Below the pieces are notes generated by a model, which saw only the letters and a list, made by a program, of their open reading frames with translations, was not told where the DNA came from and made no database searches. The translations under genes and the position numbers were made by a program. This document shows positions 1 through 64,000 of a DNA stretch of 64,000 nt, piece after piece (positions within the stretch are counted from its first letter, which is position 1; each line of letters opens with the position of its first letter). Source of the stretch: Sphingomonas asaccharolytica NBRC 15499 (lineage in GTDB: Bacteria > Pseudomonadota > Alphaproteobacteria > Sphingomonadales > Sphingomonadaceae); assembly GCF_001598355.1 (NCBI RefSeq), contig NZ_BCYU01000004.1:1-64000 (forward strand). Reading direction: 5' to 3'.

Positions 1-16
1 GGTGCTTCGAGTCAAC

Positions 17-32
17 TGGCACCATGCTTGCA
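17..32 (+). promoter_or_regulatory. Sigma-54 (-24/-12) promoter upstream of motA-like gene
   Basis: The sequence TGGCACCATGCTTGCA matches the sigma-54 consensus TGGCACG-N4-TTGCW, with GG and GC separated by exactly 10 bases. It predicts transcription starting near 43, only about 3 bases before the ATG at 46, so the mRNA would be almost leaderless. The in-frame TTG at 28 lies inside the promoter and cannot be the start of a transcript made from it. The element closely resembles the one at 2570-2585. Confidence 0.75.
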
Positions 33-45
33 GTACATCGCGCAT

Positions 46-717
46 ATGACGACGGATCCCATCACGCTCGGCGCTTTCCTCGACCCAGTCGCGATCGGCA
101 TCGTGGCCGGCGGCACCGTGTTCGCGACCTTGTTGCGGACCTCGCTCGGCGATGTCGGCCGCGGTGTTGCCGCGATCGGTACGCTGGCGCGGAAACCGTT
201 CGACGCGACGCCTTTGGTCGACCAGATCGCCGCGCTTGGCCGGATCGCGCGCCGCCATGGCATGCACGCGCTCGACCGCTCGGTGATTGCCGACCGCGAT
301 GTCGCCGCGGCGGTCGCCGGGATTGTCGACGGCGCGATGCCCGACGAGATCGCGCGCCAACTCGACGAGCGTCGCCGCGCGCGAATCCTGCGCCACGCCG
401 CCGCCGCCGACATGTGGGCAGGTGCCGCCGAGGTCGCGCCGGCCATGGGCATGGTGGGTACCCTGGTCGGGCTGGTGAAGATGTTCTGGGCGATGACCGA
501 CCCCGCCGCGATAGGCGCGGGAATGGCGGTCGCCCTGCTCGCGACACTCTATGGGGCGCTGGTCGCCAATCTGATCGCGATGCCGATCGCGGTGCGCCTG
601 CGCCGCCGTGCTCGCGCCGAAGCGGAAGAGCGTACGCGACTGGTCGCGCCGCTTGCCGCGCTCGCCGAAAAAGGGCGCGTCAAGGCGCCCACCAGTTTCA
701 CGCCGGCGGTTTTATGA
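46..717 (+). CDS. MotA/ExbB-family flagellar stator-like membrane protein
   Basis: Likely inner-membrane proton-channel subunit of the flagellar motor (MotA/TolQ/ExbB superfamily). The 223-residue product has hydrophobic segments near residues 10-30, 123-150 and 155-185. The middle one carries the A-P-A-M-G-x-V-G-T-L-x-G-L pattern of channel helices. It is clearly shorter than E. coli MotA (295 residues). The ATG at 46 is chosen because upstream in-frame codons lie within the sigma-54 promoter. The stop overlaps the next gene (ATGA), whose product looks like the MotB partner. The flagellar neighbours support a motor role; a different ExbB-type channel cannot be excluded. Confidence 0.75.
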   Translation: MTTDPITLGAFLDPVAIGIVAGGTVFATLLRTSLGDVGRGVAAIGTLARKPFDATPLVDQIAALGRIARRHGMHALDRSVIADRDVAAAVAGIVDGAMPDEIARQLDERRRARILRHAAAADMWAGAAEVAPAMGMVGTLVGLVKMFWAMTDPAAIGAGMAVALLATLYGALVANLIAMPIAVRLRRRARAEAEERTRLVAPLAALAEKGRVKAPTSFTPAVL

Positions 718-1244
718 ACGAGACCGATCTCCTCGATCCGCCGCCCGCGCGGCCGCTCTGGCTATGGACGCTGGCCGATCTCGCCTTGTTGCTGGTCGGC
801 TTCTTCGTCCTGGTCCAGGCGACCGATCGCCAGGCACTGGCCAAGGGATTGCGCGAAGGGTTCGGCGGCAAACCGGCGACGACCGCCGCGATCTCCACGC
901 CCGCCGATCCGATCCCGCTCGCTTCCGCTGCCGCGGGGTTCGCTCCCGGATCGGCCAAGATCGTCATCACTGACGGACTGCTCGACTTTGCGATGGAAAG
1001 CCTGCGCGATCCGCGCGTGACGCTGCGCATCGCCGGCAGCGCGGAGGGCACGCAGGCCGATAGCGACCCGACCACCGGCAGCGCCCAGATTCTGGCCAGC
1101 GACCGCGCCCGCGCCACCGCCAGCTGGCTGATCGCGCACGGCGTTGCCGCCGACCGCATCATGATCGCGACGCCCGGAACGGGGCGCCGCATCGCGCTGG
1201 TGACGATGAGCTTCACCGGCGATCCCGTCAGGAAACAACCATGA
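714..1244 (+). CDS. MotB-like protein with short OmpA-type domain
   Basis: Likely stator partner of the preceding MotA-like protein. In the 176-residue product a single membrane helix (about residues 16-36, W-T-L-A-D-L-A-L-L-L-V-G-F-F) carries Asp22, placed like the proton-binding Asp of MotB. Residues 75-170 resemble a reduced OmpA/MotB peptidoglycan-binding domain, ending in R-A-R-A-T-A-S-W-L and G-V-A-A-D-R-I. It is much shorter than canonical MotB (about 300 residues), with a short linker. It starts inside the ATGA overlap with the upstream gene and overlaps flgA, implying translational coupling across the three genes. Confidence 0.72.
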   Translation: MNETDLLDPPPARPLWLWTLADLALLLVGFFVLVQATDRQALAKGLREGFGGKPATTAAISTPADPIPLASAAAGFAPGSAKIVITDGLLDFAMESLRDPRVTLRIAGSAEGTQADSDPTTGSAQILASDRARATASWLIAHGVAADRIMIATPGTGRRIALVTMSFTGDPVRKQP

Positions 1245-1768
1245 CTCGACCTTTAGCCTTCATCGCGCTGATGCTCGCGGCCAGCCCCGCCACGGCGCAG
1301 AATTTCCAGAGCACGACTTTGATCGACAAGGCGGTCGCGGGCTTCACCGGCCATGCGATCGGCGAGTCCGGCGGCGCGCGCACAGTGGTCGACGCCCGGC
1401 TGAAGCTTGCGACCTGTCCGATGGTCTCGCTCAACTGGCGTACCGATAGCCACGATTCGGTCGTGGTGACTTGCACTGACCCGCAATGGCGCATCTTCGT
1501 ACCTGTGATGATGCCGGCACGTCCGACGCCTGCCGCGACGCCGGCAGCGGCACCCGTTGCCGCGGCCAAGGCGGCGATCGTGATCAAGCGCGGCGATCCG
1601 GTGACGGTGGTCGCGGGGGATGGCGCCTTTTCGGTGACGCGCGACGGGATCGCTACGACCGATGCCGCGGCCGGCGCGCGCGTGCTGATCCGTGTCCAGG
1701 ACGGCAAGCCGCCGATCCAGGCGGTCGCGGTCGAGCCGGGCAAAGCAATGATTCCCGGCGCGGAATAA
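1241..1768 (+). CDS. flgA: Flagellar P-ring assembly chaperone FlgA
   Basis: Periplasmic chaperone for assembly of the flagellar P-ring. The 175-residue product begins with a Sec signal peptide (about residues 1-19, ending A-T-A-Q). It ends in a SAF-type domain (about 112-172) with V-I-K-R-G-D-P-V and a late G-x-x-V-L-I-R-V-Q motif typical of FlgA. An Ala/Pro-rich linker (about 88-108) separates the halves. The ATG overlaps the end of the motB-like gene by four bases. Context (motA/B-like, flgM, flhA) strongly supports the call. Confidence 0.85.
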   Translation: MTRPLAFIALMLAASPATAQNFQSTTLIDKAVAGFTGHAIGESGGARTVVDARLKLATCPMVSLNWRTDSHDSVVVTCTDPQWRIFVPVMMPARPTPAATPAAAPVAAAKAAIVIKRGDPVTVVAGDGAFSVTRDGIATTDAAAGARVLIRVQDGKPPIQAVAVEPGKAMIPGAE

Positions 1769-1775
1769 TTTTTTC

Positions 1776-1802
1776 TAAACAATTTGGGCAGGCGGACGTT
1801 CG
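1776..1802 (+). promoter_or_regulatory. Possible sigma-28 (FliA) promoter before flgM
   Basis: TAAA at 1776-1779 is followed after 15 bases by GACGTTCG, a partial match (4 of 8) to the GCCGATAA -10 element of FliA promoters. It lies in the only sizeable gap before flgM, a gene often read by FliA. The -10 match is poor, so this is a weak candidate. Confidence 0.25.
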
Positions 1803-1830
1803 ATGATCCAGACACGCTTCAGGGTGGACA

Positions 1831-2127
1831 ATGGTGGACTCGATCGGACCGAAGGGCTCAACGCCCAATGCCCGTATCGCTCCGGTGCTCGGAGCGGCGG
1901 CCGCCGCGAAAATCGCGTCGGCCATCGCTACGCCCGAGCAGCAGATGCAGGCGTCGCACCCGGTGGGGCAACTGGCGCAGGAACTCGCCGCCAAGCCGCC
2001 GGTGGATGCGGATCGCGTCGACCGGTTTCGCCGGGCGATCGCCGATGGCAGCTTCCAGCCCGACCCACAGAAGGTCGCGGACCGGCTGTTGTCGCTAAGG
2101 GGGGAATGGATCGATGACGCGGCGTGA
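1831..2127 (+). CDS. flgM: Anti-sigma-28 factor FlgM
   Basis: Small cytoplasmic protein that holds FliA inactive until the hook-basal body is complete and is then exported. The 98-residue product is Ala-rich at the N-terminus. Its C-terminal half has the FlgM pattern V-D-x-x-R-V-x-x-F-R-x-A-I-x-x-G-x-F-x-P-D-x-x-K-V-A-D-R-L-L. The ATG at 1831 has an AGGG ribosome site a few bases upstream. Its target FliA is encoded in the same cluster (5671-6423). The 3' end overlaps the FlgN-like gene by 14 bases. Confidence 0.87.
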   Translation: MVDSIGPKGSTPNARIAPVLGAAAAAKIASAIATPEQQMQASHPVGQLAQELAAKPPVDADRVDRFRRAIADGSFQPDPQKVADRLLSLRGEWIDDAA

Positions 2128-2431
2128 TGGCCTGATCAAGGTGATCGACCTGCTTCACGCCGAGATCGCGGCGATGAAGACCAACGATGTCGACGCGCTC
2201 GATAAAGCGACCAGTGCGAAGCTGGCCGCGCTCAACGAGCTGGCGGCGATCGATGGCGGCATGCTGGAGCCCGGCGTGCGCGAACTCGCCGAGGAAGCGC
2301 ACCGGCTGAACGAGACCGCGCGGATCTATTGCAACCTGCTGGCGGCAAATGTCCGTCGCCGCCTGCAAATTCTTGCCGGTGACGCTGCCGGTGGATACCG
2401 CGCCAACGGGCATCTTGCTGCGTACGCGTAA
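2114..2431 (+). CDS. FlgN-like flagellar export chaperone
   Basis: The 105-residue, mainly alpha-helical, charged protein has the size and heptad-like Leu/Ala spacing of FlgN, which chaperones hook-filament junction proteins FlgK/FlgL. The N-terminus (L-I-K-V-I-D-L-L-H-A-E-I-A-A-M-K) and N-E-T-A-R-I-Y-C-N-L-L-A-A-N fit the family. Position directly after flgM, overlapping it, is the usual flgM-flgN arrangement. Sequence conservation in this family is low, so the call leans on context. Confidence 0.7.
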   Translation: MTRRDGLIKVIDLLHAEIAAMKTNDVDALDKATSAKLAALNELAAIDGGMLEPGVRELAEEAHRLNETARIYCNLLAANVRRRLQILAGDAAGGYRANGHLAAYA

Positions 2432-2443
2432 GATTTGACTTCG

Positions 2444-2523
2444 CGGCTCCGGCCCGCTTCCCCACCCGGCCTTCCATAGCATATCCTGACTGGGAGGCCG
2501 GGTGGGGGAGCGGGCCGGAGCCG
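2444..2523. repeat. 32-bp near-perfect inverted repeat (large hairpin)
   Basis: Two 32-base arms (2444-2475 and 2492-2523) match at 30 of 32 positions around a 16-base loop. The two mismatches would be G-U pairs in a plus-strand transcript, so the RNA could form an uninterrupted stem. It fills the gap between the flgN-like gene and the sigma-54 promoter at 2570. No T-run follows, so it is not a classic terminator. It could be an mRNA-end stabiliser, an attenuator or a miniature repeat element. Confidence 0.85.
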
Positions 2524-2569
2524 TTTCCTCGGCGTGAGCCGAGCAAAAGACTCCCCCATTAACCAAAAC

Positions 2570-2585
2570 TGGCACGCTGCTTGCT
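2570..2585 (+). promoter_or_regulatory. Sigma-54 promoter for the transglycosylase gene
   Basis: TGGCACGCTGCTTGCT is an exact match to the sigma-54 consensus TGGCACG-N4-TTGCW, with GG-N10-GC spacing. Predicted transcription start is near 2596. That places the in-frame GTG at 2588 upstream of the message and makes ATG 2624 the likely start. AGGGAG at 2602-2607 lies within the predicted leader. Confidence 0.85.
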
Positions 2586-2623
2586 GAGTGATCCCCGTAA
2601 CAGGGAGCATTCAGCCAAACCCC

Positions 2624-3595
2624 ATGGGCGGCGTCGTAGCACTTACCGGAAATGTCGACCGCGTCAGGACGGCGATCGCGAATGCGAGCCGCTCGACCGG
2701 CATGGATTTCGACTATCTGCTCGGCCAGGCCCAGCTCGAAAGCGGGCTGAACCCGGGCGCGCGCGCCGGCACCTCGTCGGCCACCGGGCTCTACCAGTTC
2801 ATCGACCAATCCTGGCTCGGCATCGTCAAACAGCACGGCGCCGAGAACGGCCTGGGCTGGGCGTCGAACGCCATCACTCGCTCGGGCAATCGCTGGGTGG
2901 TGAGCGATCCGCAGATGAAGAGCGCGATCCTCAACCTGCGCAACAATCCCGAAGTCTCCGCAACGATGGCCGCCGAGTTCGCCTCGGACAACCAGGCATC
3001 GCTCGAAAGCTCGCTCGGTCGCGGCGCCACCGGCACCGACCTCTACATGGCACACTTCCTCGGCCTGGCCGGGGCCAAGTCGTTCCTGCAGACGATGCAG
3101 AGCAATCCCGGCGCGTCGGGCGCGGCGATGTTTCCGGCGGCCGCCCGCGCCAATCGCTCGATCTTCTACGACGCCGGCGGCAATGCCCGCAGCCTGGGCG
3201 ACATCTATCAACGTTTCGCCGCAAAGCTCGACAAGGGCGCGGCCAAGGTCGGCGCAACCAGCCTGGCCTCCGATGCGCTCGACGGATCGGGCGCGACCGC
3301 GTTCGCCAAGGCCTATGGCACCAGCGCGTTCGAGACCGCCAGGGCCAATTTCGCCTCGCTCGCCGCGCAGACCGGGCTCGACGCCAATCTTGGTGGGGCC
3401 GAGGTGATCCCGGGCAGCGGCGACACCGGCCGTACCGCCGCCGACTGGGCCAAGGCGGCGCTCGCCCGTGTCAATACCGGTCAGGCGGCCGGCGCGCTCG
3501 CGCCGGTGGCCAATACCGGTTCAGTCAACCTTCTCCGGCCGACGCCCGACAATGCGCGGCTGGCCTATCTGATGCTTGCGAGCCTGGGAGCGTAA
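2624..3595 (+). CDS. Flagellar-cluster lytic transglycosylase (SLT domain)
   Basis: Likely cleaves peptidoglycan to let the flagellar rod or hook cross the wall. The N-terminal SLT-type lysozyme fold carries the catalytic-Glu motif Q-L-E-S-G-L-N-P (Glu39), then the A-T-G-L-Y-Q-F-I-D-Q-S-W motif. The C-terminal part is Ala/Gly-rich and low-complexity. The 323-residue product has no clear signal peptide, consistent with export through the flagellar apparatus or an undetected signal. ATG 2624 is preferred over GTG 2588 because of the sigma-54 promoter at 2570. It is followed after 3 bases by flhA. Confidence 0.8.
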   Translation: MGGVVALTGNVDRVRTAIANASRSTGMDFDYLLGQAQLESGLNPGARAGTSSATGLYQFIDQSWLGIVKQHGAENGLGWASNAITRSGNRWVVSDPQMKSAILNLRNNPEVSATMAAEFASDNQASLESSLGRGATGTDLYMAHFLGLAGAKSFLQTMQSNPGASGAAMFPAAARANRSIFYDAGGNARSLGDIYQRFAAKLDKGAAKVGATSLASDALDGSGATAFAKAYGTSAFETARANFASLAAQTGLDANLGGAEVIPGSGDTGRTAADWAKAALARVNTGQAAGALAPVANTGSVNLLRPTPDNARLAYLMLASLGA

Positions 3596-3598
3596 CGC

Positions 3599-5674
3599 GT
3601 GCCGCCTGTCCTGAAGAATCTCCTCGCCGGCAACGCCCGCAACGCCGCCCTTCCGGGCGCGATCCTGCTGCTCGTCGTTTTGATGGTCGTGCCGATCCCG
3701 GCCGCCATGCTCGACATCTTCTTCGTCACCAACATCGCGATCAGCCTCGCGGTGCTGATGGTCGCGTTGAACGCGCAGAAGCCGCTCGATTTCTCCGCCT
3801 TTCCGACCGTCCTCCTCTTCGCCACTTTGTTCCGCCTCGGCCTCAACGTCGCCTCGACCCGCGTCGTATTGGTCCATGGCCATGAAGGCGAGAGCGCTGC
3901 CGGCCATGTCATCGAGGCGTTCGGATCGTTCCTGATCGGCGGCGATTACGTCGTCGGCATCTTCGTCTTCTCGATCCTGGTGATCATCAACCTGATCGTG
4001 GTGACCAAGGGCGCGGGGCGCGTGTCGGAAGTGTCGGCGCGCTTCACCCTCGACGCCTTGCCGGGCAAGCAGATGGCGATCGACGCCGATCTCAATGCTG
4101 GCCTGATCACGCCCGATGAAGCCAAGGCGCGCCGCATCGAAGTGTCGACCGAGGCCGATTTCTACGGATCGATGGACGGTTCGTCCAAGTTCGTGAAGGG
4201 CGACGCGGTCGCCGGCCTGCTGATCCTGTTCGCCAATATCATCGGCGGCCTGATCCTGGGCCCGGTCAGCCACGGCATGACCGTTGGCGCCGCCGCGCAT
4301 AACTATATCCTGCTGGCGATCGGCGACGCGCTGGTCGCGCAGCTGCCGTCGCTCATGCTCTCGATCGCCGCCGCCGCGATCGTCACTCGCGTCACCTCGA
4401 GCCAGGATCTCGCCGGCCAGATCGGTACCCAGTTCGGCTCGGCACGTACCTGGACCCCGGTCGCGGGCATCCTGGGGCTGCTCGGCGTGCTGCCGGGCAT
4501 GCCGCACCTCGTGCTGCTGGCCGCTGCGGGCATCGCTGGGTTCGCCGCATGGAAGCTGCGCCAGATCGCCCATCGCCCGCCGCCGCCCGCGCCCGCCGCG
4601 CCCGCGCCCGATCTGTCGAAGATCGGCTGGGACGAGGTCAGCGACGGCATGCAGATCCATCTCGACATCGGCTATGGCCTGGTGCCGCTGGTCGACGAGC
4701 GCCGCGGCGCGCCGCTGATGGGCCGCATCACCGGCGTCCGCCGCCAGCTCTCCAAGGACCTCGGTTTCGTCGTGCCGCAAGTGCGCGTCCGCGACGACAT
4801 CAACCTCGCGCCTTACACCTATCGCATCATCGTCGGCGGCGTCGTCATCGCCGAGGACCAGGCGTCGGCCGACGAGATGCTCGCGCTCGATACCGGCCAG
4901 GGCGTCGGCGAGCTGCGCGGCAAGAAGGCCAAGGACCCGACCTTCGGGCTCGACGCGACCTGGATCCAGCCGGGCGACGCCGATGCCGCGACCGGCCAGG
5001 GCTATCTGGTGGTCGACGCCGGCACCGTGGTCGCGACGCACCTCAACCATCAGCTCAGCCAGAATGCGTCCGACATGCTCGGCGCGGACGAGGTCCAGCA
5101 GCTGCTCGAGGGTCTGAAGGAGCGCAATCCGCAGCTGGTCGCCGCTTTGACCCCGGCGCCGTTGCCGCTGACCACGCTAACGCAAGTGCTCAAGGGTCTG
5201 CTCGCCGAGGGCATCAGCCTCAAGGAATTCCGCCGCATCGCCTCGGCCATCGCGGTCGCCGCGCAACGCACGGTCGACGCCGAAGAGATTATCGAGGCGA
5301 TCCGTCCCGATCTCGGCGGGCTGATCATCCAGAAATTGTGCGGCGTGCACGAGCCATTGCGCGTGATGACCCTGGAGGGGCAGCTCGAAGGGCTACTCGG
5401 CCAGGCGGTCCGCTCGGACCCGTCGCGCCGCCACACGATCGAACCCGATCTCGGCCGCCGTATCGTCGATGCGCTGACCCAAGCCGCGGCGCCGCTCGTC
5501 GCCGAAGCCAAGCCGTTCGCGCTCGTCGTCCAGCCCTCGATCCGTCTCGCGATCCGCAAGCTGGTCAAGACCTGCCTCCCCGACACTCCAGTGATGAGTT
5601 TCTTCGAAGTGCCTGAAGAGAAATCAGTCGAAGTCGTCGCCGTGATCGGCGCTCCCCAGGCGCTCGCGGCATGA
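3599..5674 (+). CDS. flhA: Flagellar type III export gate protein FlhA
   Basis: Inner-membrane core of the flagellar export gate. The N-terminal ~310 residues contain about eight membrane segments and the FHIPEP-family stretch with R-F-T-L-D-A-L-P-G-K-Q-M-A-I-D-A-D-L. The C-terminal ~370 residues form the cytoplasmic chaperone/substrate platform, after an Ala/Pro linker near 320-335. Length of 691 residues is normal. It begins with GTG three bases after the transglycosylase stop and overlaps fliA by four bases, so it is probably read from the sigma-54 promoter at 2570. Confidence 0.95.
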   Translation: MPPVLKNLLAGNARNAALPGAILLLVVLMVVPIPAAMLDIFFVTNIAISLAVLMVALNAQKPLDFSAFPTVLLFATLFRLGLNVASTRVVLVHGHEGESAAGHVIEAFGSFLIGGDYVVGIFVFSILVIINLIVVTKGAGRVSEVSARFTLDALPGKQMAIDADLNAGLITPDEAKARRIEVSTEADFYGSMDGSSKFVKGDAVAGLLILFANIIGGLILGPVSHGMTVGAAAHNYILLAIGDALVAQLPSLMLSIAAAAIVTRVTSSQDLAGQIGTQFGSARTWTPVAGILGLLGVLPGMPHLVLLAAAGIAGFAAWKLRQIAHRPPPPAPAAPAPDLSKIGWDEVSDGMQIHLDIGYGLVPLVDERRGAPLMGRITGVRRQLSKDLGFVVPQVRVRDDINLAPYTYRIIVGGVVIAEDQASADEMLALDTGQGVGELRGKKAKDPTFGLDATWIQPGDADAATGQGYLVVDAGTVVATHLNHQLSQNASDMLGADEVQQLLEGLKERNPQLVAALTPAPLPLTTLTQVLKGLLAEGISLKEFRRIASAIAVAAQRTVDAEEIIEAIRPDLGGLIIQKLCGVHEPLRVMTLEGQLEGLLGQAVRSDPSRRHTIEPDLGRRIVDALTQAAAPLVAEAKPFALVVQPSIRLAIRKLVKTCLPDTPVMSFFEVPEEKSVEVVAVIGAPQALAA

Positions 5675-6423
5675 GCGCGGAACCGATGATGGGCGCGTTC
5701 GCCAATGCGCAACCGGTCCCGGGGCCGCTGACCTATGGCCGCACCGGTGCCGATATCGACGCTTTGGTGCGCAAGCATTCGCCGCTCGTCCGTCGCATCG
5801 CCTGGCACGTCCATGGCAGTATTTCCGGCGTGTGCGAGGTCGAGGATCTGGTCCAGATCGGGCTGGTCGCCTTGGTCGAGGCGATCCACGGCTTCGAGGA
5901 TCGCGGCCAGGTGACGTTCGAACAATATCTCGCCACGCGCCTGCGCGGCGCGATGATCGATCAGCTCCGCCGCCAGGCGACCCTGACTCGTGGCGCTATG
6001 CGCCGGCGCAAGCAATATCAGGAGACGGTCGCCTCGCTGACCGTCGACCGCAAGCCGCCCGCCGAGGCCGATATCGCCGAGAAACTCGGCGTCAGCGTCG
6101 AGAAACTGCGCGCCGATTATTCGAGCGCGGAAGCGGTGCGGTTCGACTCGCTGGATGAAGTCTATACCGACGACGGTCCTTGGTTCATGTCCGACGAGCC
6201 CGACGCGTTCGAGCAACTCGCCGAGGCCGATCTGCGCGAGACATTGGTCGGCGCGATCGCCGCGTTGCCCGAGCGCGAGGCACAGGTGGTGCAGTTATAT
6301 TATGTCGAGGAACTCAACCTCGAGGAAATCGGGCATGTGCTCGGTGTCGGTGCGGCGCGGGTGTGCCAGATCAAGGCGTCGGCGCATGCGCGGTTGAAGA
6401 AAGTGCTGGCTAAGGCGGTTTGA
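5671..6423 (+). CDS. fliA: Flagellar sigma-28 factor FliA
   Basis: RNA polymerase sigma factor for late flagellar genes. In the 250-residue product, region 2 includes V-E-D-L-V-Q-I-G-L-V-A-L-V-E-A-I and the R-L-R-G-A-M-I-D-Q-L-R stretch. Region 3 is R-K-P-P-A-E-A-D-I-A-E-K-L-G. Region 4 is L-P-E-R-E-A-Q-V-V-Q-L-Y-Y followed by the helix-turn-helix L-E-E-I-G-H-V-L-G-V. It overlaps flhA (ATGA) and ends the flagellar run; its antagonist FlgM is encoded upstream. Confidence 0.93.
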   Translation: MSAEPMMGAFANAQPVPGPLTYGRTGADIDALVRKHSPLVRRIAWHVHGSISGVCEVEDLVQIGLVALVEAIHGFEDRGQVTFEQYLATRLRGAMIDQLRRQATLTRGAMRRRKQYQETVASLTVDRKPPAEADIAEKLGVSVEKLRADYSSAEAVRFDSLDEVYTDDGPWFMSDEPDAFEQLAEADLRETLVGAIAALPEREAQVVQLYYVEELNLEEIGHVLGVGAARVCQIKASAHARLKKVLAKAV

Positions 6424-6540
6424 GGGGAGCGCGGGGGCAAAAGTAGTTTGCGCGCAAATAACCACCTATTTGAACACGATATCCAATTGCCAAGATCCGG
6501 CTTCTAATATTCTCTGCCGATCCGGGCAGGGGAGAATTCC

Positions 6541-6798
6541 ATGAGTCGTGCAAAGATCTGGCTGGCGACGTCGGTCGCGACCGCCGCCATTTTGTCATGC
6601 AGCGCGCTGGCGCAAGAGACTACGACTTATTCCTATGACGGGTTGGGCCGATTGAAGGGCTCGACGATCACTGGTGGGACCAACAACGGCCGCACAACCG
6701 GAACATGTTTCGACGCTGCTGGCAACCGCATGCGCTATGACGTGGCGACGACTTCCCCTGCCGCATGTCCGACGCCGACACCTACGCCCACTCCGTGA
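6541..6798 (+). CDS. Small secreted YD-repeat peptide
   Basis: The 85-residue secreted protein has a Sec signal peptide (about 1-24, S-C-S-A-L-A-Q). It carries one YD/RHS repeat motif (Y-S-Y-D-G-L-G-R-L), a second partial one (F-D-A-A-G-N-R-M-R-Y-D) and a Pro-Thr tail. GGGGAG lies about 7 bases before the ATG. It heads a co-directional set of two larger RHS proteins. Function is unknown; it may be a remnant or a small accessory of the RHS locus. Size and motifs make it too small for a complete RHS shell. Confidence 0.6.
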   Translation: MSRAKIWLATSVATAAILSCSALAQETTTYSYDGLGRLKGSTITGGTNNGRTTGTCFDAAGNRMRYDVATTSPAACPTPTPTPTP

Positions 6799-6847
6799 TT
6801 TGCATTCGAGAGGAATTGTGAATCAGCTGGGAGTTGGGGGCAAATCA

Positions 6848-8581
6848 ATGACGTTTTATGAGATTGGATCAATCGGGTTGGCCTTTGTCGCTAAGGCGCG
6901 GAGCTTGTTCGCGCTGGCGATAGCATTGCTGATTTTCTCCAGTGGGATAGCGCACGCGCAGCCGCTCACCCCACCCAAGTTTATGACGTTGAGTCCGACG
7001 GGCGTTGAACTGTTGACTGGTGTCTACACCATGTCGTCGACCGACCTTTCGATCGGATCGCTGACGCTTGAACGATCGTATTTGGGGTCCGATAGGCCGG
7101 GGAGCGGGGCCGGGATGTCCAGTGCCTATTTCGGCAATAGCTGGACGCATAATTTCGACATCTGGGCGCGGAATAATTTTTATAATGGGCAGGAATCGGC
7201 CGACGTCGTTATCGGCCGGTCGCCCTACAAATTCTCGGCCTTCGCCGCACACAACCCCTATCCCGATGGCGCCAGTTCCGGGACGACCCTGACGGAGGTC
7301 GCCGGCGCGATGATCTTCACCGACCGCGACGGCACGGTTTACCGGTTTCTCCCTACCGTCAACGGCTTTGCCCGGATTTCCACGGTCACCCATCCGGACG
7401 GCACGATTCTCACGTTCAGTTATGTATCCAATCTGCCGAAAACGATTGTCAGCAATCGCGGCTATGCCTTGGTATTCGATTATTCCTCGTCGCGCATCAC
7501 GACGGCATGCGGCTTCAATCTGGCAGTAACCTATGTCACAACTGCCACGACGTGCAGTTCGGCGACGCTCAAGACGAGCTATGGCTATACCGGTTCGAAC
7601 CTGACGTCAGTGACCGATGTGTCGAACAATGTCGCGCACTATTCTTACAACAGTGACAATTATCTGATCTGCCCCACCGACCCAGGCACGACGACCTGCA
7701 AATACACGATCACCATCTCGCCTAATGCCTGGATGACGAGGGTAACCGTCACCAAGCAGGTGGCAGCTGACGGTGCGGAATGGAATTTCGTGTGCAGTTG
7801 CGGCGACGAAGCGGCGGCCGATCCCGATAATCTCTCCACCGAAGAATATAGCACGATGACGGAACCCAATGGCGCCACCTCTTCGATGTGGTTCTCTCAC
7901 AGCGGTTACCCGAGCTATTACCAGAACGAAAACGGCAAGGAATATACTCCGTTCTATGCTAGCGGGGTGCCGCTTTCGATCACGTCCCCGGAAGGGAACC
8001 AGACGAATTTCAGCTACAACCCGGCGCTGATCGAGAGCAAGCGGACGTTCGTCGCCAAACCGGGCAGCGGGCTCGCCAATATCGAACAAAGCAGCAAGAC
8101 TTTTCCGACCTCTTGCACCAATCCGATCATCTGCAACCTGCCCTTGACGGTGACCGACGCAAGGGGCGCCGTGACGACCTATACGTACGATTCCACCCAT
8201 GGTGGCGTACTGACCGAAACTAAGCCGGCGGACAGCGCAGGGATCAACGCCGTGGTGCGGCACAGTTATGCACAGAAATACGCCTATATCAAAAACAGCG
8301 GAGGCGGATATTCGCCGGCGGCGACGCCGGTCTGGGTGTTGGCCGAGGACCGCACCTGCCGGACTACCGCGACCGTTGGCGGGGCGTGCGCGGGCGGCAG
8401 TTCAGACGAAGTGGTCACCACATATGATTACGGTCCAGCATCCGGCCCGAACAATCTGTTGTTGCGCGGCGTGGCGGCGACCGCAGACGGAGTCACCCGA
8501 CGAACCTGTTTCGGCTATGATTGGATGGGTAACAAGATCAGCGAGACCAAGCCGCGTGCCGGTCTGGCGGTGTGCTCGTGA
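6848..8581 (+). CDS. Secreted RHS/YD-repeat protein, N-terminal half of split RHS
   Basis: The 577-residue protein has a Sec signal peptide ending near A-H-A-Q. A DUF6531-like start follows (P-T-G-V-E-L-L-T-G-V-Y-T-M-S-S-T-D-L), then repeated strands such as S-Y-G-Y-T-G-S-N-L-T-S-V-T-D and T-Y-T-Y-D-S-T-H-G-G-V-L-T-E-T. These are the N-terminal plug and early YD repeats of RHS proteins. The RHS core and C-terminal tip are absent and occur instead in the next gene, which begins in a GTGA overlap. ATG 6848 is chosen for the GGGGG ribosome site and the following signal peptide. Confidence 0.75.
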   Translation: MTFYEIGSIGLAFVAKARSLFALAIALLIFSSGIAHAQPLTPPKFMTLSPTGVELLTGVYTMSSTDLSIGSLTLERSYLGSDRPGSGAGMSSAYFGNSWTHNFDIWARNNFYNGQESADVVIGRSPYKFSAFAAHNPYPDGASSGTTLTEVAGAMIFTDRDGTVYRFLPTVNGFARISTVTHPDGTILTFSYVSNLPKTIVSNRGYALVFDYSSSRITTACGFNLAVTYVTTATTCSSATLKTSYGYTGSNLTSVTDVSNNVAHYSYNSDNYLICPTDPGTTTCKYTITISPNAWMTRVTVTKQVAADGAEWNFVCSCGDEAAADPDNLSTEEYSTMTEPNGATSSMWFSHSGYPSYYQNENGKEYTPFYASGVPLSITSPEGNQTNFSYNPALIESKRTFVAKPGSGLANIEQSSKTFPTSCTNPIICNLPLTVTDARGAVTTYTYDSTHGGVLTETKPADSAGINAVVRHSYAQKYAYIKNSGGGYSPAATPVWVLAEDRTCRTTATVGGACAGGSSDEVVTTYDYGPASGPNNLLLRGVAATADGVTRRTCFGYDWMGNKISETKPRAGLAVCS

Positions 8582-11295
8582 GGCGCGCGATCAACTGGGT
8601 CGGCGCAACATGGCGCGCCGGGGCGCTGACCATCGCAGCGTTTGCCGCGATGCCTGCGACCGCACAATCCTCGTCCTCCGACTTCACCTATGCGACGCGC
8701 TACGACTTGGCGCGCCGTGTAGTGGGAACGATCGCGCCTGACCCCGACGGCGCCGGCGTAATCAAATTCGCGGCGACGCGCACGACATACGACGCAGCGG
8801 GTAACATCATCCGGGTCGAGAAGGGTGAGCTATCAGGCTGGCAGGACGAGACGATTGCGCCCGTTTCATGGAGTGGTTTCACGGTCTTCTCGAAGGTCGA
8901 GAGCACCTATGATGTCATGGACCGCAAGACGGTCGAGGCAAATTGGGGCTGGGACGCTTCGACTTCGGCCTGGATCGAAGCGAGCGTCACCCAATATAGC
9001 TATGACTCCGTGGGGCGGCTCGAATGCACCGCGCAGCGGATGAACCCGACCACCTGGGGGACATTGCCGGCCTCGGCCTGTACCTTGGCGACGACCAGCA
9101 GCACCTACGGCCCCGACCGCATCACCAGGAACGTCTACGACGCTGCCGGGCAAGTGTTGAAGGTGATCAAGGCCTATGGCCAGACGACGGCCAACGGCCT
9201 GCCGCAACTCCAACAGGATTACGTCACCGACACCTACACAGACAACGGCAAGCAGAAGACGCTGAAGGATGCCAATGGCAACCTGACCACCTACACTTAT
9301 GACGGGTTCGACCGGCTGGCCGCCTGGGCGTTCCCGTCGAAGACGGTGACGGGCAGTTCGGCGGCGTGCACGATCGGCACGATCGCCGAGGCGACCGATG
9401 GCTTCGGCAACACGGTGGCCGGTCCCTCGGAGACGCGCACTGCCGGCGATGATTGCGAGAAATACGCCTACGACCGCAACGGCAACCGCGCCAAGCTGAT
9501 GAAGCGCGACGGCAATATCATCCGCTATGGGTTCGACGCGCTCAACCGCGTGACCCATAAGGGCGGCACGGCGGTGGCCGACGTGGATTACACTTACGAC
9601 CTGACGGGCCATCAGCTGACCGCGACCTATTCGACCGGCGGCAAGGGAATCACCAACATCTATGACAGCTTCGGTGAGCTCAGCAGCACGACCAACAACA
9701 TGGGCACGACCGCCCGGACGCTCGGCTACACCTACGATGCAGATGGCAACCGGTCGCAGCTGACCTATCCCGACAGCTCATTCTTCACCTACGTTTATGA
9801 CGGGCTCGACCGGCTGACCACGATCAAGGAAGCCGGCACGACCGCGATCGTGTCGACCCTCTACAACCCGCAACAAACGGTCGCGAGCCAGACGCGCGGC
9901 GCGGTGACGACCGCCCTGGGCTACGACGCGGTATCGCGGCCGACGAATTGGGCGGACGATCTGGCGGGCACGACCAGCGATGTGACCAGCACATTCGCCT
10001 ACAACCCGGCCAGTCAAATCGTCACCAAGACGCGGTCGAACGATGCCTATCGGTTCACCGGCTATGTCAGCGTCAGCCGGCCTTATGCGGTCAACGGGCT
10101 CAACCAATATGCGACGGCGGGCTCGGCGAGCTTCACTTATGACGACAACGGCAATCTGACCGGCGACGGCAGCAACACCTATACCTACGACGTCGAAAAC
10201 CGGATGAAGACGGCCACGGTCGGCGGGGTGGCGGTGACGCTCAACTACGATCCGCTGGGCCGGTTGTGGCAGGTGGTGACGCCGAGCAATATGCTCGAAT
10301 GGACCTATGACGGCGACTCGCTGGTCATGGAGATGAACGGCGCCAATCCGTACAGGTACGTCCACGGCCCCGGCGACGACGATCCGATGATCCAGTATAA
10401 CGGTACTGGCTATGGTACGCGCTACAGCCTGGAGCCGGACTATCAGGGTTCGATCGTATCGCTGGCGGATGCGACCGGCGCCAAATACTGGATCAACGCT
10501 TTCGACGAATATGGAATTACGCCGACCAGCAATTACGGGCGGTTCCAATATACCGGGCAGGTGTGGCTGCCCGCGATCGGGCTCAATTACTACAAGGCCA
10601 GGATGTACTCGCCGACGCTGGGGCGGTTCATGCAGACCGATCCGATCGGGTATAAGGATCAGAATAACCTTTATGCTTATGTCGGGAATGATCCGATCGA
10701 TGGCAAAGATCCATCGGGCGAGTTGGCTGACGGATGCACTGGCACTCTTTTTTGTAGCGGCTCAGGAGAAGCGCTTTCCGCGAACGGCATTGGCAACTCT
10801 GGATATGGAGGAGGGCGCAACCCCACCGCTAATGCGATTGGTGATAAATTTAAAACACGACGTGGAGCCGCCAAAGACGCCGTTGGAAGCACTGTTAACA
10901 GGTCCATCCGCGCGAACAGAGAGTTTGGCGGTCGTATCAAAAAGGATTCTAAGGGCAGATATTACGCGACATTGGCGCCGAATGGTTCTGGCACTATGGT
11001 AACGCTGCCGCCAGTGGCATCTGATGACGTAGGCGACTGGCACGACCATGGTGACTGGTCGATGAAAGATGCAAGCGGTAACTTGATTAGAACCACGAAG
11101 GGCAACGACACGTTTAATAGTGGTGATTTCTCGGGTAGCCAGAGCCCAGCTTACGGCGATCGAGGCGGTATAACAAGCGACGCCGCTGCGGCAGCATTGC
11201 TTGGGAACTCCGACTACCGGGGTTACCTAGGAACGCCGGATAAAAACGTCCTTGAATACAATCCAGCAACTAATGCAACTATCAGAATAAAGTGA
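8578..11295 (+). CDS. RHS core protein with DUF4329-like C-terminal toxin tip
   Basis: The 905-residue secreted RHS protein begins at GTG 8578, overlapping the previous stop, with its own signal peptide (ends A-T-A-Q). About 20 YD repeats follow, then the RHS-associated core ending in D-P-I-G-Y-K-D-Q-N-N-L-Y-A-Y-V-G-N-D-P-I near residue 705. Beyond residue ~720 is a distinct, AT-richer tip of ~185 residues with N-R-E-F-G-G, W-H-D-H-G (His822, His824), S-G-D (848-850) and Y-L-G-T-P. This resembles DUF4329, thought to be a JAB/MPN-like metalloprotease toxin fold. Polymorphic-toxin architecture is clear; the toxic activity is inferred. Confidence 0.78.
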   Translation: MRRAINWVGATWRAGALTIAAFAAMPATAQSSSSDFTYATRYDLARRVVGTIAPDPDGAGVIKFAATRTTYDAAGNIIRVEKGELSGWQDETIAPVSWSGFTVFSKVESTYDVMDRKTVEANWGWDASTSAWIEASVTQYSYDSVGRLECTAQRMNPTTWGTLPASACTLATTSSTYGPDRITRNVYDAAGQVLKVIKAYGQTTANGLPQLQQDYVTDTYTDNGKQKTLKDANGNLTTYTYDGFDRLAAWAFPSKTVTGSSAACTIGTIAEATDGFGNTVAGPSETRTAGDDCEKYAYDRNGNRAKLMKRDGNIIRYGFDALNRVTHKGGTAVADVDYTYDLTGHQLTATYSTGGKGITNIYDSFGELSSTTNNMGTTARTLGYTYDADGNRSQLTYPDSSFFTYVYDGLDRLTTIKEAGTTAIVSTLYNPQQTVASQTRGAVTTALGYDAVSRPTNWADDLAGTTSDVTSTFAYNPASQIVTKTRSNDAYRFTGYVSVSRPYAVNGLNQYATAGSASFTYDDNGNLTGDGSNTYTYDVENRMKTATVGGVAVTLNYDPLGRLWQVVTPSNMLEWTYDGDSLVMEMNGANPYRYVHGPGDDDPMIQYNGTGYGTRYSLEPDYQGSIVSLADATGAKYWINAFDEYGITPTSNYGRFQYTGQVWLPAIGLNYYKARMYSPTLGRFMQTDPIGYKDQNNLYAYVGNDPIDGKDPSGELADGCTGTLFCSGSGEALSANGIGNSGYGGGRNPTANAIGDKFKTRRGAAKDAVGSTVNRSIRANREFGGRIKKDSKGRYYATLAPNGSGTMVTLPPVASDDVGDWHDHGDWSMKDASGNLIRTTKGNDTFNSGDFSGSQSPAYGDRGGITSDAAAAALLGNSDYRGYLGTPDKNVLEYNPATNATIRIK

Positions 11296-11303
11296 GGCTT
11301 ATC

Positions 11304-11636
11304 ATGGCAAAGAGCTGTATACCTTTACTAGCATTCTCGGCTTTTTTGTCAGTGAGCGCCACAGAACCTGTTTATGCAAGCGAAAATATGCAAATCCCAA
11401 TTAATCTCGGCCCGGCCCTGAGAAGTGCTTTAAATGATTTTTATGATGAAAAGATTGTCGATCGAAGTTGCTACACTATAGATATTGCTGATCTCGACGG
11501 ATCAATGCGCGTGATATTTCTAGGGAAGCCGAGCACTGAGGGCGCCGTTAGGGGACAGCCGGCCTCGTGCGGGCCGACTATCACATACATTGTTGATAAA
11601 ACGGGAAGCATCACTAAAAAAACGTATCTCCGTTGA
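11304..11636 (+). CDS. Candidate immunity protein of the RHS toxin
   Basis: The 110-residue protein has a signal peptide (about 1-25, ending near V-Y-A-S), so it is predicted periplasmic. It sits immediately after the RHS tip and shares its lower GC. An alternative GTG at 11292 overlaps the RHS stop. I do not recognise the family. Position after a toxin tip is the usual place of an immunity gene. The mature part contains two cysteines (D-R-S-C-Y and A-S-C-G), which could form a disulfide. The call is positional inference. Confidence 0.5.
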   Translation: MAKSCIPLLAFSAFLSVSATEPVYASENMQIPINLGPALRSALNDFYDEKIVDRSCYTIDIADLDGSMRVIFLGKPSTEGAVRGQPASCGPTITYIVDKTGSITKKTYLR

Positions 11637-11767
11637 TCTTTGTGATGCTGTCTGTCACTCAGGAATTCGGGAATTGGAATTACGGTGACGGGTGTACCCC
11701 ATCCAAAAGCGCCAAATTGGGAGCCAGTTCGTCTCCGCGGAGGGCGGAACGCGCATAGAGTTGCGCC

Positions 11768-11873
11768 GTGGCTCGTCTTCCTCGCCTCGTGTTGCCCGGC
11801 TATCCCTATCACGTGACCCTGCGCGGCAATCGCTGGCAGCAGGTGTTTTTCGAAAAGGGCGACTACGAGCCTA
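11768..11873 (+). pseudogene. Truncated REP-associated tyrosine transposase (RAYT)
   Basis: Starting at GTG 11768, about 35 codons encode A-R-L-P-R-L-V-L-P-G-Y-P-Y-H-V-T-L-R-G-N-R, the conserved N-terminus of Y1/REP-associated transposases. It includes the H-V-T-x-R-G-N-R core but lacks the HUH and Tyr region. The frame then runs into the 3' end of the opposing glucosidase gene, so the rest is deleted. The bases just upstream (11670-11700, G-A-A-T-T-A-C-G-G-T-G-A-C) may be a remnant of its flanking repeat. Confidence 0.7.
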
Positions 11874-13322
11874 ACTTGAGCTCTTGTCCGACGAGGCGGC
11901 GCGATCGGGGCCCGCGATCAGCTTGCGATACCAATGGTAGGACTCCTTCGGCGTCCGGCGTTGCGTGGCGTAATCGACGCGGACGAGACCGAAGCGGGGT
12001 CCATAGCCGTCGGCCCACTCGAAATTGTCGAGGATCGACCACACCAGGTACCCGCGCACATCGATGCCGGCATCCATCGCCTTCCTGACCGCGCGGATAT
12101 GGGCGTCGAGGAACGCGATCCGGTCGGTGTCATGCACGGCTCCCCGCGCTACGGTGTCGGTGAAGGCCGCACCGTTTTCAATGATGACGATCGGAGGCAA
12201 AGCGGAGCCGTAGCGATCGCGTAAGCCGAGCAGCATGTCGGTCATGCCTTGCGGGTCGACTGGCCAGCCCATCGCGGTTCGCGCGAATGTCGCCGGTGGC
12301 GGCGCTTCCTCGATCGGCTGGGCGCTGCCCGGCGGACTGACGCGCATGAAGTTGGTATTGTAATAATTGACGCCGAGAAAATCGAGCGGCTGGGCGATCG
12401 TCTTGAGATCGCCGTCCCGCACCGCCGTCGCGGTGAGCGCGTCCGGCAATTCCTCGGGGTAGCGACCGAGCAGCAGCGGATCGACGTGCAATCCCCAATA
12501 ATAGAGCGTCATTGCCTGCGCCGCCGGTTCGTCCCGCGCCGGATCGGCCGGCCGTACCATCGCCAAATTCTGGGCGATGCCGATCTGCGCCTTGCGCTTC
12601 GCCGTCGCGCGGATCGCCTGAACGGCTTTGCCGTGCGATAACAGCAAGTGATGCGCGACCGGAAACGATTGCTGCATATCGAGCTTCAGTCCCGGCGCGT
12701 TGACGCCGAGAACGTGCCCGAGGACGTGGTGCATGAAGGTCTCGTTATGCGTGATCCAGCGCGGCACGCGGTCGCCGAGATGCTCCGCCATGATGTGCGC
12801 ATAGTCGGCGAACCGGTCGCAGGTGTCGCGGTTCTGCCAGCCGCCGGCATCCTGCAGCTTTTGCGGCAAGTCCCAGTGAAACAGGGTCGGCATCGGCGCG
12901 ACGCCCTTGGCGAGCAATTCGTCGGTCAGCCGCCAATAGAAATCGAGCCCCTTGGGGTTGGCCGCGCCGCGGCCCTCCGCCTGGATCCGCGGCCAGGCGA
13001 TCGAGAAACGATAGGTGCGCGCGCCGAGCTGGCTGATCAGCCCCACGTCCTCGCGATACCGATGATAGTGATCGCACGCGATGTCGCCATTGGCGTTACC
13101 CGCGACATTGCCGGGTTGGTGGCAGAACGTGTCCCAAATCGATGTGCCGCGACCGTCCTCGTTTACCGCGCCTTCGATCTGATAGGAGGAGGCTGCCACC
13201 CCCCACAGAAAATCGGGCGGGAAGGCCGGCATGGCGGGTTGTGCCCCTGGTTTCGACGCCGCGATCAGCCCAGGCGCCGCAATCGTCGCGCCCGCAGCCA
13301 GTACGAATTCACGCCTTCGCAT
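11871..13322 (-). CDS. Exported GH1 family beta-glucosidase
   Basis: The 483-residue glycoside hydrolase probably cleaves terminal beta-glucosides outside the cytoplasm. The N-terminus M-R-R-R-E-F-V-L-A-A-G-A looks like a Tat signal. GH1 marks are F-L-W-G-V-A-A-S-S-Y-Q-I-E-G at the start of the barrel, the acid/base Glu in T-H-N-E-T (usually N-E-P) and the nucleophile in I-I-E-N-G. The start at 13322 follows a GGGAGAGG ribosome site; an upstream in-frame start would bury the signal. The last codons abut the truncated transposase. Confidence 0.88.
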   Translation of the reverse strand: MRRREFVLAAGATIAAPGLIAASKPGAQPAMPAFPPDFLWGVAASSYQIEGAVNEDGRGTSIWDTFCHQPGNVAGNANGDIACDHYHRYREDVGLISQLGARTYRFSIAWPRIQAEGRGAANPKGLDFYWRLTDELLAKGVAPMPTLFHWDLPQKLQDAGGWQNRDTCDRFADYAHIMAEHLGDRVPRWITHNETFMHHVLGHVLGVNAPGLKLDMQQSFPVAHHLLLSHGKAVQAIRATAKRKAQIGIAQNLAMVRPADPARDEPAAQAMTLYYWGLHVDPLLLGRYPEELPDALTATAVRDGDLKTIAQPLDFLGVNYYNTNFMRVSPPGSAQPIEEAPPPATFARTAMGWPVDPQGMTDMLLGLRDRYGSALPPIVIIENGAAFTDTVARGAVHDTDRIAFLDAHIRAVRKAMDAGIDVRGYLVWSILDNFEWADGYGPRFGLVRVDYATQRRTPKESYHWYRKLIAGPDRAASSDKSSS

Positions 13323-13456
13323 GCTCGCCTCTCCCGCCTTCCCATTGTCTCGGCCGCGACGGCACAAGCAGGGTAGCGAACGAGATCAAAGAGCGCGAAG
13401 AAACAATAGTCAACGCTATATTTTTCGGGTGAGATCACCGCATTGCACTCATAATC

Positions 13457-13804
13457 CTAATTCCGATGCGCTGCCCGACTATCCTCCGGCGCCTCGTCTC
13501 GCTCCGTCATCCCATAATCGCGCAGCACCCGCGCCACGCGCAGCCTATAATCCGCGAATACCCCGCCGCGGCCCGATGCTTGCGCACGGCGATGGTCCTC
13601 GGTGTTGCGCCACGCCGCGACTGCCGCCTCGTCGCGGAAGAAGCTCAGCGACAGGACCTTGCCGGGATTGGTCAGGCTCTCGAACCGCTCGACCGAGATG
13701 AACCCGTCGATCGCCTGCAGCTCGGGCTTCAGCCGTGCGGCGATGTCGAGATAGGTGTCGCGCTGTCCCTCGGCGGGTTCGACCTCGAAGATCACCGCGA
13801 TCAT
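13457..13804 (-). CDS. Antibiotic biosynthesis monooxygenase (ABM) family protein
   Basis: The 115-residue single dimeric alpha/beta-barrel domain starts M-I-A-V-I-F-E-V-E-P and has V-L-S-L-S-F-F-R-D-E-A-A-V-A-A-W, the typical ABM second half. These proteins are small cofactor-free oxygenases or quinone/heme-related enzymes; the substrate is unknown. Its ATG overlaps the stop of the NIPSNAP gene upstream (ATGA), so the two are translationally coupled. The ArsR-type gene on the opposite strand probably controls both. Confidence 0.72.
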   Translation of the reverse strand: MIAVIFEVEPAEGQRDTYLDIAARLKPELQAIDGFISVERFESLTNPGKVLSLSFFRDEAAVAAWRNTEDHRRAQASGRGGVFADYRLRVARVLRDYGMTERDEAPEDSRAAHRN

Positions 13805-14106
13805 CGGTCGACCCTCGCCAGGAAGATGCGGTCCTCGCACCGGATGAAGCGCTCGCTTTGCGCGAAGGCGAAGTTCTTGCGGCCGAGCGGATGCTCCTTG
13901 AGCCGCGCGCGATACGCTTCGTACTCGGCCAGGCTGTCGATGTTGTAGACGCCGTAAGCCGTCGTCGCCGACCCCTCGTGCGGGGCGAAATAGCCGATCA
14001 GATCGGCGCCGCACTCGGGGATCGCCTGGCCCCAGGCGCGGGCGTAATCGACGAACGCGTCGCGGCCCCAGGGCTCGATATCGTAGCGGATGAAGCAGGT
14101 GATCAT
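13801..14106 (-). CDS. NIPSNAP family protein
   Basis: The 101-residue ferredoxin-like domain protein begins M-I-T-C-F-I-R-Y-D-I-E-P and contains G-A-D-L-I-G-Y-F-A-P-H-E-G and Y-E-A-Y-R-A-R-L, standard NIPSNAP features. Its biochemical role is undefined in bacteria. It leads a two-gene unit with the ABM protein and is divergent from an ArsR-type regulator across a 71-bp gap that carries two inverted repeats. The start at 14106 is the family-conserved Met; an upstream Met would extend into the operator. Confidence 0.75.
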   Translation of the reverse strand: MITCFIRYDIEPWGRDAFVDYARAWGQAIPECGADLIGYFAPHEGSATTAYGVYNIDSLAEYEAYRARLKEHPLGRKNFAFAQSERFIRCEDRIFLARVDR

Positions 14107-14118
14107 TTGGTCTTCCCC

Positions 14119-14136
14119 AAAGTGTTTGGGCACTTT
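14119..14136. promoter_or_regulatory. Inverted repeat AAAGTG-N6-CACTTT, operator candidate
   Basis: A perfect 6-bp inverted repeat (14119-14124 and 14131-14136) lies 13 bp upstream of the NIPSNAP start. It sits in the gap shared with the divergent ArsR-type gene and is a plausible binding site for that regulator. Confidence 0.5.
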
Positions 14137-14157
14137 AGCGATTCCGGCCGCGGCGAT

Positions 14158-14177
14158 GGTTCGGTACAGATCGAACC
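14158..14177. promoter_or_regulatory. Inverted repeat GGTTCG-N8-CGAACC abutting the arsR start
   Basis: A perfect 6-bp inverted repeat (extending to 7 of 8 per arm) ends at the base before ATG 14178. It occupies the ribosome-site region of the ArsR-type gene. That geometry suggests autorepression or translational control. Confidence 0.5.
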
Positions 14178-14834
14178 ATGAGAGAAGGCCCCTATATCGC
14201 CGAAATCGCCGCGCTGATCGGCGACCCCGCGCGCACCAACATGCTGACCGCGCTGATGGACGGGCGCGCGCTGACGGTGAGCGAGCTGGCGCAGGTCGCG
14301 GGCATCACTTTGCCGACCGCCAGCGGGCATATTGCGCGGATGGAGACGGCGGGGCTGCTCGCCGCGGAAAAACAGGGGAGGCATCGCTATTTGCGGCTGT
14401 CGGGGTCGGACGTGGCCACCGCACTCGAGGCGCTGATGGAATTGGCCCAGCGCACCGGCGCGGTCAGACTGCGCACGGGGCCGCGCGACCCGGCGCTGCG
14501 GGTGGCGCGGGTGTGCTACGACCATCTCGCCGGCGCGCGCGCGGTGGCGGTCGCGGCGAAACTCGCGGACGAGGGGATGATGGTCGACCACGGCCTGACC
14601 GATGCCGGCCGCGCGTGGCTCGCCGAGCGCGGCTTCGTGCGCGGGGACGGGCGGCGGCCCTTCTGCCGTACGTGCCTCGACTGGAGCGAGCGGCGGCATC
14701 ATCTCGGCGGTGCGCTCGGCGCGCAGATCTTGAGCCGAGCGCTCGACGAAGGCTGGGCGCGGCGCGGCGAGGGCAGGGTGATCGACTTCGGCCAGCGCGG
14801 CGCGGCGGCGTTCGACCGGTTGTTCGGGCTTTAA
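14178..14834 (+). CDS. ArsR-family transcriptional regulator
   Basis: The 218-residue winged-helix regulator has the ArsR-type N-terminal domain (E-I-A-A-L-I-G-D-P-A-R-T-N-M-L-T-A-L). Its recognition helix is T-L-P-T-A-S-G-H-I-A-R-M, followed by the wing K-Q-G-R-H-R-Y-L. The C-terminal ~110 residues, with C-Y-D-H-L-A-G and F-C-R-T-C-L-D-W-S-E-R-R-H-H, are typical of larger ArsR members and have Cys/His residues that might bind metal. It is divergent from the NIPSNAP-ABM pair. The effector is unknown. Confidence 0.8.
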   Translation: MREGPYIAEIAALIGDPARTNMLTALMDGRALTVSELAQVAGITLPTASGHIARMETAGLLAAEKQGRHRYLRLSGSDVATALEALMELAQRTGAVRLRTGPRDPALRVARVCYDHLAGARAVAVAAKLADEGMMVDHGLTDAGRAWLAERGFVRGDGRRPFCRTCLDWSERRHHLGGALGAQILSRALDEGWARRGEGRVIDFGQRGAAAFDRLFGL

Positions 14835-15487
14835 ATCCCGGCAACGCCCCGCAGCGCTGCCGCGTCGAGCACGCTCAGCGATCGATAGCCCGGCGCGACC
14901 CAGCCGCGTTTGGCCAGCGCCAGGATATGTCCGCTCGCCGATTTGCGGCTGAGGCCGCACATCTCGGCGAGATCGGTCTGGGTCACGGGCACTTCGCCAC
15001 GGTCGTCGGCCAATTGTGCAAGCCGCGCCGCGACGCGCTCGCGTGGCGACAGGCAGAGGTTGAGCGCGGCATTGTGCACCGCGACGTCGAGCTGGTCGTA
15101 GAGCAACGCCATTGTCGCCGGCCATGCGCTGGGCTGGCGCGCGGCGATTCCCGGCAAGGCGGCGTCGGGCACCAGCAGCACGCGCGCGGCGCGCTGGGCG
15201 CGCGCGGTCACGATCCGCCGCCCGCCGCCGAACCGCCGAGACTGGCCGATCGCCTGGCCCGGCCCTGCCAGCCCGACCAGCACGTCGCGATCGGGACCGA
15301 CGCTAGCCTCCAGCCGCAGCACGCCGTCGACCACCAGGCACAGGCCCGGCTCCTCGTCGCCTTCCGAATAGATCCATTGCCCGGCGTCGAGTGCGGCGAC
15401 CCGGCCCGCCGCGATCAGCTCGGCGGCGAGCGCGCGATCGAGCGCGGCAAACCAGCGGCCGCGGCGCAGGACTTCAAGCAATTCCAT
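14831..15487 (-). CDS. Crp/Fnr-family transcriptional regulator
   Basis: The 218-residue regulator has an N-terminal cyclic-nucleotide-binding-like beta barrel (about 1-115, with G-Q-W-I-Y-S-E-G-D-E-E-P-G-L-C-L-V-V-D-G). The C-terminal helix-turn-helix is T-Q-T-D-L-A-E-M-C-G-L-S-R-K-S-A-S-G-H. No N-terminal Cys cluster is seen, so it is not an FNR-type oxygen sensor. ATG 15487 is preferred; the longer TTG start would translate across the palindrome at 15492. It faces a TauD-type gene, its likely target. Confidence 0.82.
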   Translation of the reverse strand: MELLEVLRRGRWFAALDRALAAELIAAGRVAALDAGQWIYSEGDEEPGLCLVVDGVLRLEASVGPDRDVLVGLAGPGQAIGQSRRFGGGRRIVTARAQRAARVLLVPDAALPGIAARQPSAWPATMALLYDQLDVAVHNAALNLCLSPRERVAARLAQLADDRGEVPVTQTDLAEMCGLSRKSASGHILALAKRGWVAPGYRSLSVLDAAALRGVAGI

Positions 15488-15491
15488 CGTT

Positions 15492-15515
15492 CGATTGTTA
15501 CGATCGTAGCAATCG
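15492..15515. promoter_or_regulatory. 24-bp palindromic operator candidate between crp-like and tauD-like genes
   Basis: The site reads CGATTG at one end and CAATCG at the other, with TACGATCGTA in the centre. It is symmetric at all but one base pair of the 12-bp half-sites. It starts 5 bp upstream of the Crp/Fnr-type ATG and 45 bp from the dioxygenase ATG, as expected for autoregulation plus control of the divergent gene. Confidence 0.65.
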
Positions 15516-15559
15516 TGTCGCAAGCCGCGCTGTATTTAAATCGGCAAAGGAGAGGAATC

Positions 15560-16390
15560 ATGACCATCCAGATTCGCCCGATCACCGCTCATTGCGGCGC
15601 CGAAGCCAGTGGCATCGACCTGCGCAATCTCGACGACAGCGGCATCGACGCGCTCAAGGCCGCGGTCGCCGAACGCGGCGTGCTGTTCGTGCGCGACCAA
15701 GAGCTCAGCCCCGAGGATCACATCGCCTTCGCGCGCCGCTGGGGCACGATCGACATCAACAACTACTTCCCGGCGAACGGCGGCCATCCCGAGATCGCCG
15801 AAGTGCGCAAGGCGGAAACCCAGACCACCAATATCGGCGGCGGCTGGCATACCGATCATAGTTACGATCAGGTCCCGGCGATGGGCTCGATCCTGCTCGC
15901 CCGCGAAACGCCGCCAACTGGCGGCGACACGCTGTTTTCCAGCCTGGGTGCTGCCTACGATTCGCTATCGGACGGATTGAAGGTGACGCTCGAGGGGCTG
16001 CGCGCGGTGCATTCGGCCGACCACATCTACGGCCATGACGGCATCTACGCGAAGACCGATCAGGCCGCCGACCTCAAAGGGCATGAGATCCGCGCCAATG
16101 CGGTCCATCCGGTGGTGATCCGCCACCCTGTGACGGGCCGCAAGATCCTCTACGTCAATCCCGCCTTCACGCTCCATTTCGAAGGCTGGACGCGCGAGGA
16201 GAGCATGCCGCTGCTGGCGTATCTCTATTCGGTCGCGATGCGGCCGGAATTCCAGTGCCGCCTGCAATGGGCACCGGGCTCGCTCGCGATCTGGGACAAT
16301 CGCTCGACCTGGCATTGCGCGATGAACGATTATCAGGGGCACCGACGGGTGATGCACCGGATCACGATTTCGGGGGTGGCGTTGAACTAA
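15560..16390 (+). CDS. TauD/TfdA family Fe(II)/2-oxoglutarate dioxygenase
   Basis: The 276-residue cytoplasmic dioxygenase probably hydroxylates and cleaves a small acid (taurine, sulfonate or aryloxy-type); the substrate cannot be told from sequence. The metal motif H-T-D is in G-W-H-T-D-H-S-Y (near residue 96) and the distal His is in N-R-S-T-W-H-C-A-M-N-D-Y. The family start I-T-A-H-C-G-A-E-A-S-G-I-D-L is present. A strong AGGAGAGGA ribosome site precedes ATG 15560. The divergent Crp/Fnr-type gene and palindrome imply inducible expression. Confidence 0.85.
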   Translation: MTIQIRPITAHCGAEASGIDLRNLDDSGIDALKAAVAERGVLFVRDQELSPEDHIAFARRWGTIDINNYFPANGGHPEIAEVRKAETQTTNIGGGWHTDHSYDQVPAMGSILLARETPPTGGDTLFSSLGAAYDSLSDGLKVTLEGLRAVHSADHIYGHDGIYAKTDQAADLKGHEIRANAVHPVVIRHPVTGRKILYVNPAFTLHFEGWTREESMPLLAYLYSVAMRPEFQCRLQWAPGSLAIWDNRSTWHCAMNDYQGHRRVMHRITISGVALN

Positions 16391-16403
16391 GAGGACGCGG
16401 CCA

Positions 16404-16545
16404 AATTCCCTCTCCCTTGGGAGAAGGAGGGAGCGCCGAAGGCGCGGAAGGGCGAGGGCAGCATTCGGCGCCCCGTCCTGCCCTCACCTTCCCACTCGGC
16501 TGCGCCAAGCGGGCCCCTTCCTCTCCCACAGGGAGAGGAGTTTTC
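16404..16545. repeat. Intergenic imperfect palindromic repeat
   Basis: CT/GA-rich inverted repeat between the dioxygenase and gor genes. Outer arms are CCCTCTCCC... and ...GGGAGAGGA. Inner arms are GGAAGGGCGAGGGCAG and CTGCCCTCACCTTCC. Such elements are frequently dispersed between genes in sphingomonads and may act as a bidirectional terminator for these two convergent genes. Confidence 0.6.
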
Positions 16546-16547
16546 CG

Positions 16548-17897
16548 CTACTTCATCAGCACCAGTTCCTCCGCCATCGTCGGATGCAGCGCCACGGTCT
16601 GATCGAACGCATCCTTGGTCAGCCCCGCCTTCACCGCGACCGCTGCCGCCTGCAGGATCTCGGCGGCCTCGGGTCCGATCATGTGGATGCCGAGGATCTT
16701 GTTGGTCTCGCCGTCGCAGATCATCTTGTAGAGCGCGCGCTCGTTGCGGCCCGCCAGGACGTTCTTCATCGGGCGAAAGTCGCTGACATAGACTTTGACC
16801 GAGCCGAATTTTATCTTGGCCTGGCTCTCTGTTAGCCCGACGCCGGCCATCTGCGGATGGCTGAACACCGCGGCGGGGACGCAATCATAGTCGACCCGGG
16901 TCGGCTTGTTGCCGAAGATCGTATCGGCGAACGCCTGGCCTTCGCGGATCGCGACCGGGGTCAGCTGGATGCGGTCGGTGACGTCGCCGACCGCATAGAT
17001 GCTCGGGACGCTCGAGCGATTGTCCTCGTCGACCCGGATCGCGCCCTTTTCGTTGAGCTCGACTCCCGCCGCGTCGAGCCCCAAATTCTCCGTATTGGGC
17101 ACGCGGCCGGTCGCGAACATCACGCAATCGACCTCGATCGGCGCGTGGTTCGACATCGAGACCTTGAGCGACCCGTCGGCCTGCTTCTCGATCCCCTCGA
17201 ACTTGGCGTTGAAGCGGAAATCCAGGCCCTTCATCATACTGATCTGGAGCAGGCGATCGCGGATCTGTTCGTCATAGCCGCGCAGAATCTGGTCGCTGCG
17301 GTTGATCAACGTCACCTTGGCGCCGAATTCGTTGAAAATGCCGGCGAATTCGTTGGCGATATAGCCCGCGCCGGCGATCAGGATGCGCTTGGGCACGCTC
17401 TCCAGATGGAACGCCTCGTTGGAGGTGATGCCGTATTCGTGACCGGGACAGGTCGGGATGTGCGGCCGCGCGCCGGTCGCGATCAATATGTATTTGGAGG
17501 TAACCTCGCGTCCGGATGCCAGCCGGATATTATTGGGACCGGTCAGCTCGGCGCGCTCGTTGATGACCTCGACCTTATGGCTGTCGAGCGTGGTGTTGTA
17601 CGCTTTGCTGATCCGGTCGACTTCCTCGAACACGTTGCCGGTCAGCGTCTTCCAGTCGAACTTGCAGTCGGCAGGCACGTCCCAGCCGAAGCGCCGTGCG
17701 TCTGCCAGATCCTCGGCGAAATGCGCGCCGTAGACGAGCAGCTTCTTGGGCACGCAGCCGCGGATCACGCAGGTGCCGCCGACGCGATATTCCTCCGCCG
17801 CCGCAACCCGCGCGCCATGCGCGGCCGCGACGCGCGCCGCGCGCGTGCCGCCCGATCCGATGCCGATGACGAACAGGTCGTAGTCGTAGTCAGCCAT
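16548..17897 (-). CDS. gor: Glutathione-disulfide reductase
   Basis: FAD- and NADPH-dependent flavoenzyme that reduces glutathione disulfide. The N-terminal FAD motif is G-I-G-S-G-G-T-R-A-A-R. The redox-active disulfide is in G-G-T-C-V-I-R-G-C-V-P-K-K. The NADPH Rossmann motif is I-A-G-A-G-Y-I-A-N-E-F-A-G, and the C-terminal catalytic His region is A-L-H-P-T-M-A-E-E. At 449 residues it has normal length and no signal peptide. It is convergent with the dioxygenase across a palindromic repeat. Confidence 0.93.
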   Translation of the reverse strand: MADYDYDLFVIGIGSGGTRAARVAAAHGARVAAAEEYRVGGTCVIRGCVPKKLLVYGAHFAEDLADARRFGWDVPADCKFDWKTLTGNVFEEVDRISKAYNTTLDSHKVEVINERAELTGPNNIRLASGREVTSKYILIATGARPHIPTCPGHEYGITSNEAFHLESVPKRILIAGAGYIANEFAGIFNEFGAKVTLINRSDQILRGYDEQIRDRLLQISMMKGLDFRFNAKFEGIEKQADGSLKVSMSNHAPIEVDCVMFATGRVPNTENLGLDAAGVELNEKGAIRVDEDNRSSVPSIYAVGDVTDRIQLTPVAIREGQAFADTIFGNKPTRVDYDCVPAAVFSHPQMAGVGLTESQAKIKFGSVKVYVSDFRPMKNVLAGRNERALYKMICDGETNKILGIHMIGPEAAEILQAAAVAVKAGLTKDAFDQTVALHPTMAEELVLMK

Positions 17898-17909
17898 TCA
17901 CTCTTCCTT

Positions 17910-17980
17910 CGTCACCCAGCGAACGCTGGGGTCTCGTGCCGTATTTCCCCGCCTGAGATCCCCGCTTTCGCGGGATGACG
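17910..17980. repeat. REPIN-like double hairpin, copy 1
   Basis: Two inverted hairpins, CCCAGCG...CGCTGGGG and ATCCCCGC...GCGGGAT, lie in opposite orientation. They are joined by TCTCGTGCCG and flanked by TCACC and GATGACG. The same architecture recurs at 22145-22228. It lies between gor and pgi, which are co-directional. Confidence 0.75.
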
Positions 17981-17985
17981 GATCG

Positions 17986-19476
17986 TTACCCAAATGCCCG
18001 CTTGATCAGATCCTGGGTGGAGGCGTCGAAATCGCCGCCGCCCTTGGCCGCCGCCTTGGCCATTTCCTTGCCCAGCTCCACCCCGAACTGATCGAACGAA
18101 TTGATCCCGAGCAGCACGCCCGACACGAACACGCGATGCTCGTGATAAGCGATCAGCGCGCCCAATGTGCGCGCATCGAGTTCTTCGAGCAGCAAGGTGG
18201 TCGATGGCCGGTCGCCCGGATAGGCGCGGGCCAGGTCGTCGGGATTCTCGCGCCCCTTCATCAGCGCGGCGCCTTGCGCGAACATGCTGTTGAGCAAGGT
18301 CTTGTGGTGATCCTCGCTCAGCGTATCGGCCTGCTCGATCACCCCGATGAATTCGAGCGGGACGAGGTGCGTGCCCTGGTGGAGCAACTGGAACACCGCA
18401 TGCTGCTGGTCGGTGCCGACTCCGCCCCAGGTGATCGGCGCGGTCGGACGGCCGACAGGCTTGCCCTCGATCGTCGCACCCTTGCCGTTCGATTCCATCT
18501 CGAGCTGCTGGAGATAGGACGGGAGCAGCCGCAGCCGCTCGTCGTAACAGAAGACGCCGCGCGTCTCGCAGCCGAACGCCTGGGTGTAGAGCAGGTCGGC
18601 AAAGGCGGCGAGCGCGGGGACATTCTCGTGCAGCGCCGACAGCCGGAAATGCCGGTCCATCTCGGCAGCGCCCTCGAGCAGTTCGGAGAAGGCGTCCCAA
18701 CCGAGCGCCATCGCCGCCGGAAAACCGATCGACGACCAGAGCGAATAGCGCCCGCCGACCGTGTCCGCGAAGGGCAGCACGCGTGTTTCGTCGACACCCC
18801 ATTCGATCGCCTTGTCGGGATCGGCGGTCAGCGCGACGACGCGGCCATAGGGGTCCTCGACCCCGCCCGTCTGCATCCACTCGATCACGCTTTCGGCGTT
18901 GAGCATCGTCTCGGTGGTGGTGAAGGTCTTCGACGCGATCGCCAGCACGGTCGCGCTCGGGTCGAACCGCTTGAACGCTTCCTCCAGCGCCAGTCCGTCG
19001 ACGTTGGAGACGATCGCCACCTCATAGCGATTGGCGTCGCGGCCCAGCGCATCGATCAGCAGATCAGGGCCGAGCGCCGACCCGCCGATCCCGACGTGCA
19101 GGATATTGCGGATTGGCCCCAGCGCCTCGGCCTCGATCGCGTCGATCAGCGCGCGCATCCGCGCGTGGAGCGCCTGCGCGCTGGCGACGTCGTCCTTTGA
19201 GCCCTCTCCCCGCTCGGCGGTGTGGGTGACCGCGCGGCCCTCGGTGACGTTGATCACCTCGCCAGTGAACAGGGCCTCGCGCTTGCCGGCCAGGTCGCTC
19301 GCCTTGGCCAGCTTCTCGAACGCCTTGATCGCCTCGTCGGTCAAATGGGTTTTCGACCAGTCGAAATGGATGCCGGAAACGTCGGCCGAATATTTGCCCA
19401 GCCGCTCGGGATCGTCTGCGAACAGCTTGGTCAGGGGGATGCGCTTCAGCGCCTCGATCTCGCTCCAATCGGCCAT
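17986..19476 (-). CDS. pgi: Glucose-6-phosphate isomerase
   Basis: Interconverts glucose-6-phosphate and fructose-6-phosphate (glycolysis, Entner-Doudoroff and sugar-nucleotide supply). In the 496-residue product the PGI signatures are D-P-Y-G-R-V-V-A-L-T-A and, later, F-D-Q-F-G-V-E-L-G-K. G-I-G-G-S-A-L-G-P-D-L-L is the sugar-phosphate loop, and W-G-G-V-G-T-D-Q-Q-H and E-D-H-H-K-T carry active-site residues. ATG 19476 (M-A-D-W-S-E-I-E) is the family-typical start. Confidence 0.95.
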   Translation of the reverse strand: MADWSEIEALKRIPLTKLFADDPERLGKYSADVSGIHFDWSKTHLTDEAIKAFEKLAKASDLAGKREALFTGEVINVTEGRAVTHTAERGEGSKDDVASAQALHARMRALIDAIEAEALGPIRNILHVGIGGSALGPDLLIDALGRDANRYEVAIVSNVDGLALEEAFKRFDPSATVLAIASKTFTTTETMLNAESVIEWMQTGGVEDPYGRVVALTADPDKAIEWGVDETRVLPFADTVGGRYSLWSSIGFPAAMALGWDAFSELLEGAAEMDRHFRLSALHENVPALAAFADLLYTQAFGCETRGVFCYDERLRLLPSYLQQLEMESNGKGATIEGKPVGRPTAPITWGGVGTDQQHAVFQLLHQGTHLVPLEFIGVIEQADTLSEDHHKTLLNSMFAQGAALMKGRENPDDLARAYPGDRPSTTLLLEELDARTLGALIAYHEHRVFVSGVLLGINSFDQFGVELGKEMAKAAAKGGGDFDASTQDLIKRAFG

Positions 19477-19585
19477 GTTTGGGTTCCTTATTCGACTCTG
19501 GGGCCTCAATGGGCGTTCCGGCCGTCCCGTTCAAGGAACCACGCCCTCCTTGACGCGCGCAACGCGGATGCGCAAACCGCGCGCC

Positions 19586-20476
19586 ATGACCGATACACCT
19601 CAGGCGACCCCCTCCGACGCCGCGCCCGATCCCGTTGTGGCGCCCGCCGGCACGCCTGCGTCCGCCGCGAAGAAACCCAAGAAGGAAGAAGATTGGAAGG
19701 ACACGTTCAGCTTCATCATCAAGCTGGTCGTCGTCGTGGTGATCTTCCGCAGCTTCCTGTTCTCGCCTTTCTCGATCCCGTCGCAATCGATGCTGCCGCG
19801 GCTCTATATCGGCGACTATCTGTTCATCTCGAAATGGAATTACGGCTTTTCCAAGCACTCGCTGCCGTTCAGCGTGCCGCTGATCCCGGGGCGCATCCTC
19901 GGCCGTAACCCGGCGCCGGGTGACGTCGTGGTGTTCAAGGCGCCGCCGGGTAACGACCAGGATTATATCAAGCGCGTCATCGGCCTGCCCGGCGACACGA
20001 TCCAGATGCGCCACGGCCAGTTGATCCTGAACGGCGTCGCGGTGCCCAAGGTGCGCGTCGCCGACTTCGTCATCCCGCTCACGCCCAATTATCCCGCCGG
20101 CAAGGAATGCCCTGCCGAATTCCAGGCGACCGACAGCGCGGGCACGCCGATCTGCCGCTATATGCAGTTCAAGGAAACCCTGCCCAACGGCGTCAGCTAC
20201 ACTGTGCTCGACCGCGGCGAATTCCCCGACCGCGACGATACCGACGTTTATAACGTGCCAGCCGGCCACGTCTTCCTGATGGGCGACAATCGCGACGATT
20301 CGGGCGACAGCCGCTTCCCCGCGCAGGAGAATGGCGCGATCGGCATGGTCCCGCTGGAGAATCTGGAGGGTAAGGCCGTCGTCACCTTCTGGTCGACCGA
20401 CGGCAATGCGCAATGGCTGCTGCCCTGGACCTGGTTCACGGCGGCGCGCTGGAGCCGGCTGGGACAGGGCTTTTGA
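19586..20476 (+). CDS. lepB: Signal peptidase I
   Basis: Inner-membrane protease that removes Sec/Tat signal peptides. In the 296-residue product a cytoplasmic Ala/Pro/Lys-rich N-terminus is followed by one membrane helix (about 47-65). Catalytic Ser lies in S-I-P-S-Q-S-M-L-P and catalytic Lys in D-Y-I-K-R-V-I-G-L-P-G-D. The C-terminal G-D-N-R-D-D-S-x-D-S-R box completes the family. A longer linker near 155-190 with two Cys is typical of alphaproteobacterial LepB. It precedes rnc and era, the common order. Confidence 0.93.
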   Translation: MTDTPQATPSDAAPDPVVAPAGTPASAAKKPKKEEDWKDTFSFIIKLVVVVVIFRSFLFSPFSIPSQSMLPRLYIGDYLFISKWNYGFSKHSLPFSVPLIPGRILGRNPAPGDVVVFKAPPGNDQDYIKRVIGLPGDTIQMRHGQLILNGVAVPKVRVADFVIPLTPNYPAGKECPAEFQATDSAGTPICRYMQFKETLPNGVSYTVLDRGEFPDRDDTDVYNVPAGHVFLMGDNRDDSGDSRFPAQENGAIGMVPLENLEGKAVVTFWSTDGNAQWLLPWTWFTAARWSRLGQGF

Positions 20477-20505
20477 CCACTGCCCCTCGATCGGGGAATA
20501 GCCAG

Positions 20506-21177
20506 GTGACGACCAAGGAACTTGCCGGCTGGATCGCTGCGACCTTCGGCCGCGCGCCCGGCGACCTGGCGCGGTTCGAGCGCGCGCTGACGCACGGCAG
20601 CCAGGCGAGCGCGAATTACGAGCGGCTCGAATTCCTTGGTGACCGCGTGCTCGGGCTGGCCATGGCCGAATGGCTGTACGAACTGTTCCCCGATGAGCCC
20701 GAGGGCAGCTTGTCGAAACGCCTCAACGCGTTGGTCACCGGTCCGGTTTGCGCCGACATCGCGCGCGAGATCGGGGTGCGGCCCTTCCTCGGGCTGGGCA
20801 AACAGGCGCGCGACGATGGCGCCGCCGACAGCGACAATGTGCTGGGCGATGTGATGGAGGCGCTGATCGGCGCTCTCTATCTCGACGGCGGGTTCGAGCC
20901 GGCGCGCGATTTCGTCCGCGCGCGCTGGGCCGATCGCGTCCATGCCGATGCGCGTGCGCCGCAACACCCCAAATCGGCGCTGCAGGAATGGGCCGCCGCG
21001 CACAACCGCAAGACGCCGGTCTATGAAGTGATCGAGCGCTCGGGCCCGCAGCACGCGCCACGCTTCAACGTGCGGGTCAGTTTGGGCGCGTTCGCCAGCG
21101 CCGAGGCTGAAGGATCGAGCAAGCAGGAAGCGGAAACCGCCGCCGCCCGCGTGCTGCTCGCGCGGGTGCAGCCATGA
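20506..21177 (+). CDS. rnc: Ribonuclease III
   Basis: Double-strand-specific endoribonuclease for rRNA and mRNA processing. In the 223-residue product the catalytic motif is Y-E-R-L-E-F-L-G-D-R-V-L-G and the second acidic cluster is D-V-M-E-A-L-I-G-A-L-Y-L-D-G-G. A C-terminal dsRNA-binding domain (about 150-220) carries G-x-A-S-A-E-A-E-G-S-S-K-Q-E-A-E. GTG 20506 with a nearby AGG gives normal length; a TTG at 20473 overlapping the lepB stop is the alternative. It overlaps era by four bases. Confidence 0.92.
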   Translation: MTTKELAGWIAATFGRAPGDLARFERALTHGSQASANYERLEFLGDRVLGLAMAEWLYELFPDEPEGSLSKRLNALVTGPVCADIAREIGVRPFLGLGKQARDDGAADSDNVLGDVMEALIGALYLDGGFEPARDFVRARWADRVHADARAPQHPKSALQEWAAAHNRKTPVYEVIERSGPQHAPRFNVRVSLGAFASAEAEGSSKQEAETAAARVLLARVQP

Positions 21178-22067
21178 CGCAGCATTGCGGCCTGGTCGCG
21201 GTGCTCGGCGCGCCCAATGCCGGCAAGTCGACCTTGGTCAATGCGTTGGTCGGGCAGAAGGTGGCGATCGTCAGCCCCAAGGCGCAGACCACGCGGACGA
21301 GGCTGCTCGGGGTGGCGATCGAGGGTGAGACGCAGATCCTGCTGGTCGACACGCCGGGCATCTTCGAGCCGCAGCGCCGGTTCGACCGCGCGATGGTCGC
21401 GGCGGCCTGGGGCGGGACCGAGGGCGCCGATGTGACTGCCTTGGTTGTCGATGCCAAGGGCGGGCTCGGCCCCAAGGTGATGCCGATCGTCGAGAGCATC
21501 GCCGGCCGCCCCGAACGCAAATTCCTGATCCTCAACAAGGTCGACATCGCCGACAAGGCGCGGCTGCTGGTCCATGCCGAGCGGATCAACGCGGCGACGC
21601 ATTTCGACGAGACCTTCTTCGTCTCGGCCTCGACCGGCGACGGTTTGCCGGAGCTCAAGAAGGCGCTCGCCTACAACATGCCCGAGGGGCCGTGGCATTT
21701 TCCCGAGGACCAGGTCAGCGACGCGACCGAGCGTGCGATGGCGGCTGAGGTGACGCGCGAGCAGCTCTACCTCCAGCTCCATGCCGAACTGCCCTATGCC
21801 AGCGCGGTCGAGACCGAGGCATTCACCGAGCGCGAGGACGGATCGGTTGAGATACGCCAGCAGATCCTGGTCGAACGCCCGACGCAACGCGCGATCGTGC
21901 TGGGCAAGGGCGGCAGCCGGATCAAAGAGATCGGCGCGCGGGCGCGGGCGCAATTGAACGAATTGCTCGATCGCCCGGTCCACCTCTACCTCCACGTCAA
22001 GGTGAAGCCGGGTTGGGACGAGGATCGCGAGGTCTATCGCGATATCGGGCTGGATTGGGTGGATTAG
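21174..22067 (+). CDS. era: GTPase Era
   Basis: Essential GTPase that binds 16S rRNA during 30S maturation. In the 297-residue product G1 is G-A-P-N-A-G-K-S-T-L, G3 is D-T-P-G-I and G4 is N-K-V-D. A C-terminal KH domain contains V-L-G-K-G-G-S-R-I-K-E-I-G. ATG overlaps the rnc stop, so lepB-rnc-era forms a coupled unit. An array of degenerate repeats ending in the second REPIN-like element follows. Confidence 0.95.
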   Translation: MTQHCGLVAVLGAPNAGKSTLVNALVGQKVAIVSPKAQTTRTRLLGVAIEGETQILLVDTPGIFEPQRRFDRAMVAAAWGGTEGADVTALVVDAKGGLGPKVMPIVESIAGRPERKFLILNKVDIADKARLLVHAERINAATHFDETFFVSASTGDGLPELKKALAYNMPEGPWHFPEDQVSDATERAMAAEVTREQLYLQLHAELPYASAVETEAFTEREDGSVEIRQQILVERPTQRAIVLGKGGSRIKEIGARARAQLNELLDRPVHLYLHVKVKPGWDEDREVYRDIGLDWVD

Positions 22068-22144
22068 CCTACCGTCAGTGCGACGTACTTCCGGCACCCG
22101 GCTTACTCTTCCGTCACGTCAGCGTACCCTCCCGTTACCCCAAC

Positions 22145-22228
22145 ATACTTCCGTCACCCCAGCGAAAGCTGGGGTCTCGTGCGGGTATGCGATGCGGCCT
22201 GAGATCCCAGCTTTCGCTGGGATGACGG
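22145..22228. repeat. REPIN-like double hairpin, copy 2
   Basis: It has two opposed hairpins, CCCCAGCG...AGCTGGGG and ATCCCAGC...GCTGGGAT, with the same TCTCGTGC spacer start and GATGACG end as at 17910-17980. Upstream (22080-22150) are degenerate repeats of a TACTTCCGTCAC-type unit. It lies between the convergent era and cobB genes and may terminate both. Confidence 0.75.
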
Positions 22229-22234
22229 GCGTGG

Positions 22235-22933
22235 CTAGGTCAGCACCGTCTCCACCCATTCCGGCACCAGCACCCCTGCCGGCCCCAACCGGCTCTCCTG
22301 GAACCACGCGCTCCCCTCCGACCGATCGAGGTTGAGCTCCAGCGTCCGCGCCCCGTGATACTTCGCGGTCTGCACGAACCCTGCGGCGGGATAGACCGCG
22401 CCCGACGTCCCGATCGACACGAACAGATCGGCGCGGGCGATAGCGCTCTCGATCACGTCCATCGCGTAGGGCATCTCGCCGAAGAACACGATGTCTGGCC
22501 GCATCGCCGCGGCGCCGCACGACGCGCAGATCGTGCCCGCCGGCATGTCGCCTTCCCATGCCTGCCGGTGCTCGCACGCCGCACACAGCGCCGACTTCAA
22601 CTCTCCATGCATATGAAGCAGCCGTTTCGCCCCGGCGCGTTCATGCAAATCGTCGACATTCTGCGTCACGATCAGCAACTCGCCCGGCCACTCGGCATTG
22701 AGCCGCGCGAGCGCATGATGCGCCGCATTGGGTTCGACCCCAGCCAGCACCGCGCGCCTGAGATCGTAGAAGCGGTGCACCAGCTCGGGATCGCGCGCCA
22801 GCGCCTGCGGTGTGCAGACATCCTCGACGCGATGCCCTTCCCACAACCCGCCCGGCCCGCGAAACGTCGCGATGCCGCTCTCGGCGGAAATGCCGGCGCC
22901 GGTCAGGATGACGATGTTGTGGATGTCGGTCAT
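22235..22933 (-). CDS. cobB: NAD-dependent protein deacylase (sirtuin)
   Basis: Removes acyl groups from protein lysines using NAD. In the 232-residue product the NAD-binding motif is T-G-A-G-I-S-A-E-S-G-I-A-T-F-R. The catalytic His context is Q-N-V-D-D-L-H-E-R-A-G ... H-M-H-G-E. Two Cys pairs (C-A-A-C and C-A-S-C) bind zinc. A Y-x-x-R-type desuccinylase motif may be present (F-Y-D-L-R-R near residue 56), placing it with class III CobB. It is a single gene. Confidence 0.9.
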   Translation of the reverse strand: MTDIHNIVILTGAGISAESGIATFRGPGGLWEGHRVEDVCTPQALARDPELVHRFYDLRRAVLAGVEPNAAHHALARLNAEWPGELLIVTQNVDDLHERAGAKRLLHMHGELKSALCAACEHRQAWEGDMPAGTICASCGAAAMRPDIVFFGEMPYAMDVIESAIARADLFVSIGTSGAVYPAAGFVQTAKYHGARTLELNLDRSEGSAWFQESRLGPAGVLVPEWVETVLT

Positions 22934-22993
22934 GCCACTGTGGTAAGCGATAGGTGCTCTGACCGCTATTAGTGGAAGCGGGCATCGCTCCGG

Positions 22994-23338
22994 TCACGTT
23001 GTCCGGGTGCTAACACTCGATTTGAGGCTATCATAAATCCGGTTCATGAAGATTCGCGCTTCACGCGGCGTCTCAAAATGCACCTCGACGCCAAAGCCAT
23101 CGCCCAGAAGGGAACGGATGTCGTCGACGATGCCCTCAGAGAGGTTCCAATCGCGCCATTCTTCTAGGATCACTCGGCGATGCTCTGGAGTGCCATCGAG
23201 GGCCGCTGCATCTATCGCTTCGGTCAGCGAGCCGTCGATGCTCTCAAAGTCTTGGGAGAAATAGCTGCCCAAGAGATTCGCGAGGTTTGGCCACCGCTCC
23301 TCCGCGATGCGTCGTCGCTCCAGTGTCGCTCTGCTCAT
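22994..23338 (-). CDS. CdiI-like immunity family protein (orphan)
   Basis: The 114-residue cytoplasmic acidic protein contains W-P-N-L-A-N-L-L-G-S-Y-F-S-Q-D-F. This resembles the P-N-L-x-x-L-L-G-x-Y-F-H-Q-D-W start of contact-dependent-inhibition immunity family CdiI_2. The rest (helical, with L-E-E-W-R-D-W-N and G-F-G-V-E-V-H-F) also fits. No toxin gene is next to it, so it may be an orphan immunity gene or have another role. ATG 23338 is chosen as the first Met directly before the conserved region. Confidence 0.55.
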   Translation of the reverse strand: MSRATLERRRIAEERWPNLANLLGSYFSQDFESIDGSLTEAIDAAALDGTPEHRRVILEEWRDWNLSEGIVDDIRSLLGDGFGVEVHFETPREARIFMNRIYDSLKSSVSTRTT

Positions 23339-23495
23339 GCGGCATGGTCTCACCTGTCGCCCATGTCCGCAACCTGATCGATAGCAAACTCGTCGGTCAT
23401 TCATCCAACTAGGCGTTGGCCCTCGCCTATGGCGGCCCGGGCCGACTCCACGACAGGCCCTTTACAAAGCAGCGATTTCGGCGTGACACGGCCCG

Positions 23496-24689
23496 ATGAC
23501 CGATTTCGCCGCGACCCGACGACTGTTCCATCTGCCCGAGGGCGTGCTCTATCTCGACGGCAATTCGCTCGGGCCATTGCCGGTCGCTGCGGAAGCGCGG
23601 GTGCGCGAGGTCATGACGCGCGAATGGGGCAATGAGCTGATCAAGGCGTGGAACACGGCCGACTGGATCGAGCTGCCGCGCCGCGTCGGCGATCGCATCG
23701 GACGGCTGATCGGCGCGGCCGAGGGGAGTGTCGCAACCGGCGACACCTTGTCGGTCAAGGTGTTCCAGGCGCTCGCCGCCGCGCTCGCGCTACGTCCCGA
23801 GCGCAAGGTGGTGCTGTCGGATACCGGCAACTTCCCGTCCGACCTCTATATCGCCGGCGGGCTGATCCAGGCGCTCGGCGGCGGGCTCGAATTGCGGCTG
23901 GTCGCGCCCGAGGAGGTGGAAGGTGCGATCGATGAAAGCGTCGCGGTGATGCTGATCACCGAGGTCGATTATCGCACCGGGCGGCGCCACGACATGACGG
24001 CGCTGACCGCCAAGGCTCATGCGGCGGGCGCGGTGACGGTGTGGGATCTCGCGCATTCGGCGGGCGCGGTGCCGGTCGACCTGGCGGCGGCCGACGCCGA
24101 TTTCGCGGTCGGCTGCACCTATAAATATCTCAACGGCGGCCCCGGCGCGCCTGCCTTCATCTATGTGGCACCCCGCTTCGCCGACAGCGCGCGGCCGATC
24201 CTGTCGGGCTGGATGGGGCATGAGGCACCGTTCGCCTTCGACTTGGATTACCGCCCCCATGCCAGCGTCGAGCGGATGCGCGTCGGTACCCCGCCGGTGT
24301 TGGCGCTCGCGGTGCTCGACGCCGCGCTCGATGCCTGGGACGGGGTCGATATGGCCGATGTTCGTGCCGCCTCAATTGCGTTGAGCGAGCGCTTCATCGC
24401 CGAGGTCGAGGCGCGCTGCCCCGACCTGACGCTCGCCTCGCCGCGCGTTACGCAGGCGCGCGGCAGCCAGGTCTCTTTCCGCCACCCGCAAGGCTACGCG
24501 ATCATGCAGGCGCTGATCGCCAACGAGGTGATCGGCGATTTCCGCGCGCCCGATCTGATCCGCTTCGGCTTCACCCCGCTCTATCTGTCGGAGGAGGACG
24601 TCATGGCCGCGGCGAAAGTGCTCGAACGCGTGATGACCGAGCGCTTGTGGGACGATCCCGCCTATGCCACGCGGTCCAAAGTGACATGA
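23496..24689 (+). CDS. kynU: Kynureninase
   Basis: PLP enzyme splitting kynurenine to anthranilate and alanine in tryptophan catabolism. The 397-residue product has the start [15 protein letters not shown]-binding features are [13 protein letters not shown] and the Schiff-base Lys in [18 protein letters not shown] overlap with kynA makes a two-gene catabolic unit. Kynurenine formamidase is not in the window. Confidence 0.94.
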
Positions 24690-25525
24690 CCGACGACCAC
24701 CGATCAGATGCCGGCGACGCCGGCGGGCCAGAAACCGACTTCGCCGACAAGATGGCCTATGGCGACTATCTGCGCCTCGACCTGATCCTCGGCGCGCAGC
24801 AGCCGCGCTCGGCGGCGCATGACGAAATGCTGTTCATCATCCAGCACCAGACGTCGGAGCTGTGGATGAAGCTCGCGGTGCACGAGCTCGAATCGGCGTG
24901 CGACGCGATCGCCAACGACCAGCTGCCGCATGCCTTCAAGATGCTCGCGCGCGTGTCGCGCATCCTCGAGCAGCTCAATAACGCCTGGGACGTGCTGCGC
25001 ACCCTGACGCCGAGCGAATATACCGAATTCCGCGGCGATCTCGGCCAGTCGTCGGGGTTTCAGTCGCACCAGTACCGCGCGATCGAATTCCTCTGCGGCA
25101 ATCGCAACGCCGCCATGCTCAAGCCGCACGCGCATCGTGCCGAGGTCATGGCAGAGCTGGAAGGCATCCTGGCGCGGCCGAGCCTGTATGACGAGGCGAT
25201 CCGTCTGCTCGCGCGCTCAGGCTTCGACGTAGGGTCGGAGCGCTCCGATCTCGGCGAGCAGCGCAGCGAAAGCGATAAGCTGCGCGCCGTCTGGGCCGAA
25301 ATCTATCGCGATCCCGACAGGCATTGGTCGCTTTACGAACTCGCCGAGAAACTGGTCGACCTGGAGGATTATTTCCGCCGCTGGCGGTTCAACCACGTCA
25401 CCACGGTCGAGCGCGTGATCGGCCTCAAGCGTGGCACCGGCGGGACGCTGGGCGTCGCCTATCTGCGCCGGATGCTCGAGGTCGAGCTGTTCCCCGAATT
25501 ATGGCACGTGCGGACCGAGCTTTAG
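24686..25525 (+). CDS. kynA: Tryptophan 2,3-dioxygenase
   Basis: Heme enzyme opening the indole ring of tryptophan to N-formylkynurenine. In the 279-residue product the family motif [13 protein letters not shown] contains the distal His. [17 protein letters not shown] follows, and the late F-N-H-V-T-T-V-E-R region carries the proximal heme His. The start is at ATG 24686, overlapping the kynU stop; no separate ribosome site is visible, as expected for a coupled gene. Confidence 0.94.
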
Positions 25526-25538
25526 CCGCTCGCGCGCT

Positions 25539-26987
25539 TCACGCGTCGGTCGACGCGGTCGTCCAGCCTAGGCGCGGAATCGTCACCGACCGCCGCCCCG
25601 ACAGATCGGTCCGCGTCACGATGACGTCGCGATCCTCCATATAGGCCAAGACACGGCGCGCGCGGCCGAGCGAGCTGGTGCCATAGATGCGCGCGATCTC
25701 CTCATCGCTCGGACAGGGCGCATTTTCGCGCGCGGCGCGGGCGATCAGCAGGAAGGCGCCGAGCATCTCGTCGGGCACCGCGGCGGCGGCGGTCATCGCC
25801 GGTGCCCATTGCTCGTCCTCGGGCTGGTAGATCCCCGCGCGCGCGGCGGCGAGCCGGCGCGCGAAGCTCGACGGATCGAGCGCGATGCGGCGCAGCCCAG
25901 CCATCCGGCAGCGCACCTGGAAATCCTGGAACAAGGCGGCGGCGGGACGCAGCGCGCTGTCCGGATCGGCGACGATGCCGTGCAGGGCGTCGGCCATCAC
26001 CGCATCGGCATCGACCGGATCAGCGTCCTCGGGTTCGGCCGCGGGCGTCGCCGCCAGCGCCTCGAGCAATTCGGCCGCCGGTGCCGGACGCGGCGGGGGA
26101 GGGGGTGCTAACGGAAGCGACATGGTTTCCTCGACCGGCGCCAGGATGAAGTCGCGCATGTCCTCGGCCGGGCTTTGGTCGGGGAGGGGCACCAGCTTGG
26201 GGCTCGAACTGCGCGCGCTGGTCTCGACCTCGCCGATCCGGATCGTCACCGGGCGGCGCGCGACCGCCGGGCCGAGCCCGAGGAAAGTTCCGCGCGGCAA
26301 GTCGCGGATCGCCTCGGCCTGGCGCCGCTCCATCCCGAGCAGATCGGCGGCGCGCGCCATGTCGATGTCGAGGAAGGTCCGCCCCATCAGGAAGTTGCTC
26401 GCCTCGGCGGCGACGTTCTTCGACAGTTTCGCCAAGCGTTGCGTGGCGATGATCCCGGCCAGCCCGCGCTTGCGTCCGCGCGACATCAAATTGGTCATCG
26501 CGCCGAGCGAGGCGCGACGGACGTCCTCGGCGACTTCAGCCCCGGCAGCCGGCGCGAAGATCTGCGCCTCGTCGATCACCACCAGCGCCGGGTACCAATA
26601 GTCGCGCGGGGCATCGAACAGCGCCGACAGGAAGGTCGCGGCACAGCGCATCTGCCCTTCCATCTCCAGCCCTTCGAGGCTGAGCACGACCGAGGTGCGA
26701 TGCTCGCGGCAGCGCGTGGCGAAGCGGGTGATCTCGGCCAGCGAATAATCGACCGCCTCGATCGCGACGTGACCATAAGGGCCGGCAAAAGTGACGAAGT
26801 CGCCCTCGGGGTCGACGATGACCTGCTGCACCTGCCGCGCGCTGCCTTCGAGCAGGCGGCGCAACAGATGCGACTTGCCCGATCCCGAATTGCCCTGGAC
26901 GAGCAAACGGGTGGCGAGAAGTTCTTCGAGATCGACGCATGCCGGCCGGCCGCTCGAATCGATCCCCATATCGATCTGGAACGTCAT
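25539..26987 (-). CDS. HerA-like (DUF87) ATPase
   Basis: The 482-residue P-loop ATPase is related to the HerA/FtsK DNA-translocase group. Walker A is G-N-S-G-S-G-K-S (residues 32-39) and Walker B is A-L-V-V-I-D-E-A-Q-I-F. An arginine-rich sensor region (S-R-G-R-K-R-G-L-A-G-I-I-A-T-Q-R) is typical of HerA. A Pro-rich linker (near 285-320) leads to a C-terminal winged-helix-like part. No NurA nuclease gene is adjacent. Starts at 26999 or 27014 are possible; M-T-F-Q-I-D-M-G at 26987 best matches the domain start. Confidence 0.82.
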   Translation of the reverse strand: MTFQIDMGIDSSGRPACVDLEELLATRLLVQGNSGSGKSHLLRRLLEGSARQVQQVIVDPEGDFVTFAGPYGHVAIEAVDYSLAEITRFATRCREHRTSVVLSLEGLEMEGQMRCAATFLSALFDAPRDYWYPALVVIDEAQIFAPAAGAEVAEDVRRASLGAMTNLMSRGRKRGLAGIIATQRLAKLSKNVAAEASNFLMGRTFLDIDMARAADLLGMERRQAEAIRDLPRGTFLGLGPAVARRPVTIRIGEVETSARSSSPKLVPLPDQSPAEDMRDFILAPVEETMSLPLAPPPPPRPAPAAELLEALAATPAAEPEDADPVDADAVMADALHGIVADPDSALRPAAALFQDFQVRCRMAGLRRIALDPSSFARRLAAARAGIYQPEDEQWAPAMTAAAAVPDEMLGAFLLIARAARENAPCPSDEEIARIYGTSSLGRARRVLAYMEDRDVIVTRTDLSGRRSVTIPRLGWTTASTDA

Positions 26988-27099
26988 TGCCCCGCGCATG
27001 GTGGCAACCGCCATCGAAGGGCAAGCCGTGGCGGCGAAAAAAGCTGCGGATTATCCGTCCGCTATGCCGGGCGGAGAGGCGACGCGCGTGTTGCCGCGA

Positions 27100-28509
27100 T
27101 CAATAGCCGGTGATCTCCGGCACGCAGGTATCTCCCCCGGTTGGGCAGTGTTGCCAGCCGCCGCCCATCGCCTGGAACAGCTGGACACGCGCGGTGAGTG
27201 CGTCGGAACGAAGCTGGATCAGCGACAGCTGGGCGCCGAGCAGTCCGCGCTGGGCATCGAGCTGTTCGAGATAGGGCGAATAGCCTTCGCGATAGCGGTT
27301 GGTCGCCAACCGTAATCCTTCCGCCAGCGCATCCTGCTGCGCGCGGGCAAGCCCCACTTGCTCGTCGAGCCGCTTGGCGCCGGCCAAAGCATCCTCGACC
27401 TCGCGAAACGCGGTCAGCGCGGCGCGGCGATAGCCGAACGCTGCCTGATCGCGCTGCGCGCCGGCCGCTTCGGCCTGCGCGGTCAGCCGGCCGCCCTCGA
27501 AAAGCGGGGCCAGGATGCTGCCGCCAACCGACCAGATCGTGATCGGGTCCTTGAGCAGGGTGGAAAAGGCGGCGCCGGCGGCGGCGCTGAGCCTGACTTG
27601 CGGCAGGAAGCGTTTGCGCGCGGCGGCGAGCGACTTGTCCGACGCGGCGAGCTGGAATTCGGCTTGCGCCACGTCGGGCCGCCGGCGCAGCAATTCCGAC
27701 GGCAGTCCGCCGGGAACAAGCGGTACGGCCAACCGGTCGAGCGGCAGGCCGCGGTCGATCGCTTGCGGCGTCTCCCCGGTCAACTGGCTGAGCGAATCCT
27801 CGGTCCGCGCGATGGCGAGCTCGATCTGCGGCACGATCTGCGCGGTGGCGTCATATTCGGCCAGCGCCTGCTGGAGCTCGAGCTTGGGCGAATAGCCGCG
27901 CCCGACCCGCGACCTCGCCAGCCGGAGCGATTCCGCCCGCGCCGTGACGGTGGCCTTCGCGACCTCCAGCCGAGCGTCGAGCCCGCGCAGGGAAATATAG
28001 CCGCTCGCCACTGCGGCGGCGACCGATAGCCGCACCGAATCGCGCGCCGCCTGGCCGGCGAACCAGGCGTCCCTGGCTGCTGCTTTCTGGTCGGCGAGCC
28101 GGCCGAACAGGTCGACTTCGTAAGCGGCCTGGACCTGGGGTTGCGCGGCATTCTGCACCGACGGCAGGCCGAACGCGTTGACCGAGCGCGACCGTGCGCC
28201 GCTGAGACTGGCATCGATCGTCGGCAGCAATTGCGCGCGCGCGAGCGCCAGATTGGCCTCCAGTTCGCGCACCCGCCCCATTGCGGCGCCGATATCGGTG
28301 TTGTTGGCCAGCGCCCTGTCGATCAGCGCGGTCATCGCCGGATCGCCGAACGACTGCCACCAGGCGCGGTCGATCGGTGCGACCGGTCCGGTATCGGTGC
28401 GCCAGGTTGGCGGCGGCGCCACCGGCGGCACCGCGGCGGTCCTCACCGGAGGGCCGGCACAGGAGGCGAGTGCTGTCGCCAACAGCAGTGCGGCGAGCCG
28501 CATGCTCAT
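27100..28509 (-). CDS. NodT-family outer-membrane efflux lipoprotein
   Basis: Outer-membrane channel of a tripartite efflux pump (TolC/OprM fold). The 469-residue product has a lipobox L-A-S-C at residues 14-17. Two repeated OEP domains follow, with R-A-W-W-Q-S-F-G-D-P near the start and A-L-T-A-F-R-E-V-E-D-A-L-A near the second repeat end. It ends the operon DHA2 transporter, HlyD adaptor, OMF. The ATG overlaps the stop of the adaptor gene. Confidence 0.9.
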   Translation of the reverse strand: MSMRLAALLLATALASCAGPPVRTAAVPPVAPPPTWRTDTGPVAPIDRAWWQSFGDPAMTALIDRALANNTDIGAAMGRVRELEANLALARAQLLPTIDASLSGARSRSVNAFGLPSVQNAAQPQVQAAYEVDLFGRLADQKAAARDAWFAGQAARDSVRLSVAAAVASGYISLRGLDARLEVAKATVTARAESLRLARSRVGRGYSPKLELQQALAEYDATAQIVPQIELAIARTEDSLSQLTGETPQAIDRGLPLDRLAVPLVPGGLPSELLRRRPDVAQAEFQLAASDKSLAAARKRFLPQVRLSAAAGAAFSTLLKDPITIWSVGGSILAPLFEGGRLTAQAEAAGAQRDQAAFGYRRAALTAFREVEDALAGAKRLDEQVGLARAQQDALAEGLRLATNRYREGYSPYLEQLDAQRGLLGAQLSLIQLRSDALTARVQLFQAMGGGWQHCPTGGDTCVPEITGY

Positions 28510-29702
28510 CGTTGCCGCCCGCCGCGCGTGTCGATGCTGACCTCGACCGACATGCCGGGCCTCAGCCGCGCCGCCGCGGCCTGTCCCGGGTCGATTGCGA
28601 TGCGCACTGCGATACGCTGCGCGACCTTGACGAAATTGCCGGTCGCGTTGTCGGGCTTGAGCACTGCGAATTCGGAGCCGGCGGCGGGCGACAGGCTTTC
28701 GATTCGGCCGTTGAGGAGCGCGCCACCCAACGCGTCGACCTTGAACGTGGCGCGCTGACCGACCGCCATGTCACGCGTCTGCGTTTCCTTATAATTGGCC
28801 ACAACCCAAACATTGCGCGGCACGATCGACAGCAATTGTGTGCCGGCGGTGACATAGGCGCCATCGCGCACGCCGATCTCCGACAATTGTCCATCGACGG
28901 GCGCGCGAATGATCGTGTTGTCGAGGTCGATCTGCGCCAGGCGAAGCTGTGCCTTGGCCGATTCGACCGCGGCCTCCAGCCCGGCGCGTCCGACGACGAC
29001 GGTGCGGACGTCCTGCGTGCCGATCGCGCGGCTGGCCTGGGCCTGACGCACGCCGGCCTGGGCGGCGAGCAAGGCGGCGCGGGTCTGGTCGAATTCGCGC
29101 GCCGAGATCGATCCGTCGGCGACCAGCGCCCGGGCGCGGCGCATATCGGCCTGCGCCTTGACCGATTGCGCCTGAGCATTGGCGATGCCGGCATTCTGCG
29201 CCTCGGTCGCGACTTCGCGCGAGCGCTGCGCTTGCGCCGAATTGGCCAGCGACGCTTGCTGCGCCGCCACATTGGCCTCGGCCTGCGCCACGCGGGCGCG
29301 ATAGATGCGGTCGTCGATCGTCGCCATTACCTGGCCCGCTTTGACCTCGGCGAAGTCCTGGACGGTGACATGGGTGACATAGCCGCTGACTTGCGGACTG
29401 ATGATCGTGACGCGGCCGCGGACATAGGCATTGTCGGTCTTTTCCGACCATCCGGCGAACGGCGGCAACCGCCATGAATAGAGGATCGTCAGGATCGCGC
29501 AGAGTGCGAGCACGATGATCGCCGCCACGGTCGCGCGCGATTTGGCCGGCGGACGCCAGTTCGATGGCGGCGCGTCGATCTGGGGATCGGGCGTCGGCTC
29601 GGGGGGCGATGGTGGGGGCGGTGCCGACTCTGGCACCGCAGGTATCGGTGCCGGTGCTTGCGGCCCGGTTTCAGGCGTGTCCGCTGTCGGCTGATCGCTC
29701 AT
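28506..29702 (-). CDS. HlyD/EmrA-family membrane fusion protein
   Basis: Periplasmic adaptor linking the DHA2 transporter to the outer-membrane factor. The 398-residue product has a long Pro-rich cytoplasmic N-terminus (1-55), one membrane helix (about 58-78) and the EmrA-type T-D-N-A-Y-V-R-G motif. A coiled-coil hairpin (about 130-240) and a C-terminal beta barrel with R-A-P-V-D-G-Q-L follow. The start at 29702 is one base from the transporter stop, so the genes are co-transcribed. The unusually long Pro-rich tail may be a local extension. Confidence 0.9.
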   Translation of the reverse strand: MSDQPTADTPETGPQAPAPIPAVPESAPPPPSPPEPTPDPQIDAPPSNWRPPAKSRATVAAIIVLALCAILTILYSWRLPPFAGWSEKTDNAYVRGRVTIISPQVSGYVTHVTVQDFAEVKAGQVMATIDDRIYRARVAQAEANVAAQQASLANSAQAQRSREVATEAQNAGIANAQAQSVKAQADMRRARALVADGSISAREFDQTRAALLAAQAGVRQAQASRAIGTQDVRTVVVGRAGLEAAVESAKAQLRLAQIDLDNTIIRAPVDGQLSEIGVRDGAYVTAGTQLLSIVPRNVWVVANYKETQTRDMAVGQRATFKVDALGGALLNGRIESLSPAAGSEFAVLKPDNATGNFVKVAQRIAVRIAIDPGQAAAARLRPGMSVEVSIDTRGGRQR

Positions 29703-29703
29703 T

Positions 29704-31368
29704 TCATTGCCCCTTTTGAGCCTGAGCCTGAGCCTGCATCCGCTGCTGGAGCAACACAACCGGTGATGCCTCGCCGCGGCGGCGGATCGACCAACGGATC
29801 AGGAACCCCCACAGCGCCATCAGGATGGCAAGCACCCCGACCAGCAGGAAAACGTCGTTGAACGCCAGGATATTGGCTTCCCGCGAGACCTGCTGACTCA
29901 GCAGTGCCGCGCCCTGAGCGCTGCGCAACGTCGGATCGCCGACTACGCCGGCGATCGCCCCGCCGCCCGCGCGCAGCCGTGCCGCGACCAGGGGATCGGT
30001 CGCCACGATGCGCTGGACCAGTTCGTGCGAATGGAATTTCTCGCGCATCACCTGGAACGTGCCGAGCAAGGTGCTGCCGAGCAATCCGCCGACGCTCTGG
30101 CTCAAGCCGAACAGCACGACGAAACTGACGAAATTGCGGCCGCCGGCGAGCAAGGTCCGCGCGATGCCGATGACCATCGCCTGGGCCAGGAACAGCAAAG
30201 AAGCGAAGCCGATCAGCGCCTGGCTGACATAAAAGCTGCTCGGCCGGGTCAGATTGGTGGCGTCGGCATCCATGAAGGCGCCGATCACGATCAGGATCAC
30301 CGCGACGCTGATCGGCAGTGCGACATCGCTCGGCCGGAAGGTCAGCACCGCGGTGGCAAGCCCGGCGATCGAGGCGAGCACGATGATCCAGTTCAAGGTG
30401 ACCATCTGGTCGTTGATCAGTCCCAGCACATTGAGCAGGCCGACCGATCCGAAAGCTTGTTCGGACAACAGGATACGCACGGACGCGGCGACCACCATCA
30501 GCCGCACGATCTCTCGGCTGCCCAGCCAGTGCGTGTTGATCAGTGGGTTGGCGCGATTGTGCTCGACGATCACCGCGGCGGCGATCAGCGCGATGCTGGC
30601 GGCGAGCGCCCAGCCGATCCAGGGCTGGTCGGTCCACCATTCGATCCGCCCTTCCGACAAAACGGCGATCAGCAGCCACAGCCCCGGCGCAAGCAGCCCG
30701 AAGGTCAGAAAATCGGCCGGCTCGAAAACTTTCTCGCGTTCGCTCGGCGGCAGGGGCTGGCTCATCACTGCCGCCAATGTCGCCAGCGCCAGCCCCAATT
30801 CCAGCCAGTAGAGATTGTGCCAATCGCCCCATTCGAGCAGGTGCGGCGACAGGATTCGCGCGATCGGCGTCGCCAATTGCGGGATGCAGATTCCGATCAT
30901 CACCCCGGCGAGCCGCTTGGCTGCCGGCAGCGACTGGAAGAAATAGAGGATGGTCAAGGTCGACAGGCCGCTCGCCGCGATGCCGCTCATCGCACGCACC
31001 GCGACCGAGCTCCAGAAATCGTGGACGAACAGATGCATCAGCGTCGTCGCGGCATAAGTGACGAGCGAATAGCGGATGAACGGCTGCAGCCCGAATTGCT
31101 GGCGGTATTTGACCAGTAACAGATTGGCGGTGACGTTGGTCATGAAATAGGCGCCGGTCAGCCAGGCGCTTTCATTGGTGTAGAGGTCGAGTGTCCCTTG
31201 CGCGAAATTGAGGTTCACCGTGACCAGCGCATTGCCCAGTCCGCCGGTGATGCCGATCAGGCAGCCGATCAGGAAATAGAGCAGCCTGCGGTTCGTCGGA
31301 TGATCGGGATTGGCCGGCGACCCGGGCAGCGTCGGCCTTTCGTGCGGCTTGAAGACATAGTCCGTCAC
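29704..31368 (-). CDS. DHA2-family MFS multidrug transporter (EmrB-like)
   Basis: The 554-residue inner-membrane proton antiporter has about 14 hydrophobic segments and the N-terminal start L-I-G-C-L-I-G-I-T-G-G-L-G-N-A-L-V. The region E-S-A-W-L-T-G-A-Y-F-M-T-N resembles motif D1 of DHA2 members. It is the first gene of the three-gene efflux operon and probably exports toxic hydrophobic compounds; the substrate is not deducible. No local regulator gene is seen. Confidence 0.88.
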   Translation of the reverse strand: MTDYVFKPHERPTLPGSPANPDHPTNRRLLYFLIGCLIGITGGLGNALVTVNLNFAQGTLDLYTNESAWLTGAYFMTNVTANLLLVKYRQQFGLQPFIRYSLVTYAATTLMHLFVHDFWSSVAVRAMSGIAASGLSTLTILYFFQSLPAAKRLAGVMIGICIPQLATPIARILSPHLLEWGDWHNLYWLELGLALATLAAVMSQPLPPSEREKVFEPADFLTFGLLAPGLWLLIAVLSEGRIEWWTDQPWIGWALAASIALIAAAVIVEHNRANPLINTHWLGSREIVRLMVVAASVRILLSEQAFGSVGLLNVLGLINDQMVTLNWIIVLASIAGLATAVLTFRPSDVALPISVAVILIVIGAFMDADATNLTRPSSFYVSQALIGFASLLFLAQAMVIGIARTLLAGGRNFVSFVVLFGLSQSVGGLLGSTLLGTFQVMREKFHSHELVQRIVATDPLVAARLRAGGGAIAGVVGDPTLRSAQGAALLSQQVSREANILAFNDVFLLVGVLAILMALWGFLIRWSIRRRGEASPVVLLQQRMQAQAQAQKGQ

Positions 31369-31494
31369 GCGTCTGCCCCTGGCATCCCGGACACCTACCG
31401 CCGGCCGCTCAGCGTTACCAGCTTTCGCTCAATTGGCCAGTATTGTACCGCCCGCAAAAGGCGCCGGCGCGCGCCTTCGCTGGCGACGCGCCGT

Positions 31495-31803
31495 CTATGT
31501 TCGGCTCGTCACGATGACCGCCACGACCAAACACGCCAGCACAGCGACGATCGTTTCCGAAACCGAATGGCTATTCCACTGCCAAATTTCGACGCCAGCA
31601 TAGCCCGGCATATTGACGCGGCGGCCGTGGCCGAACTGCTCGATCCACTGATATTCGCGCTGCGTGATCTCGCGCATAATGCAGACGGCGGCGCCGGCGA
31701 AGCACCCGATCCAGATCGAGGCCCGGGCAGGCGCGCCGAGCAAATGGCCGATTCCCCAGCATATCAGCTGGACGCCTATCGCGATCGGGACATGAGCGAA
31801 CAT
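31495..31803 (-). CDS. Small membrane protein of unknown function
   Basis: The 102-residue product has three hydrophobic stretches (about residues 3-22, 27-45 and 82-100). They surround a charged loop with M-R-E-I-T-Q-R-E-Y-Q-W-I-E. Similar loops occur in uncharacterised alphaproteobacterial membrane proteins, from memory. It is read towards the efflux operon but separated by about 125 bp. No function is assigned. Confidence 0.5.
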   Translation of the reverse strand: MFAHVPIAIGVQLICWGIGHLLGAPARASIWIGCFAGAAVCIMREITQREYQWIEQFGHGRRVNMPGYAGVEIWQWNSHSVSETIVAVLACLVVAVIVTSRT

Positions 31804-31838
31804 GAGGATTGAACGCTGCCTGCGGTACCGCGTTCCGC

Positions 31839-32711
31839 CTACGATGCTTCCTCGAGGCGGCCTTCCTTCACCACCGCATCGATCGCGAGCAGCCGTTGCA
31901 GCAGCGGTTCCAGCCGATCGAGCGGCCAGCTATTGGGTCCGTCGGACAGCGCCCGATCAGGATCGGGATGCGTTTCCATGAACAGTCCGGCTATTCCAGC
32001 AGCTACCGCCGCGCGAGCCAGGACGGGGACGAATTCGCGCTGACCGCCCGAGCGGTCGCCTTGCCCGCCGGGCAATTGTACCGAATGAGTGGCATCGAAC
32101 ACCACTGGGCATTCGGTACCGCGCATGATCGCGAGGCTGCGCATGTCGGACACGAGGTTGTTGTACCCGAAGCTCGCGCCGCGCTCGCACACCAGGAAAT
32201 TGTCGGTCGGAACGCCGGCAGCCTCCGCGGCCAAGCGCGCCTTGGTGACGACGTGAGCCATGTCCCCCGGCGCGAGAAACTGCCCCTTCTTGATGTTGAC
32301 TGGCTTGCCCGACGCAGCGACAGCCGCGATGAAATCGGTTTGACGCGCAAGGAAAGCGGGCGTTTGCAGCACATCGGCGACTTGGGCGACGGCTTTCACC
32401 TGGTCCTCCGAATGAACGTCAGTCAGGACGGGGAGGCCGGTTTCGGCGCGGACCTTCTCCAGAATGCGCAGCCCTTCGTCGATGCCAGGGCCGCGAAACG
32501 AGGCCCCTGAGCTGCGATTGGCCTTGTCGAACGAGCTTTTGTAAACCAGCAGCACCCCGAGCCGCTTAGCTATGGCACCGAGTCGCGTGGCTGTATCCAG
32601 CGCGAAAGCCTCACTTTCGATGACGCAAGGCCCGGCAATGAAAAAAAGCCGCCGATTTGAACCAATTTCTTGACCGCAAAGCTGCATTTTTGCCCTTAAG
32701 TTGCTTGCCAC
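31839..32711 (-). CDS. kdsA: 3-deoxy-8-phosphooctulonate synthase (KdsA)
   Basis: Condenses arabinose-5-phosphate and phosphoenolpyruvate to Kdo-8-phosphate. The 290-residue TIM-barrel product has [22 protein letters not shown] and F-D-A-T-H-S-V-Q, all KdsA hallmarks, and M-E-T-H-P-D-P at the end. The start may be 32711 or M-Q-L-C-G at 32687. It is divergent from kdsD, giving two arms of the Kdo supply module of the capsule locus. Confidence 0.94.
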
Positions 32712-32844
32712 GCGATACGCCGGTCGCTTAAGGCGACGAGTGCCCGTTTTGCGATGCCCTGCGCTTCATAATCGCTGGAAGTCAATGCGATAGCGGACTA
32801 GAGCGTGCCGACCTGGTTGTCGATGTATGGCATTAAGGAATTTT

Positions 32845-33840
32845 ATGCAGGCCCCCGCTGCGAATTTCATGGCCGAAGCAGGCCTCCATTCCGCTCTTCG
32901 CACTACCCAAATCGAGATTGAGGCACTTGAGGCTCTCGCTCAGGCACTACGAGTTCCGCCGTTGCGCACGGGCTTCGTCGATGCGGTGGCGATGATCGCT
33001 GATATGTCGGGTCGCCTGGTCGTGACCGGCATGGGGAAAAGCGGGCTGGTGGGCCGTAAGGTCGCCGCTACGATGCGCTCGACCGGTACCCCCGCGCTCT
33101 TCATGCATTCCAGCGAAGCGAGCCACGGCGATCTCGGCATGATCGGCGGGGACGACATCGTGCTGGCGCTGAGCTGGTCGGGCGAAACGGCCGAGCTCGG
33201 CGACGTCATTACCTATTGCCGCCGTTTCGGCGTGAAGCTCATTGTCGCGACCGCGTTCGCGGACAGCACCGCCGGACGTGCCGCCGACATATGTCTTGTC
33301 GTACCGGAGATTAGAGAGGCGTGCCCCAATGAGTTGGCACCGACATCGTCGACCACGGTTCAGGCGGTGCTCGGCGATGCACTGGCTGTGGCGCTGATCG
33401 AACGCCGCGGCTTCAGCAGATCGGATTTCCTGACATTCCATCCCGGCGGCAGCCTGGGCGCGCGCCTGACGACGGTCGCACAGTTGATGGCGCGCGACGA
33501 CGATGTTCCGAAGGTGCGGATCGGTGCCACGCTGGTCGACGCGACGATCGAGATGAGCCGAAAACGCCATGGCTGCACCGCCGTGGTCGATGATGATGGT
33601 TGCCTTATCGGCGCCTTTACCGACGGCGATCTTCGGCGCAGCTTCACGGCCAACCATCTCGGCGACGATATCCGCGATCACATGACCGTGACGCCGATCT
33701 CGGTGTCCCCCGATACGCTGACATCGGATGCCCTGCGTATCCTCAACGAGAATGCCGTTTCGGCGCTTTTCGTGTGCAAGGACGAGCGACTGGTCGGCGT
33801 GATCCACCTCCACGACATCCTTCGTGCCGGCGTTGCCTGA
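32845..33840 (+). CDS. kdsD: D-arabinose-5-phosphate isomerase (KpsF/KdsD)
   Basis: Isomerises ribulose-5-phosphate to arabinose-5-phosphate, the first step to Kdo. The 331-residue product has an N-terminal SIS domain (V-T-G-M-G-K-S-G-L-V-G-R-K and H-G-D-L-G-M) and two C-terminal CBS domains (about 210-330). ATG 32845 has AAGGA five bases upstream and is preferred over 32827. It overlaps kdsB. Because it lies in the capsule locus, the KpsF paralogue role is likely. Confidence 0.93.
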   Translation: MQAPAANFMAEAGLHSALRTTQIEIEALEALAQALRVPPLRTGFVDAVAMIADMSGRLVVTGMGKSGLVGRKVAATMRSTGTPALFMHSSEASHGDLGMIGGDDIVLALSWSGETAELGDVITYCRRFGVKLIVATAFADSTAGRAADICLVVPEIREACPNELAPTSSTTVQAVLGDALAVALIERRGFSRSDFLTFHPGGSLGARLTTVAQLMARDDDVPKVRIGATLVDATIEMSRKRHGCTAVVDDDGCLIGAFTDGDLRRSFTANHLGDDIRDHMTVTPISVSPDTLTSDALRILNENAVSALFVCKDERLVGVIHLHDILRAGVA

Positions 33841-34663
33841 GGACGAGCGGCCCGCGCTGATTGTTGTTCCGGCTCGCTTCGCGTCCCAACGCTTGCCCGG
33901 CAAGCCGTTGATCCCAATCGCCGGCCGCACGCTGTTGGAGCGAGTCGTCGCCGTCGCGCGCGAAGGAGCACGGCGGGTCGGCAATGCAGATGTCGTCGTC
34001 GCAACCGACGATGCGCGTATCCTCGATCATGCCCGGAGCCTTGGATGTGACGCGATCGTCACCGACGCCGCGATCAGCTCGGGGTCGGGCCGGGCCTGGG
34101 CGGTCGCCCGCGACCGCGAGATTGCGCCGTCCGTGGTGCTCAACCTGCAGGGCGATGCGCCCTTCGTGCAGCCGGCGACGATCGCTGCGCTGATCGCGGC
34201 GCTGCGTGGTTCGACCTTAAGCGTCGCGACACCGATCGTTCGCCTGTCGTGGGAGGCGCTCGATACATTGCGACGGCATAAGCATACCTCGCCGTTCAGC
34301 GGGACGACCTGCGTGCGGCGTGCGGACCATCGTGCATTGTGGTTTTCCAAAGCGGTGATCCCCGCAATTCGCGGCGAAGCGCAGCTGCGGCAGGAGGGTC
34401 CGCTGTCGCCGGTTTTCCGGCATCTCGGCCTATATGCCTATCGTCTCGAGGCGCTCGGGCGTTTCGAGGCGATGGCTCCGACGCCTTACGAAATTCTCGA
34501 AGGACTGGAGCAATTGCGTTTCCTCGAATCAGGCGAGGATATCCTCACGGTGGAAGTCGCGGCGCTTCCTCATGCCATGTCGGGGATCGACACCCCGGCC
34601 GACGTTGCGATGGCCGAGCGCCTCATCGCCGATCATGGCGAGCCGCATTTGTCATGGATCTGA
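33824..34663 (+). CDS. kdsB: CMP-Kdo synthetase (3-deoxy-manno-octulosonate cytidylyltransferase)
   Basis: Activates Kdo with CTP for transfer by KpsS/KpsC. In the 279-residue product the nucleotide-binding start I-V-V-P-A-R-F-A-S-Q-R-L-P-G-K-P-L is canonical. The usual Q-G-D-E-P motif reads L-Q-G-D-A-P here, so the acidic Glu is replaced. The middle segment (S-G-T-T-C-V-R-R) also departs from the common pattern. It begins at GTG 33824, inside kdsD, and its end overlaps the phosphatase gene. It could be a variant acting on a modified Kdo. Confidence 0.85.
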   Translation: MPALPEDERPALIVVPARFASQRLPGKPLIPIAGRTLLERVVAVAREGARRVGNADVVVATDDARILDHARSLGCDAIVTDAAISSGSGRAWAVARDREIAPSVVLNLQGDAPFVQPATIAALIAALRGSTLSVATPIVRLSWEALDTLRRHKHTSPFSGTTCVRRADHRALWFSKAVIPAIRGEAQLRQEGPLSPVFRHLGLYAYRLEALGRFEAMAPTPYEILEGLEQLRFLESGEDILTVEVAALPHAMSGIDTPADVAMAERLIADHGEPHLSWI

Positions 34664-35262
34664 TCGTCACGATCGTCCGGCACGGCAATACGTTCGATGC
34701 CGGAGAACAGGCGCGCAGAATCGGAGCGCGGACCGATTTGCCCCTCGTCGCGAGCGGCCTCGATCAGGCGCGGGCGCTAGGCAGGAGTTTTGCCGAGCTG
34801 GGGCTGGTCTTCGACCGCGCATTGGCGGCGCCGCTGCTGCGGACGCGGGCGACGATCGACGCCATTCTCGTTGGTCAACCCCAGGCGCCGGTCGTCCAAT
34901 CCGTCGATTGGCTGACGGAAATCGATCATGGTCCGGATGAGGGGCTAATCGATAGCGATGTCATCGCCAGGATCGGGCACGACGCGCTGGTCGCCTGGGA
35001 CAAAGAGGCGCGGGCGCCCGACGGCTGGATCGTCGATTCGGACCGCCGGATCGCGGGTTGGCAAAATCTCTGGAAGACCGGCGGTGGACATGTCCTGATC
35101 GTCACCAGCAACGGCGCGGCGCGTTTCGCCCTGCTTTCCGACGAGCGGCTGCGCAGTCAGGCGTCGGCGCTGTCGTCGCTGAAGCTTCGTACCGGGGCCT
35201 ATGGGACGATCGTGCGCGAGCAGGACGAGCTCCGCCTGGTCGCGTGGGATCGGCGGCCATGA
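34654..35262 (+). CDS. Histidine phosphatase family protein
   Basis: The 202-residue phosphatase is of the phosphoglycerate-mutase-like branch. The catalytic R-H-G motif is at the start (I-V-R-H-G-N-T) and the second His is in I-T/V-T-S-N-G, where S-N replaces the usual S-H. ATG 34654 lies inside kdsB by ten bases. Its place between kdsB and kpsC, and the absence of a HAD-type KdsC here, suggest a role in the capsule or Kdo pathway. The substrate is unknown. Confidence 0.72.
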   Translation: MDLIVTIVRHGNTFDAGEQARRIGARTDLPLVASGLDQARALGRSFAELGLVFDRALAAPLLRTRATIDAILVGQPQAPVVQSVDWLTEIDHGPDEGLIDSDVIARIGHDALVAWDKEARAPDGWIVDSDRRIAGWQNLWKTGGGHVLIVTSNGAARFALLSDERLRSQASALSSLKLRTGAYGTIVREQDELRLVAWDRRP

Positions 35263-35411
35263 CCCTCGGCTTGCATCGGCAGGGGCATTAAGAGAAAGCC
35301 GGGCGATGAGCTGTGCCCGTTCGCTTCCGTCGATGAGACAGACCCGCAGCCAGGTGCGACGAAGGCGTGGGTGCGCGTGATACGATCGCCAGAACTGCGC
35401 CCGCCGAGACG

Positions 35412-37058
35412 ATGCCGATGAGCATTCCCCTTCTCCGCGCGCCGCCATTCCCCGTCATCGGCGCCTCGGTTACGCGGCCGGGAACCGACGCTGCGGCCGC
35501 ACTTTCGTCCGAGGCGATCGACCGCCTTTTCGCCGCGATCCGCGACGTCCGGATCGGCGGATGCTTTTGGGCATCGCCGGGCGAGGATGCAGGGGCGACA
35601 GTGATCCTCCGTTGCCGTTCCGCCGACGATGTCGAGCAGGCAGAGGCGATGCTGACGGAGGCGGAGCGCGGTGCCGCGGTCCGGATATCCCCTGCGGATG
35701 ATACTGGCCAGGCCCATGACGGGACCTGCGAGATCGACCCCTGGTCGCTGCTCGACGACGCGGCGACGTTGATCGCGCACGGCGACGACGAATGGGTAGC
35801 GATCGCCGTGATCGCCGGCGCGCGCATTCACTTCTTGTCCGCCGGTCGTTTTGGCGCACCCGCGGACGATACCGCGCGGCTGCGCCGGATCGTCGCCGAA
35901 GATACCGCGCGCGCGCGGTATCGCGACCCCTTCAATGGGAAGGATGCGGGCATCGACGAAACAATAGCCCTGCTGGGAGACTGGCGCCGGACGCTTGACG
36001 CCAATCGGCGGATCGTCGCGGCATGTGGCTTCAGCTGGTGGAAGCGGCGCGAGATCGCACGGTTCCTGTGGACGCCCCAGCACCCCATGCGTTTCTTTCG
36101 ATCCGAGGCCCGCGCGCTTTCCTTTGCCGCCCGGCATGACGGCGCCGTCGCGATCTGGCCGTCGCGTGTGTCCGACGGCATGGCAGTGTCGGCGACCGAA
36201 AAACATGTCCCGCTGGTACGCGTGGAGGATGGCTTCGTGCGCTCGGTCGGCCTGGGCAGCAACCTCGTGCCGCCTGCATCGGTGACTGTCGATCGACGCG
36301 GCATCCATTATGACCCTAGTCGGCCGAGTGATCTGGAAGACTTGCTTGCCGGCGCCGACTTCCCGCCGGCATTGCTCGCGCGTGCCGAACGGCTGCGCGA
36401 GGCCATCGTCGCGGCGGGGATCAGCAAATATGGAAATGGCGCCGCGCATGCCTTCCCGCCTCGCCAGATCGGCCGTCGCCTGGTTCTCGTCCCCGGGCAA
36501 GTCGAGGACGATATGTCGGTGCGGCTCGGCGGCGGCGGATTGTCGAGCAATCTCGACCTGGTGCGCCGCGTGCGCGCGCTCGAACCGGACTCGGAAATCT
36601 GGTTCCGGCCGCATCCGGACGTCGATGCCGGCCATCGCAAGGGCGCGGTGCGCGACAGCGACGCGCTCGAACATGCCGACCGAATCGTTCGGGGCGGCGG
36701 CATGGCCTCCCTTCTCGATCAGGTCGATGCGGTCCATGTACTCACGTCGCTCACCGGTTTTGAAGCGCTGCTGCGACGACGCGACGTGACCTGCCATGGA
36801 ATGCCTTTCTATGCCGGCTGGGGATTGACGCGCGATCTCGCCGAGGTGCCTGACCGGCGCGGTCGGCGCTTGACGCTCGACGAACTGATCGCCGCGGTAC
36901 TGATCGTCTATCCACGCTATCTCGACCCGGCGACGGGCCTGCCATGCACGCCGGAAGTGCTGATCCGGCGGTTTGGCGATGGCGCCGCGCATAACCGGCT
37001 GGGCTGGGTTACGAAGCTCCGCCAGACCCAGGGCCGGTTGTCGAGGCGGTGGGCTTGA
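35412..37058 (+). CDS. kpsC: KpsC-like capsule beta-Kdo glycosyltransferase, one module reduced
   Basis: Likely extends the Kdo linker on the capsule lipid anchor. The 548-residue C-terminal half is a complete KpsC module: V-R-V-E-D-G-F-V-R-S-V-G-L-G, then R-R-G-I-H-Y-D, W-F-R-P-H-P-D-V, T-S-L-T-G-F-E-A-L-L-R and G-M-P-F-Y-A-G-W-G-L-T. Canonical KpsC has two such modules in about 670 residues. Here the first keeps only traces (D-P-W-S-L-L, then the linker Y-R-D-P-F-N-G). Start 35412 or 35418 is plausible. Its stop overlaps the GT4 gene. Confidence 0.85.
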   Translation: MPMSIPLLRAPPFPVIGASVTRPGTDAAAALSSEAIDRLFAAIRDVRIGGCFWASPGEDAGATVILRCRSADDVEQAEAMLTEAERGAAVRISPADDTGQAHDGTCEIDPWSLLDDAATLIAHGDDEWVAIAVIAGARIHFLSAGRFGAPADDTARLRRIVAEDTARARYRDPFNGKDAGIDETIALLGDWRRTLDANRRIVAACGFSWWKRREIARFLWTPQHPMRFFRSEARALSFAARHDGAVAIWPSRVSDGMAVSATEKHVPLVRVEDGFVRSVGLGSNLVPPASVTVDRRGIHYDPSRPSDLEDLLAGADFPPALLARAERLREAIVAAGISKYGNGAAHAFPPRQIGRRLVLVPGQVEDDMSVRLGGGGLSSNLDLVRRVRALEPDSEIWFRPHPDVDAGHRKGAVRDSDALEHADRIVRGGGMASLLDQVDAVHVLTSLTGFEALLRRRDVTCHGMPFYAGWGLTRDLAEVPDRRGRRLTLDELIAAVLIVYPRYLDPATGLPCTPEVLIRRFGDGAAHNRLGWVTKLRQTQGRLSRRWA

Positions 37059-38251
37059 TGGCCGGCGACGTCATTCTCGACCTGTCGCGGCTGGTGTCGC
37101 GGGCCCGGCATCACACACCCTCCGGCGTCGATCGGGTGGAGATGGCCTACGCGCGCGGGCTGCACGCGCGTTTCGGCGATCGCCTGCGGTTCGCCGCCGT
37201 GCATCCATTCGACTTTTACGGCCGACTCTCGAACGAGAAGGTCTTGCGCTTTCTCGACACGCTGGAAAAGCGCTGGGAATCGGAAGAGGGTGGGGCCGAA
37301 CAGCGCTCGCTGTTCGAGATTCTGCCGACGTTGCTCGGCCTGCTGCCGGAACGACCGCGCGCGGCGGCGGGGAGCGTCTATGTCCAGGCCTCGCCGCATC
37401 ATCTCACGCGACCCGCGCTCGTCCGACGCATTCTCGCGCGCGAGCAGGCGCGGTTCCTGTGTCTGGTCCACGATCTGATTCCGATCGAATATCCCGAATA
37501 TGCGCGTCCCAATGGTGCCGATCTTCACAAGCGGCGGATCGAAACAATCGCGGCCCTGGCCAATAGCATCATCGTCAATTCGGGTGCGACCGGCGACTCG
37601 CTGCGGCCCTGGCTCGAGCGGGCAGGGCGCAACGTAAAGGTGCGCGTCGCGCTGCTCGGCACGCACGAGGGTCCCGCGCCATCCCTGCCGGAGGCCGCAC
37701 CAGCCGAGCCCTATTTCGTCTGCATCGGCACGATCGAGCCGCGCAAGAACCATCTGCTGCTGCTCAATCTATGGCGGGCGATGGCCGACAAGCTTCCCGG
37801 CGACGCCGTTCCCCGCCTGATCATTGTCGGCCGCCGCGGTTGGGAGAATGAGCAGGTGATCGACATGCTCGAGCGCTGTCCGGCGCTACGCGGGCATGTC
37901 GAGGAACTCAACGGCTGCTCGGATCAGCGGATGCAAACATTGCTGCGCGGTGCGCGTGCGCTGCTCCTGCCATCGTTCGCGGAAGGCTATGGCATGCCGG
38001 TCACCGAGGCGCTGGCGGTGGGAACTCCGGTGATCTGCAGCGACCTTCCCGCACTGCGCGAGGCGGGAGGGGATGTGCCCGATTTTCTCGATCCGCTCGA
38101 CGGGCCAGGCTGGACCGCGCACATCCTCGATCATTTCCGCGCGGGGCCGCTTCACGCGGCGCAAAATCAGCGCCTGATGGAGTGGCGGCCGCCGTCCTGG
38201 CAAGACCATATCGCGATCGTCCGCGAGGCCATCGACGAGCTGCGGCTATGA
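37058..38251 (+). CDS. GT4-family glycosyltransferase
   Basis: The 397-residue GT-B fold retaining glycosyltransferase probably adds a sugar during capsule repeat or linker synthesis. The C-terminal Rossmann part has the GT4 pattern C-I-G-T-I-E-P-R-K-N-H, then F-A-E-G-Y-G-M-P-V-T-E-A-L-A-x-G-T-P-V-I-C-S with the catalytic E-x7-E region. ATG 37058 overlaps the kpsC stop (TGATG), implying coupling. Donor and acceptor cannot be read from sequence. Confidence 0.88.
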   Translation: MAGDVILDLSRLVSRARHHTPSGVDRVEMAYARGLHARFGDRLRFAAVHPFDFYGRLSNEKVLRFLDTLEKRWESEEGGAEQRSLFEILPTLLGLLPERPRAAAGSVYVQASPHHLTRPALVRRILAREQARFLCLVHDLIPIEYPEYARPNGADLHKRRIETIAALANSIIVNSGATGDSLRPWLERAGRNVKVRVALLGTHEGPAPSLPEAAPAEPYFVCIGTIEPRKNHLLLLNLWRAMADKLPGDAVPRLIIVGRRGWENEQVIDMLERCPALRGHVEELNGCSDQRMQTLLRGARALLLPSFAEGYGMPVTEALAVGTPVICSDLPALREAGGDVPDFLDPLDGPGWTAHILDHFRAGPLHAAQNQRLMEWRPPSWQDHIAIVREAIDELRL

Positions 38252-38303
38252 CCGCGCCGCCATGGCTTTCATCGCAATCGTTTCAGCTTCGCTGAAACAA
38301 ACT

Positions 38304-38912
38304 CTAACGCCGCTTGGCGGCAATTTCGGTTCGGAACAGGCGATCCCAGAAGGTGGCGGTAATCGCATAATTACCTTCCTGCCTGGCATGGTGGTGCCGG
38401 ATGTGGTGGCGACGCAAATGGCGCAGCAAGGGGCTGCGCATCGGCAATTGATGGCAGGCATAATGGATCGTGTCGTACACGACGTAGCCGATCCCGAAGC
38501 CGAGATAGAATACCGACCCGATCGGCCCGAGCATCAGCCATAACGCAGCCCAGATCATCGCCGATATGACCACGCTCACCAGCGGCGGCATGATGTTGCG
38601 ATAGCGATCGCCGGGCGCCGCATGGTGGTTACCGTGCGCGAGGAAGATGAACGCGCGGCCCACCGCTGATCTCGGCTTCAAATGAAAGACGAAGCGGTGC
38701 ATCGCATATTCGAACAGCGTCCAGGTCAGCATCCCGAGCGAGACGAGCACGATCGAAACCGGAAGGCTTGCCACGCCCCAGCTGGCATAGACGGCAACAG
38801 CGAGGAACGCCGTCCATATCAGCGCGAACACCGGCGGCGACACCAGCGTTAGCTGCTCCATCAAATCGTTACGAAACAACCTGATACGCGGCGAAGTGGA
38901 CCCGTACTTCAT
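38304..38912 (-). CDS. Sterol desaturase/fatty acid hydroxylase family protein
   Basis: The 202-residue membrane di-iron enzyme has about four hydrophobic spans and the histidine clusters H-R-F-V-F-H, H-G-N-H-H, H-Y-A-C-H and H-H-I-R-H-H-H. These match the fatty-acid-hydroxylase superfamily, which includes lipid 2-hydroxylases. In a sphingolipid-making organism it could hydroxylate a fatty acyl or sphingoid chain; that is inference. It is read against the surrounding capsule genes and is divergent from an SDR gene. Confidence 0.83.
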   Translation of the reverse strand: MKYGSTSPRIRLFRNDLMEQLTLVSPPVFALIWTAFLAVAVYASWGVASLPVSIVLVSLGMLTWTLFEYAMHRFVFHLKPRSAVGRAFIFLAHGNHHAAPGDRYRNIMPPLVSVVISAMIWAALWLMLGPIGSVFYLGFGIGYVVYDTIHYACHQLPMRSPLLRHLRRHHIRHHHARQEGNYAITATFWDRLFRTEIAAKRR

Positions 38913-39062
38913 ATCGAACAGTCGTTTTTCCCTTCGATTCCCCGGGCATGACCACCGCGCCGACGCCCGTCAAGTTGCAATGCAGCAAAAAGCCGCCGTT
39001 ATGGTCGAAACAGGGGCGGACCGCCTGGAATGCCCGCGACGGAAGGGTCATAGGACCCACCC

Positions 39063-39839
39063 ATGAAGGGGCAATTACCGAATCGAATCCTGATCACCGG
39101 CGCCTCGAGCGGGTTGGGAGCGGCGCTGGCGCGTCATTATGCCGCGCCCGGTCTCACCCTGCTGCTATGGGGCCGCGATCGCCAACGGCTGGATGCGGTC
39201 GCGGCGAGTTGCCGCGGGGCGGGGGCAGAAGTTGCGGTTCGCTCGCTTGACCTGTCGGACAGCGCGGCCGCGATCGCTGCGATCGAGCAAGATGACGACG
39301 CGAGCGCGATCGATCTGGCGCTGTTCGTTGCCGGAAGGGGCGACACACGAGCGCCTGGCGACCTGGTCGAGGATGCGGCGCAAGTCGCCCGCTTGGGATT
39401 GGTGAACTTTGTCGCTGCTGCTGCGCTCGCGGCTGCGATGGGGGATCGTATGGCGCGACGTGGCGGAGGCCGGATCGTGCTGGTCGGGTCGGCAGCTGGG
39501 TTTCACGCATTGCCCTTTGCCGCCGCCTATGCCGGATCGAAGGCTGGGATCGCACATTTTGCCCAGGCTTTGCGGCTGGGTTTGAAGCAATATGGCGTCG
39601 GCGTAACGCTGGTTTCGCCCGGGTTCATCGATACCCCAGGCGGGCCAGAGGCTGCCGGCTCCCGGCCTTTCGCGCTGCAATCCTCGGATGCTGCGGCGCG
39701 GATCGCAAGGGCGGCGGCGCGTGGACGGGCGCACGCAATCTTTCCCTGGCCGTTCATCGTGATGCGCTGGGTCGATCGCTTGCTGCCACCAGCGTTGCGC
39801 GACCGGCTGCTCCTCGCGCTCACGCCTCCGGGCGATTGA
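39063..39839 (+). CDS. Short-chain dehydrogenase/reductase (classical SDR)
   Basis: The 258-residue NAD(P)-dependent oxidoreductase has the cofactor motif T-G-A-S-S-G-L-G. The active site is S-A-A-G at the Ser strand and Y-A-G-S-K for the Tyr/Lys pair. The C-terminal R-W-V-D-R-L-L-P is typical of SDRs acting on lipid-like substrates. Its 3' end overlaps the convergent sulfatase gene by about 20 bp. Capsule or lipid modification is plausible from context only. Confidence 0.85.
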   Translation: MKGQLPNRILITGASSGLGAALARHYAAPGLTLLLWGRDRQRLDAVAASCRGAGAEVAVRSLDLSDSAAAIAAIEQDDDASAIDLALFVAGRGDTRAPGDLVEDAAQVARLGLVNFVAAAALAAAMGDRMARRGGGRIVLVGSAAGFHALPFAAAYAGSKAGIAHFAQALRLGLKQYGVGVTLVSPGFIDTPGGPEAAGSRPFALQSSDAAARIARAAARGRAHAIFPWPFIVMRWVDRLLPPALRDRLLLALTPPGD

Positions 39840-41322
39840 GCGCGGCATCGGGCGTCGCGACATCAGGTTGGACGCACCGGAGAATCAGATGATGCAAGGT
39901 CGCCGGCGTCAGGTCGGCCGCCGCGGAATCGCCAGTCACGATCTGCCCGCCGACGTCGAACCGCACGACGACATAGGGCGTGTGCCTCGCGCCGCCCGGA
40001 GCGGTCACGCCCGGAATGCTCGGCCGATGATCGCCGAAGAAGACGAGCAGCGCCGGCCGTCCGTCAGTCGACAGATATTGGATGAGGTCGCCCAACATAG
40101 CGTCGCTGCTCCGCAGGCGACCCAGATAGGCATCCAGCCGTCCGGTCGCGTCCCGCGCATTGTCGCTGTCCCACGGGCCGTGATTCTCCATCGTTACGGC
40201 ATAGATCAGCCTCGGTGTCGTGGCCCGGCTCGCCAGATCGACGAGCGTCGCGCCGAGCGTCCGGTCATCGACGTAACGACCGCCGCCCGGAGGCATCGGC
40301 GCAAAATCCGCTTCGCCGATCACCTCATCGAAGCCGATCGCGGGCATCAAGCGATCGCGGCTGTAGAAGCGCATGTCATGCGGGTGGACGAACGAGCTTC
40401 GATAACCCGCCCCCGCCAGGCGCGCCGGCAGCGCGTAGGAGGCCTCGCTTTGCGCGGTCAGGAAGGGATCGTAGCGCCGAAAGCCGAGCGCGGTTTCGCT
40501 GCGCCCGAACAGCACGCCATATTCGGTACGCATCGTGTACGCACCGAATCCGCTGACATGAAGGTCGCCCTGCTGCCAAGCGATCGCCCGGGCGCGATCC
40601 AGCCCGGGCAGTGCCGGCAATGCTTCACCCGTGATCTCGCCGGGGTCGGCGAACGATTCGCATTGGACGATGACGATGAATTCGGGAACTGCTGGACCCA
40701 CGAGGCTGCCGATCGCCGCAAGCGGTGAGGAAGGCTGAGGGTCGGGCGTATGCCGCCAGCGCTGCCAATAGAGGAGCAACGTTGCGATCAAGCCGAATCT
40801 GGTGACATCACCCGCTAGGTCGGGCGTCGTCACCAACGAAGCGAACCATTCGGCGCGCAGTAACAACCACAAGGCACCGCTCGCCAACAGTAATAGCCCG
40901 GCTCCAACCAAATGGGGCTGCGGGCGGCTCGAGATGAGCGGCAGTAGCGCGATCACCGCCAGCAATGCGCCGATAGCCGCTACCCAGCGCTGACGCGCCG
41001 GGATCGCCGTGAAATAGAAGCGCGGGTGGCGGAATATCCCGACGATCAACGCCAGATCGGAGAAGACGAGTGGCTCGCCCAGCATCTTGTACTTCGCGTT
41101 GGAGGCGACCGTGAAGAGCGCCATCACAGCGATCGCCAAGACTGCCGCGGCCGTTGCGTTGCCGAAGCCGGTCAACCACAGCGCGAACACGCCCGTCACG
41201 ACCAGCAGGTGAAGCAAGACTCCTTGCCAATGTCGTAGGCCACCCGAGCGCGGACGTACGGTCGCGTCCAACAACAACGATGCCGCCAACATCGCCAAAA
41301 GAGAAATCAAACCGTTCGTCAC
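39820..41322 (-). CDS. LTA-synthase-like sulfatase-fold membrane enzyme
   Basis: The 500-residue protein has five or six N-terminal membrane segments (1-190) and a C-terminal alkaline-phosphatase/sulfatase domain. That domain includes I-V-I-V-Q-C-E-S-F at the metal/nucleophile strand, M-E-N-H-G-P-W and F-F-G-D-H-R-P-S-I. This is the layout of phosphoglycerol or phosphoethanolamine transferases. The usual Thr nucleophile region reads Y-T-M-R-T-E-Y-G. It probably decorates the capsule or a lipid with a phospho-group. Confidence 0.82.
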   Translation of the reverse strand: MTNGLISLLAMLAASLLLDATVRPRSGGLRHWQGVLLHLLVVTGVFALWLTGFGNATAAAVLAIAVMALFTVASNAKYKMLGEPLVFSDLALIVGIFRHPRFYFTAIPARQRWVAAIGALLAVIALLPLISSRPQPHLVGAGLLLLASGALWLLLRAEWFASLVTTPDLAGDVTRFGLIATLLLYWQRWRHTPDPQPSSPLAAIGSLVGPAVPEFIVIVQCESFADPGEITGEALPALPGLDRARAIAWQQGDLHVSGFGAYTMRTEYGVLFGRSETALGFRRYDPFLTAQSEASYALPARLAGAGYRSSFVHPHDMRFYSRDRLMPAIGFDEVIGEADFAPMPPGGGRYVDDRTLGATLVDLASRATTPRLIYAVTMENHGPWDSDNARDATGRLDAYLGRLRSSDAMLGDLIQYLSTDGRPALLVFFGDHRPSIPGVTAPGGARHTPYVVVRFDVGGQIVTGDSAAADLTPATLHHLILRCVQPDVATPDAALNRPEA

Positions 41323-41521
41323 AGGATGGTCGCGCCGTCAGTCTCGATTGAGCCACGCCGTCCGGCAGCGGTTACAGAAGGGTGATTTGTCCATAGCGGG
41401 CAGCCCGGCGCCTGTCACGGCCTCGGTTGGTCGAGACACGACTTGGAAATAGGCGCCGCCATCTATATCCGCGGGATCGGCACGTGAGGGGTCGCTGCCG
41501 GTTCGGAAGAGAAAAGTACTA

Positions 41522-42865
41522 ATGCCAGAAATGTTTACCGGCGGCCCGGAAGTGATGCCGCAGGTCGCGGCCCCCGGCGAGGCGCGGCCGCTTGCCCGAC
41601 GTAACGTCCTGCTGTTGCAGGGCCTGATGGGGCCGCTGTTCCGCCGCCTCGGACAGGCGTTGCGGCGCGACGGTTACGGCGTACACAAGGTCAACTTCAA
41701 TGGGGGTGATCGGTTTTTCTGGGGGTTACCCAACGGAATCGACTATCGTGGTTCGCCCGCTGAATGGCCGGCAGCGCTTGCCTCGCTGATCGCCGATCGT
41801 CAGATCACCGACGTCGTTCTCTTCGGAGATTGCCGTCCGATGCATATGGCAGCGATCAGCGTCTGCCGTGATCTGCATGTTCCCGTCCATGTGTTCGAGG
41901 AGGGCTATATCCGCCCCGATTGGGTCACGCTCGAACTTGGCGGCGTCAACGGTCATTCGACCTTGCCGCGCGATCCAGCCTGGTATCGCGCGCAGGCGGC
42001 CGCTTTGCCACCGGCTCCCCAACACCATCCGGTGCCGTCTTCGTTCCGCCGCCGTGCCACGGAGGGTCTCATCTATAACGTTGCCGACGTGCTCACGCGG
42101 TGGCGCTACCCCTATTGGGAGAATCATCGGCCTTGGCACCCACTGGTCGAGGGTATGGGCTGGACGCGTAAGCTGATGCGGCGCAAGGTTGCGGCCGCAC
42201 GGACACAAGAGGTGCTTGCCGGCCTCGAGGCAAGCGGCGACCCTTATGTGATTTTCCCGTTGCAGCTCGATTCCGATGCCCAGATACGACTGCATTCCTC
42301 CTTTGCCGGCATTGCCGACGCGCTACGCATGGTGATCACCTCGTTCGCGGCCAACGCCCCTGCGGATCTCCGGCTTGTGGTGAAGGAGCATCCGCTCGAT
42401 AACGGCGTGCGCGACTGGCGCCTTGAAACAGAAACACTGGCCGCACTCCACGGCGTCGCCGACCGGGTCGATTACCTCGAAAGCGGCGATATCGTACCGG
42501 TCGCGCAACGCTCCAAAGGCATGGTAACCATCAACAGCACCAGCGGCACGCTGGCGCTGGCGCTCGATGTGCCGGTGATCACGCTCGGCCAGGCGGTCTA
42601 CGATATCGAGGGCATCACTTTTCAGGGAGGCCTTGACGATTTCTGGCGTGATCCAGGCAAGCCGGATACCGAAACCTTCGCGGCTTTTCGCCGCGTGTTG
42701 ATCGATCGGTGTCTCGTGGCGGGTGGGTTCTTCTCCGAGGAGGCACTCGCCAAGGTCACCGAGGGCGTGATCGCCCGGCTAGAGGCGGCAAGCCCGTTGA
42801 AGCCGCGCTCGGTCGCGCAAACGGGTTCGCCCCTGCCTACGAAGGGCAGGTTGGTTCGGGATTGA
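41522..42865 (+). CDS. kpsS: Capsule beta-Kdo transferase KpsS
   Basis: Starts the Kdo linker on lyso-phosphatidylglycerol in ABC-dependent capsules. The 447-residue product has L-L-Q-G-L-M-G-P-L-F, K-V-N-F-N-G-G-D, V-F-E-E-G-Y-I-R-P-D-W-V-T-L-E and V-K-E-H-P-L-D, with T-I-N-S-T-S-G at the end, all KpsS landmarks. It is separated from kpsC by the GT4-sulfatase block, unlike the usual kpsC-kpsS neighbours. The 199 bp upstream, shared with the sulfatase gene, hold a probable divergent promoter region but no clear element. Confidence 0.9.
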   Translation: MPEMFTGGPEVMPQVAAPGEARPLARRNVLLLQGLMGPLFRRLGQALRRDGYGVHKVNFNGGDRFFWGLPNGIDYRGSPAEWPAALASLIADRQITDVVLFGDCRPMHMAAISVCRDLHVPVHVFEEGYIRPDWVTLELGGVNGHSTLPRDPAWYRAQAAALPPAPQHHPVPSSFRRRATEGLIYNVADVLTRWRYPYWENHRPWHPLVEGMGWTRKLMRRKVAAARTQEVLAGLEASGDPYVIFPLQLDSDAQIRLHSSFAGIADALRMVITSFAANAPADLRLVVKEHPLDNGVRDWRLETETLAALHGVADRVDYLESGDIVPVAQRSKGMVTINSTSGTLALALDVPVITLGQAVYDIEGITFQGGLDDFWRDPGKPDTETFAAFRRVLIDRCLVAGGFFSEEALAKVTEGVIARLEAASPLKPRSVAQTGSPLPTKGRLVRD

Positions 42866-42911
42866 GCCTTTTTGCATGCCTCGCCGGATTTCTTCGACTG
42901 GGATTGCGCAA

Positions 42912-43784
42912 TCAGTGACCGCCTTCCGCCACCATCCGCAGATGTTGTCCGTATCGCGACTTTCCGAGGTCGCTTGCCAGTCTGATAAGCTGTGCCTGGT
43001 CGATAAAGCCCATTCGAAACGCGATCTCTTCAGGGCTCGAAATCCGCAGACCCTGGCGCTTTTCGACCGTGCGAACGAACTCGGCCGCTTCGAGCAGGCT
43101 GTCTGGCGTGCCCGTATCTAGCCATGCGAAACCCCGGCCCATGATCTCGACGGCGAGTTCGCCGCGCTCGAGGTAAATTCGATTGACGTCGGTAATCTCA
43201 AGTTCGCCGCGCGCGGAAGGCTTGAGGTTGGCGGCAATGTCCACCACGTGCTCGTCATAGAAATAAAGGCCTGTGACGGCCCAGTTGGACTTTGGCGCGT
43301 GCGGTTTTTCCTCGATCGACTGCGCGCGCATGGCGGCGTCGAATTCGACCACCCCGTAACGTTCCGGGTCAATCACGTGATAGGCGAATACCGTGGCTCC
43401 CTGAGTGCGCGTTTTGGCTGAATCGAACAGTTGGTCCATGCCGTGGCCGAAGAAGATGTTGTCGCCCAGGATCAGGCCCGACTGCTCGCCGGCCACAAAA
43501 TCGGCACCGATGATATAGGCCTGCGCCAGGCCATCTGGGCTGGGCTGCACGGCATAGCTCAGCGACAGGCCCCATCGCGCCCCGTCGCCCAGCAACTCCT
43601 GAAAGCGCGGCGTGTCGCGTTCGGTCGAGATCACTAGGATTTCGCGAATTCCGGCGAGCATGAGCGTGGACAGTGGATAATAGATCATCGGCTTGTCATA
43701 GACGGGCATGAGCTGCTTCGATGTCACCAACGTCATGGGATGGAGTCGCGTGCCCGAACCTCCGGCCAATATTATTCCTTTCAT
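42912..43784 (-). CDS. rmlA: Glucose-1-phosphate thymidylyltransferase
   Basis: Makes dTDP-glucose for dTDP-rhamnose and related sugars. The 290-residue product has [29 protein letters not shown] and E-K-P at the active site, standard RmlA. The rmlB, rmlC and rmlD genes are not in the window. It is convergent with kpsS and divergent from the export gene kpsD. Confidence 0.95.
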
Positions 43785-44089
43785 AGCGAACTCTTCTCCA
43801 TCATTTCGATCTGAATATGCCGTCGGATTATTTCACCGATCGCTCAGGTCCGGCGCTCGACGGAGCGTTTCCCATTCTTGCTCCGCGGCGCCTGCAGCGT
43901 ACCCCTGATAACCAGCCCTTCACCGGCCAGCAACCGCCGCTCGTACCGGGCGTCAGGCCGACGAAACCCACCGGCTCGGATCGTCGCACCTATGGCGACG
44001 ACGGGGGGCTCGACCATTGCATTGGGTGCGGCGGATCGCTATCGCGGCGCCGAGATGTGCCCCCCGGCCAAAAAGGGCAGAGATAGATT
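43785..44089. other. 305-bp divergent intergenic region rmlA/kpsD
   Basis: No supported gene. It should hold the promoters of rmlA and of the kpsD-E-M-T operon, but I see no strong -35/-10, sigma-54 or palindromic element. A 57-codon minus-strand frame (43844-44017) lacks a ribosome site and is not called. Confidence 0.4.
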
Positions 44090-45298
44090 TTGCGTTGTTT
44101 TTCGGTATTAAATTTCGGTAGCCCGCCGCGGCGAAAGGCTTTTACGCGTCTCGGCGTAGCGATAGTCTGCTTGCTGACCTCTGGCTGCGCGATTGCGCCC
44201 GGCGGAGGCCCGAGTTCGCGCGCGGTATGGCACGCCAATTCGTCCGCGCTGGGCAATTCAAAGATCGCGGTCGTCGACGTGACCGACGACATCGCACGCG
44301 GCCTGATCAACGCCAGCCATGCGAGCCAGTTCTCCGATACGCTAGGCCCGGGCAAGCCGATCGGCGCCATCATCGGTGCCGGCGACGTGCTTGATATCGC
44401 GATCTGGGAAGCCCCGCCCGCGGCGCTGTTCGGCATGACCGGCGGAGATCCCCGGTTGACGTCGTCAAGTTCCACCGCGCGCGGCACATCAATTCCCGAG
44501 CAGATGATCAACGCCGAAGGTCAGGTGATCGTGCCGTTCGTCGGTGCCGTGAACGCCGTCGGCCGCACGCCGACCGATATCGAACGCGAGATCGCCCGGC
44601 GGCTGATCGGCAAGGCCCATCAGCCACAGGTGATCGTGCGGGTCGTGCGCAACGTATCCAGCGCAGTGACGGTGGTGGGCGACGTCGCCGGCAGCACGCG
44701 CGTTCCGCTGACCACGAAGGGCGAGCGCCTACTTGATGTGCTGGCGAGCGTCGGCGGCGTGAAGCAACCGCTCAACAAGACCTCGATCCAGATCACACGG
44801 GGGGCGAAAGTGGTTTCGATGCCGCTCGACACGATCATTCGTGATCCGCGGCAGAACATCATCTTGCGACCCGACGACGTAGTCGCCGCGCTCTTCCAGC
44901 CTTACAGTTTCGTCGCGCTCGGTGCGACCGGACGCAACGAGGAATTGCCATTCGAAGCGACCGGTATCACCCTATCGCAGGCGCTCGGCCGTGTCTCCGG
45001 CCTGCAAGATGCGCGGGCCAACGTGAAGGGCGTCTTCATCTTCCGGTTCGAGGATCCTGCGGCGCTCCCCACGGCTACGGTACAAACCGCCCATTTGACA
45101 CCTGACGGCAAAGTCCCGGTGATTTATCGGGTCGATTTGAGCGATCCGGCATCGCTGTTCATTTCGCAATCCTTTCCGATACGGAACAAGGACGTGCTCT
45201 ACGTATCGAACGCGCCGCTCGCGGATATCCAGAAGTTTATCAGCGTGCTCTATTCCGCCGTGTTGCCGGTCGCTACGGCGGCTGCTGTGGCACCCTAG
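44090..45298 (+). CDS. kpsD: KpsD/BexD-like capsule export outer-membrane lipoprotein
   Basis: Outer-membrane polysaccharide export (OPX) protein forming the exit for capsule. The 402-residue product has a signal peptide with lipobox T-S-G-C. The polysaccharide-export domain has G-A-G-D-V-L-D-I-A-I-W-E, then two SLBB-type domains (V-T-V-V-G-D-V-A-G ... and ... V-A-L-G-A-T-G). Size fits the BexD/CtrA/VexA branch rather than long KpsD. Start is TTG 44090 with GGGCAGAGA upstream; no ATG precedes the signal. Confidence 0.87.
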   Translation: MRCFSVLNFGSPPRRKAFTRLGVAIVCLLTSGCAIAPGGGPSSRAVWHANSSALGNSKIAVVDVTDDIARGLINASHASQFSDTLGPGKPIGAIIGAGDVLDIAIWEAPPAALFGMTGGDPRLTSSSSTARGTSIPEQMINAEGQVIVPFVGAVNAVGRTPTDIEREIARRLIGKAHQPQVIVRVVRNVSSAVTVVGDVAGSTRVPLTTKGERLLDVLASVGGVKQPLNKTSIQITRGAKVVSMPLDTIIRDPRQNIILRPDDVVAALFQPYSFVALGATGRNEELPFEATGITLSQALGRVSGLQDARANVKGVFIFRFEDPAALPTATVQTAHLTPDGKVPVIYRVDLSDPASLFISQSFPIRNKDVLYVSNAPLADIQKFISVLYSAVLPVATAAAVAP

Positions 45299-45411
45299 CG
45301 TTTGACGCGATTCTGACGAATGTGTTGCCGCCCAGTTTCATCGCCCCGTATTCAATGCGGTTTCTGTCGCGTGCTCATCTCAAACCGCAAGAAAAGAACT
45401 GATCTGGAATT

Positions 45412-46527
45412 ATGAGTTTTCGTGACACGCTGACGCGACGGGCCAGCCGAATCGATCGCCTCTTCCTGATCGTGGTCGTCGTACCGACGCTGCTTTCCAT
45501 CCTTTATTTCGGTCTGTTGGCGTCCGACGTCTATGTTTCGGAATCTCGCTTCGTCGTTCGCAGCCCGGATAAACCCGCAGCCAGCAGCTTCGGCGTATTG
45601 CTGAAGGGAGTGGGCGTTTCGACTGCGGGGGACGAGGTCTTCGCAGCGCAGCAATTCGTGCTTTCGCGGGATGCGTTGCGGGCTCTCGACAAGGACGGCA
45701 GTTTTCGTAACGCCTATAGCGCGGGCTCAATCTCGGTCTTCGATCGGTTGAACCCGTTCGGCTTCTCGAAGTCGTTCGAGGGCATGTTCAGCTATTATAC
45801 GGGCAAGGTGCATGCGGATCATGACGCGACGTCGTCGATCACGACGCTTTCAGTGCGCGCCTTCCGGCCCGAAGATGCCGCTAGGTTCAATCGGCAGCTG
45901 CTCGATATGGCCGAAGCAACGGTCAATCGCCTCAACGATCGCGCCAGGCAGGATCTGATCCAAACGGCTTTCAAGGAGGTCGAGGACGCCAAGGAAAGAG
46001 CGCGTGTCGCAGCACTCGGCCTCTCGGCTTTCCGGAACCGCGAAGGTGTGCTCGACCCGGAGAAGCAGGCGACCGTTCAGATTCAGATGATCTCCAAGCT
46101 GCAGGACGAACTCATCGCGGCGCGCACCCAGCTCCAGCAATTGCGCACCATTGCGCCCGAGAATTCGCAGGTCGAGGTTCTCCAGGCGCAGATCCATGGG
46201 CTGGAGGCCGCCATCAAAGAGCAACTCGGTGCCGTGGCCGGCGGATCGCGTTCGCTATCCAGCACGGCGGCTCGATATCAGCGCCTAGCACTCGAAAGCC
46301 AGTTTGCCGACAAACAACTCGCGGCGGCAATGGCGTCGCTTCAGGATGCTGAAAACGAGGCGCTTCGCAAACACGCTTATGTCGAGCGGATCGTGCAGCC
46401 GAACCTGCCTGATTATCCAATCGAGCCACGCCGCTGGCGGGGAATCCTCTCGACCCTGATGTTCAGCTTCATTGCCTGGGCTGTACTCAGCATGCTGTTC
46501 GCCGGGATCAAAGAGCACGCGCAATGA
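45412..46527 (+). CDS. kpsE: Capsule export inner-membrane protein KpsE
   Basis: Periplasmic adaptor (BexC/CtrB/KpsE family) linking the ABC transporter to the outer-membrane pore. The 371-residue product has membrane helices at about 18-38 and 345-363 with a coiled-coil periplasmic region between. The start has D-V-Y-V-S-E-S-R-F-V-V-R-S-P and the C-terminal helix is preceded by P-N-L-P-D-Y-P-I-E-P-R-R, both family signatures. It overlaps kpsM by four bases. Confidence 0.92.
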   Translation: MSFRDTLTRRASRIDRLFLIVVVVPTLLSILYFGLLASDVYVSESRFVVRSPDKPAASSFGVLLKGVGVSTAGDEVFAAQQFVLSRDALRALDKDGSFRNAYSAGSISVFDRLNPFGFSKSFEGMFSYYTGKVHADHDATSSITTLSVRAFRPEDAARFNRQLLDMAEATVNRLNDRARQDLIQTAFKEVEDAKERARVAALGLSAFRNREGVLDPEKQATVQIQMISKLQDELIAARTQLQQLRTIAPENSQVEVLQAQIHGLEAAIKEQLGAVAGGSRSLSSTAARYQRLALESQFADKQLAAAMASLQDAENEALRKHAYVERIVQPNLPDYPIEPRRWRGILSTLMFSFIAWAVLSMLFAGIKEHAQ

Positions 46528-47327
46528 ACACGCCGTCCCCCGCCGTACCGTCGATCTTCGAGGCGCTCAGGGTTCAGGGCCGGGTGATCTATGCGCTGAT
46601 GATGCGCGAGGTGATCACACGCTATGGCCGACACAATATTGGCTTCCTGTGGCTTTTCGTCGAGCCTATGCTGTTCACACTCGCCGTCACGCTGCTTTGG
46701 GGTGGCCTCAAGCTGAACCACGTGAGCGCCCTGCCGATCACGGCTTTCGCCGTCACCGGCTATTCGAGCATCCTGCTCTGGCGCAACATGCCAGGGCGGC
46801 TGATCGGATCGGTGCAGCCCAATCTTTCACTGATGTATCACCGTCAAGTCAAGGTGATCGACGTCTTTGTCTCGCGGTTGCTGATCGAATTCATGGGCGC
46901 CACGATATCGTTCATCGCATTGACGATCATCTTCGCGACGTTCGACTGGATGTCGCTGCCCGAAGACCTGCTGAAGGTCATCGAGGGTTGGCTGATGCTG
47001 ACATGGTTCGGTTGCGCGCTCGCGATTCTCCTGGGCGCACTCGCCGAAGATTACGAGATCATCGAGAAGCTCTGGCACCCTCTTGCCTACATAATCATGC
47101 CGTTGTCGGGCGCTGGCTTCATCGTCGATACCCTCCCTAAGGAGGGGCAAGACGCGATCCTCTGGCTTCCGATGATCAATGGGGTGGAGTATATACGCGA
47201 GGGCTTCTTCGGCTCGGTCATCGTATCGCATTACGATATGGCGTATATGGCTGAGGCAAACTTGGTATTGACCGTGCTCGGCCTCGCCAAAATGCTCAAG
47301 ATCAGTCGCGAGGTTACTCCCGAATGA
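46524..47327 (+). CDS. kpsM: Capsule ABC transporter permease KpsM
   Basis: Inner-membrane permease of the capsule exporter (ABC-2 type). The 267-residue product has six hydrophobic segments. The N-terminus R-V-I-Y-A-L-M-M-R-E-V-I-T-R-Y-G-R-H-N-I-G-F-L-W is the KpsM/BexB cytoplasmic interface motif. It starts in the kpsE stop and overlaps kpsT, forming a coupled kpsE-M-T set. Confidence 0.94.
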   Translation: MNTPSPAVPSIFEALRVQGRVIYALMMREVITRYGRHNIGFLWLFVEPMLFTLAVTLLWGGLKLNHVSALPITAFAVTGYSSILLWRNMPGRLIGSVQPNLSLMYHRQVKVIDVFVSRLLIEFMGATISFIALTIIFATFDWMSLPEDLLKVIEGWLMLTWFGCALAILLGALAEDYEIIEKLWHPLAYIIMPLSGAGFIVDTLPKEGQDAILWLPMINGVEYIREGFFGSVIVSHYDMAYMAEANLVLTVLGLAKMLKISREVTPE

Positions 47328-47983
47328 TCCGGCTGCATGATATCTGCAAGAGCTATCATACCTCGCAGGGCCAGCACGAAGTCCTGAAGAACGTGAACGT
47401 TACGGTCGAGCGCGGCCAGAAGGTCGGCATCCTTGGCCGCAACGGTGCCGGCAAGTCGACCATGATCCGCCTGCTCAGCGGTGCCGAGCGCCCGACCTCG
47501 GGCAGTATCGAACGGACAATGTCGGTGTCATGGCCCCTCGCCTTCGGCGGAGCATTCCAGACGACGCTGACCGGCTACGACAATCTGCGGTTCATCTGTC
47601 GGATCTATGGGATCGATCCTACTGACAAGGTTGAATATGTTCAGGAATTCTCCGAGTTGGGTAGCTATCTGCGCGAGCCCATGCGTATCTATTCCTCGGG
47701 TATGCGTGCTCGCCTCGCCTTCGCGCTGTCGATGCTGATCGAATTCGACTGTTTCCTGATCGACGAGGTCGTTTCGGTGGGCGACGCGCGCTTTCACGAG
47801 AAGTGCCAGCGCGAGCTGTTCGATAAACGCGCCGATCGTGCGTTGATCATCGTATCGCACGATATGGGATATGTGCGTGAGCATTGCTCGAAATTGTGCG
47901 TTCTGTCGCAGGGCCATCTCTCCAGCTTCGACGACGCGGACGAGGCGTACGAATTCTACCACCGGGCCATCCATCTTCAGTGA
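47324..47983 (+). CDS. kpsT: Capsule ABC transporter ATPase KpsT
   Basis: Nucleotide-binding subunit partnering KpsM. In the 219-residue product Walker A is G-R-N-G-A-G-K-S-T, the ABC signature is Y-S-S-G-M-R-A-R-L-A-F-A and Walker B is C-F-L-I-D-E-V. It is as short as KpsT/BexA, lacking the carbohydrate-binding tail found in O-antigen exporters. Its stop overlaps the GTG of the next glycosyltransferase. Confidence 0.95.
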   Translation: MIRLHDICKSYHTSQGQHEVLKNVNVTVERGQKVGILGRNGAGKSTMIRLLSGAERPTSGSIERTMSVSWPLAFGGAFQTTLTGYDNLRFICRIYGIDPTDKVEYVQEFSELGSYLREPMRIYSSGMRARLAFALSMLIEFDCFLIDEVVSVGDARFHEKCQRELFDKRADRALIIVSHDMGYVREHCSKLCVLSQGHLSSFDDADEAYEFYHRAIHLQ

Positions 47984-49872
47984 GCGTGCCTAAAGGTCTG
48001 CCGCGGTCGCTCGCAGCCTTCGCAAGTGTGGCCGCGCTGCCATTTCAAGCGGCGAGAGCCTGGGCGACGATGGAACCACGGCATTGGTCTGCCGTTGCGG
48101 AGTGCCTGCTCGACATTGGGGCCGCACATACAAGCCGGTATTGGGTCGCGATCGCCCTAGGCACCGCATTGCGCCTGAGCGAGCGCTATGAGGAGAGCAT
48201 CGACTGTTTTGCGCAGGCAAGCCGCTTGAGGCCGACCAGTCCCCAGGCCTATCTCGCCCTTGGTCGAGCCTGTCGTGGCGCCGGTCGGCGCGCCGATGCG
48301 ATCACGGCGCTCAAAAAAGCGTCGTCCCTTGGCGCAACTCGCGCCGCTGGCGCGCAGCTTTGCCGGTACGGCGCGCGCGACGCCGCGCCCAACACGCGGC
48401 CCCATATCCACGCACTCGCCGACTATCCCGCATTTGCGAGACTGTTGACTGACCTGGAAGCTCCCGAGGCATTGCCCGCGCCCGCGCTCCGCGTGCACAT
48501 CGCCGGGCTCCCGGATTGCCCCGAGGCGACCGGGGCGACCGAGGTGACATTGCGCAGCCTTCGGATGCAACGTTACGCGCATTGGACAGCGAGCGTTACA
48601 GACCGAGGCGGCCACTGCGCAGTTGAACCGCGCACTTGGGACTTGATGATTGAGGCGGGTACCGAGCTCCATCCCCAGGCGCTCGGATGGATCGCCTGGG
48701 CGGCCAGTACGACCGAGGCAGATGTGATCTATAGCGATCATGACCAGTTCGTCCTGGATACCAACGGCGTTCGGGTAAGAGGGGCGCCAACCTTATACTC
48801 CATGGCCGACAGGATTTGGTTCTCACAGCCCGGATACGGCCCGCGATTGAAAGCGCAACGCTTCACCGCTGGGACGGATCAGCGCCTGGCGCACATACCG
48901 CTGGTTCTCGGGACCTTACCCCCGAACCCCGAAAAACGACTGCAGCCAGAGACGACACCAAACCAACAGCGCATATCCGTAATCATTCCCACGCGCGATA
49001 ATCCTGCCTTGCTCGAACGCTGTGTCGAAACGCTGCTCGCGACAGCGGCGCGCCCCGATCGCGTTGAACTCGTGATCGTCGACAATGGCAGCGTGCGCCC
49101 CGAGACGGTTGCGCTGCTCAGCCAGCTCGCCGCGCGGCCGAGAACACGCGTCGTGCCCTTTGTAGCCCCCTTCAATTGGTCTCGCGCGAACAACCTCGGA
49201 GCGGCCGCCGCCGAAGGCGATCACTTCCTGTTCCTCAACGACGACACCGAGATGCTCACGCCGGCTTGGGACAATATCCTGGCCGACTTGCTGAATGACC
49301 CGCTCAACGGCGTCGTCGGCGTTCGCATGATCTACCCCGATGGTACGATACAGCATGCGGGTTTTGTGTTTGGCATGGGCGACGGACCACAGCACGAAGG
49401 CCGCTGGATTTCCTCGGTCTGCGACGGGCCGGCCGGTCGCTGGGCCGCCACGCGGCAGGCCGCGGCTGTCACCGGCGCGTTCATAGCGACGCGACGGGAC
49501 CTGTTCGAGGAGATAGGCGGATTCGACGACGCGCGCCTAGCGATAGATTTTGCCGACCTCGACATGTGCCTAAGGGTGCGAGCGATGGGCAAGGCAGTGA
49601 TCTATACCGGCGCGATCACCGCGCTGCACCACGAATCAGTTTCGCGCGGCTTCAATCGCAGCCGCGCCAAGCGGCGACGGGTGAGACGCGAACTCGATAT
49701 CTTCCTTGCCCGTTGGGGCGACGCGGCGATAGCTGATCCCGGCTATAATCCGCTCTGGACGCGAGAAGATTGCAGTTTCGACGGATATGTCGTGCCAAAG
49801 ATAGCCGACATCTGTCGCCACATCCGCTTGTCGGCGGAGGCCAACCCTTGGCAAGTGCCACCGCCGCGCTAA
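47980..49872 (+). CDS. TPR-containing GT2 glycosyltransferase
   Basis: The 630-residue protein has a TPR-like helical N-terminus (about 30-115, with A-L-R-L-S-E-R-Y-E-E-S-I-D-C-F and a next repeat). A GT2 domain follows (about 325-570): I-S-V-I-I-P-T-R-D-N-P, F-L-N-D-D-T-E as the metal motif and E-I-G-G-F-D-D-A. It probably assembles the capsule backbone or a glycan side chain. GTG 47980 overlaps the kpsT stop, so it may be translated only with the exporter. Donor is unknown. Confidence 0.87.
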   Translation: MSVPKGLPRSLAAFASVAALPFQAARAWATMEPRHWSAVAECLLDIGAAHTSRYWVAIALGTALRLSERYEESIDCFAQASRLRPTSPQAYLALGRACRGAGRRADAITALKKASSLGATRAAGAQLCRYGARDAAPNTRPHIHALADYPAFARLLTDLEAPEALPAPALRVHIAGLPDCPEATGATEVTLRSLRMQRYAHWTASVTDRGGHCAVEPRTWDLMIEAGTELHPQALGWIAWAASTTEADVIYSDHDQFVLDTNGVRVRGAPTLYSMADRIWFSQPGYGPRLKAQRFTAGTDQRLAHIPLVLGTLPPNPEKRLQPETTPNQQRISVIIPTRDNPALLERCVETLLATAARPDRVELVIVDNGSVRPETVALLSQLAARPRTRVVPFVAPFNWSRANNLGAAAAEGDHFLFLNDDTEMLTPAWDNILADLLNDPLNGVVGVRMIYPDGTIQHAGFVFGMGDGPQHEGRWISSVCDGPAGRWAATRQAAAVTGAFIATRRDLFEEIGGFDDARLAIDFADLDMCLRVRAMGKAVIYTGAITALHHESVSRGFNRSRAKRRRVRRELDIFLARWGDAAIADPGYNPLWTREDCSFDGYVVPKIADICRHIRLSAEANPWQVPPPR

Positions 49873-50031
49873 TAGACGACGCCTCAATCTCTGCGATGTA
49901 TTTTCGGTTTTAGGTGAACGGCCTCCACCATTCACGGTCAGCGCGGATAAGGGTCCGGATTCACCGAGGTATTTTCAGTTCAGGCAGTGGCCTATCCTGA
50001 GTTGCGGAGCAGCCGTTTTTCTTTCGCGCAC

Positions 50032-51672
50032 TCAGGCAAGGCGATATGCGTAAATCCCTCCCGACGCGGAAACGACCAGAAGGTTGTCGGGTGTGATCGC
50101 AAGCGGACCTCCATGCGGCGCCGACCATACCGTCGGATTTCCCGACTGTTCGAGGTCGACGGCGTATGTCGTGGTATCGCTGGCGACGAACAAATGGCTG
50201 CCGGTGACCACCACGTTGCTGGTCAGAATCCCCTTGTCGGCCCCAAGGTCGATCGATGCCGTGACCGATCCGTTCGTCGTGTCGATTATGTCCACGACCG
50301 CGCTGTTCGCGCGGATCGCGTACAGCTTTCCGTCGCGTAGCGCCGGCTCCCCCGCATAACTCCGGCTGCTGTGCCAGAGCACCGAATCGCTGTTGATCGA
50401 GAACGCGACCAACGGCAATACTTGCCCTTTGGCCCTGTAGTCGGAGAAGGTGAACACGCGCCCAGTGCCGTCGAGGATGGGGCCGCCATAATAAGAGTTG
50501 GGACCGCCCGAGGAAACGAACGGGTTTTGGATCGCATGGACGATCGCTCCAGTGGTCCGCGACAAGGCGAACAGAGAGCCGGCGCTGAAGAAATAGACGA
50601 ACTTTCCGTCCGCCGCGACGCTTTCTCCTTCCCGAACAATCCCACTTCCCGATGGAAATGGTTGGCCAAGCCATTGGCGCGCGCCGGTGGCGGCATCGTA
50701 GCTGTAGATCACATTGCCGTCTTGGCCACCGGCATAATACCCTTCCGTCGCGTAGTACACGTTATCGTCGAGCGCCATCGGAGTGCCGTCGGCCGCGAAC
50801 CGGCCGGCAATGGGTAGCTCGCGCTGACGGTTGCCGCCATCGGCGCCCAGCACATACATCGAGACAGTGCCAAATATGGTCAAGTTCCTCGCCGCATGGA
50901 TCAGGCGACCATTGGCGTAGCTGGGCGGGCTGACATAGCCCTGAGTGGTATCGAACGCCCAGTCCTGCGTGCCCGACAGCGAATTTATCGCGAGCGTCCG
51001 AGGATTTCCCGATGCGTTTTGAGTCTGGATGTTGACGAATACCCTGCCGCGCCGAGCCGCGATTGGAGTCGGGATGTAACCCGCCGACGAATAGTCCGTC
51101 ATACTCCATGCTGTAGTGAAATCGGTGGTCTTGTATTTTACCGCGACATAGCCGGTATGCGCCGCATCGCGTTGAAAGGTTCCCCAATCCTTCAACCGCA
51201 CATCCAGAGACACCGCAAAAGAAGCTGTCGAACCGGGATAGACAGTGGCGCAATCCGCGGACGTGCATAGGCGAAACGTTACTGTACTCGCTTCCTGCCC
51301 GCCCGGACTGAACGGCGGCAGTTTCAGCGCAACAGGGAAGCTGGTGCCGGATGCTGTGGGGGGGGCGTCGAGCACATAGCGCTTACTGCCAATTGTAACG
51401 TCGGCGACGACCGGTTGTGAGCTGCTGCCGGTATAAGTCGCTGTGAACCCAAAGGTAGCGGCCTGTCCTTCATCCACGGTTACAGTCGCCGACGAGGCCG
51501 ACAGCGTAACCGGCAATGTTGCGGCAGGCGTAGGGGTGGGGGTGGGGGTGGGGGTAGGACTCCCCCCGCCTGGCACAGTGACCACTGGCGCGCCGTCGCC
51601 GCCGCATCCCGCCAGCGTCCCGAATATCAATATCAAGCAACCTGATGCCACATATCTGGAACGCATGATCAT
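50032..51672 (-). CDS. Lipoprotein with PQQ-like beta-propeller
   Basis: The 546-residue predicted lipoprotein has a lipobox L-A-G-C near residue 23, then a Thr-Pro tandem repeat (about 39-50) and an Ig-like domain (about 55-160). A PQQ-type beta-propeller (about 165-546) follows, with repeated W-x-x-x blades such as T-Q-D-W-A-F-D-T-T and A-R-Q-W-L-G-Q. Such propellers may bind quinone, sugar or protein partners. An alternative start is M-R-S-R-Y at 51666. Role is unknown; it lies between the capsule export genes and an acquired block. Confidence 0.72.
   Translation of the reverse strand: MIMRSRYVASGCLILIFGTLAGCGGDGAPVVTVPGGGSPTPTPTPTPTPAATLPVTLSASSATVTVDEGQAATFGFTATYTGSSSQPVVADVTIGSKRYVLDAPPTASGTSFPVALKLPPFSPGGQEASTVTFRLCTSADCATVYPGSTASFAVSLDVRLKDWGTFQRDAAHTGYVAVKYKTTDFTTAWSMTDYSSAGYIPTPIAARRGRVFVNIQTQNASGNPRTLAINSLSGTQDWAFDTTQGYVSPPSYANGRLIHAARNLTIFGTVSMYVLGADGGNRQRELPIAGRFAADGTPMALDDNVYYATEGYYAGGQDGNVIYSYDAATGARQWLGQPFPSGSGIVREGESVAADGKFVYFFSAGSLFALSRTTGAIVHAIQNPFVSSGGPNSYYGGPILDGTGRVFTFSDYRAKGQVLPLVAFSINSDSVLWHSSRSYAGEPALRDGKLYAIRANSAVVDIIDTTNGSVTASIDLGADKGILTSNVVVTGSHLFVASDTTTYAVDLEQSGNPTVWSAPHGGPLAITPDNLLVVSASGGIYAYRLA
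51530..51557. repeat. Hexamer tandem repeat (GGGGTG-type) encoding Thr-Pro
   Basis: About four to five copies of a G-G-G-G-G-T hexamer unit lie inside the lipoprotein gene and encode its Pro-Thr linker. In-frame slippage would change linker length without breaking the frame. Confidence 0.75.
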
Positions 51673-51849
51673 CCCCTAATGCGCGCTGCGCCGGGCCGCC
51701 GCCAGGCATGCTCGCCTCTCATTGATCGCCGGCCTTGTAGACTATGCATGGATAGTGATTGTGCCCCATGTATTTTCTAGCACGAAGATTGACATACAAG
51801 CAAAATTCCCCAAAATTTCCATATTCGCTTATGGCGATTACGGTGCCAG

Positions 51850-52110
51850 TTTTACTAAGGTCTAGGCTCGTTAGGGCCGCCACATGGCGGCCAAGTAGGT
51901 CTGACGTTGCGGTTCAAGGCCTATGGCGACGCCACGCCGGTCCCTTGAAGCGACAGAATACGCGTTCGACGACCTTGCGATGCCGTTTGGGCGGGCGCGA
52001 TCCGCGACAGCTGCGCATTCGAAACCGGAAGAATCTGCGATCTCCAAGCCTCCTAACCGGAAGCCTTGAATCGTCCCTTCGCTTGGGAATCCCGTTCATG
52101 GGTCCGGACC
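51850..52110 (-). pseudogene. Decayed IS5-like transposase fragment
   Basis: The minus strand reads P-P-K-R-H-R-K-V-V-E-R-V-F-C-R-F-K, like the end of IS5-group transposases (R-H-x-V-E-x-x-F-x-R-L-K). Past a frameshift another frame gives R-R-V-A-I-G-L-E-P-Q-R-Q-T-Y-L-A-A-M, like the terminal R-R-I-A-T-R-Y-D-K...Y-L-A-A. No full ORF, start or terminal repeats are seen. The rest of the gap 51673-52178 has no supported gene. Confidence 0.42.
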
Positions 52111-52178
52111 CTAGATTGTAGAACAATGCGAGCCGCAGATAATGAGGTTGAGATGCTTCTTATACAGAGAGAATTGTC

Positions 52179-53411
52179 ATGAAATACAAGACACTCGCTG
52201 CACTTTTCTTCATCACCCCTTCAGTGTGCTTCGGCCAAACGGTCCCTGGACCAACGTACACTATATCGAGAGCGGACGACGTCCTAACGGCTGGCCCCGC
52301 CTCACCAACCGCAGGCAGCACCGCCCAAGTGGACTCGGCTTGGCGGCAAGGTTCCACCGATATCTCAGTTGTCGGAGGTTTTTTTGACGACAACGTCTAT
52401 ATTGGACAAGGGTGGGCTAGAACATTCACTCCAGCCGACACAGGAAAAGGAAATGCCGGATCGGCAGCCACTTGGTCTCTGGCGATTAATAACGGCTCTC
52501 CTCAGCAAGTCGTCGGAAATATGTCCTGGGGATGGGCCAAAAAGAATAACAGCGTTATTTTTGGTAGTAATATCGTTGCAACAACGGATCAGAATTTAAG
52601 CAATGTCCAAGCAACCGGGCTCGAAATAGACATACAACCGGGATCCGGCACGAGTTTGAACGGGGCATCGGCTGGCCTTATCGTCAACAATTGGACCGTC
52701 GCAAATCCATCCAGCGCGATATCCATCAACAGAGACTCCGGAGGGACGTGGGCCGTCGGCCTCCAGTGTGCCCCGGGATCGGTCGTTGAGGGATGCGTTA
52801 TATTTCCAAATGGCGCTGCCGGAGGTGCAATCTTTAAGGGATCCGGCGCAAATTCTGCTTCAATCTATAATGCATCCGATTACCTTATCGCGAATGAAGG
52901 AACGAATGGCTTTGCGATCAAGGCGCAGAGCGGAGTTGCGAACCATCTCGTACTCTCAAGCTCAGGCTCGCTTCAGCTTCCTCAATATGGCCGTGGCGTC
53001 CTGACAACGGACGCGAGCGGAAATGTTACCGCAGGCAGTGCGCCAAGCTTCATCGGCGGTAACAATGGAGCAATAGCGATACTTGGCGGCGCCACGACCT
53101 ACATCCTAAATTGCGTCAACCCCACCTTCGGCTTGTGCGCAGCCGTAGCACCACTTGACGCCACCATTAAGAATCTTTTCGTAGTTACCAACACTGCTGC
53201 CGGAACCGGCCAGCAATATACGATCACCTTCGCAACGAACATATCGTCAACCGCTTTGAGCTGCACAATTTCGGACGCGGCCACGTCATGCTCCGACAAA
53301 ACTCATAGTGCAAATGTGATCGCCGGGCAGCAATACACGATCAAGCTCACCTCGAGCGCAAAAGCGGCTCCCGTAAATCTTACGTGGGGTGCCGAACTGG
53401 ATACACATTGA
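52179..53411 (+). CDS. Secreted, beta-rich protein of unknown function (fibre-like)
   Basis: The 410-residue product has a Sec signal peptide (about 1-19, S-V-C-F-G-Q). The body is rich in Gly, Ser, Thr and Asn with beta-strand spacing (S-G-A-N-S-A-S-I-Y-N-A-S and G-V-L-T-T-D-A-S-G-N-V-T), reminiscent of phage tail fibres. A disulfide-like Cys pattern lies near the C-terminus. GC is clearly lower than in the capsule genes, pointing to transfer. I do not recognise a family; enzymatic sites are not visible. Confidence 0.6.
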   Translation: MKYKTLAALFFITPSVCFGQTVPGPTYTISRADDVLTAGPASPTAGSTAQVDSAWRQGSTDISVVGGFFDDNVYIGQGWARTFTPADTGKGNAGSAATWSLAINNGSPQQVVGNMSWGWAKKNNSVIFGSNIVATTDQNLSNVQATGLEIDIQPGSGTSLNGASAGLIVNNWTVANPSSAISINRDSGGTWAVGLQCAPGSVVEGCVIFPNGAAGGAIFKGSGANSASIYNASDYLIANEGTNGFAIKAQSGVANHLVLSSSGSLQLPQYGRGVLTTDASGNVTAGSAPSFIGGNNGAIAILGGATTYILNCVNPTFGLCAAVAPLDATIKNLFVVTNTAAGTGQQYTITFATNISSTALSCTISDAATSCSDKTHSANVIAGQQYTIKLTSSAKAAPVNLTWGAELDTH

Positions 53412-53533
53412 CGCAGTTGTGATTTGCGCCCGGAAAAGCGACAGAGGGTAAAGACCTTATCCACTACAGCAGCGGAATCTGCCGAAACGTCCACTAACAC
53501 CCATGGTTAACGCCATAGGCCGTCACGACACGA

Positions 53534-54427
53534 TTAATTCTTGCGTAAAACCGCAGTCATCGCATTCATCGCATGATCGTAGTAAAAATTTAATATGGAA
53601 AGGCCATTTTGTTCGGCCAACCTCTTAAAAACCAGCTCGTTATAAAAATAATAGTGCCCTGGATAGACGTGCTCTTCGGTAAGCACCGGAACTTGCATTA
53701 AAAAGTACCCTTTTTTCTTAAGCTGGCCAGCACCAAATGCGAACACGCCGCCAGGATTCAGAAAATGCTCCATTGCATGCCATATAAGTACAGTGTCTAC
53801 CTTGATATTTAGTCCATCATCATAGTCTATGACATGATATCTTTCGCCCACAATTTCGCGTACTTTTAACAACCGATCATGCACATGATCTAGAACGTAG
53901 ACATCACTGAAGAAACGTAACGCGGACGCTGCCATGATGCCGCTACCCGCCCCGATCTCCATGTAAGAGCCGGAAAATCTGACCCCCAAGTCGTTTTCCA
54001 ACCACTCAAATGTTGGAGCTGCTCTGTCGACGAGAGCTACAAATTCATCGCCTGTGGGAACTTTATAGAATTCCGGATCTTCAGCCCAACGCTTCTGCCA
54101 CTCAACGACATCCATCTCGTTAAATTCTGCCGTCGCATTATATAAACAAAGGCAGCTTTTACACATATACAATGGTGCATAACCAGAATCCAGGCTCCTG
54201 CACTCGAGATATTTAACGAGACCAGTTGAGTGGCATACACCGCAACGATCTTTCTTAACTGCGTTGGGAATTGATTCCAGGAAAGGATTGTGCCTTATTT
54301 CACTGATATCTGCCCGATTCAGCAGATTGCGTGCCATTTTCAACAAGATTTTTTCTCCGCTCTTATCCAAGATATCTAGCCAACGGGATCCGATCACTTT
54401 CGCCAAGAAGGTGATTGAATCGATCAT
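53534..54427 (-). CDS. Class I SAM methyltransferase with N-terminal zinc ribbon
   Basis: The 297-residue product has two Cys pairs near residues 62-89 (C-G-V-C and C-K-S-C), likely a zinc ribbon. A Rossmann methyltransferase follows, with Y-M-E-I-G-A-G-S-G-I-M-A-A as motif I and V-D-T-V-L-I-W-H-A-M-E-H-F-L-N-P for motif IV. It probably methylates a sugar or nucleotide-sugar in glycan synthesis. GC is lower than in its neighbours. The gene at 61636-62496 is a paralogue with the same order. Confidence 0.75.
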   Translation of the reverse strand: MIDSITFLAKVIGSRWLDILDKSGEKILLKMARNLLNRADISEIRHNPFLESIPNAVKKDRCGVCHSTGLVKYLECRSLDSGYAPLYMCKSCLCLYNATAEFNEMDVVEWQKRWAEDPEFYKVPTGDEFVALVDRAAPTFEWLENDLGVRFSGSYMEIGAGSGIMAASALRFFSDVYVLDHVHDRLLKVREIVGERYHVIDYDDGLNIKVDTVLIWHAMEHFLNPGGVFAFGAGQLKKKGYFLMQVPVLTEEHVYPGHYYFYNELVFKRLAEQNGLSILNFYYDHAMNAMTAVLRKN

Positions 54428-54532
54428 CTCCGAAAGTTAAGATACGTCCTTTAGAGGAGTCGAACAAACTACGACGCCATTATAGCGATACATCTATTCT
54501 GCTCATTTGTAATAGAACAAATTCTATTTTAC

Positions 54533-56761
54533 TCAAAAGTTTGTCTTCGAATTTGGAAAATTTCGCATATTTGTCATGCGCTCGAACTCATCGACCATAT
54601 AGCCTTCGATCAAACGCACCATTTCGACCTCGGTCGGAAATTCCCTCGCATATTCGATCCCACGCCCGGCGAGATCTGCAGCCTTTTCCGGATCATCGAG
54701 AATAGCGTAGATCTTGTCGGCGATATCGCGAGGGCTGGCGGCGGCAAGCATGCAATTTTCCCGCCCGCCATAGCTGACTTCGTTACCGTTCACGTCGAGA
54801 TCGACGACGGGAAGCCCGCACGCCATCATCTCGAACGGCACCAGCGAAGGATTGGTGGTTGAGAAACAAACCCCGACATCCACCGACCGATACAGGTCGC
54901 CCAGATCGCTGATCTGCGGGGTCATCCCGACATTGGTGAATTCGAACGGGACGTGCTGGAATTTCTCGGATTTGTCGCCGTAGAACAGGATCTCAACGTC
55001 CGGGCGCTCGCGCTTGACGATCTCCAGCGCGGAAACGCCAAGCGGGTAGCAACGGCGCGGCATGTCCGGACGTGCGAAATACGCGATCCTCTTGCTCGGA
55101 TTCGACCTGGGCAAGGCTGGCGCGTGATAGATGCCGCGATCGATCGGGAATCGGAAGAAGGCGCCATGCTCGACTCCCCATTCCTTCTCCAGCATCCGGA
55201 GCGGCCATGGCCCCGACGTGATGGGATAGAAGCCAAACCGATAGGTTTCGCAGGCGCGGACATAGTCCGTTCCCATCGGGAAGAACATCGGTTCATAGTC
55301 TTGCAGGAAATAGACGTGCAGCGGGGCCTTTTCGGCATTGTCCTTCACGACATAGGCAGTCGTCCAGTATGTGCAGACAAGAACATCGCATTCGGGGATG
55401 TTGTCGACGCCGTGAAAAACGCCGTCGGTCGCTATTATGTCGAAAAACTCGTCCGCAATGAACTTCCTGATCTCATCGCCGCGGCTGAAACGGTGATTGT
55501 CGGGAAGAACATGAAGCGAGCAGGAATGCCCGAACTCGGAAAGATAGCGGATCGCCCGGAAAATGTTGCGATGTCCACCGGACGCCTCGAACGGCTGCGG
55601 GATGACCCACGCAATCCGAAGCGGCTTCTTGCTTCCCAGCCCGGCGGGATCGGGCGCCGCGACATTCTGCACTCCCGATCGCCGCGCCACCGGTCGATGC
55701 GACTCGATGATGTTGCGATAGACATCGACCAGTTTCCGACCGATCGAACCGGGAAACCGCTCACGCTCGACGTCGCGCTTTGCCGCCGCGCCCATCCGGC
55801 TACGCAATTGCCGATCATCGAGCACCACCTTGAACGCGGCATACCAATCGTCCGCCGTTTCGGCGATCATGCCGTTCACGCCATGCGTGATGCTGTCCTG
55901 AAACGAACGGACCGGCGAAGCGATCGTCGGTACACCGGAAAGCGCCGGTTCGACATATTTGAGATCGCTTTTCGACTGGCAGAACGGACTGGCGGCCTCG
56001 AAAGGCGCGATGTTCACATAAGCGCTGGCAGCCTCCATCACGAGGTTCTTCCAGTCCATGAACGGAACCCGGATCACCTTGTGCTGCAGGCCCGGCAAAT
56101 GAGTCTCGATATCGAGCGGACCGACAAGCTTCAGATAGACGTCGTCATATTCGGCAAGGATCCTGCGTAGCGCGTCGACAGCCTCGGCGAAATCGCGTTC
56201 ATGAGTAGCGGTGCCGCTGAGGTAAGTGATGAAGCGCGGGCCGGCGGAATAACCCGACATGGCCTGTGCGATCTCGACCTGACGGTCGTTCACGCCGAAC
56301 GGAATGATCCAGGTGGGCTTTCCGGTGAACCGACTGGCATAGTCGGCGAGATAAGAGGTCGAAGTGGTGACATAGTCGGCCGCCTTCATCGCCCGCTCGA
56401 TGCTCTGCATGCCCGCGAGATAATCGCCCTGCCCTTGAGCGTCCATTTTACGATATGCGTCGATCTGATCGGTGAGCGACGGATCGAACACGAGGTCATC
56501 GATGTCGTACACGGTGGGGATTGAAAGCCGCTTGAGCAACCGATGCATTTCTTCGAGCCGGTCCGAATAGCCACCGCGGAAATTCACCACGATCGAGAAA
56601 TCCCTCATATAGGATTCCTCGCGGATCTCGGGATGGATGTCCCACATCCATTCGGCCGCGATGCCGAGGCCCTGCAGGGCCTCGATATGATTAAAAACGC
56701 GATAGCGTGCGCTCGGACCTTCGTTGCACCCGAGAATGAACAACACCTTGTCTAATGACAC
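54533..56761 (-). CDS. Tandem GT4/WsaF-like glycosyltransferase
   Basis: The 742-residue protein has two GT-B halves. The N-terminal half (about 1-345) has E-A-L-Q-G-L-G-I, Y-D-I-D-D-L-V-F-D-P and K-Y-V-E-P-A-L-S-G-V-P-T-I-A-S-P. The C-terminal half (about 380-730) has Q-P-F-E-A-S-G-G-H and L-V-P-F-E-M-M-A-C-G-L-P-V-V-D-L-D, resembling WsaF-type rhamnosyltransferases. GTG 56761 has AAGGGC upstream. It could add two sugars to a glycan. The order downstream (epimerases) fits a nucleotide-sugar pathway. Confidence 0.8.
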   Translation of the reverse strand: MSLDKVLFILGCNEGPSARYRVFNHIEALQGLGIAAEWMWDIHPEIREESYMRDFSIVVNFRGGYSDRLEEMHRLLKRLSIPTVYDIDDLVFDPSLTDQIDAYRKMDAQGQGDYLAGMQSIERAMKAADYVTTSTSYLADYASRFTGKPTWIIPFGVNDRQVEIAQAMSGYSAGPRFITYLSGTATHERDFAEAVDALRRILAEYDDVYLKLVGPLDIETHLPGLQHKVIRVPFMDWKNLVMEAASAYVNIAPFEAASPFCQSKSDLKYVEPALSGVPTIASPVRSFQDSITHGVNGMIAETADDWYAAFKVVLDDRQLRSRMGAAAKRDVERERFPGSIGRKLVDVYRNIIESHRPVARRSGVQNVAAPDPAGLGSKKPLRIAWVIPQPFEASGGHRNIFRAIRYLSEFGHSCSLHVLPDNHRFSRGDEIRKFIADEFFDIIATDGVFHGVDNIPECDVLVCTYWTTAYVVKDNAEKAPLHVYFLQDYEPMFFPMGTDYVRACETYRFGFYPITSGPWPLRMLEKEWGVEHGAFFRFPIDRGIYHAPALPRSNPSKRIAYFARPDMPRRCYPLGVSALEIVKRERPDVEILFYGDKSEKFQHVPFEFTNVGMTPQISDLGDLYRSVDVGVCFSTTNPSLVPFEMMACGLPVVDLDVNGNEVSYGGRENCMLAAASPRDIADKIYAILDDPEKAADLAGRGIEYAREFPTEVEMVRLIEGYMVDEFERMTNMRNFPNSKTNF

Positions 56762-56834
56762 GTCTAGCCCTTACCCAATTCAGATAATTGTACGACTTCC
56801 AGGAACTCGCGGAGGCCCGCGGCCGCAATGCAAT

Positions 56835-57683
56835 TCATGCCCCCGCCTCCGGCGCATCTGCCAATATACGATTGATCTTTGCGACGCTGCCCCAGACCGC
56901 GGGAGAATCATAGGGGCGATCCGGGAAGGCCCCATATTCGGGGCGAATGGTCAGCGCATTGTCGACGATGAATGCCTCGACCCTGTCGCGCAGCCTCATC
57001 GGCACTCCGCTACAACAATCGATCACGCCCGCGACTTTGGTTTGCAGACTGGCCAGCGCTATCTGGCGCGCAAGATCGCGGACATCGATGAAGTCATATT
57101 TATTGAGGCCGGAGTTGAACGGGAATGTCGCCTTCCCTTCGGCCTCCCAGCGAAGAATCTTGGTGAAAAGAGATTGATTTCGTTCGTCGTCACCCAGAAT
57201 GTAATAGGCGCGCAGCCACTGGAAGACACCGCCCGCTTTTTCCACTTCCAGGCGGGCGACTTCGCGGAGGGCATTCTTGGCAACACCGTACATCGACCGC
57301 GGAGCATTCGGCGTGGTCTCGTCGATCATGCCTTCCCAATAACCGATCTCGTGCAGCGTACCGAGGCCGACGAACCGCCGCGTGCCCGCCTCAATCGCGT
57401 GCCGAACGAACCGGGCATGGTCGGGTAGATCGTCGATATGAGACGTGGCATTGTGGTTGAATCCGTTATTCCACGCTAGGTGCAAGATAACATCCGGAGC
57501 GCCGCCTTCGGCCAGGCGGGCAGCATCCAGCTCGGCAAAATCGCAGACGATCTGGCGGACTTGCCGATCGAACGGTCGCCGTCCCCGGTGGACGGCAACG
57601 ACCTCCGCCCCCAAGCTCGAAAGCGCGTCAACGACATGGAGACCGATATATCCCGCCGCGCCCGTGACCAGGACCTTAGTCAT
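56835..57683 (-). CDS. NAD-dependent sugar epimerase/dehydratase (extended SDR)
   Basis: The 282-residue product has the NAD motif T-G-A-A-G-Y-I-G and the catalytic Y-G-V-A-K pair. Likely substrate is an NDP-sugar, to form a donor used by the neighbouring glycosyltransferases. It is read in the same direction as the tandem transferase and the following epimerase. Exact reaction is unresolved; sugar 4-epimerase, reductase or dehydratase are all possible. Confidence 0.82.
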   Translation of the reverse strand: MTKVLVTGAAGYIGLHVVDALSSLGAEVVAVHRGRRPFDRQVRQIVCDFAELDAARLAEGGAPDVILHLAWNNGFNHNATSHIDDLPDHARFVRHAIEAGTRRFVGLGTLHEIGYWEGMIDETTPNAPRSMYGVAKNALREVARLEVEKAGGVFQWLRAYYILGDDERNQSLFTKILRWEAEGKATFPFNSGLNKYDFIDVRDLARQIALASLQTKVAGVIDCCSGVPMRLRDRVEAFIVDNALTIRPEYGAFPDRPYDSPAVWGSVAKINRILADAPEAGA

Positions 57684-57816
57684 CGCTTTCCAAACCCCGC
57701 TCCTTGTCGACCGCCGCTAACGTTCGGCCAGTGGGCCGACCTCTGCCCAATGACATCGAAACCAATGCACTGGCCGACAAAGGAAAATTGATCGAAAGCA
57801 TCACATTCTTCCAGCC

Positions 57817-58902
57817 CTAGCCGATGATTTTGATGTCGCGCAACCAGGTCGAAAGGCGGCGATTTCCTTCGGCAAAATCGATAAGCGGTGCGACCTCCAG
57901 CTGTTTCTCGAGGCCTTCTGCAGAACAGACCGCCCAGCGAATATCGCCGGACCGAAAAGCGCCCGTGATCAGGGGAGCAGGAGCCTTGTACAGATCAGCG
58001 ATCAGCCGCGCGGCCTCCAGGATCGTCGTCGCGCGGCCAGTACCGATATCGATCGTTCGGGAGTGGGCGGGGCGATCAATCACTGCTGCGGCGACACTCC
58101 GCGCGACATCGTCGATATAGATGAAGTCTCGGCCAATCTGGCCATCTTCGTAAACCTCGATCGGTTCGCCGCTCGCCGCGACCCGATGGAAGAGGCCGAT
58201 GATGCCCGTGTAGGAATTGTGCGGCGACTGTCCGACACCATAAACATTCTGGAGCCTGAGCACCGACAGCGGGATGCTTCGGGCGGTGCACCACGCGGCA
58301 AGTACGTGTTCCTGCGCGAGTTTCGTCGCTCCATAGACACTGGTCGGGCGGGACGGGGTATCGCGATGATCCTGCATCAGCGGCGTAGCGATCTCGCCCG
58401 ATGGCGCGACGACGTCGAACTCCCCTCGCCGCTGCTGATCGGGCGTGCGCTGATCGGGCAGAAACGGGCACCCATCCGCGGGGTCGAGCCATTGCCCCTC
58501 GCCATAGACCGCTCGGCTGGACGCCAGCAGGATATGGTCCGGGAGTGAACCTGACTCGTCCAGGGCCTCCAGCATGACGGCCGTTCCCGTCACGTTGACA
58601 TGGGTATGCCGCGTCGGAAGGTCGAGCGACTGACCCGTGCCGGTCTCCGCTGCGAGATGGATGATCGTCTTCGGACGCACGTCGCGCAGCAGCCCGCGCC
58701 ATGCCGCCCCGTCGCATATGTCCATAATCCGCAGGTCGACCGGGTCCGGCAGGGACGTCGGGCGGGTGGACTCCGGATGGATCTGCGGATGAAGGGAATC
58801 CACCGCGACGATATGCGCACCCGGCAGCCGGTCCATCAGTTCAGCCGCGAGCCCGCACCCGATGAATCCGGCGCCGCCGGTGACGAGATAATCGACGTTC
58901 AA
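57817..58902 (-). CDS. NAD-dependent epimerase/dehydratase
   Basis: The 361-residue extended SDR has the cofactor loop T-G-G-A-G-F-I-G near the N-terminus, H-L-A-A-E-T-G-T-G-Q-S and the active site Y-G-A-T-K. V-Y-G-V-G-Q-S-P closes the substrate pocket. The start is probably TTG 58902 with GGAG upstream; no ATG lies nearby. Likely converts an NDP-hexose. It pairs with the other SDR at 56835. Confidence 0.83.
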   Translation of the reverse strand: MNVDYLVTGGAGFIGCGLAAELMDRLPGAHIVAVDSLHPQIHPESTRPTSLPDPVDLRIMDICDGAAWRGLLRDVRPKTIIHLAAETGTGQSLDLPTRHTHVNVTGTAVMLEALDESGSLPDHILLASSRAVYGEGQWLDPADGCPFLPDQRTPDQQRRGEFDVVAPSGEIATPLMQDHRDTPSRPTSVYGATKLAQEHVLAAWCTARSIPLSVLRLQNVYGVGQSPHNSYTGIIGLFHRVAASGEPIEVYEDGQIGRDFIYIDDVARSVAAAVIDRPAHSRTIDIGTGRATTILEAARLIADLYKAPAPLITGAFRSGDIRWAVCSAEGLEKQLEVAPLIDFAEGNRRLSTWLRDIKIIG

Positions 58903-59138
58903 ACCAAACCAACTCCGCCCGGAAAACTGCCGCAACGCCGCGCCGACCAGCCTCGCCCATACACGCTCGCGGCTCTAGCCGCCCTGCTTGCACATTGCCA
59001 CCACAACCTCGGGAAAATCCAATCGCAGGAGCCCACAAGCCGCTGGATCTGCGGGATTCGTTTGCAGCGGGACGATCTTGTGCCAAAACCGGTTTGGTAA
59101 GATAGGGCAATCCCTAGCTCCGAAGGCGTGCGAACACC

Positions 59139-60977
59139 ATGGCAAGTAAAAAAGTGCTGGATTTCACTGGGGAAAGGATCGTTCCCGGCGCGGACAATTG
59201 CGAACCGAACTTCGCATCCCGCATGTTTCAGGAACATATTGTCCGTTATCTTTTCGCTGCACAAATCATCGAAGAAAAATCCGTCATCGATATTGGATGC
59301 GGTGTGGGTTACGGGTCACTACGCCTTGCGGAACTTGGCGCAGCCTCGGTCCGGGCATTCGATTTGTCTGATGCCGCCATTCGCCACGCCCGAAAACATT
59401 ACAGTCATCCCAACGTTCAGTTCGATGTGGGCAATGCTGAAGCATTCGACTTCGATGTCCAATTCGACGTCGCGACCTGTTTCGAACTGATCGAGCATGT
59501 GAACCACCCCGAAAAGGTGCTGGAGAATATCAGGCGGGCGCTCAAACCCGACGGCATATTGGTGATCTCTACACCACGCGCGCTCGAGAAGAAGCGTACG
59601 CACTTTCATACGCACGAATTCGGGCTCGATGAATTCGAGGCACTGCTCAAGCGAAATTTTTCCACGACCGAGTTCTACGTCGAGAACAACCATTTCTCCT
59701 CGCTGGTGACTCAAGGCCGCCCCTCCGTCCTCGACCGGGTGATCTGCCTCAAGGATCAGTTCGACGCGGAGGTCGCAGATGTCTTCATCGTCGTCGCCAC
59801 ACCGTCACCGACCATGCCATTGCCCGTGATGGAACCGGCCCTTTCGATCGACGACGATGCGTATGTGCGCATGCTGGAACGCGATGTGGAGATTCTCCAC
59901 AAGGCGGAAGACGACCTCAGGGAGAAGACTACCTATCTGGAAAAGAGCAGCAGTGAAGCGCTGGCATTCAAGGATCGGGAGATCGAAAGGATCACCGGCG
60001 AATACAACCTTCTCTTCTCTCAATCGAACGATCTATCCGAACGCCTCTCAAAATCGGAGGAGAACAGCGCGCAGGCGAATTTCTTTCGCGGCAAGGCAGA
60101 GGAGCTGAAGACAGTCCTTGCAGACGTGGAAGCGCAGCAGATCGAGGCGATCGCTTTCAAAGACGGAGAGATCCAGCGGATCACGGGGGAGTACAACACT
60201 CTGTTCGCTCGGGCGGAAGAGCTTTCGAGCGAGCTATGGCGTGCGAATCAACTGAATGCCGAGATGGAAGCGCTTCGTACAAAGGCGCATTACCTTCAGC
60301 AGTCGCTGAACGATTTCGAAGGGCACCATGCCCTGGTGACATCTTTCAAGAACACCGAAATCGAACGCCTGACGACGGATTGCAACGACCTGCTCGCTAA
60401 AGCGGAGAGCATTTCCGCGGAGCTTGGCGAGGAAAGGCGGAGAAGCCTCGAAGCGCTGGCGGCCAGGGATGCGGAAATCGAGCGATTGGCCGGCGAGCGG
60501 CAAATGCTATCGTCCCAGGTCGCGGATGCCTCCACGCGCATCGAGGAGTTGCGGGCGAGATATGCCGGGCATGAAGCGGAGCGCGACAGTCTTCGGGCAA
60601 TTATCGAAGCACTCTCGGTTCGCGCGAACGACGCAGAAGCGAAACGGCTCGAAGTCTATGAATATGCGCGCGTTTCGAGCGACGCAGCGCGCGGCGCCCG
60701 ACTGGAGTTGGAAGTGCTAAAGCGAGATATCGCCGAAGCTATCGAGAATCCTCGCAAGCCCGGTCAGGTACGGTATGATCCGCGCCACCGCTTCATCGTC
60801 GAATCCATGGAGCGGCTTTTCCTCGGGACCGCCGCGACACACGACATCGCCCGAAACCCGCTGGTCGAGCGGGTCAGTCTGCTTGCGGCGGAGCTCGAGA
60901 AGGAACGCGAGCGGGCGGACAGTTTCAGCTTGCGGAGGATCGCCAAAATCTTCTCGTCCAAGCCGAAGCGTTCTTGA
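59139..60977 (+). CDS. Methyltransferase with long periodic coiled coil
   Basis: In the 612-residue product residues ~5-225 are a class I methyltransferase (V-I-D-I-G-C-G-V-G-Y-G, F-E-L-I-E-H-V and A-L-K-P-D-G-I-L-V-I-S-T). From ~240 to the end is charged coiled coil. A 63-residue unit (nine heptads), starting E-A-L-A-F-K-D at residue 273, recurs at 336 and again degenerately near 399. WbdD-type O-antigen chain terminators join a methyltransferase to a coiled-coil ruler, so a similar role is possible. The stop TGA at 60975 alone separates it in frame from the next ORF. Confidence 0.75.
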   Translation: MASKKVLDFTGERIVPGADNCEPNFASRMFQEHIVRYLFAAQIIEEKSVIDIGCGVGYGSLRLAELGAASVRAFDLSDAAIRHARKHYSHPNVQFDVGNAEAFDFDVQFDVATCFELIEHVNHPEKVLENIRRALKPDGILVISTPRALEKKRTHFHTHEFGLDEFEALLKRNFSTTEFYVENNHFSSLVTQGRPSVLDRVICLKDQFDAEVADVFIVVATPSPTMPLPVMEPALSIDDDAYVRMLERDVEILHKAEDDLREKTTYLEKSSSEALAFKDREIERITGEYNLLFSQSNDLSERLSKSEENSAQANFFRGKAEELKTVLADVEAQQIEAIAFKDGEIQRITGEYNTLFARAEELSSELWRANQLNAEMEALRTKAHYLQQSLNDFEGHHALVTSFKNTEIERLTTDCNDLLAKAESISAELGEERRRSLEALAARDAEIERLAGERQMLSSQVADASTRIEELRARYAGHEAERDSLRAIIEALSVRANDAEAKRLEVYEYARVSSDAARGARLELEVLKRDIAEAIENPRKPGQVRYDPRHRFIVESMERLFLGTAATHDIARNPLVERVSLLAAELEKERERADSFSLRRIAKIFSSKPKRS

Positions 60978-60998
60978 TGGGGTAGCGGACGCGCTGAG

Positions 60999-61601
60999 GT
61001 GCCGGCCACAAGGGACGCCAGAATCGAGCGATTGACGGGCGAGTGCGAGCAGGTATTGGCCCGTCGACAAATTGTTTCCGCGCGTTTTAGGGATTTGCAC
61101 ATGAAATATGCCGGCCTTGAATCGGAACACGATGATGTCCGCGGAATCATCGACGCGCTCACGGTGCGGGCGAGCGATGCTGAAGCCAGACGGCTCGAGG
61201 CGTATGACTTTGCGAGAGTCTCGAGCGATGCAGCGCACGGCGTGCGGCGGGAGCTGGCAACGCTGAAACGCGACATCGCCGCGGCTCTCGACACCCCCGT
61301 CGACACCGGTCAGGCACAATATGACCCTCGCCACCGCGACATCGTCGAATCCATGGAGCGGCTATTCCTGGGGGCAATGGCGACGCATCATATGGCCCGC
61401 GACCCGCTGGTCGAGCGGATTGCTCACCTGTCGGCTGAGGCTCAGCGCCTGTCGGCGGAGATTCTGGAACAACGCGAGCGTGCGGAACGCGCAGAAAGCT
61501 TCGCGGAGGACTGGCACGCCCAGCTCCTGTCCATCCGCAAGTCCATGTCATGGCGCCTCACCAAGCCGTTTCGCTTCCTGTCGCGATCCTTCCGAAGCTG
61601 A
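60999..61601 (+). CDS. Coiled-coil protein, tandem copy of preceding gene's C-terminus
   Basis: The 200-residue product is a second copy of the last ~170 residues of the upstream protein. Shared parts include R-I-E-R-L-T-G-E, R-L-E-A-Y-D-F-A-R-V-S-S-D-A-A and Y-D-P-R-H-R-D-I-V-E-S-M-E-R-L-F-L-G. The offset is 546 bp and the frame is the same. No methyltransferase domain is present; it ends S-W-R-L-T-K-P-F-R-F-L. The frame is open back to the TGA at 60975, so the pair may once have been one ~820-residue protein. Start GTG 60999 is uncertain. Confidence 0.6.
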   Translation: MPATRDARIERLTGECEQVLARRQIVSARFRDLHMKYAGLESEHDDVRGIIDALTVRASDAEARRLEAYDFARVSSDAAHGVRRELATLKRDIAAALDTPVDTGQAQYDPRHRDIVESMERLFLGAMATHHMARDPLVERIAHLSAEAQRLSAEILEQRERAERAESFAEDWHAQLLSIRKSMSWRLTKPFRFLSRSFRS

Positions 61602-61635
61602 GGGTTGCAGCTGTCCGGTGCCGGCAATGCTTGAG

Positions 61636-62496
61636 TTATTTCGGACGCGCCTGATCATTTAAGCTCGGCTTCCTGGAGATACAGTTCAGGAAGTCGAGAT
61701 CGTTGTCGTAGGAAATGCTGATCACGTCGAGCCCGAGTTGCCGGCAAAGCGAGCGCGCCGACACTTCGTTGAAGAATGTATAGTGAACGCTCACCAGATG
61801 GGCGCGCAGCAGCATCGGCACCTGGAAGAATAGCGTCCCCTCAGGGTTAAGGCGCGCGACAAGGGCATCCAGGATGTCCCTCAGGTTCGGAAGGTGCTCA
61901 AGGACGTGCATCGACGCAATACAATCGAACGTGGCCGGAATGCTCTTATAATCATCGGTGACGATGACCCGGTCGCGGTTCGGCATGACCGCCTGGACCT
62001 GACGCAGCACGTTCAAGCTGAGTTCGGCTGCATAGACTTTCTCGAAATATTTCGCGCCGCAGCCTGCGACGATTCCGCGTCCAGCACCAAAATCGATCAA
62101 CACGCCGCGGCGCTGCCCTGGATAGACCTTGAATAGATAATCGAAGAAACCACAGGCATCGATCTGATCGGCAACGGTACTGAGATACGCGCTATCCACC
62201 GCGTAGAAATCGTTGGAGGAATCCGCCTGCAGCGACAGGAAATCGTCACCGGCTCGCACCTTGCGCAAGTGCGTTGCGTTCAGAATCGCGTGGCAGCGCA
62301 GACACATCCAGAGGTCGTAAACCTGCCCGTGATCGTCAGTGCGCCGCTCGAACGGCGTCAGCGCGACCTCTTCCCGGCAGACGGTGCAGGCAAAGTCGCC
62401 GGCGCCCTTCGCGTCGTGGAGCAACGACGTGTGTTCGATCGCCGCCACGCGAGCGACCAGCCTGCGAACCGCCGGAATCCGGCGCACCAGAGTCAA
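61636..62496 (-). CDS. Class I SAM methyltransferase with zinc ribbon (paralogue)
   Basis: The 286-residue paralogue of the gene at 53534 has C-T-V-C and C-L-R-C pairs (residues 38-69). It then has I-D-F-G-A-G-R-G-I-V-A-G-C-G as motif I and C-I-A-S-M-H-V-L-E-H-L-P as motif IV. Unlike its sister it has GC like the region. Start at TTG 62496 is tentative; a CTG further upstream has GGAAAG before it. An IS481 element inserted about 45 bp upstream may have replaced its promoter. Confidence 0.75.
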   Translation of the reverse strand: MTLVRRIPAVRRLVARVAAIEHTSLLHDAKGAGDFACTVCREEVALTPFERRTDDHGQVYDLWMCLRCHAILNATHLRKVRAGDDFLSLQADSSNDFYAVDSAYLSTVADQIDACGFFDYLFKVYPGQRRGVLIDFGAGRGIVAGCGAKYFEKVYAAELSLNVLRQVQAVMPNRDRVIVTDDYKSIPATFDCIASMHVLEHLPNLRDILDALVARLNPEGTLFFQVPMLLRAHLVSVHYTFFNEVSARSLCRQLGLDVISISYDNDLDFLNCISRKPSLNDQARPK

Positions 62497-62539
62497 AACG
62501 GCGTCCGATGTCTTCAGCGAGCGTTCTTTCCGGCTCTAG

Positions 62540-63599
62540 GTGTGAGCTTTCAGGGGTTTGTTCATCCGGTGTGACCGGGCAAGACTGATGTTGCGACACG
62601 TCAGCTTGCGAGGAACGCCCGGATGAACATCCACAAGAATGCCCGAACGACACCCTACAGTCGAGCCGAGATCGTCCGGCGGGTGACCATGCTCGGCGAG
62701 ACGCCCATGGCGGTCGCGAGCGCCATGGGTGTCTCGCCACGAACCGTCGGCAAGTGGCTGGCGCGCTATCGTTTGGAAGATCCAGTCGAACTTGTCGACC
62801 GCAGCTCACGACCACGCCGGATGCCCCGCGCCACGGCTGCCGATGTAGTCGAGCAGGTCATCGCGCTGCGTCGTCAGCGCCTCGTCGGCAAGCAGATCGC
62901 GGCGGCGCTGGCGCTCTCGCCGGCGACCGTCAGCCGCATCCTGCGCAAGGCCCGCCTCAGCCGCGCACGCGACCTTGATCCGCCCGAACCCCTGCGCCGC
63001 TACCAGCGCGAACACCCCGGCGAGCTGATCCACATCGACATTAAGAAACTCGGCCGCTTCGAGCGCGTCGGCCACCGCATCACCGGCGACCGGACACGAC
63101 AAAGCAACTCACGCGGCTATCGCGATGGCGGACGTTATGGCGCAGGCTGGGAGTTCGTCCATGTCTGCATCGACGACGCCTCACGCATCGCGTTCAGCCA
63201 ACTGCTCGCCGACGAGAAGGCCGCAAGCGCCGTCCCCTTCCTCCACGCCGCCGTCGCCTACTACCAGAGCCTCGGCATCACCGTCACCCGCGTCATGACC
63301 GACAACGGATCATGCTACAAAAGCTTCGCCTTCCGCGACGCCTGCAAAGCACTCGGCCTCAGGCACATCCGCACCAGACCCTATACCCCCAAAACCAACG
63401 GCAAAGCCGAGCGCTTCGTCCAGACCTCCCTGCGCGAATGGGCCTATGCCCGCGCATACCCCAGCTCAGAACACCGCAAAGCCGCGCTCGAACCCTGGCT
63501 CCATAACTATAACTGGCACCGACCCCACGGCAGCCTACACTCCATGCCGCCCATCAGCCGACTCGCTCAGCCGATGAACAACCTGTTGAGGCTCCACAG
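62540..63599 (+). mobile_element. IS481-family insertion sequence
   Basis: Left end GTGTGAGCTTTCA... and right end (reverse complement) CTGTGGAGCCTCA... share TGTG, the T-C-A block and a 9-base T-T-G-T-T-C-A-T-C block (62558-62566 and 63573-63581). The flanks are CTAG on both sides, consistent with a target duplication at the CTAG core known for IS481-type elements. One transposase gene is inside; the element looks intact. Confidence 0.85.
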
Positions 63600-63603
63600 C
63601 TAG
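62623..63603 (+). CDS. IS481-family DDE transposase
   Basis: The 326-residue integrase-core transposase has an N-terminal helix-turn-helix (V-A-S-A-M-G-V-S-P-R-T-V-G-K-W), then I-H-I-D-I-K-K-L-G, R-V-M-T-D-N-G-S and the Glu region T-N-G-K-A-E-R-F. These supply the three acidic residues. The reading frame is intact. The last codon pair A-G-C, T-A-G uses the flanking target CTAG, so the stop is contributed by host DNA. Confidence 0.92.
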   Translation: MNIHKNARTTPYSRAEIVRRVTMLGETPMAVASAMGVSPRTVGKWLARYRLEDPVELVDRSSRPRRMPRATAADVVEQVIALRRQRLVGKQIAAALALSPATVSRILRKARLSRARDLDPPEPLRRYQREHPGELIHIDIKKLGRFERVGHRITGDRTRQSNSRGYRDGGRYGAGWEFVHVCIDDASRIAFSQLLADEKAASAVPFLHAAVAYYQSLGITVTRVMTDNGSCYKSFAFRDACKALGLRHIRTRPYTPKTNGKAERFVQTSLREWAYARAYPSSEHRKAALEPWLHNYNWHRPHGSLHSMPPISRLAQPMNNLLRLHS

Positions 63604-63634
63604 GGACGGCGAAGGTGAAGAATTGTTCACCGCA

Positions 63635-64000
63635 TCAGAATTTGAGTTGCCCCAGCCTGGCCGGGTCGTCGAGATTGGAATGGCGGACATGCTGGGCAAG
63701 GATGTGCATCAGCGACTGGTGGACATCTTCGATCATACCGTAATTCTCGCACGTCACGTGCAGGCTTGCGTCCGCGAGTTCGCGCGAGCGCCCACCGGTA
63801 AAGCCAGTCATCGCGATCGTGCGCACCCCCATCGAACGGGCGAGTTCCAGCGTCCGCACGATATTGGGGGAGGTGCCTGAGGAGCTGATCGCGATCAGCA
63901 GGTCGCCGCCTTCGGCCATCGACTCCAGCTGGAAGGCGAACATCTCCTCGCTGCCGATGTCGTTCACGATGGCCGTGATCAGTTCAACGGTGGTCGAGAA
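63635..64000 (-). CDS. SIS-domain isomerase, GmhA-like (partial, continues beyond window)
   Basis: The last ~121 codons of a sugar-phosphate isomerase; the N-terminus lies past the window end. The SIS motifs D-L-L-I-A-I-S-S-S-G-T-S-P-N-I and G-F-T-G-G-R-S-R-E-L-A-D resemble sedoheptulose-7-phosphate isomerase (GmhA), with C-E-N-Y-G-M-I-E-D-V-H-Q near the end. It would supply heptose for glycan assembly. Pathway partners such as HddA/GmhB are outside the view. Confidence 0.78.
   Translation of the reverse strand, partial: FSTTVELITAIVNDIGSEEMFAFQLESMAEGGDLLIAISSSGTSPNIVRTLELARSMGVRTIAMTGFTGGRSRELADASLHVTCENYGMIEDVHQSLMHILAQHVRHSNLDDPARLGQLKF

Follow-up and report, generated by a model that had tools for sequence, protein, structure and literature searches.

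A predicted polymorphic RHS toxin of Sphingomonas with its shell encoded by two overlapping genes, each carrying a predicted Sec-type signal

Overview

The window is the whole 64,000-nucleotide stretch of Sphingomonas asaccharolytica NBRC 15499 DNA that was analyzed. It contains a locus that probably encodes a polymorphic RHS toxin whose shell is specified by two overlapping genes, here called N and C, instead of one. The two products would likely be exported separately via their predicted Sec signals and come together outside the cytoplasm as a single shell that encloses a C-terminal toxin. The split layout is neither chance nor a sequencing error, because the same layout is observed at 33 of 33 readable junctions of a genome scan.

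The initial annotation regarded RHS shells as normally one chain. This stands as the usual description, a single folded chain, and it is not always so, as TcB and TcC of the Tc toxins are described as forming a two-chain RHS shell (PMC11067744, PMC8765631). The window holds a second break, in a different place from that of the Tc toxins. With it come another predicted export signal and a pair of cysteines tied to the break, and the same genome also has uncut paralogues. No report of this arrangement was found in the open-licence literature, judged by titles and the beginnings of abstracts.

Organization of the locus

Four genes follow each other on the + strand in the order Y, N, C, and a small gene (Table 1). 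N and C are separate genes that share a GTGA, as initially annotated. The N-termini of Y, N, and C all show the Sec pattern of a charged start, a hydrophobic core, and an AxA-type site before Q, and the earlier claim that each of the three has its own Sec-type signal agrees with this pattern. A longer N frame is available from GTG 6674. The domains of N are RHS repeats (PF05593) and a sub-threshold DUF6531; PF05593 is matched in C as well, and TIGR01643 is a further repeat match. In profile searches, Y scores 22.4 bits for YD_repeat (cut-off 15.8) and 21.8 bits for Pfam RHS_repeat, just below the cut-off of 22. The nearest tree neighbors of the window's N and C are from Sphingomonas.

Flagellar-looking genes directly precede the RHS genes (window 3599-6423). 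From their translations, we take 3599-5674 to be FlhA-like and 5671-6423 to be a FliA-like sigma factor. A glycosyl hydrolase family 1 protein is encoded on the opposite strand at 11871-13367 (-). The short ORF at 11768-12088 has no Pfam match; its start seems to us to resemble a REP-associated transposase, a likeness that is then lost.

Table 1. Features of the RHS locus, in window coordinates.
Feature	Position	Strand	Start, evidence, or remark
Y, secreted mini-protein (predicted): signal peptide, one YD unit, and PTP-rich stub, 85 aa	6541..6798	+	
N-half of predicted RHS shell, 577 aa including signal peptide, ending Cys-Ser-stop	6848..8581	+	ATG 6848
Predicted Sec signal peptide of N, cleavage AHA/Q	6848..6958	+	Sequence; three-rule test
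Cys554 codon of N, predicted partner in end staple	8507..8509	+	113/113 split N rows (alignment A3), 0/25 fused rows
Cys576 codon, second-last residue of N	8573..8575	+	113/113 split N rows (alignment A3), 0/25 fused rows
GTGA stop/start overlap of N with C	8578..8581	+	Sequence; overlapping NTGA start available in 41/55 scored split loci
C-half of predicted RHS shell with core and tip, 905 aa including signal peptide	8578..11295	+	GTG 8578; alternative start GTG 8572
Predicted Sec signal peptide of C, residues 1-29, cleavage ATA/Q	8578..8664	+	Sequence; three-rule test; Q30 invariant column
Rhs-associated core domain, C residues 643-714	10504..10719	+	TIGR03696, 70.3 bits (cut-off 32.5)
Tip, DUF4329, C residues 764-901	10867..11280	+	PF14220, 40.7 bits (cut-off 28.6)
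Small secreted protein (predicted), candidate immunity protein by position only	11292..11636	+	GTG 11292 (GTGA shared with C, 11292-11295) or ATG 11304

Predicted export signals of the two halves

Protein searches with N and C used the best 120 matches each. Matches had to measure 0.55-1.75 times the query in length, so most fused forms escape the N search. The N alignment (A3) is made up of the window and 112 of the best 120 N matches; the window copy, shorter matches, and a partial protein termed P0076 were left out. The C alignment (A4) is made up of the window and 76 of the best 120 C matches.

Signal peptides were called with a three-rule test of our own, not with SignalP. The test asks for a hydrophobic core, a net positive start, and small residues at -3/-1. 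It is passed by 72 of the 77 C-parts and 96 of the 113 N-parts. Among the best 120 C matches, fragments and fused forms included, 106 pass. As background, the test is passed by 207 of 15,037 starts internal to these proteins and, among mechanical ORFs in the window, by 18 of 148. The residue at the predicted mature start of C, Q30, does not vary in the 77-row C alignment. N and C are each predicted to carry a Sec-type signal.

Shell fold and single-chain relatives

When the predicted models of the two halves are compared with single Rhs shells, N aligns with one stretch and C with the stretch that follows, e.g., residues 26-469 and 424-1075 of 8qja, and both models have the shell fold of an RHS/YD-shell polymorphic toxin. 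By template ranges, N accounts for ~40% of the shell. In each of the four template entries that were compared, 45 to 102 residues are matched by N and C alike, and the position of the seam in the models is uncertain. From these models, N and C are predicted to fold into successive sections of a single Rhs shell.

Single-chain relatives contain both parts. The source genome encodes four single-chain RHS paralogues of 1407-1444 aa, in which N-type and then C-type parts are found in the same order. Their N-termini are signal-like by eye, and they have no break, no inner signal, and no end-cysteine pair. In P0076, which comes from a Sphingomonadales assembly, an N of the split type, with its two end cysteines in place, runs directly into C-type sequence, giving a natural single chain without an inner signal. 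Together, P0076 and the fused paralogues make the strongest case for assigning the two halves to one shell. Fused frames of this kind had been named initially as an argument against a genuine split. They do exist, the four paralogues among them, yet the N tree separates split and fused forms cleanly.

Site of the break

Fused chains have a strand of the type '..YDxxGN..', a loop that is typically DGPLxGxxDT, and then '..YRYD..'. In place of the loop, split chains have an N tail of the type ISETxPRAGLxxCx-stop, a signal peptide, and mature C from Q. Because the fused loop is replaced by N tail and signal in the split proteins, the cut is placed, as read from these motifs, in the turn or loop between two YD strands.

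The N tail carries two cysteines, Cys554 and Cys576, that are present in every split row of the N alignment and absent from the fused rows (Table 1). Among 59 locus rows labeled split, the aligned column holds Cys554 in 53 and Cys576 in 56; the rows without an aligned Cys are three mislabeled or cut rows and three in which the first Cys is shifted. A different pair, Cys423/429, is found in all 25 fused rows and in 56 of the 59 rows labeled split. Since this pair is common to both forms, the extra pair would most simply pin the new free end, presumably as a Cys554-Cys576 disulfide. Column C514 differs as well (36 of 59 split rows, 0 of 25 fused rows); the fused rows that were inspected have a Cys nearby, and the difference is probably a misalignment. 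Given this column, the Cys554/Cys576 pair is not the only difference in the split/fused alignment.

The end of N also bears on whether N stays in the particle. In principle, N could be a transient assembly factor that aids C folding or tip loading and is then shed, in which case the finished particle would not be a closed shell of two parts. A partial precedent is the T6SS effector RhsA, which is described as cleaved near its N-terminus, though its plug stays on the cocoon (PMC8765631). N, however, is no plug, given its large share of the shell by template ranges, and its end at the cut carries two conserved cysteines. Shedding of N is therefore judged improbable.

Conservation of the junction

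The initial annotation proposed a search for the same split in related genomes, and the split was found. When genome contigs were scanned with the N alignment, 33 loci were obtained, of which 32 have readable junctions; in L045, the N-part is truncated by the contig end. One locus carries two N-C pairs, giving 33 junctions in total. At each of these, N ends in Cys-X-stop and a separate C frame is next. In L038 and L040, the C frame is interrupted again further downstream.

Adding the loci of further relatives gives 60 junctions, and 55 were scored after removal of five duplicates, with the near-identical pairs L032/L033 and L039/L092 still among them. The second-last Cys is present in 52 of the 55, and the C start passes the signal-peptide rule in 51. 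An overlapping NTGA start is absent in 14. The C start fails the rule in L020, L022, and L055, and the Cys is third from the N end instead of second-last in L074 and L106. L062, also among the 55, is a fused-type RHS gene with a frame break and has no end Cys, inner signal, or NTGA overlap. Two loci outside the 55 were read by eye. In L088, N and C overlap at ATGA, and a signal-like C start is visible shortly before the stretch ends; the C start after N is signal-like in L084 as well.

L032 and L033 have an identical junction sequence and N ends that are >90% identical, and their assemblies are labeled Caulobacteraceae and Gammaproteobacteria. One of the two labels is probably wrong.

These junctions bear on two explanations in which the split is not a true gene boundary. 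The first is that the split represents a broken fused gene, a pseudogene, or a sequencing error. Fused relatives do exist, and L062 is an example of one with a frame break. L062 looks different, however, as it lacks the end Cys and the inner signal, while the scan junctions all share one layout and the split-type N rows group together. This explanation is ruled out for practical purposes. The second, a programmed frameshift or stop read-through that joins both frames into one chain, could make use of the overlapping start available in 41 of the 55 loci. The relative frame of N and C varies, however, with 46, 8, and 1 loci in the three classes (the same-frame junction is L096), which speaks against a programmed frameshift. 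The joined product would also place a hydrophobic signal between two shell strands, and joining of the frames is very unlikely. The recurring layout also disposes of the frameshift that the initial annotation wished to see excluded by resequencing.

Phylogeny and distribution

A quick N tree places 49 split and 25 fused rows on two sides of one branch (SH-aLRT 99), and a single origin of split-type N is the simplest reading of this tree. In the C tree, the split/fused labels require five changes, and a single group of split C halves is rejected (AU p = 0.003). The N data reject the five-row C group that contains the window (AU p = 3e-5). The trees left out twenty loci, which are near-copies or partial, and L070 has no N row. 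Since the N and C trees conflict and the C labels need five changes, C cores, as judged from the trees, have moved between N partners and probably also between split and fused genes. The halves are not strictly co-evolving partners.

The same conflict can be taken to mean that neither half is tied to a partner. In such a case, N and C would be separate secreted proteins that share RHS ancestry. N would act alone, for instance in adhesion or by helping export, and C would close its own shell. The lack of sorting of C cores by split fits this explanation. Against it, N aligns with the beginning of solved Rhs shells and C further along, the fused paralogues and P0076 hold both parts in one chain, and C comes after N at all 33 readable junctions. 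Two separate proteins are thus an unlikely explanation, and one shell made of both halves is preferred.

In an order-level sample, matches are found in 52 of 396 genomes. There are 87 matches, with only the three best candidates per genome scored, and 84 were compared after three that fall short of the compared region were left out. Among the 84, the split type is found in 25 genomes, the fused type in 39, and both in 12. The 33 matches that reach the model end lie in frames of 213-798 aa, and 48 of the 51 that stop short lie in frames of at least 1000 aa. In a class-level sample of 385 genomes, the split is found in the source genome only; the sole other match (G536) stops short, inside a 2197-aa frame. 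In the genome scan, the split is also carried by Caulobacter, Azospirillum, Nitrospirillum, and Porticoccaceae records.

Tip, core motif, and downstream gene

The C-terminal tip is variable among close homologues, as in polymorphic toxins. Tip families in 35 C-parts are DUF4329 (3), HNH (2), and SAA, Ntox37, DUF6765, and Peptidase_M91 (1 each), and RHS_repeat is the only other Pfam family in these parts. One C-part, P0207 by its Pfam list, matches serum amyloid A (PF00277, E 3.8e-27), an odd toxin tip. Second, partial C-type frames are observed downstream of the split pair in L031 (7191-8783), L034 (10811-12262), and L044 (10706-12100) and resemble the orphan tips known from rhs loci.

DUF4329 is also known as Tox-JAB-2, and toxin JAB domains have been suggested as possible nucleases (Zhang et al., PMC3482391). 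The residues expected of Tox-JAB-2 are E, H[ST]H, S, and D. The tip matches the family profile, but the window has HDH where P0192 and P0216 have HTH. The tip of C is presumably toxic. A self-cleavage motif, PxxxxDPxGL, is described for the Rhs core (PMC8765631). The core of the window has PIDGKDPSGE, with every fixed letter except the last. Self-cleavage of the window protein is doubtful because the motif ends in DPSGE and not DPxGL.

The small gene downstream of C is a candidate immunity gene by its position. Its product has no homologue at E 0.001, and a comparison with 100 relatives gives a single weak match, at E 9.6e-4, which lies within a frame of 3439 aa. As for type II secretion as the exit route, the sole GspD-family match scores 140 bits against a cut-off of 351.

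The putative accessory protein Y

A Y homologue (tblastn E up to 0.01) lies upstream in 33 of 42 split RHS loci and in 10 of 12 fused ones. This count covers loci with at least 1200 nt of upstream sequence, duplicates removed, and misses any Y that overlaps the N frame (e.g., L025). Y-type matches also lie just upstream of three of the four fused paralogues in the source genome. Since relatives of Y also lie ahead of fused RHS genes and can have adhesin-type domains, Y is not exclusive to the split, and the initial view of Y as a part of it was dropped. As a marker of the split, the Cys pair in Y holds only partly, being present in 15 of 33 split and 1 of 10 fused cases.

Six longer Y relatives, chosen for their length (L015, L016, L019, L020, L031, and L036), each carry Big_9, cadherin-like, or Calx-beta domains. 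Y of the window is a stub that ends in a proline-threonine stretch. From its sequence, Y looks like a docking or tethering accessory that is not specific to the split. In L084, a Y-type mini-gene with a signal, one YD unit, and two Cys lies between the N stop (3183) and the C frame (3431-4678), giving the order N-Y-C. A further Y copy is located near a contig end of the source genome (contig C80, 16-216, -), where another RHS locus may be cut off.

Proposed assembly

In the preferred explanation, stop/start coupling would supply N and C in step, and each half would fold in the oxidizing periplasm after Sec export. A Cys554-Cys576 disulfide would pin the free N end where the chain formerly ran on. 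N and C would then join edge to edge, with the DUF4329 tip kept inside until release. Y may serve as an accessory docking or tethering piece.

A broader version of this proposal is more tentative and is offered as a possibility. It describes a modular toxin particle put together outside the cytoplasm. Its parts would be exported separately and be exchangeable: two half-shells, held together by an end-stapled hairpin, and Y. The YD unit of Y would dock on the shell, and a Calx-beta, Ig-like, or cadherin-like arm, where present, would tether it to a surface. The split would have arisen once, and would let N halves, C halves, and tips be reshuffled independently.

The locus and its uncut paralogues offer a natural comparison of how a shell closes, where it closes (the periplasm rather than the cytoplasm), and whether cutting permits part swaps. 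If the halves meet outside the cytoplasm, shell assembly becomes directly testable.

Comparison with known systems

Tc (ABC) toxins resemble the locus in having a two-chain, two-gene RHS shell around variable C-terminal cargo (PMC11067744, PMC8765631). They differ in the site of the break, as the TcB/TcC break lies ~105-185 residues further on than the N/C break, an approximate figure from predicted-model ranges. They also differ in the SpvB domain of TcB, which has 0 matches in the source genome (PF03534; 1 of 14 control genomes matched). By these two features, membership in the Tc toxins is ruled out.

Rhs effectors of the T6SS (RhsA, Tse5, Tre23, RhsP, and Tse15) are among the best structural matches of both halves and likewise have a core domain and a variable tip. 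In contrast to N and C, they are made as one chain and exported by the T6SS (PMC8765631). The sheath protein VipA (PF05591), the T6SS family covered by the search, has 0 matches in the source genome, an assembly of 191 contigs that is 100% complete, and 1 of 14 control genomes matched. N opens with a signal-like segment, and no Pfam match to a PAAR or VgrG N-terminal domain is found on it at E 0.1. With no match to VipA and none to a PAAR/VgrG domain, membership in the T6SS effectors is rejected, and the locus is a Sec-signaled RHS system in a genome without a detected T6SS sheath gene.

Bacterial teneurin-like proteins also have YD shells and, in Gram-negatives, are described as predicted Sec targets of the SPII type (PMC13018210). 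The teneurin-like structure 9ifo matches both halves, but one solved chain spans both ranges. The Gram-negative teneurin-like proteins differ from N and C in that the signals described for them are of the lipoprotein type (PMC13018210).
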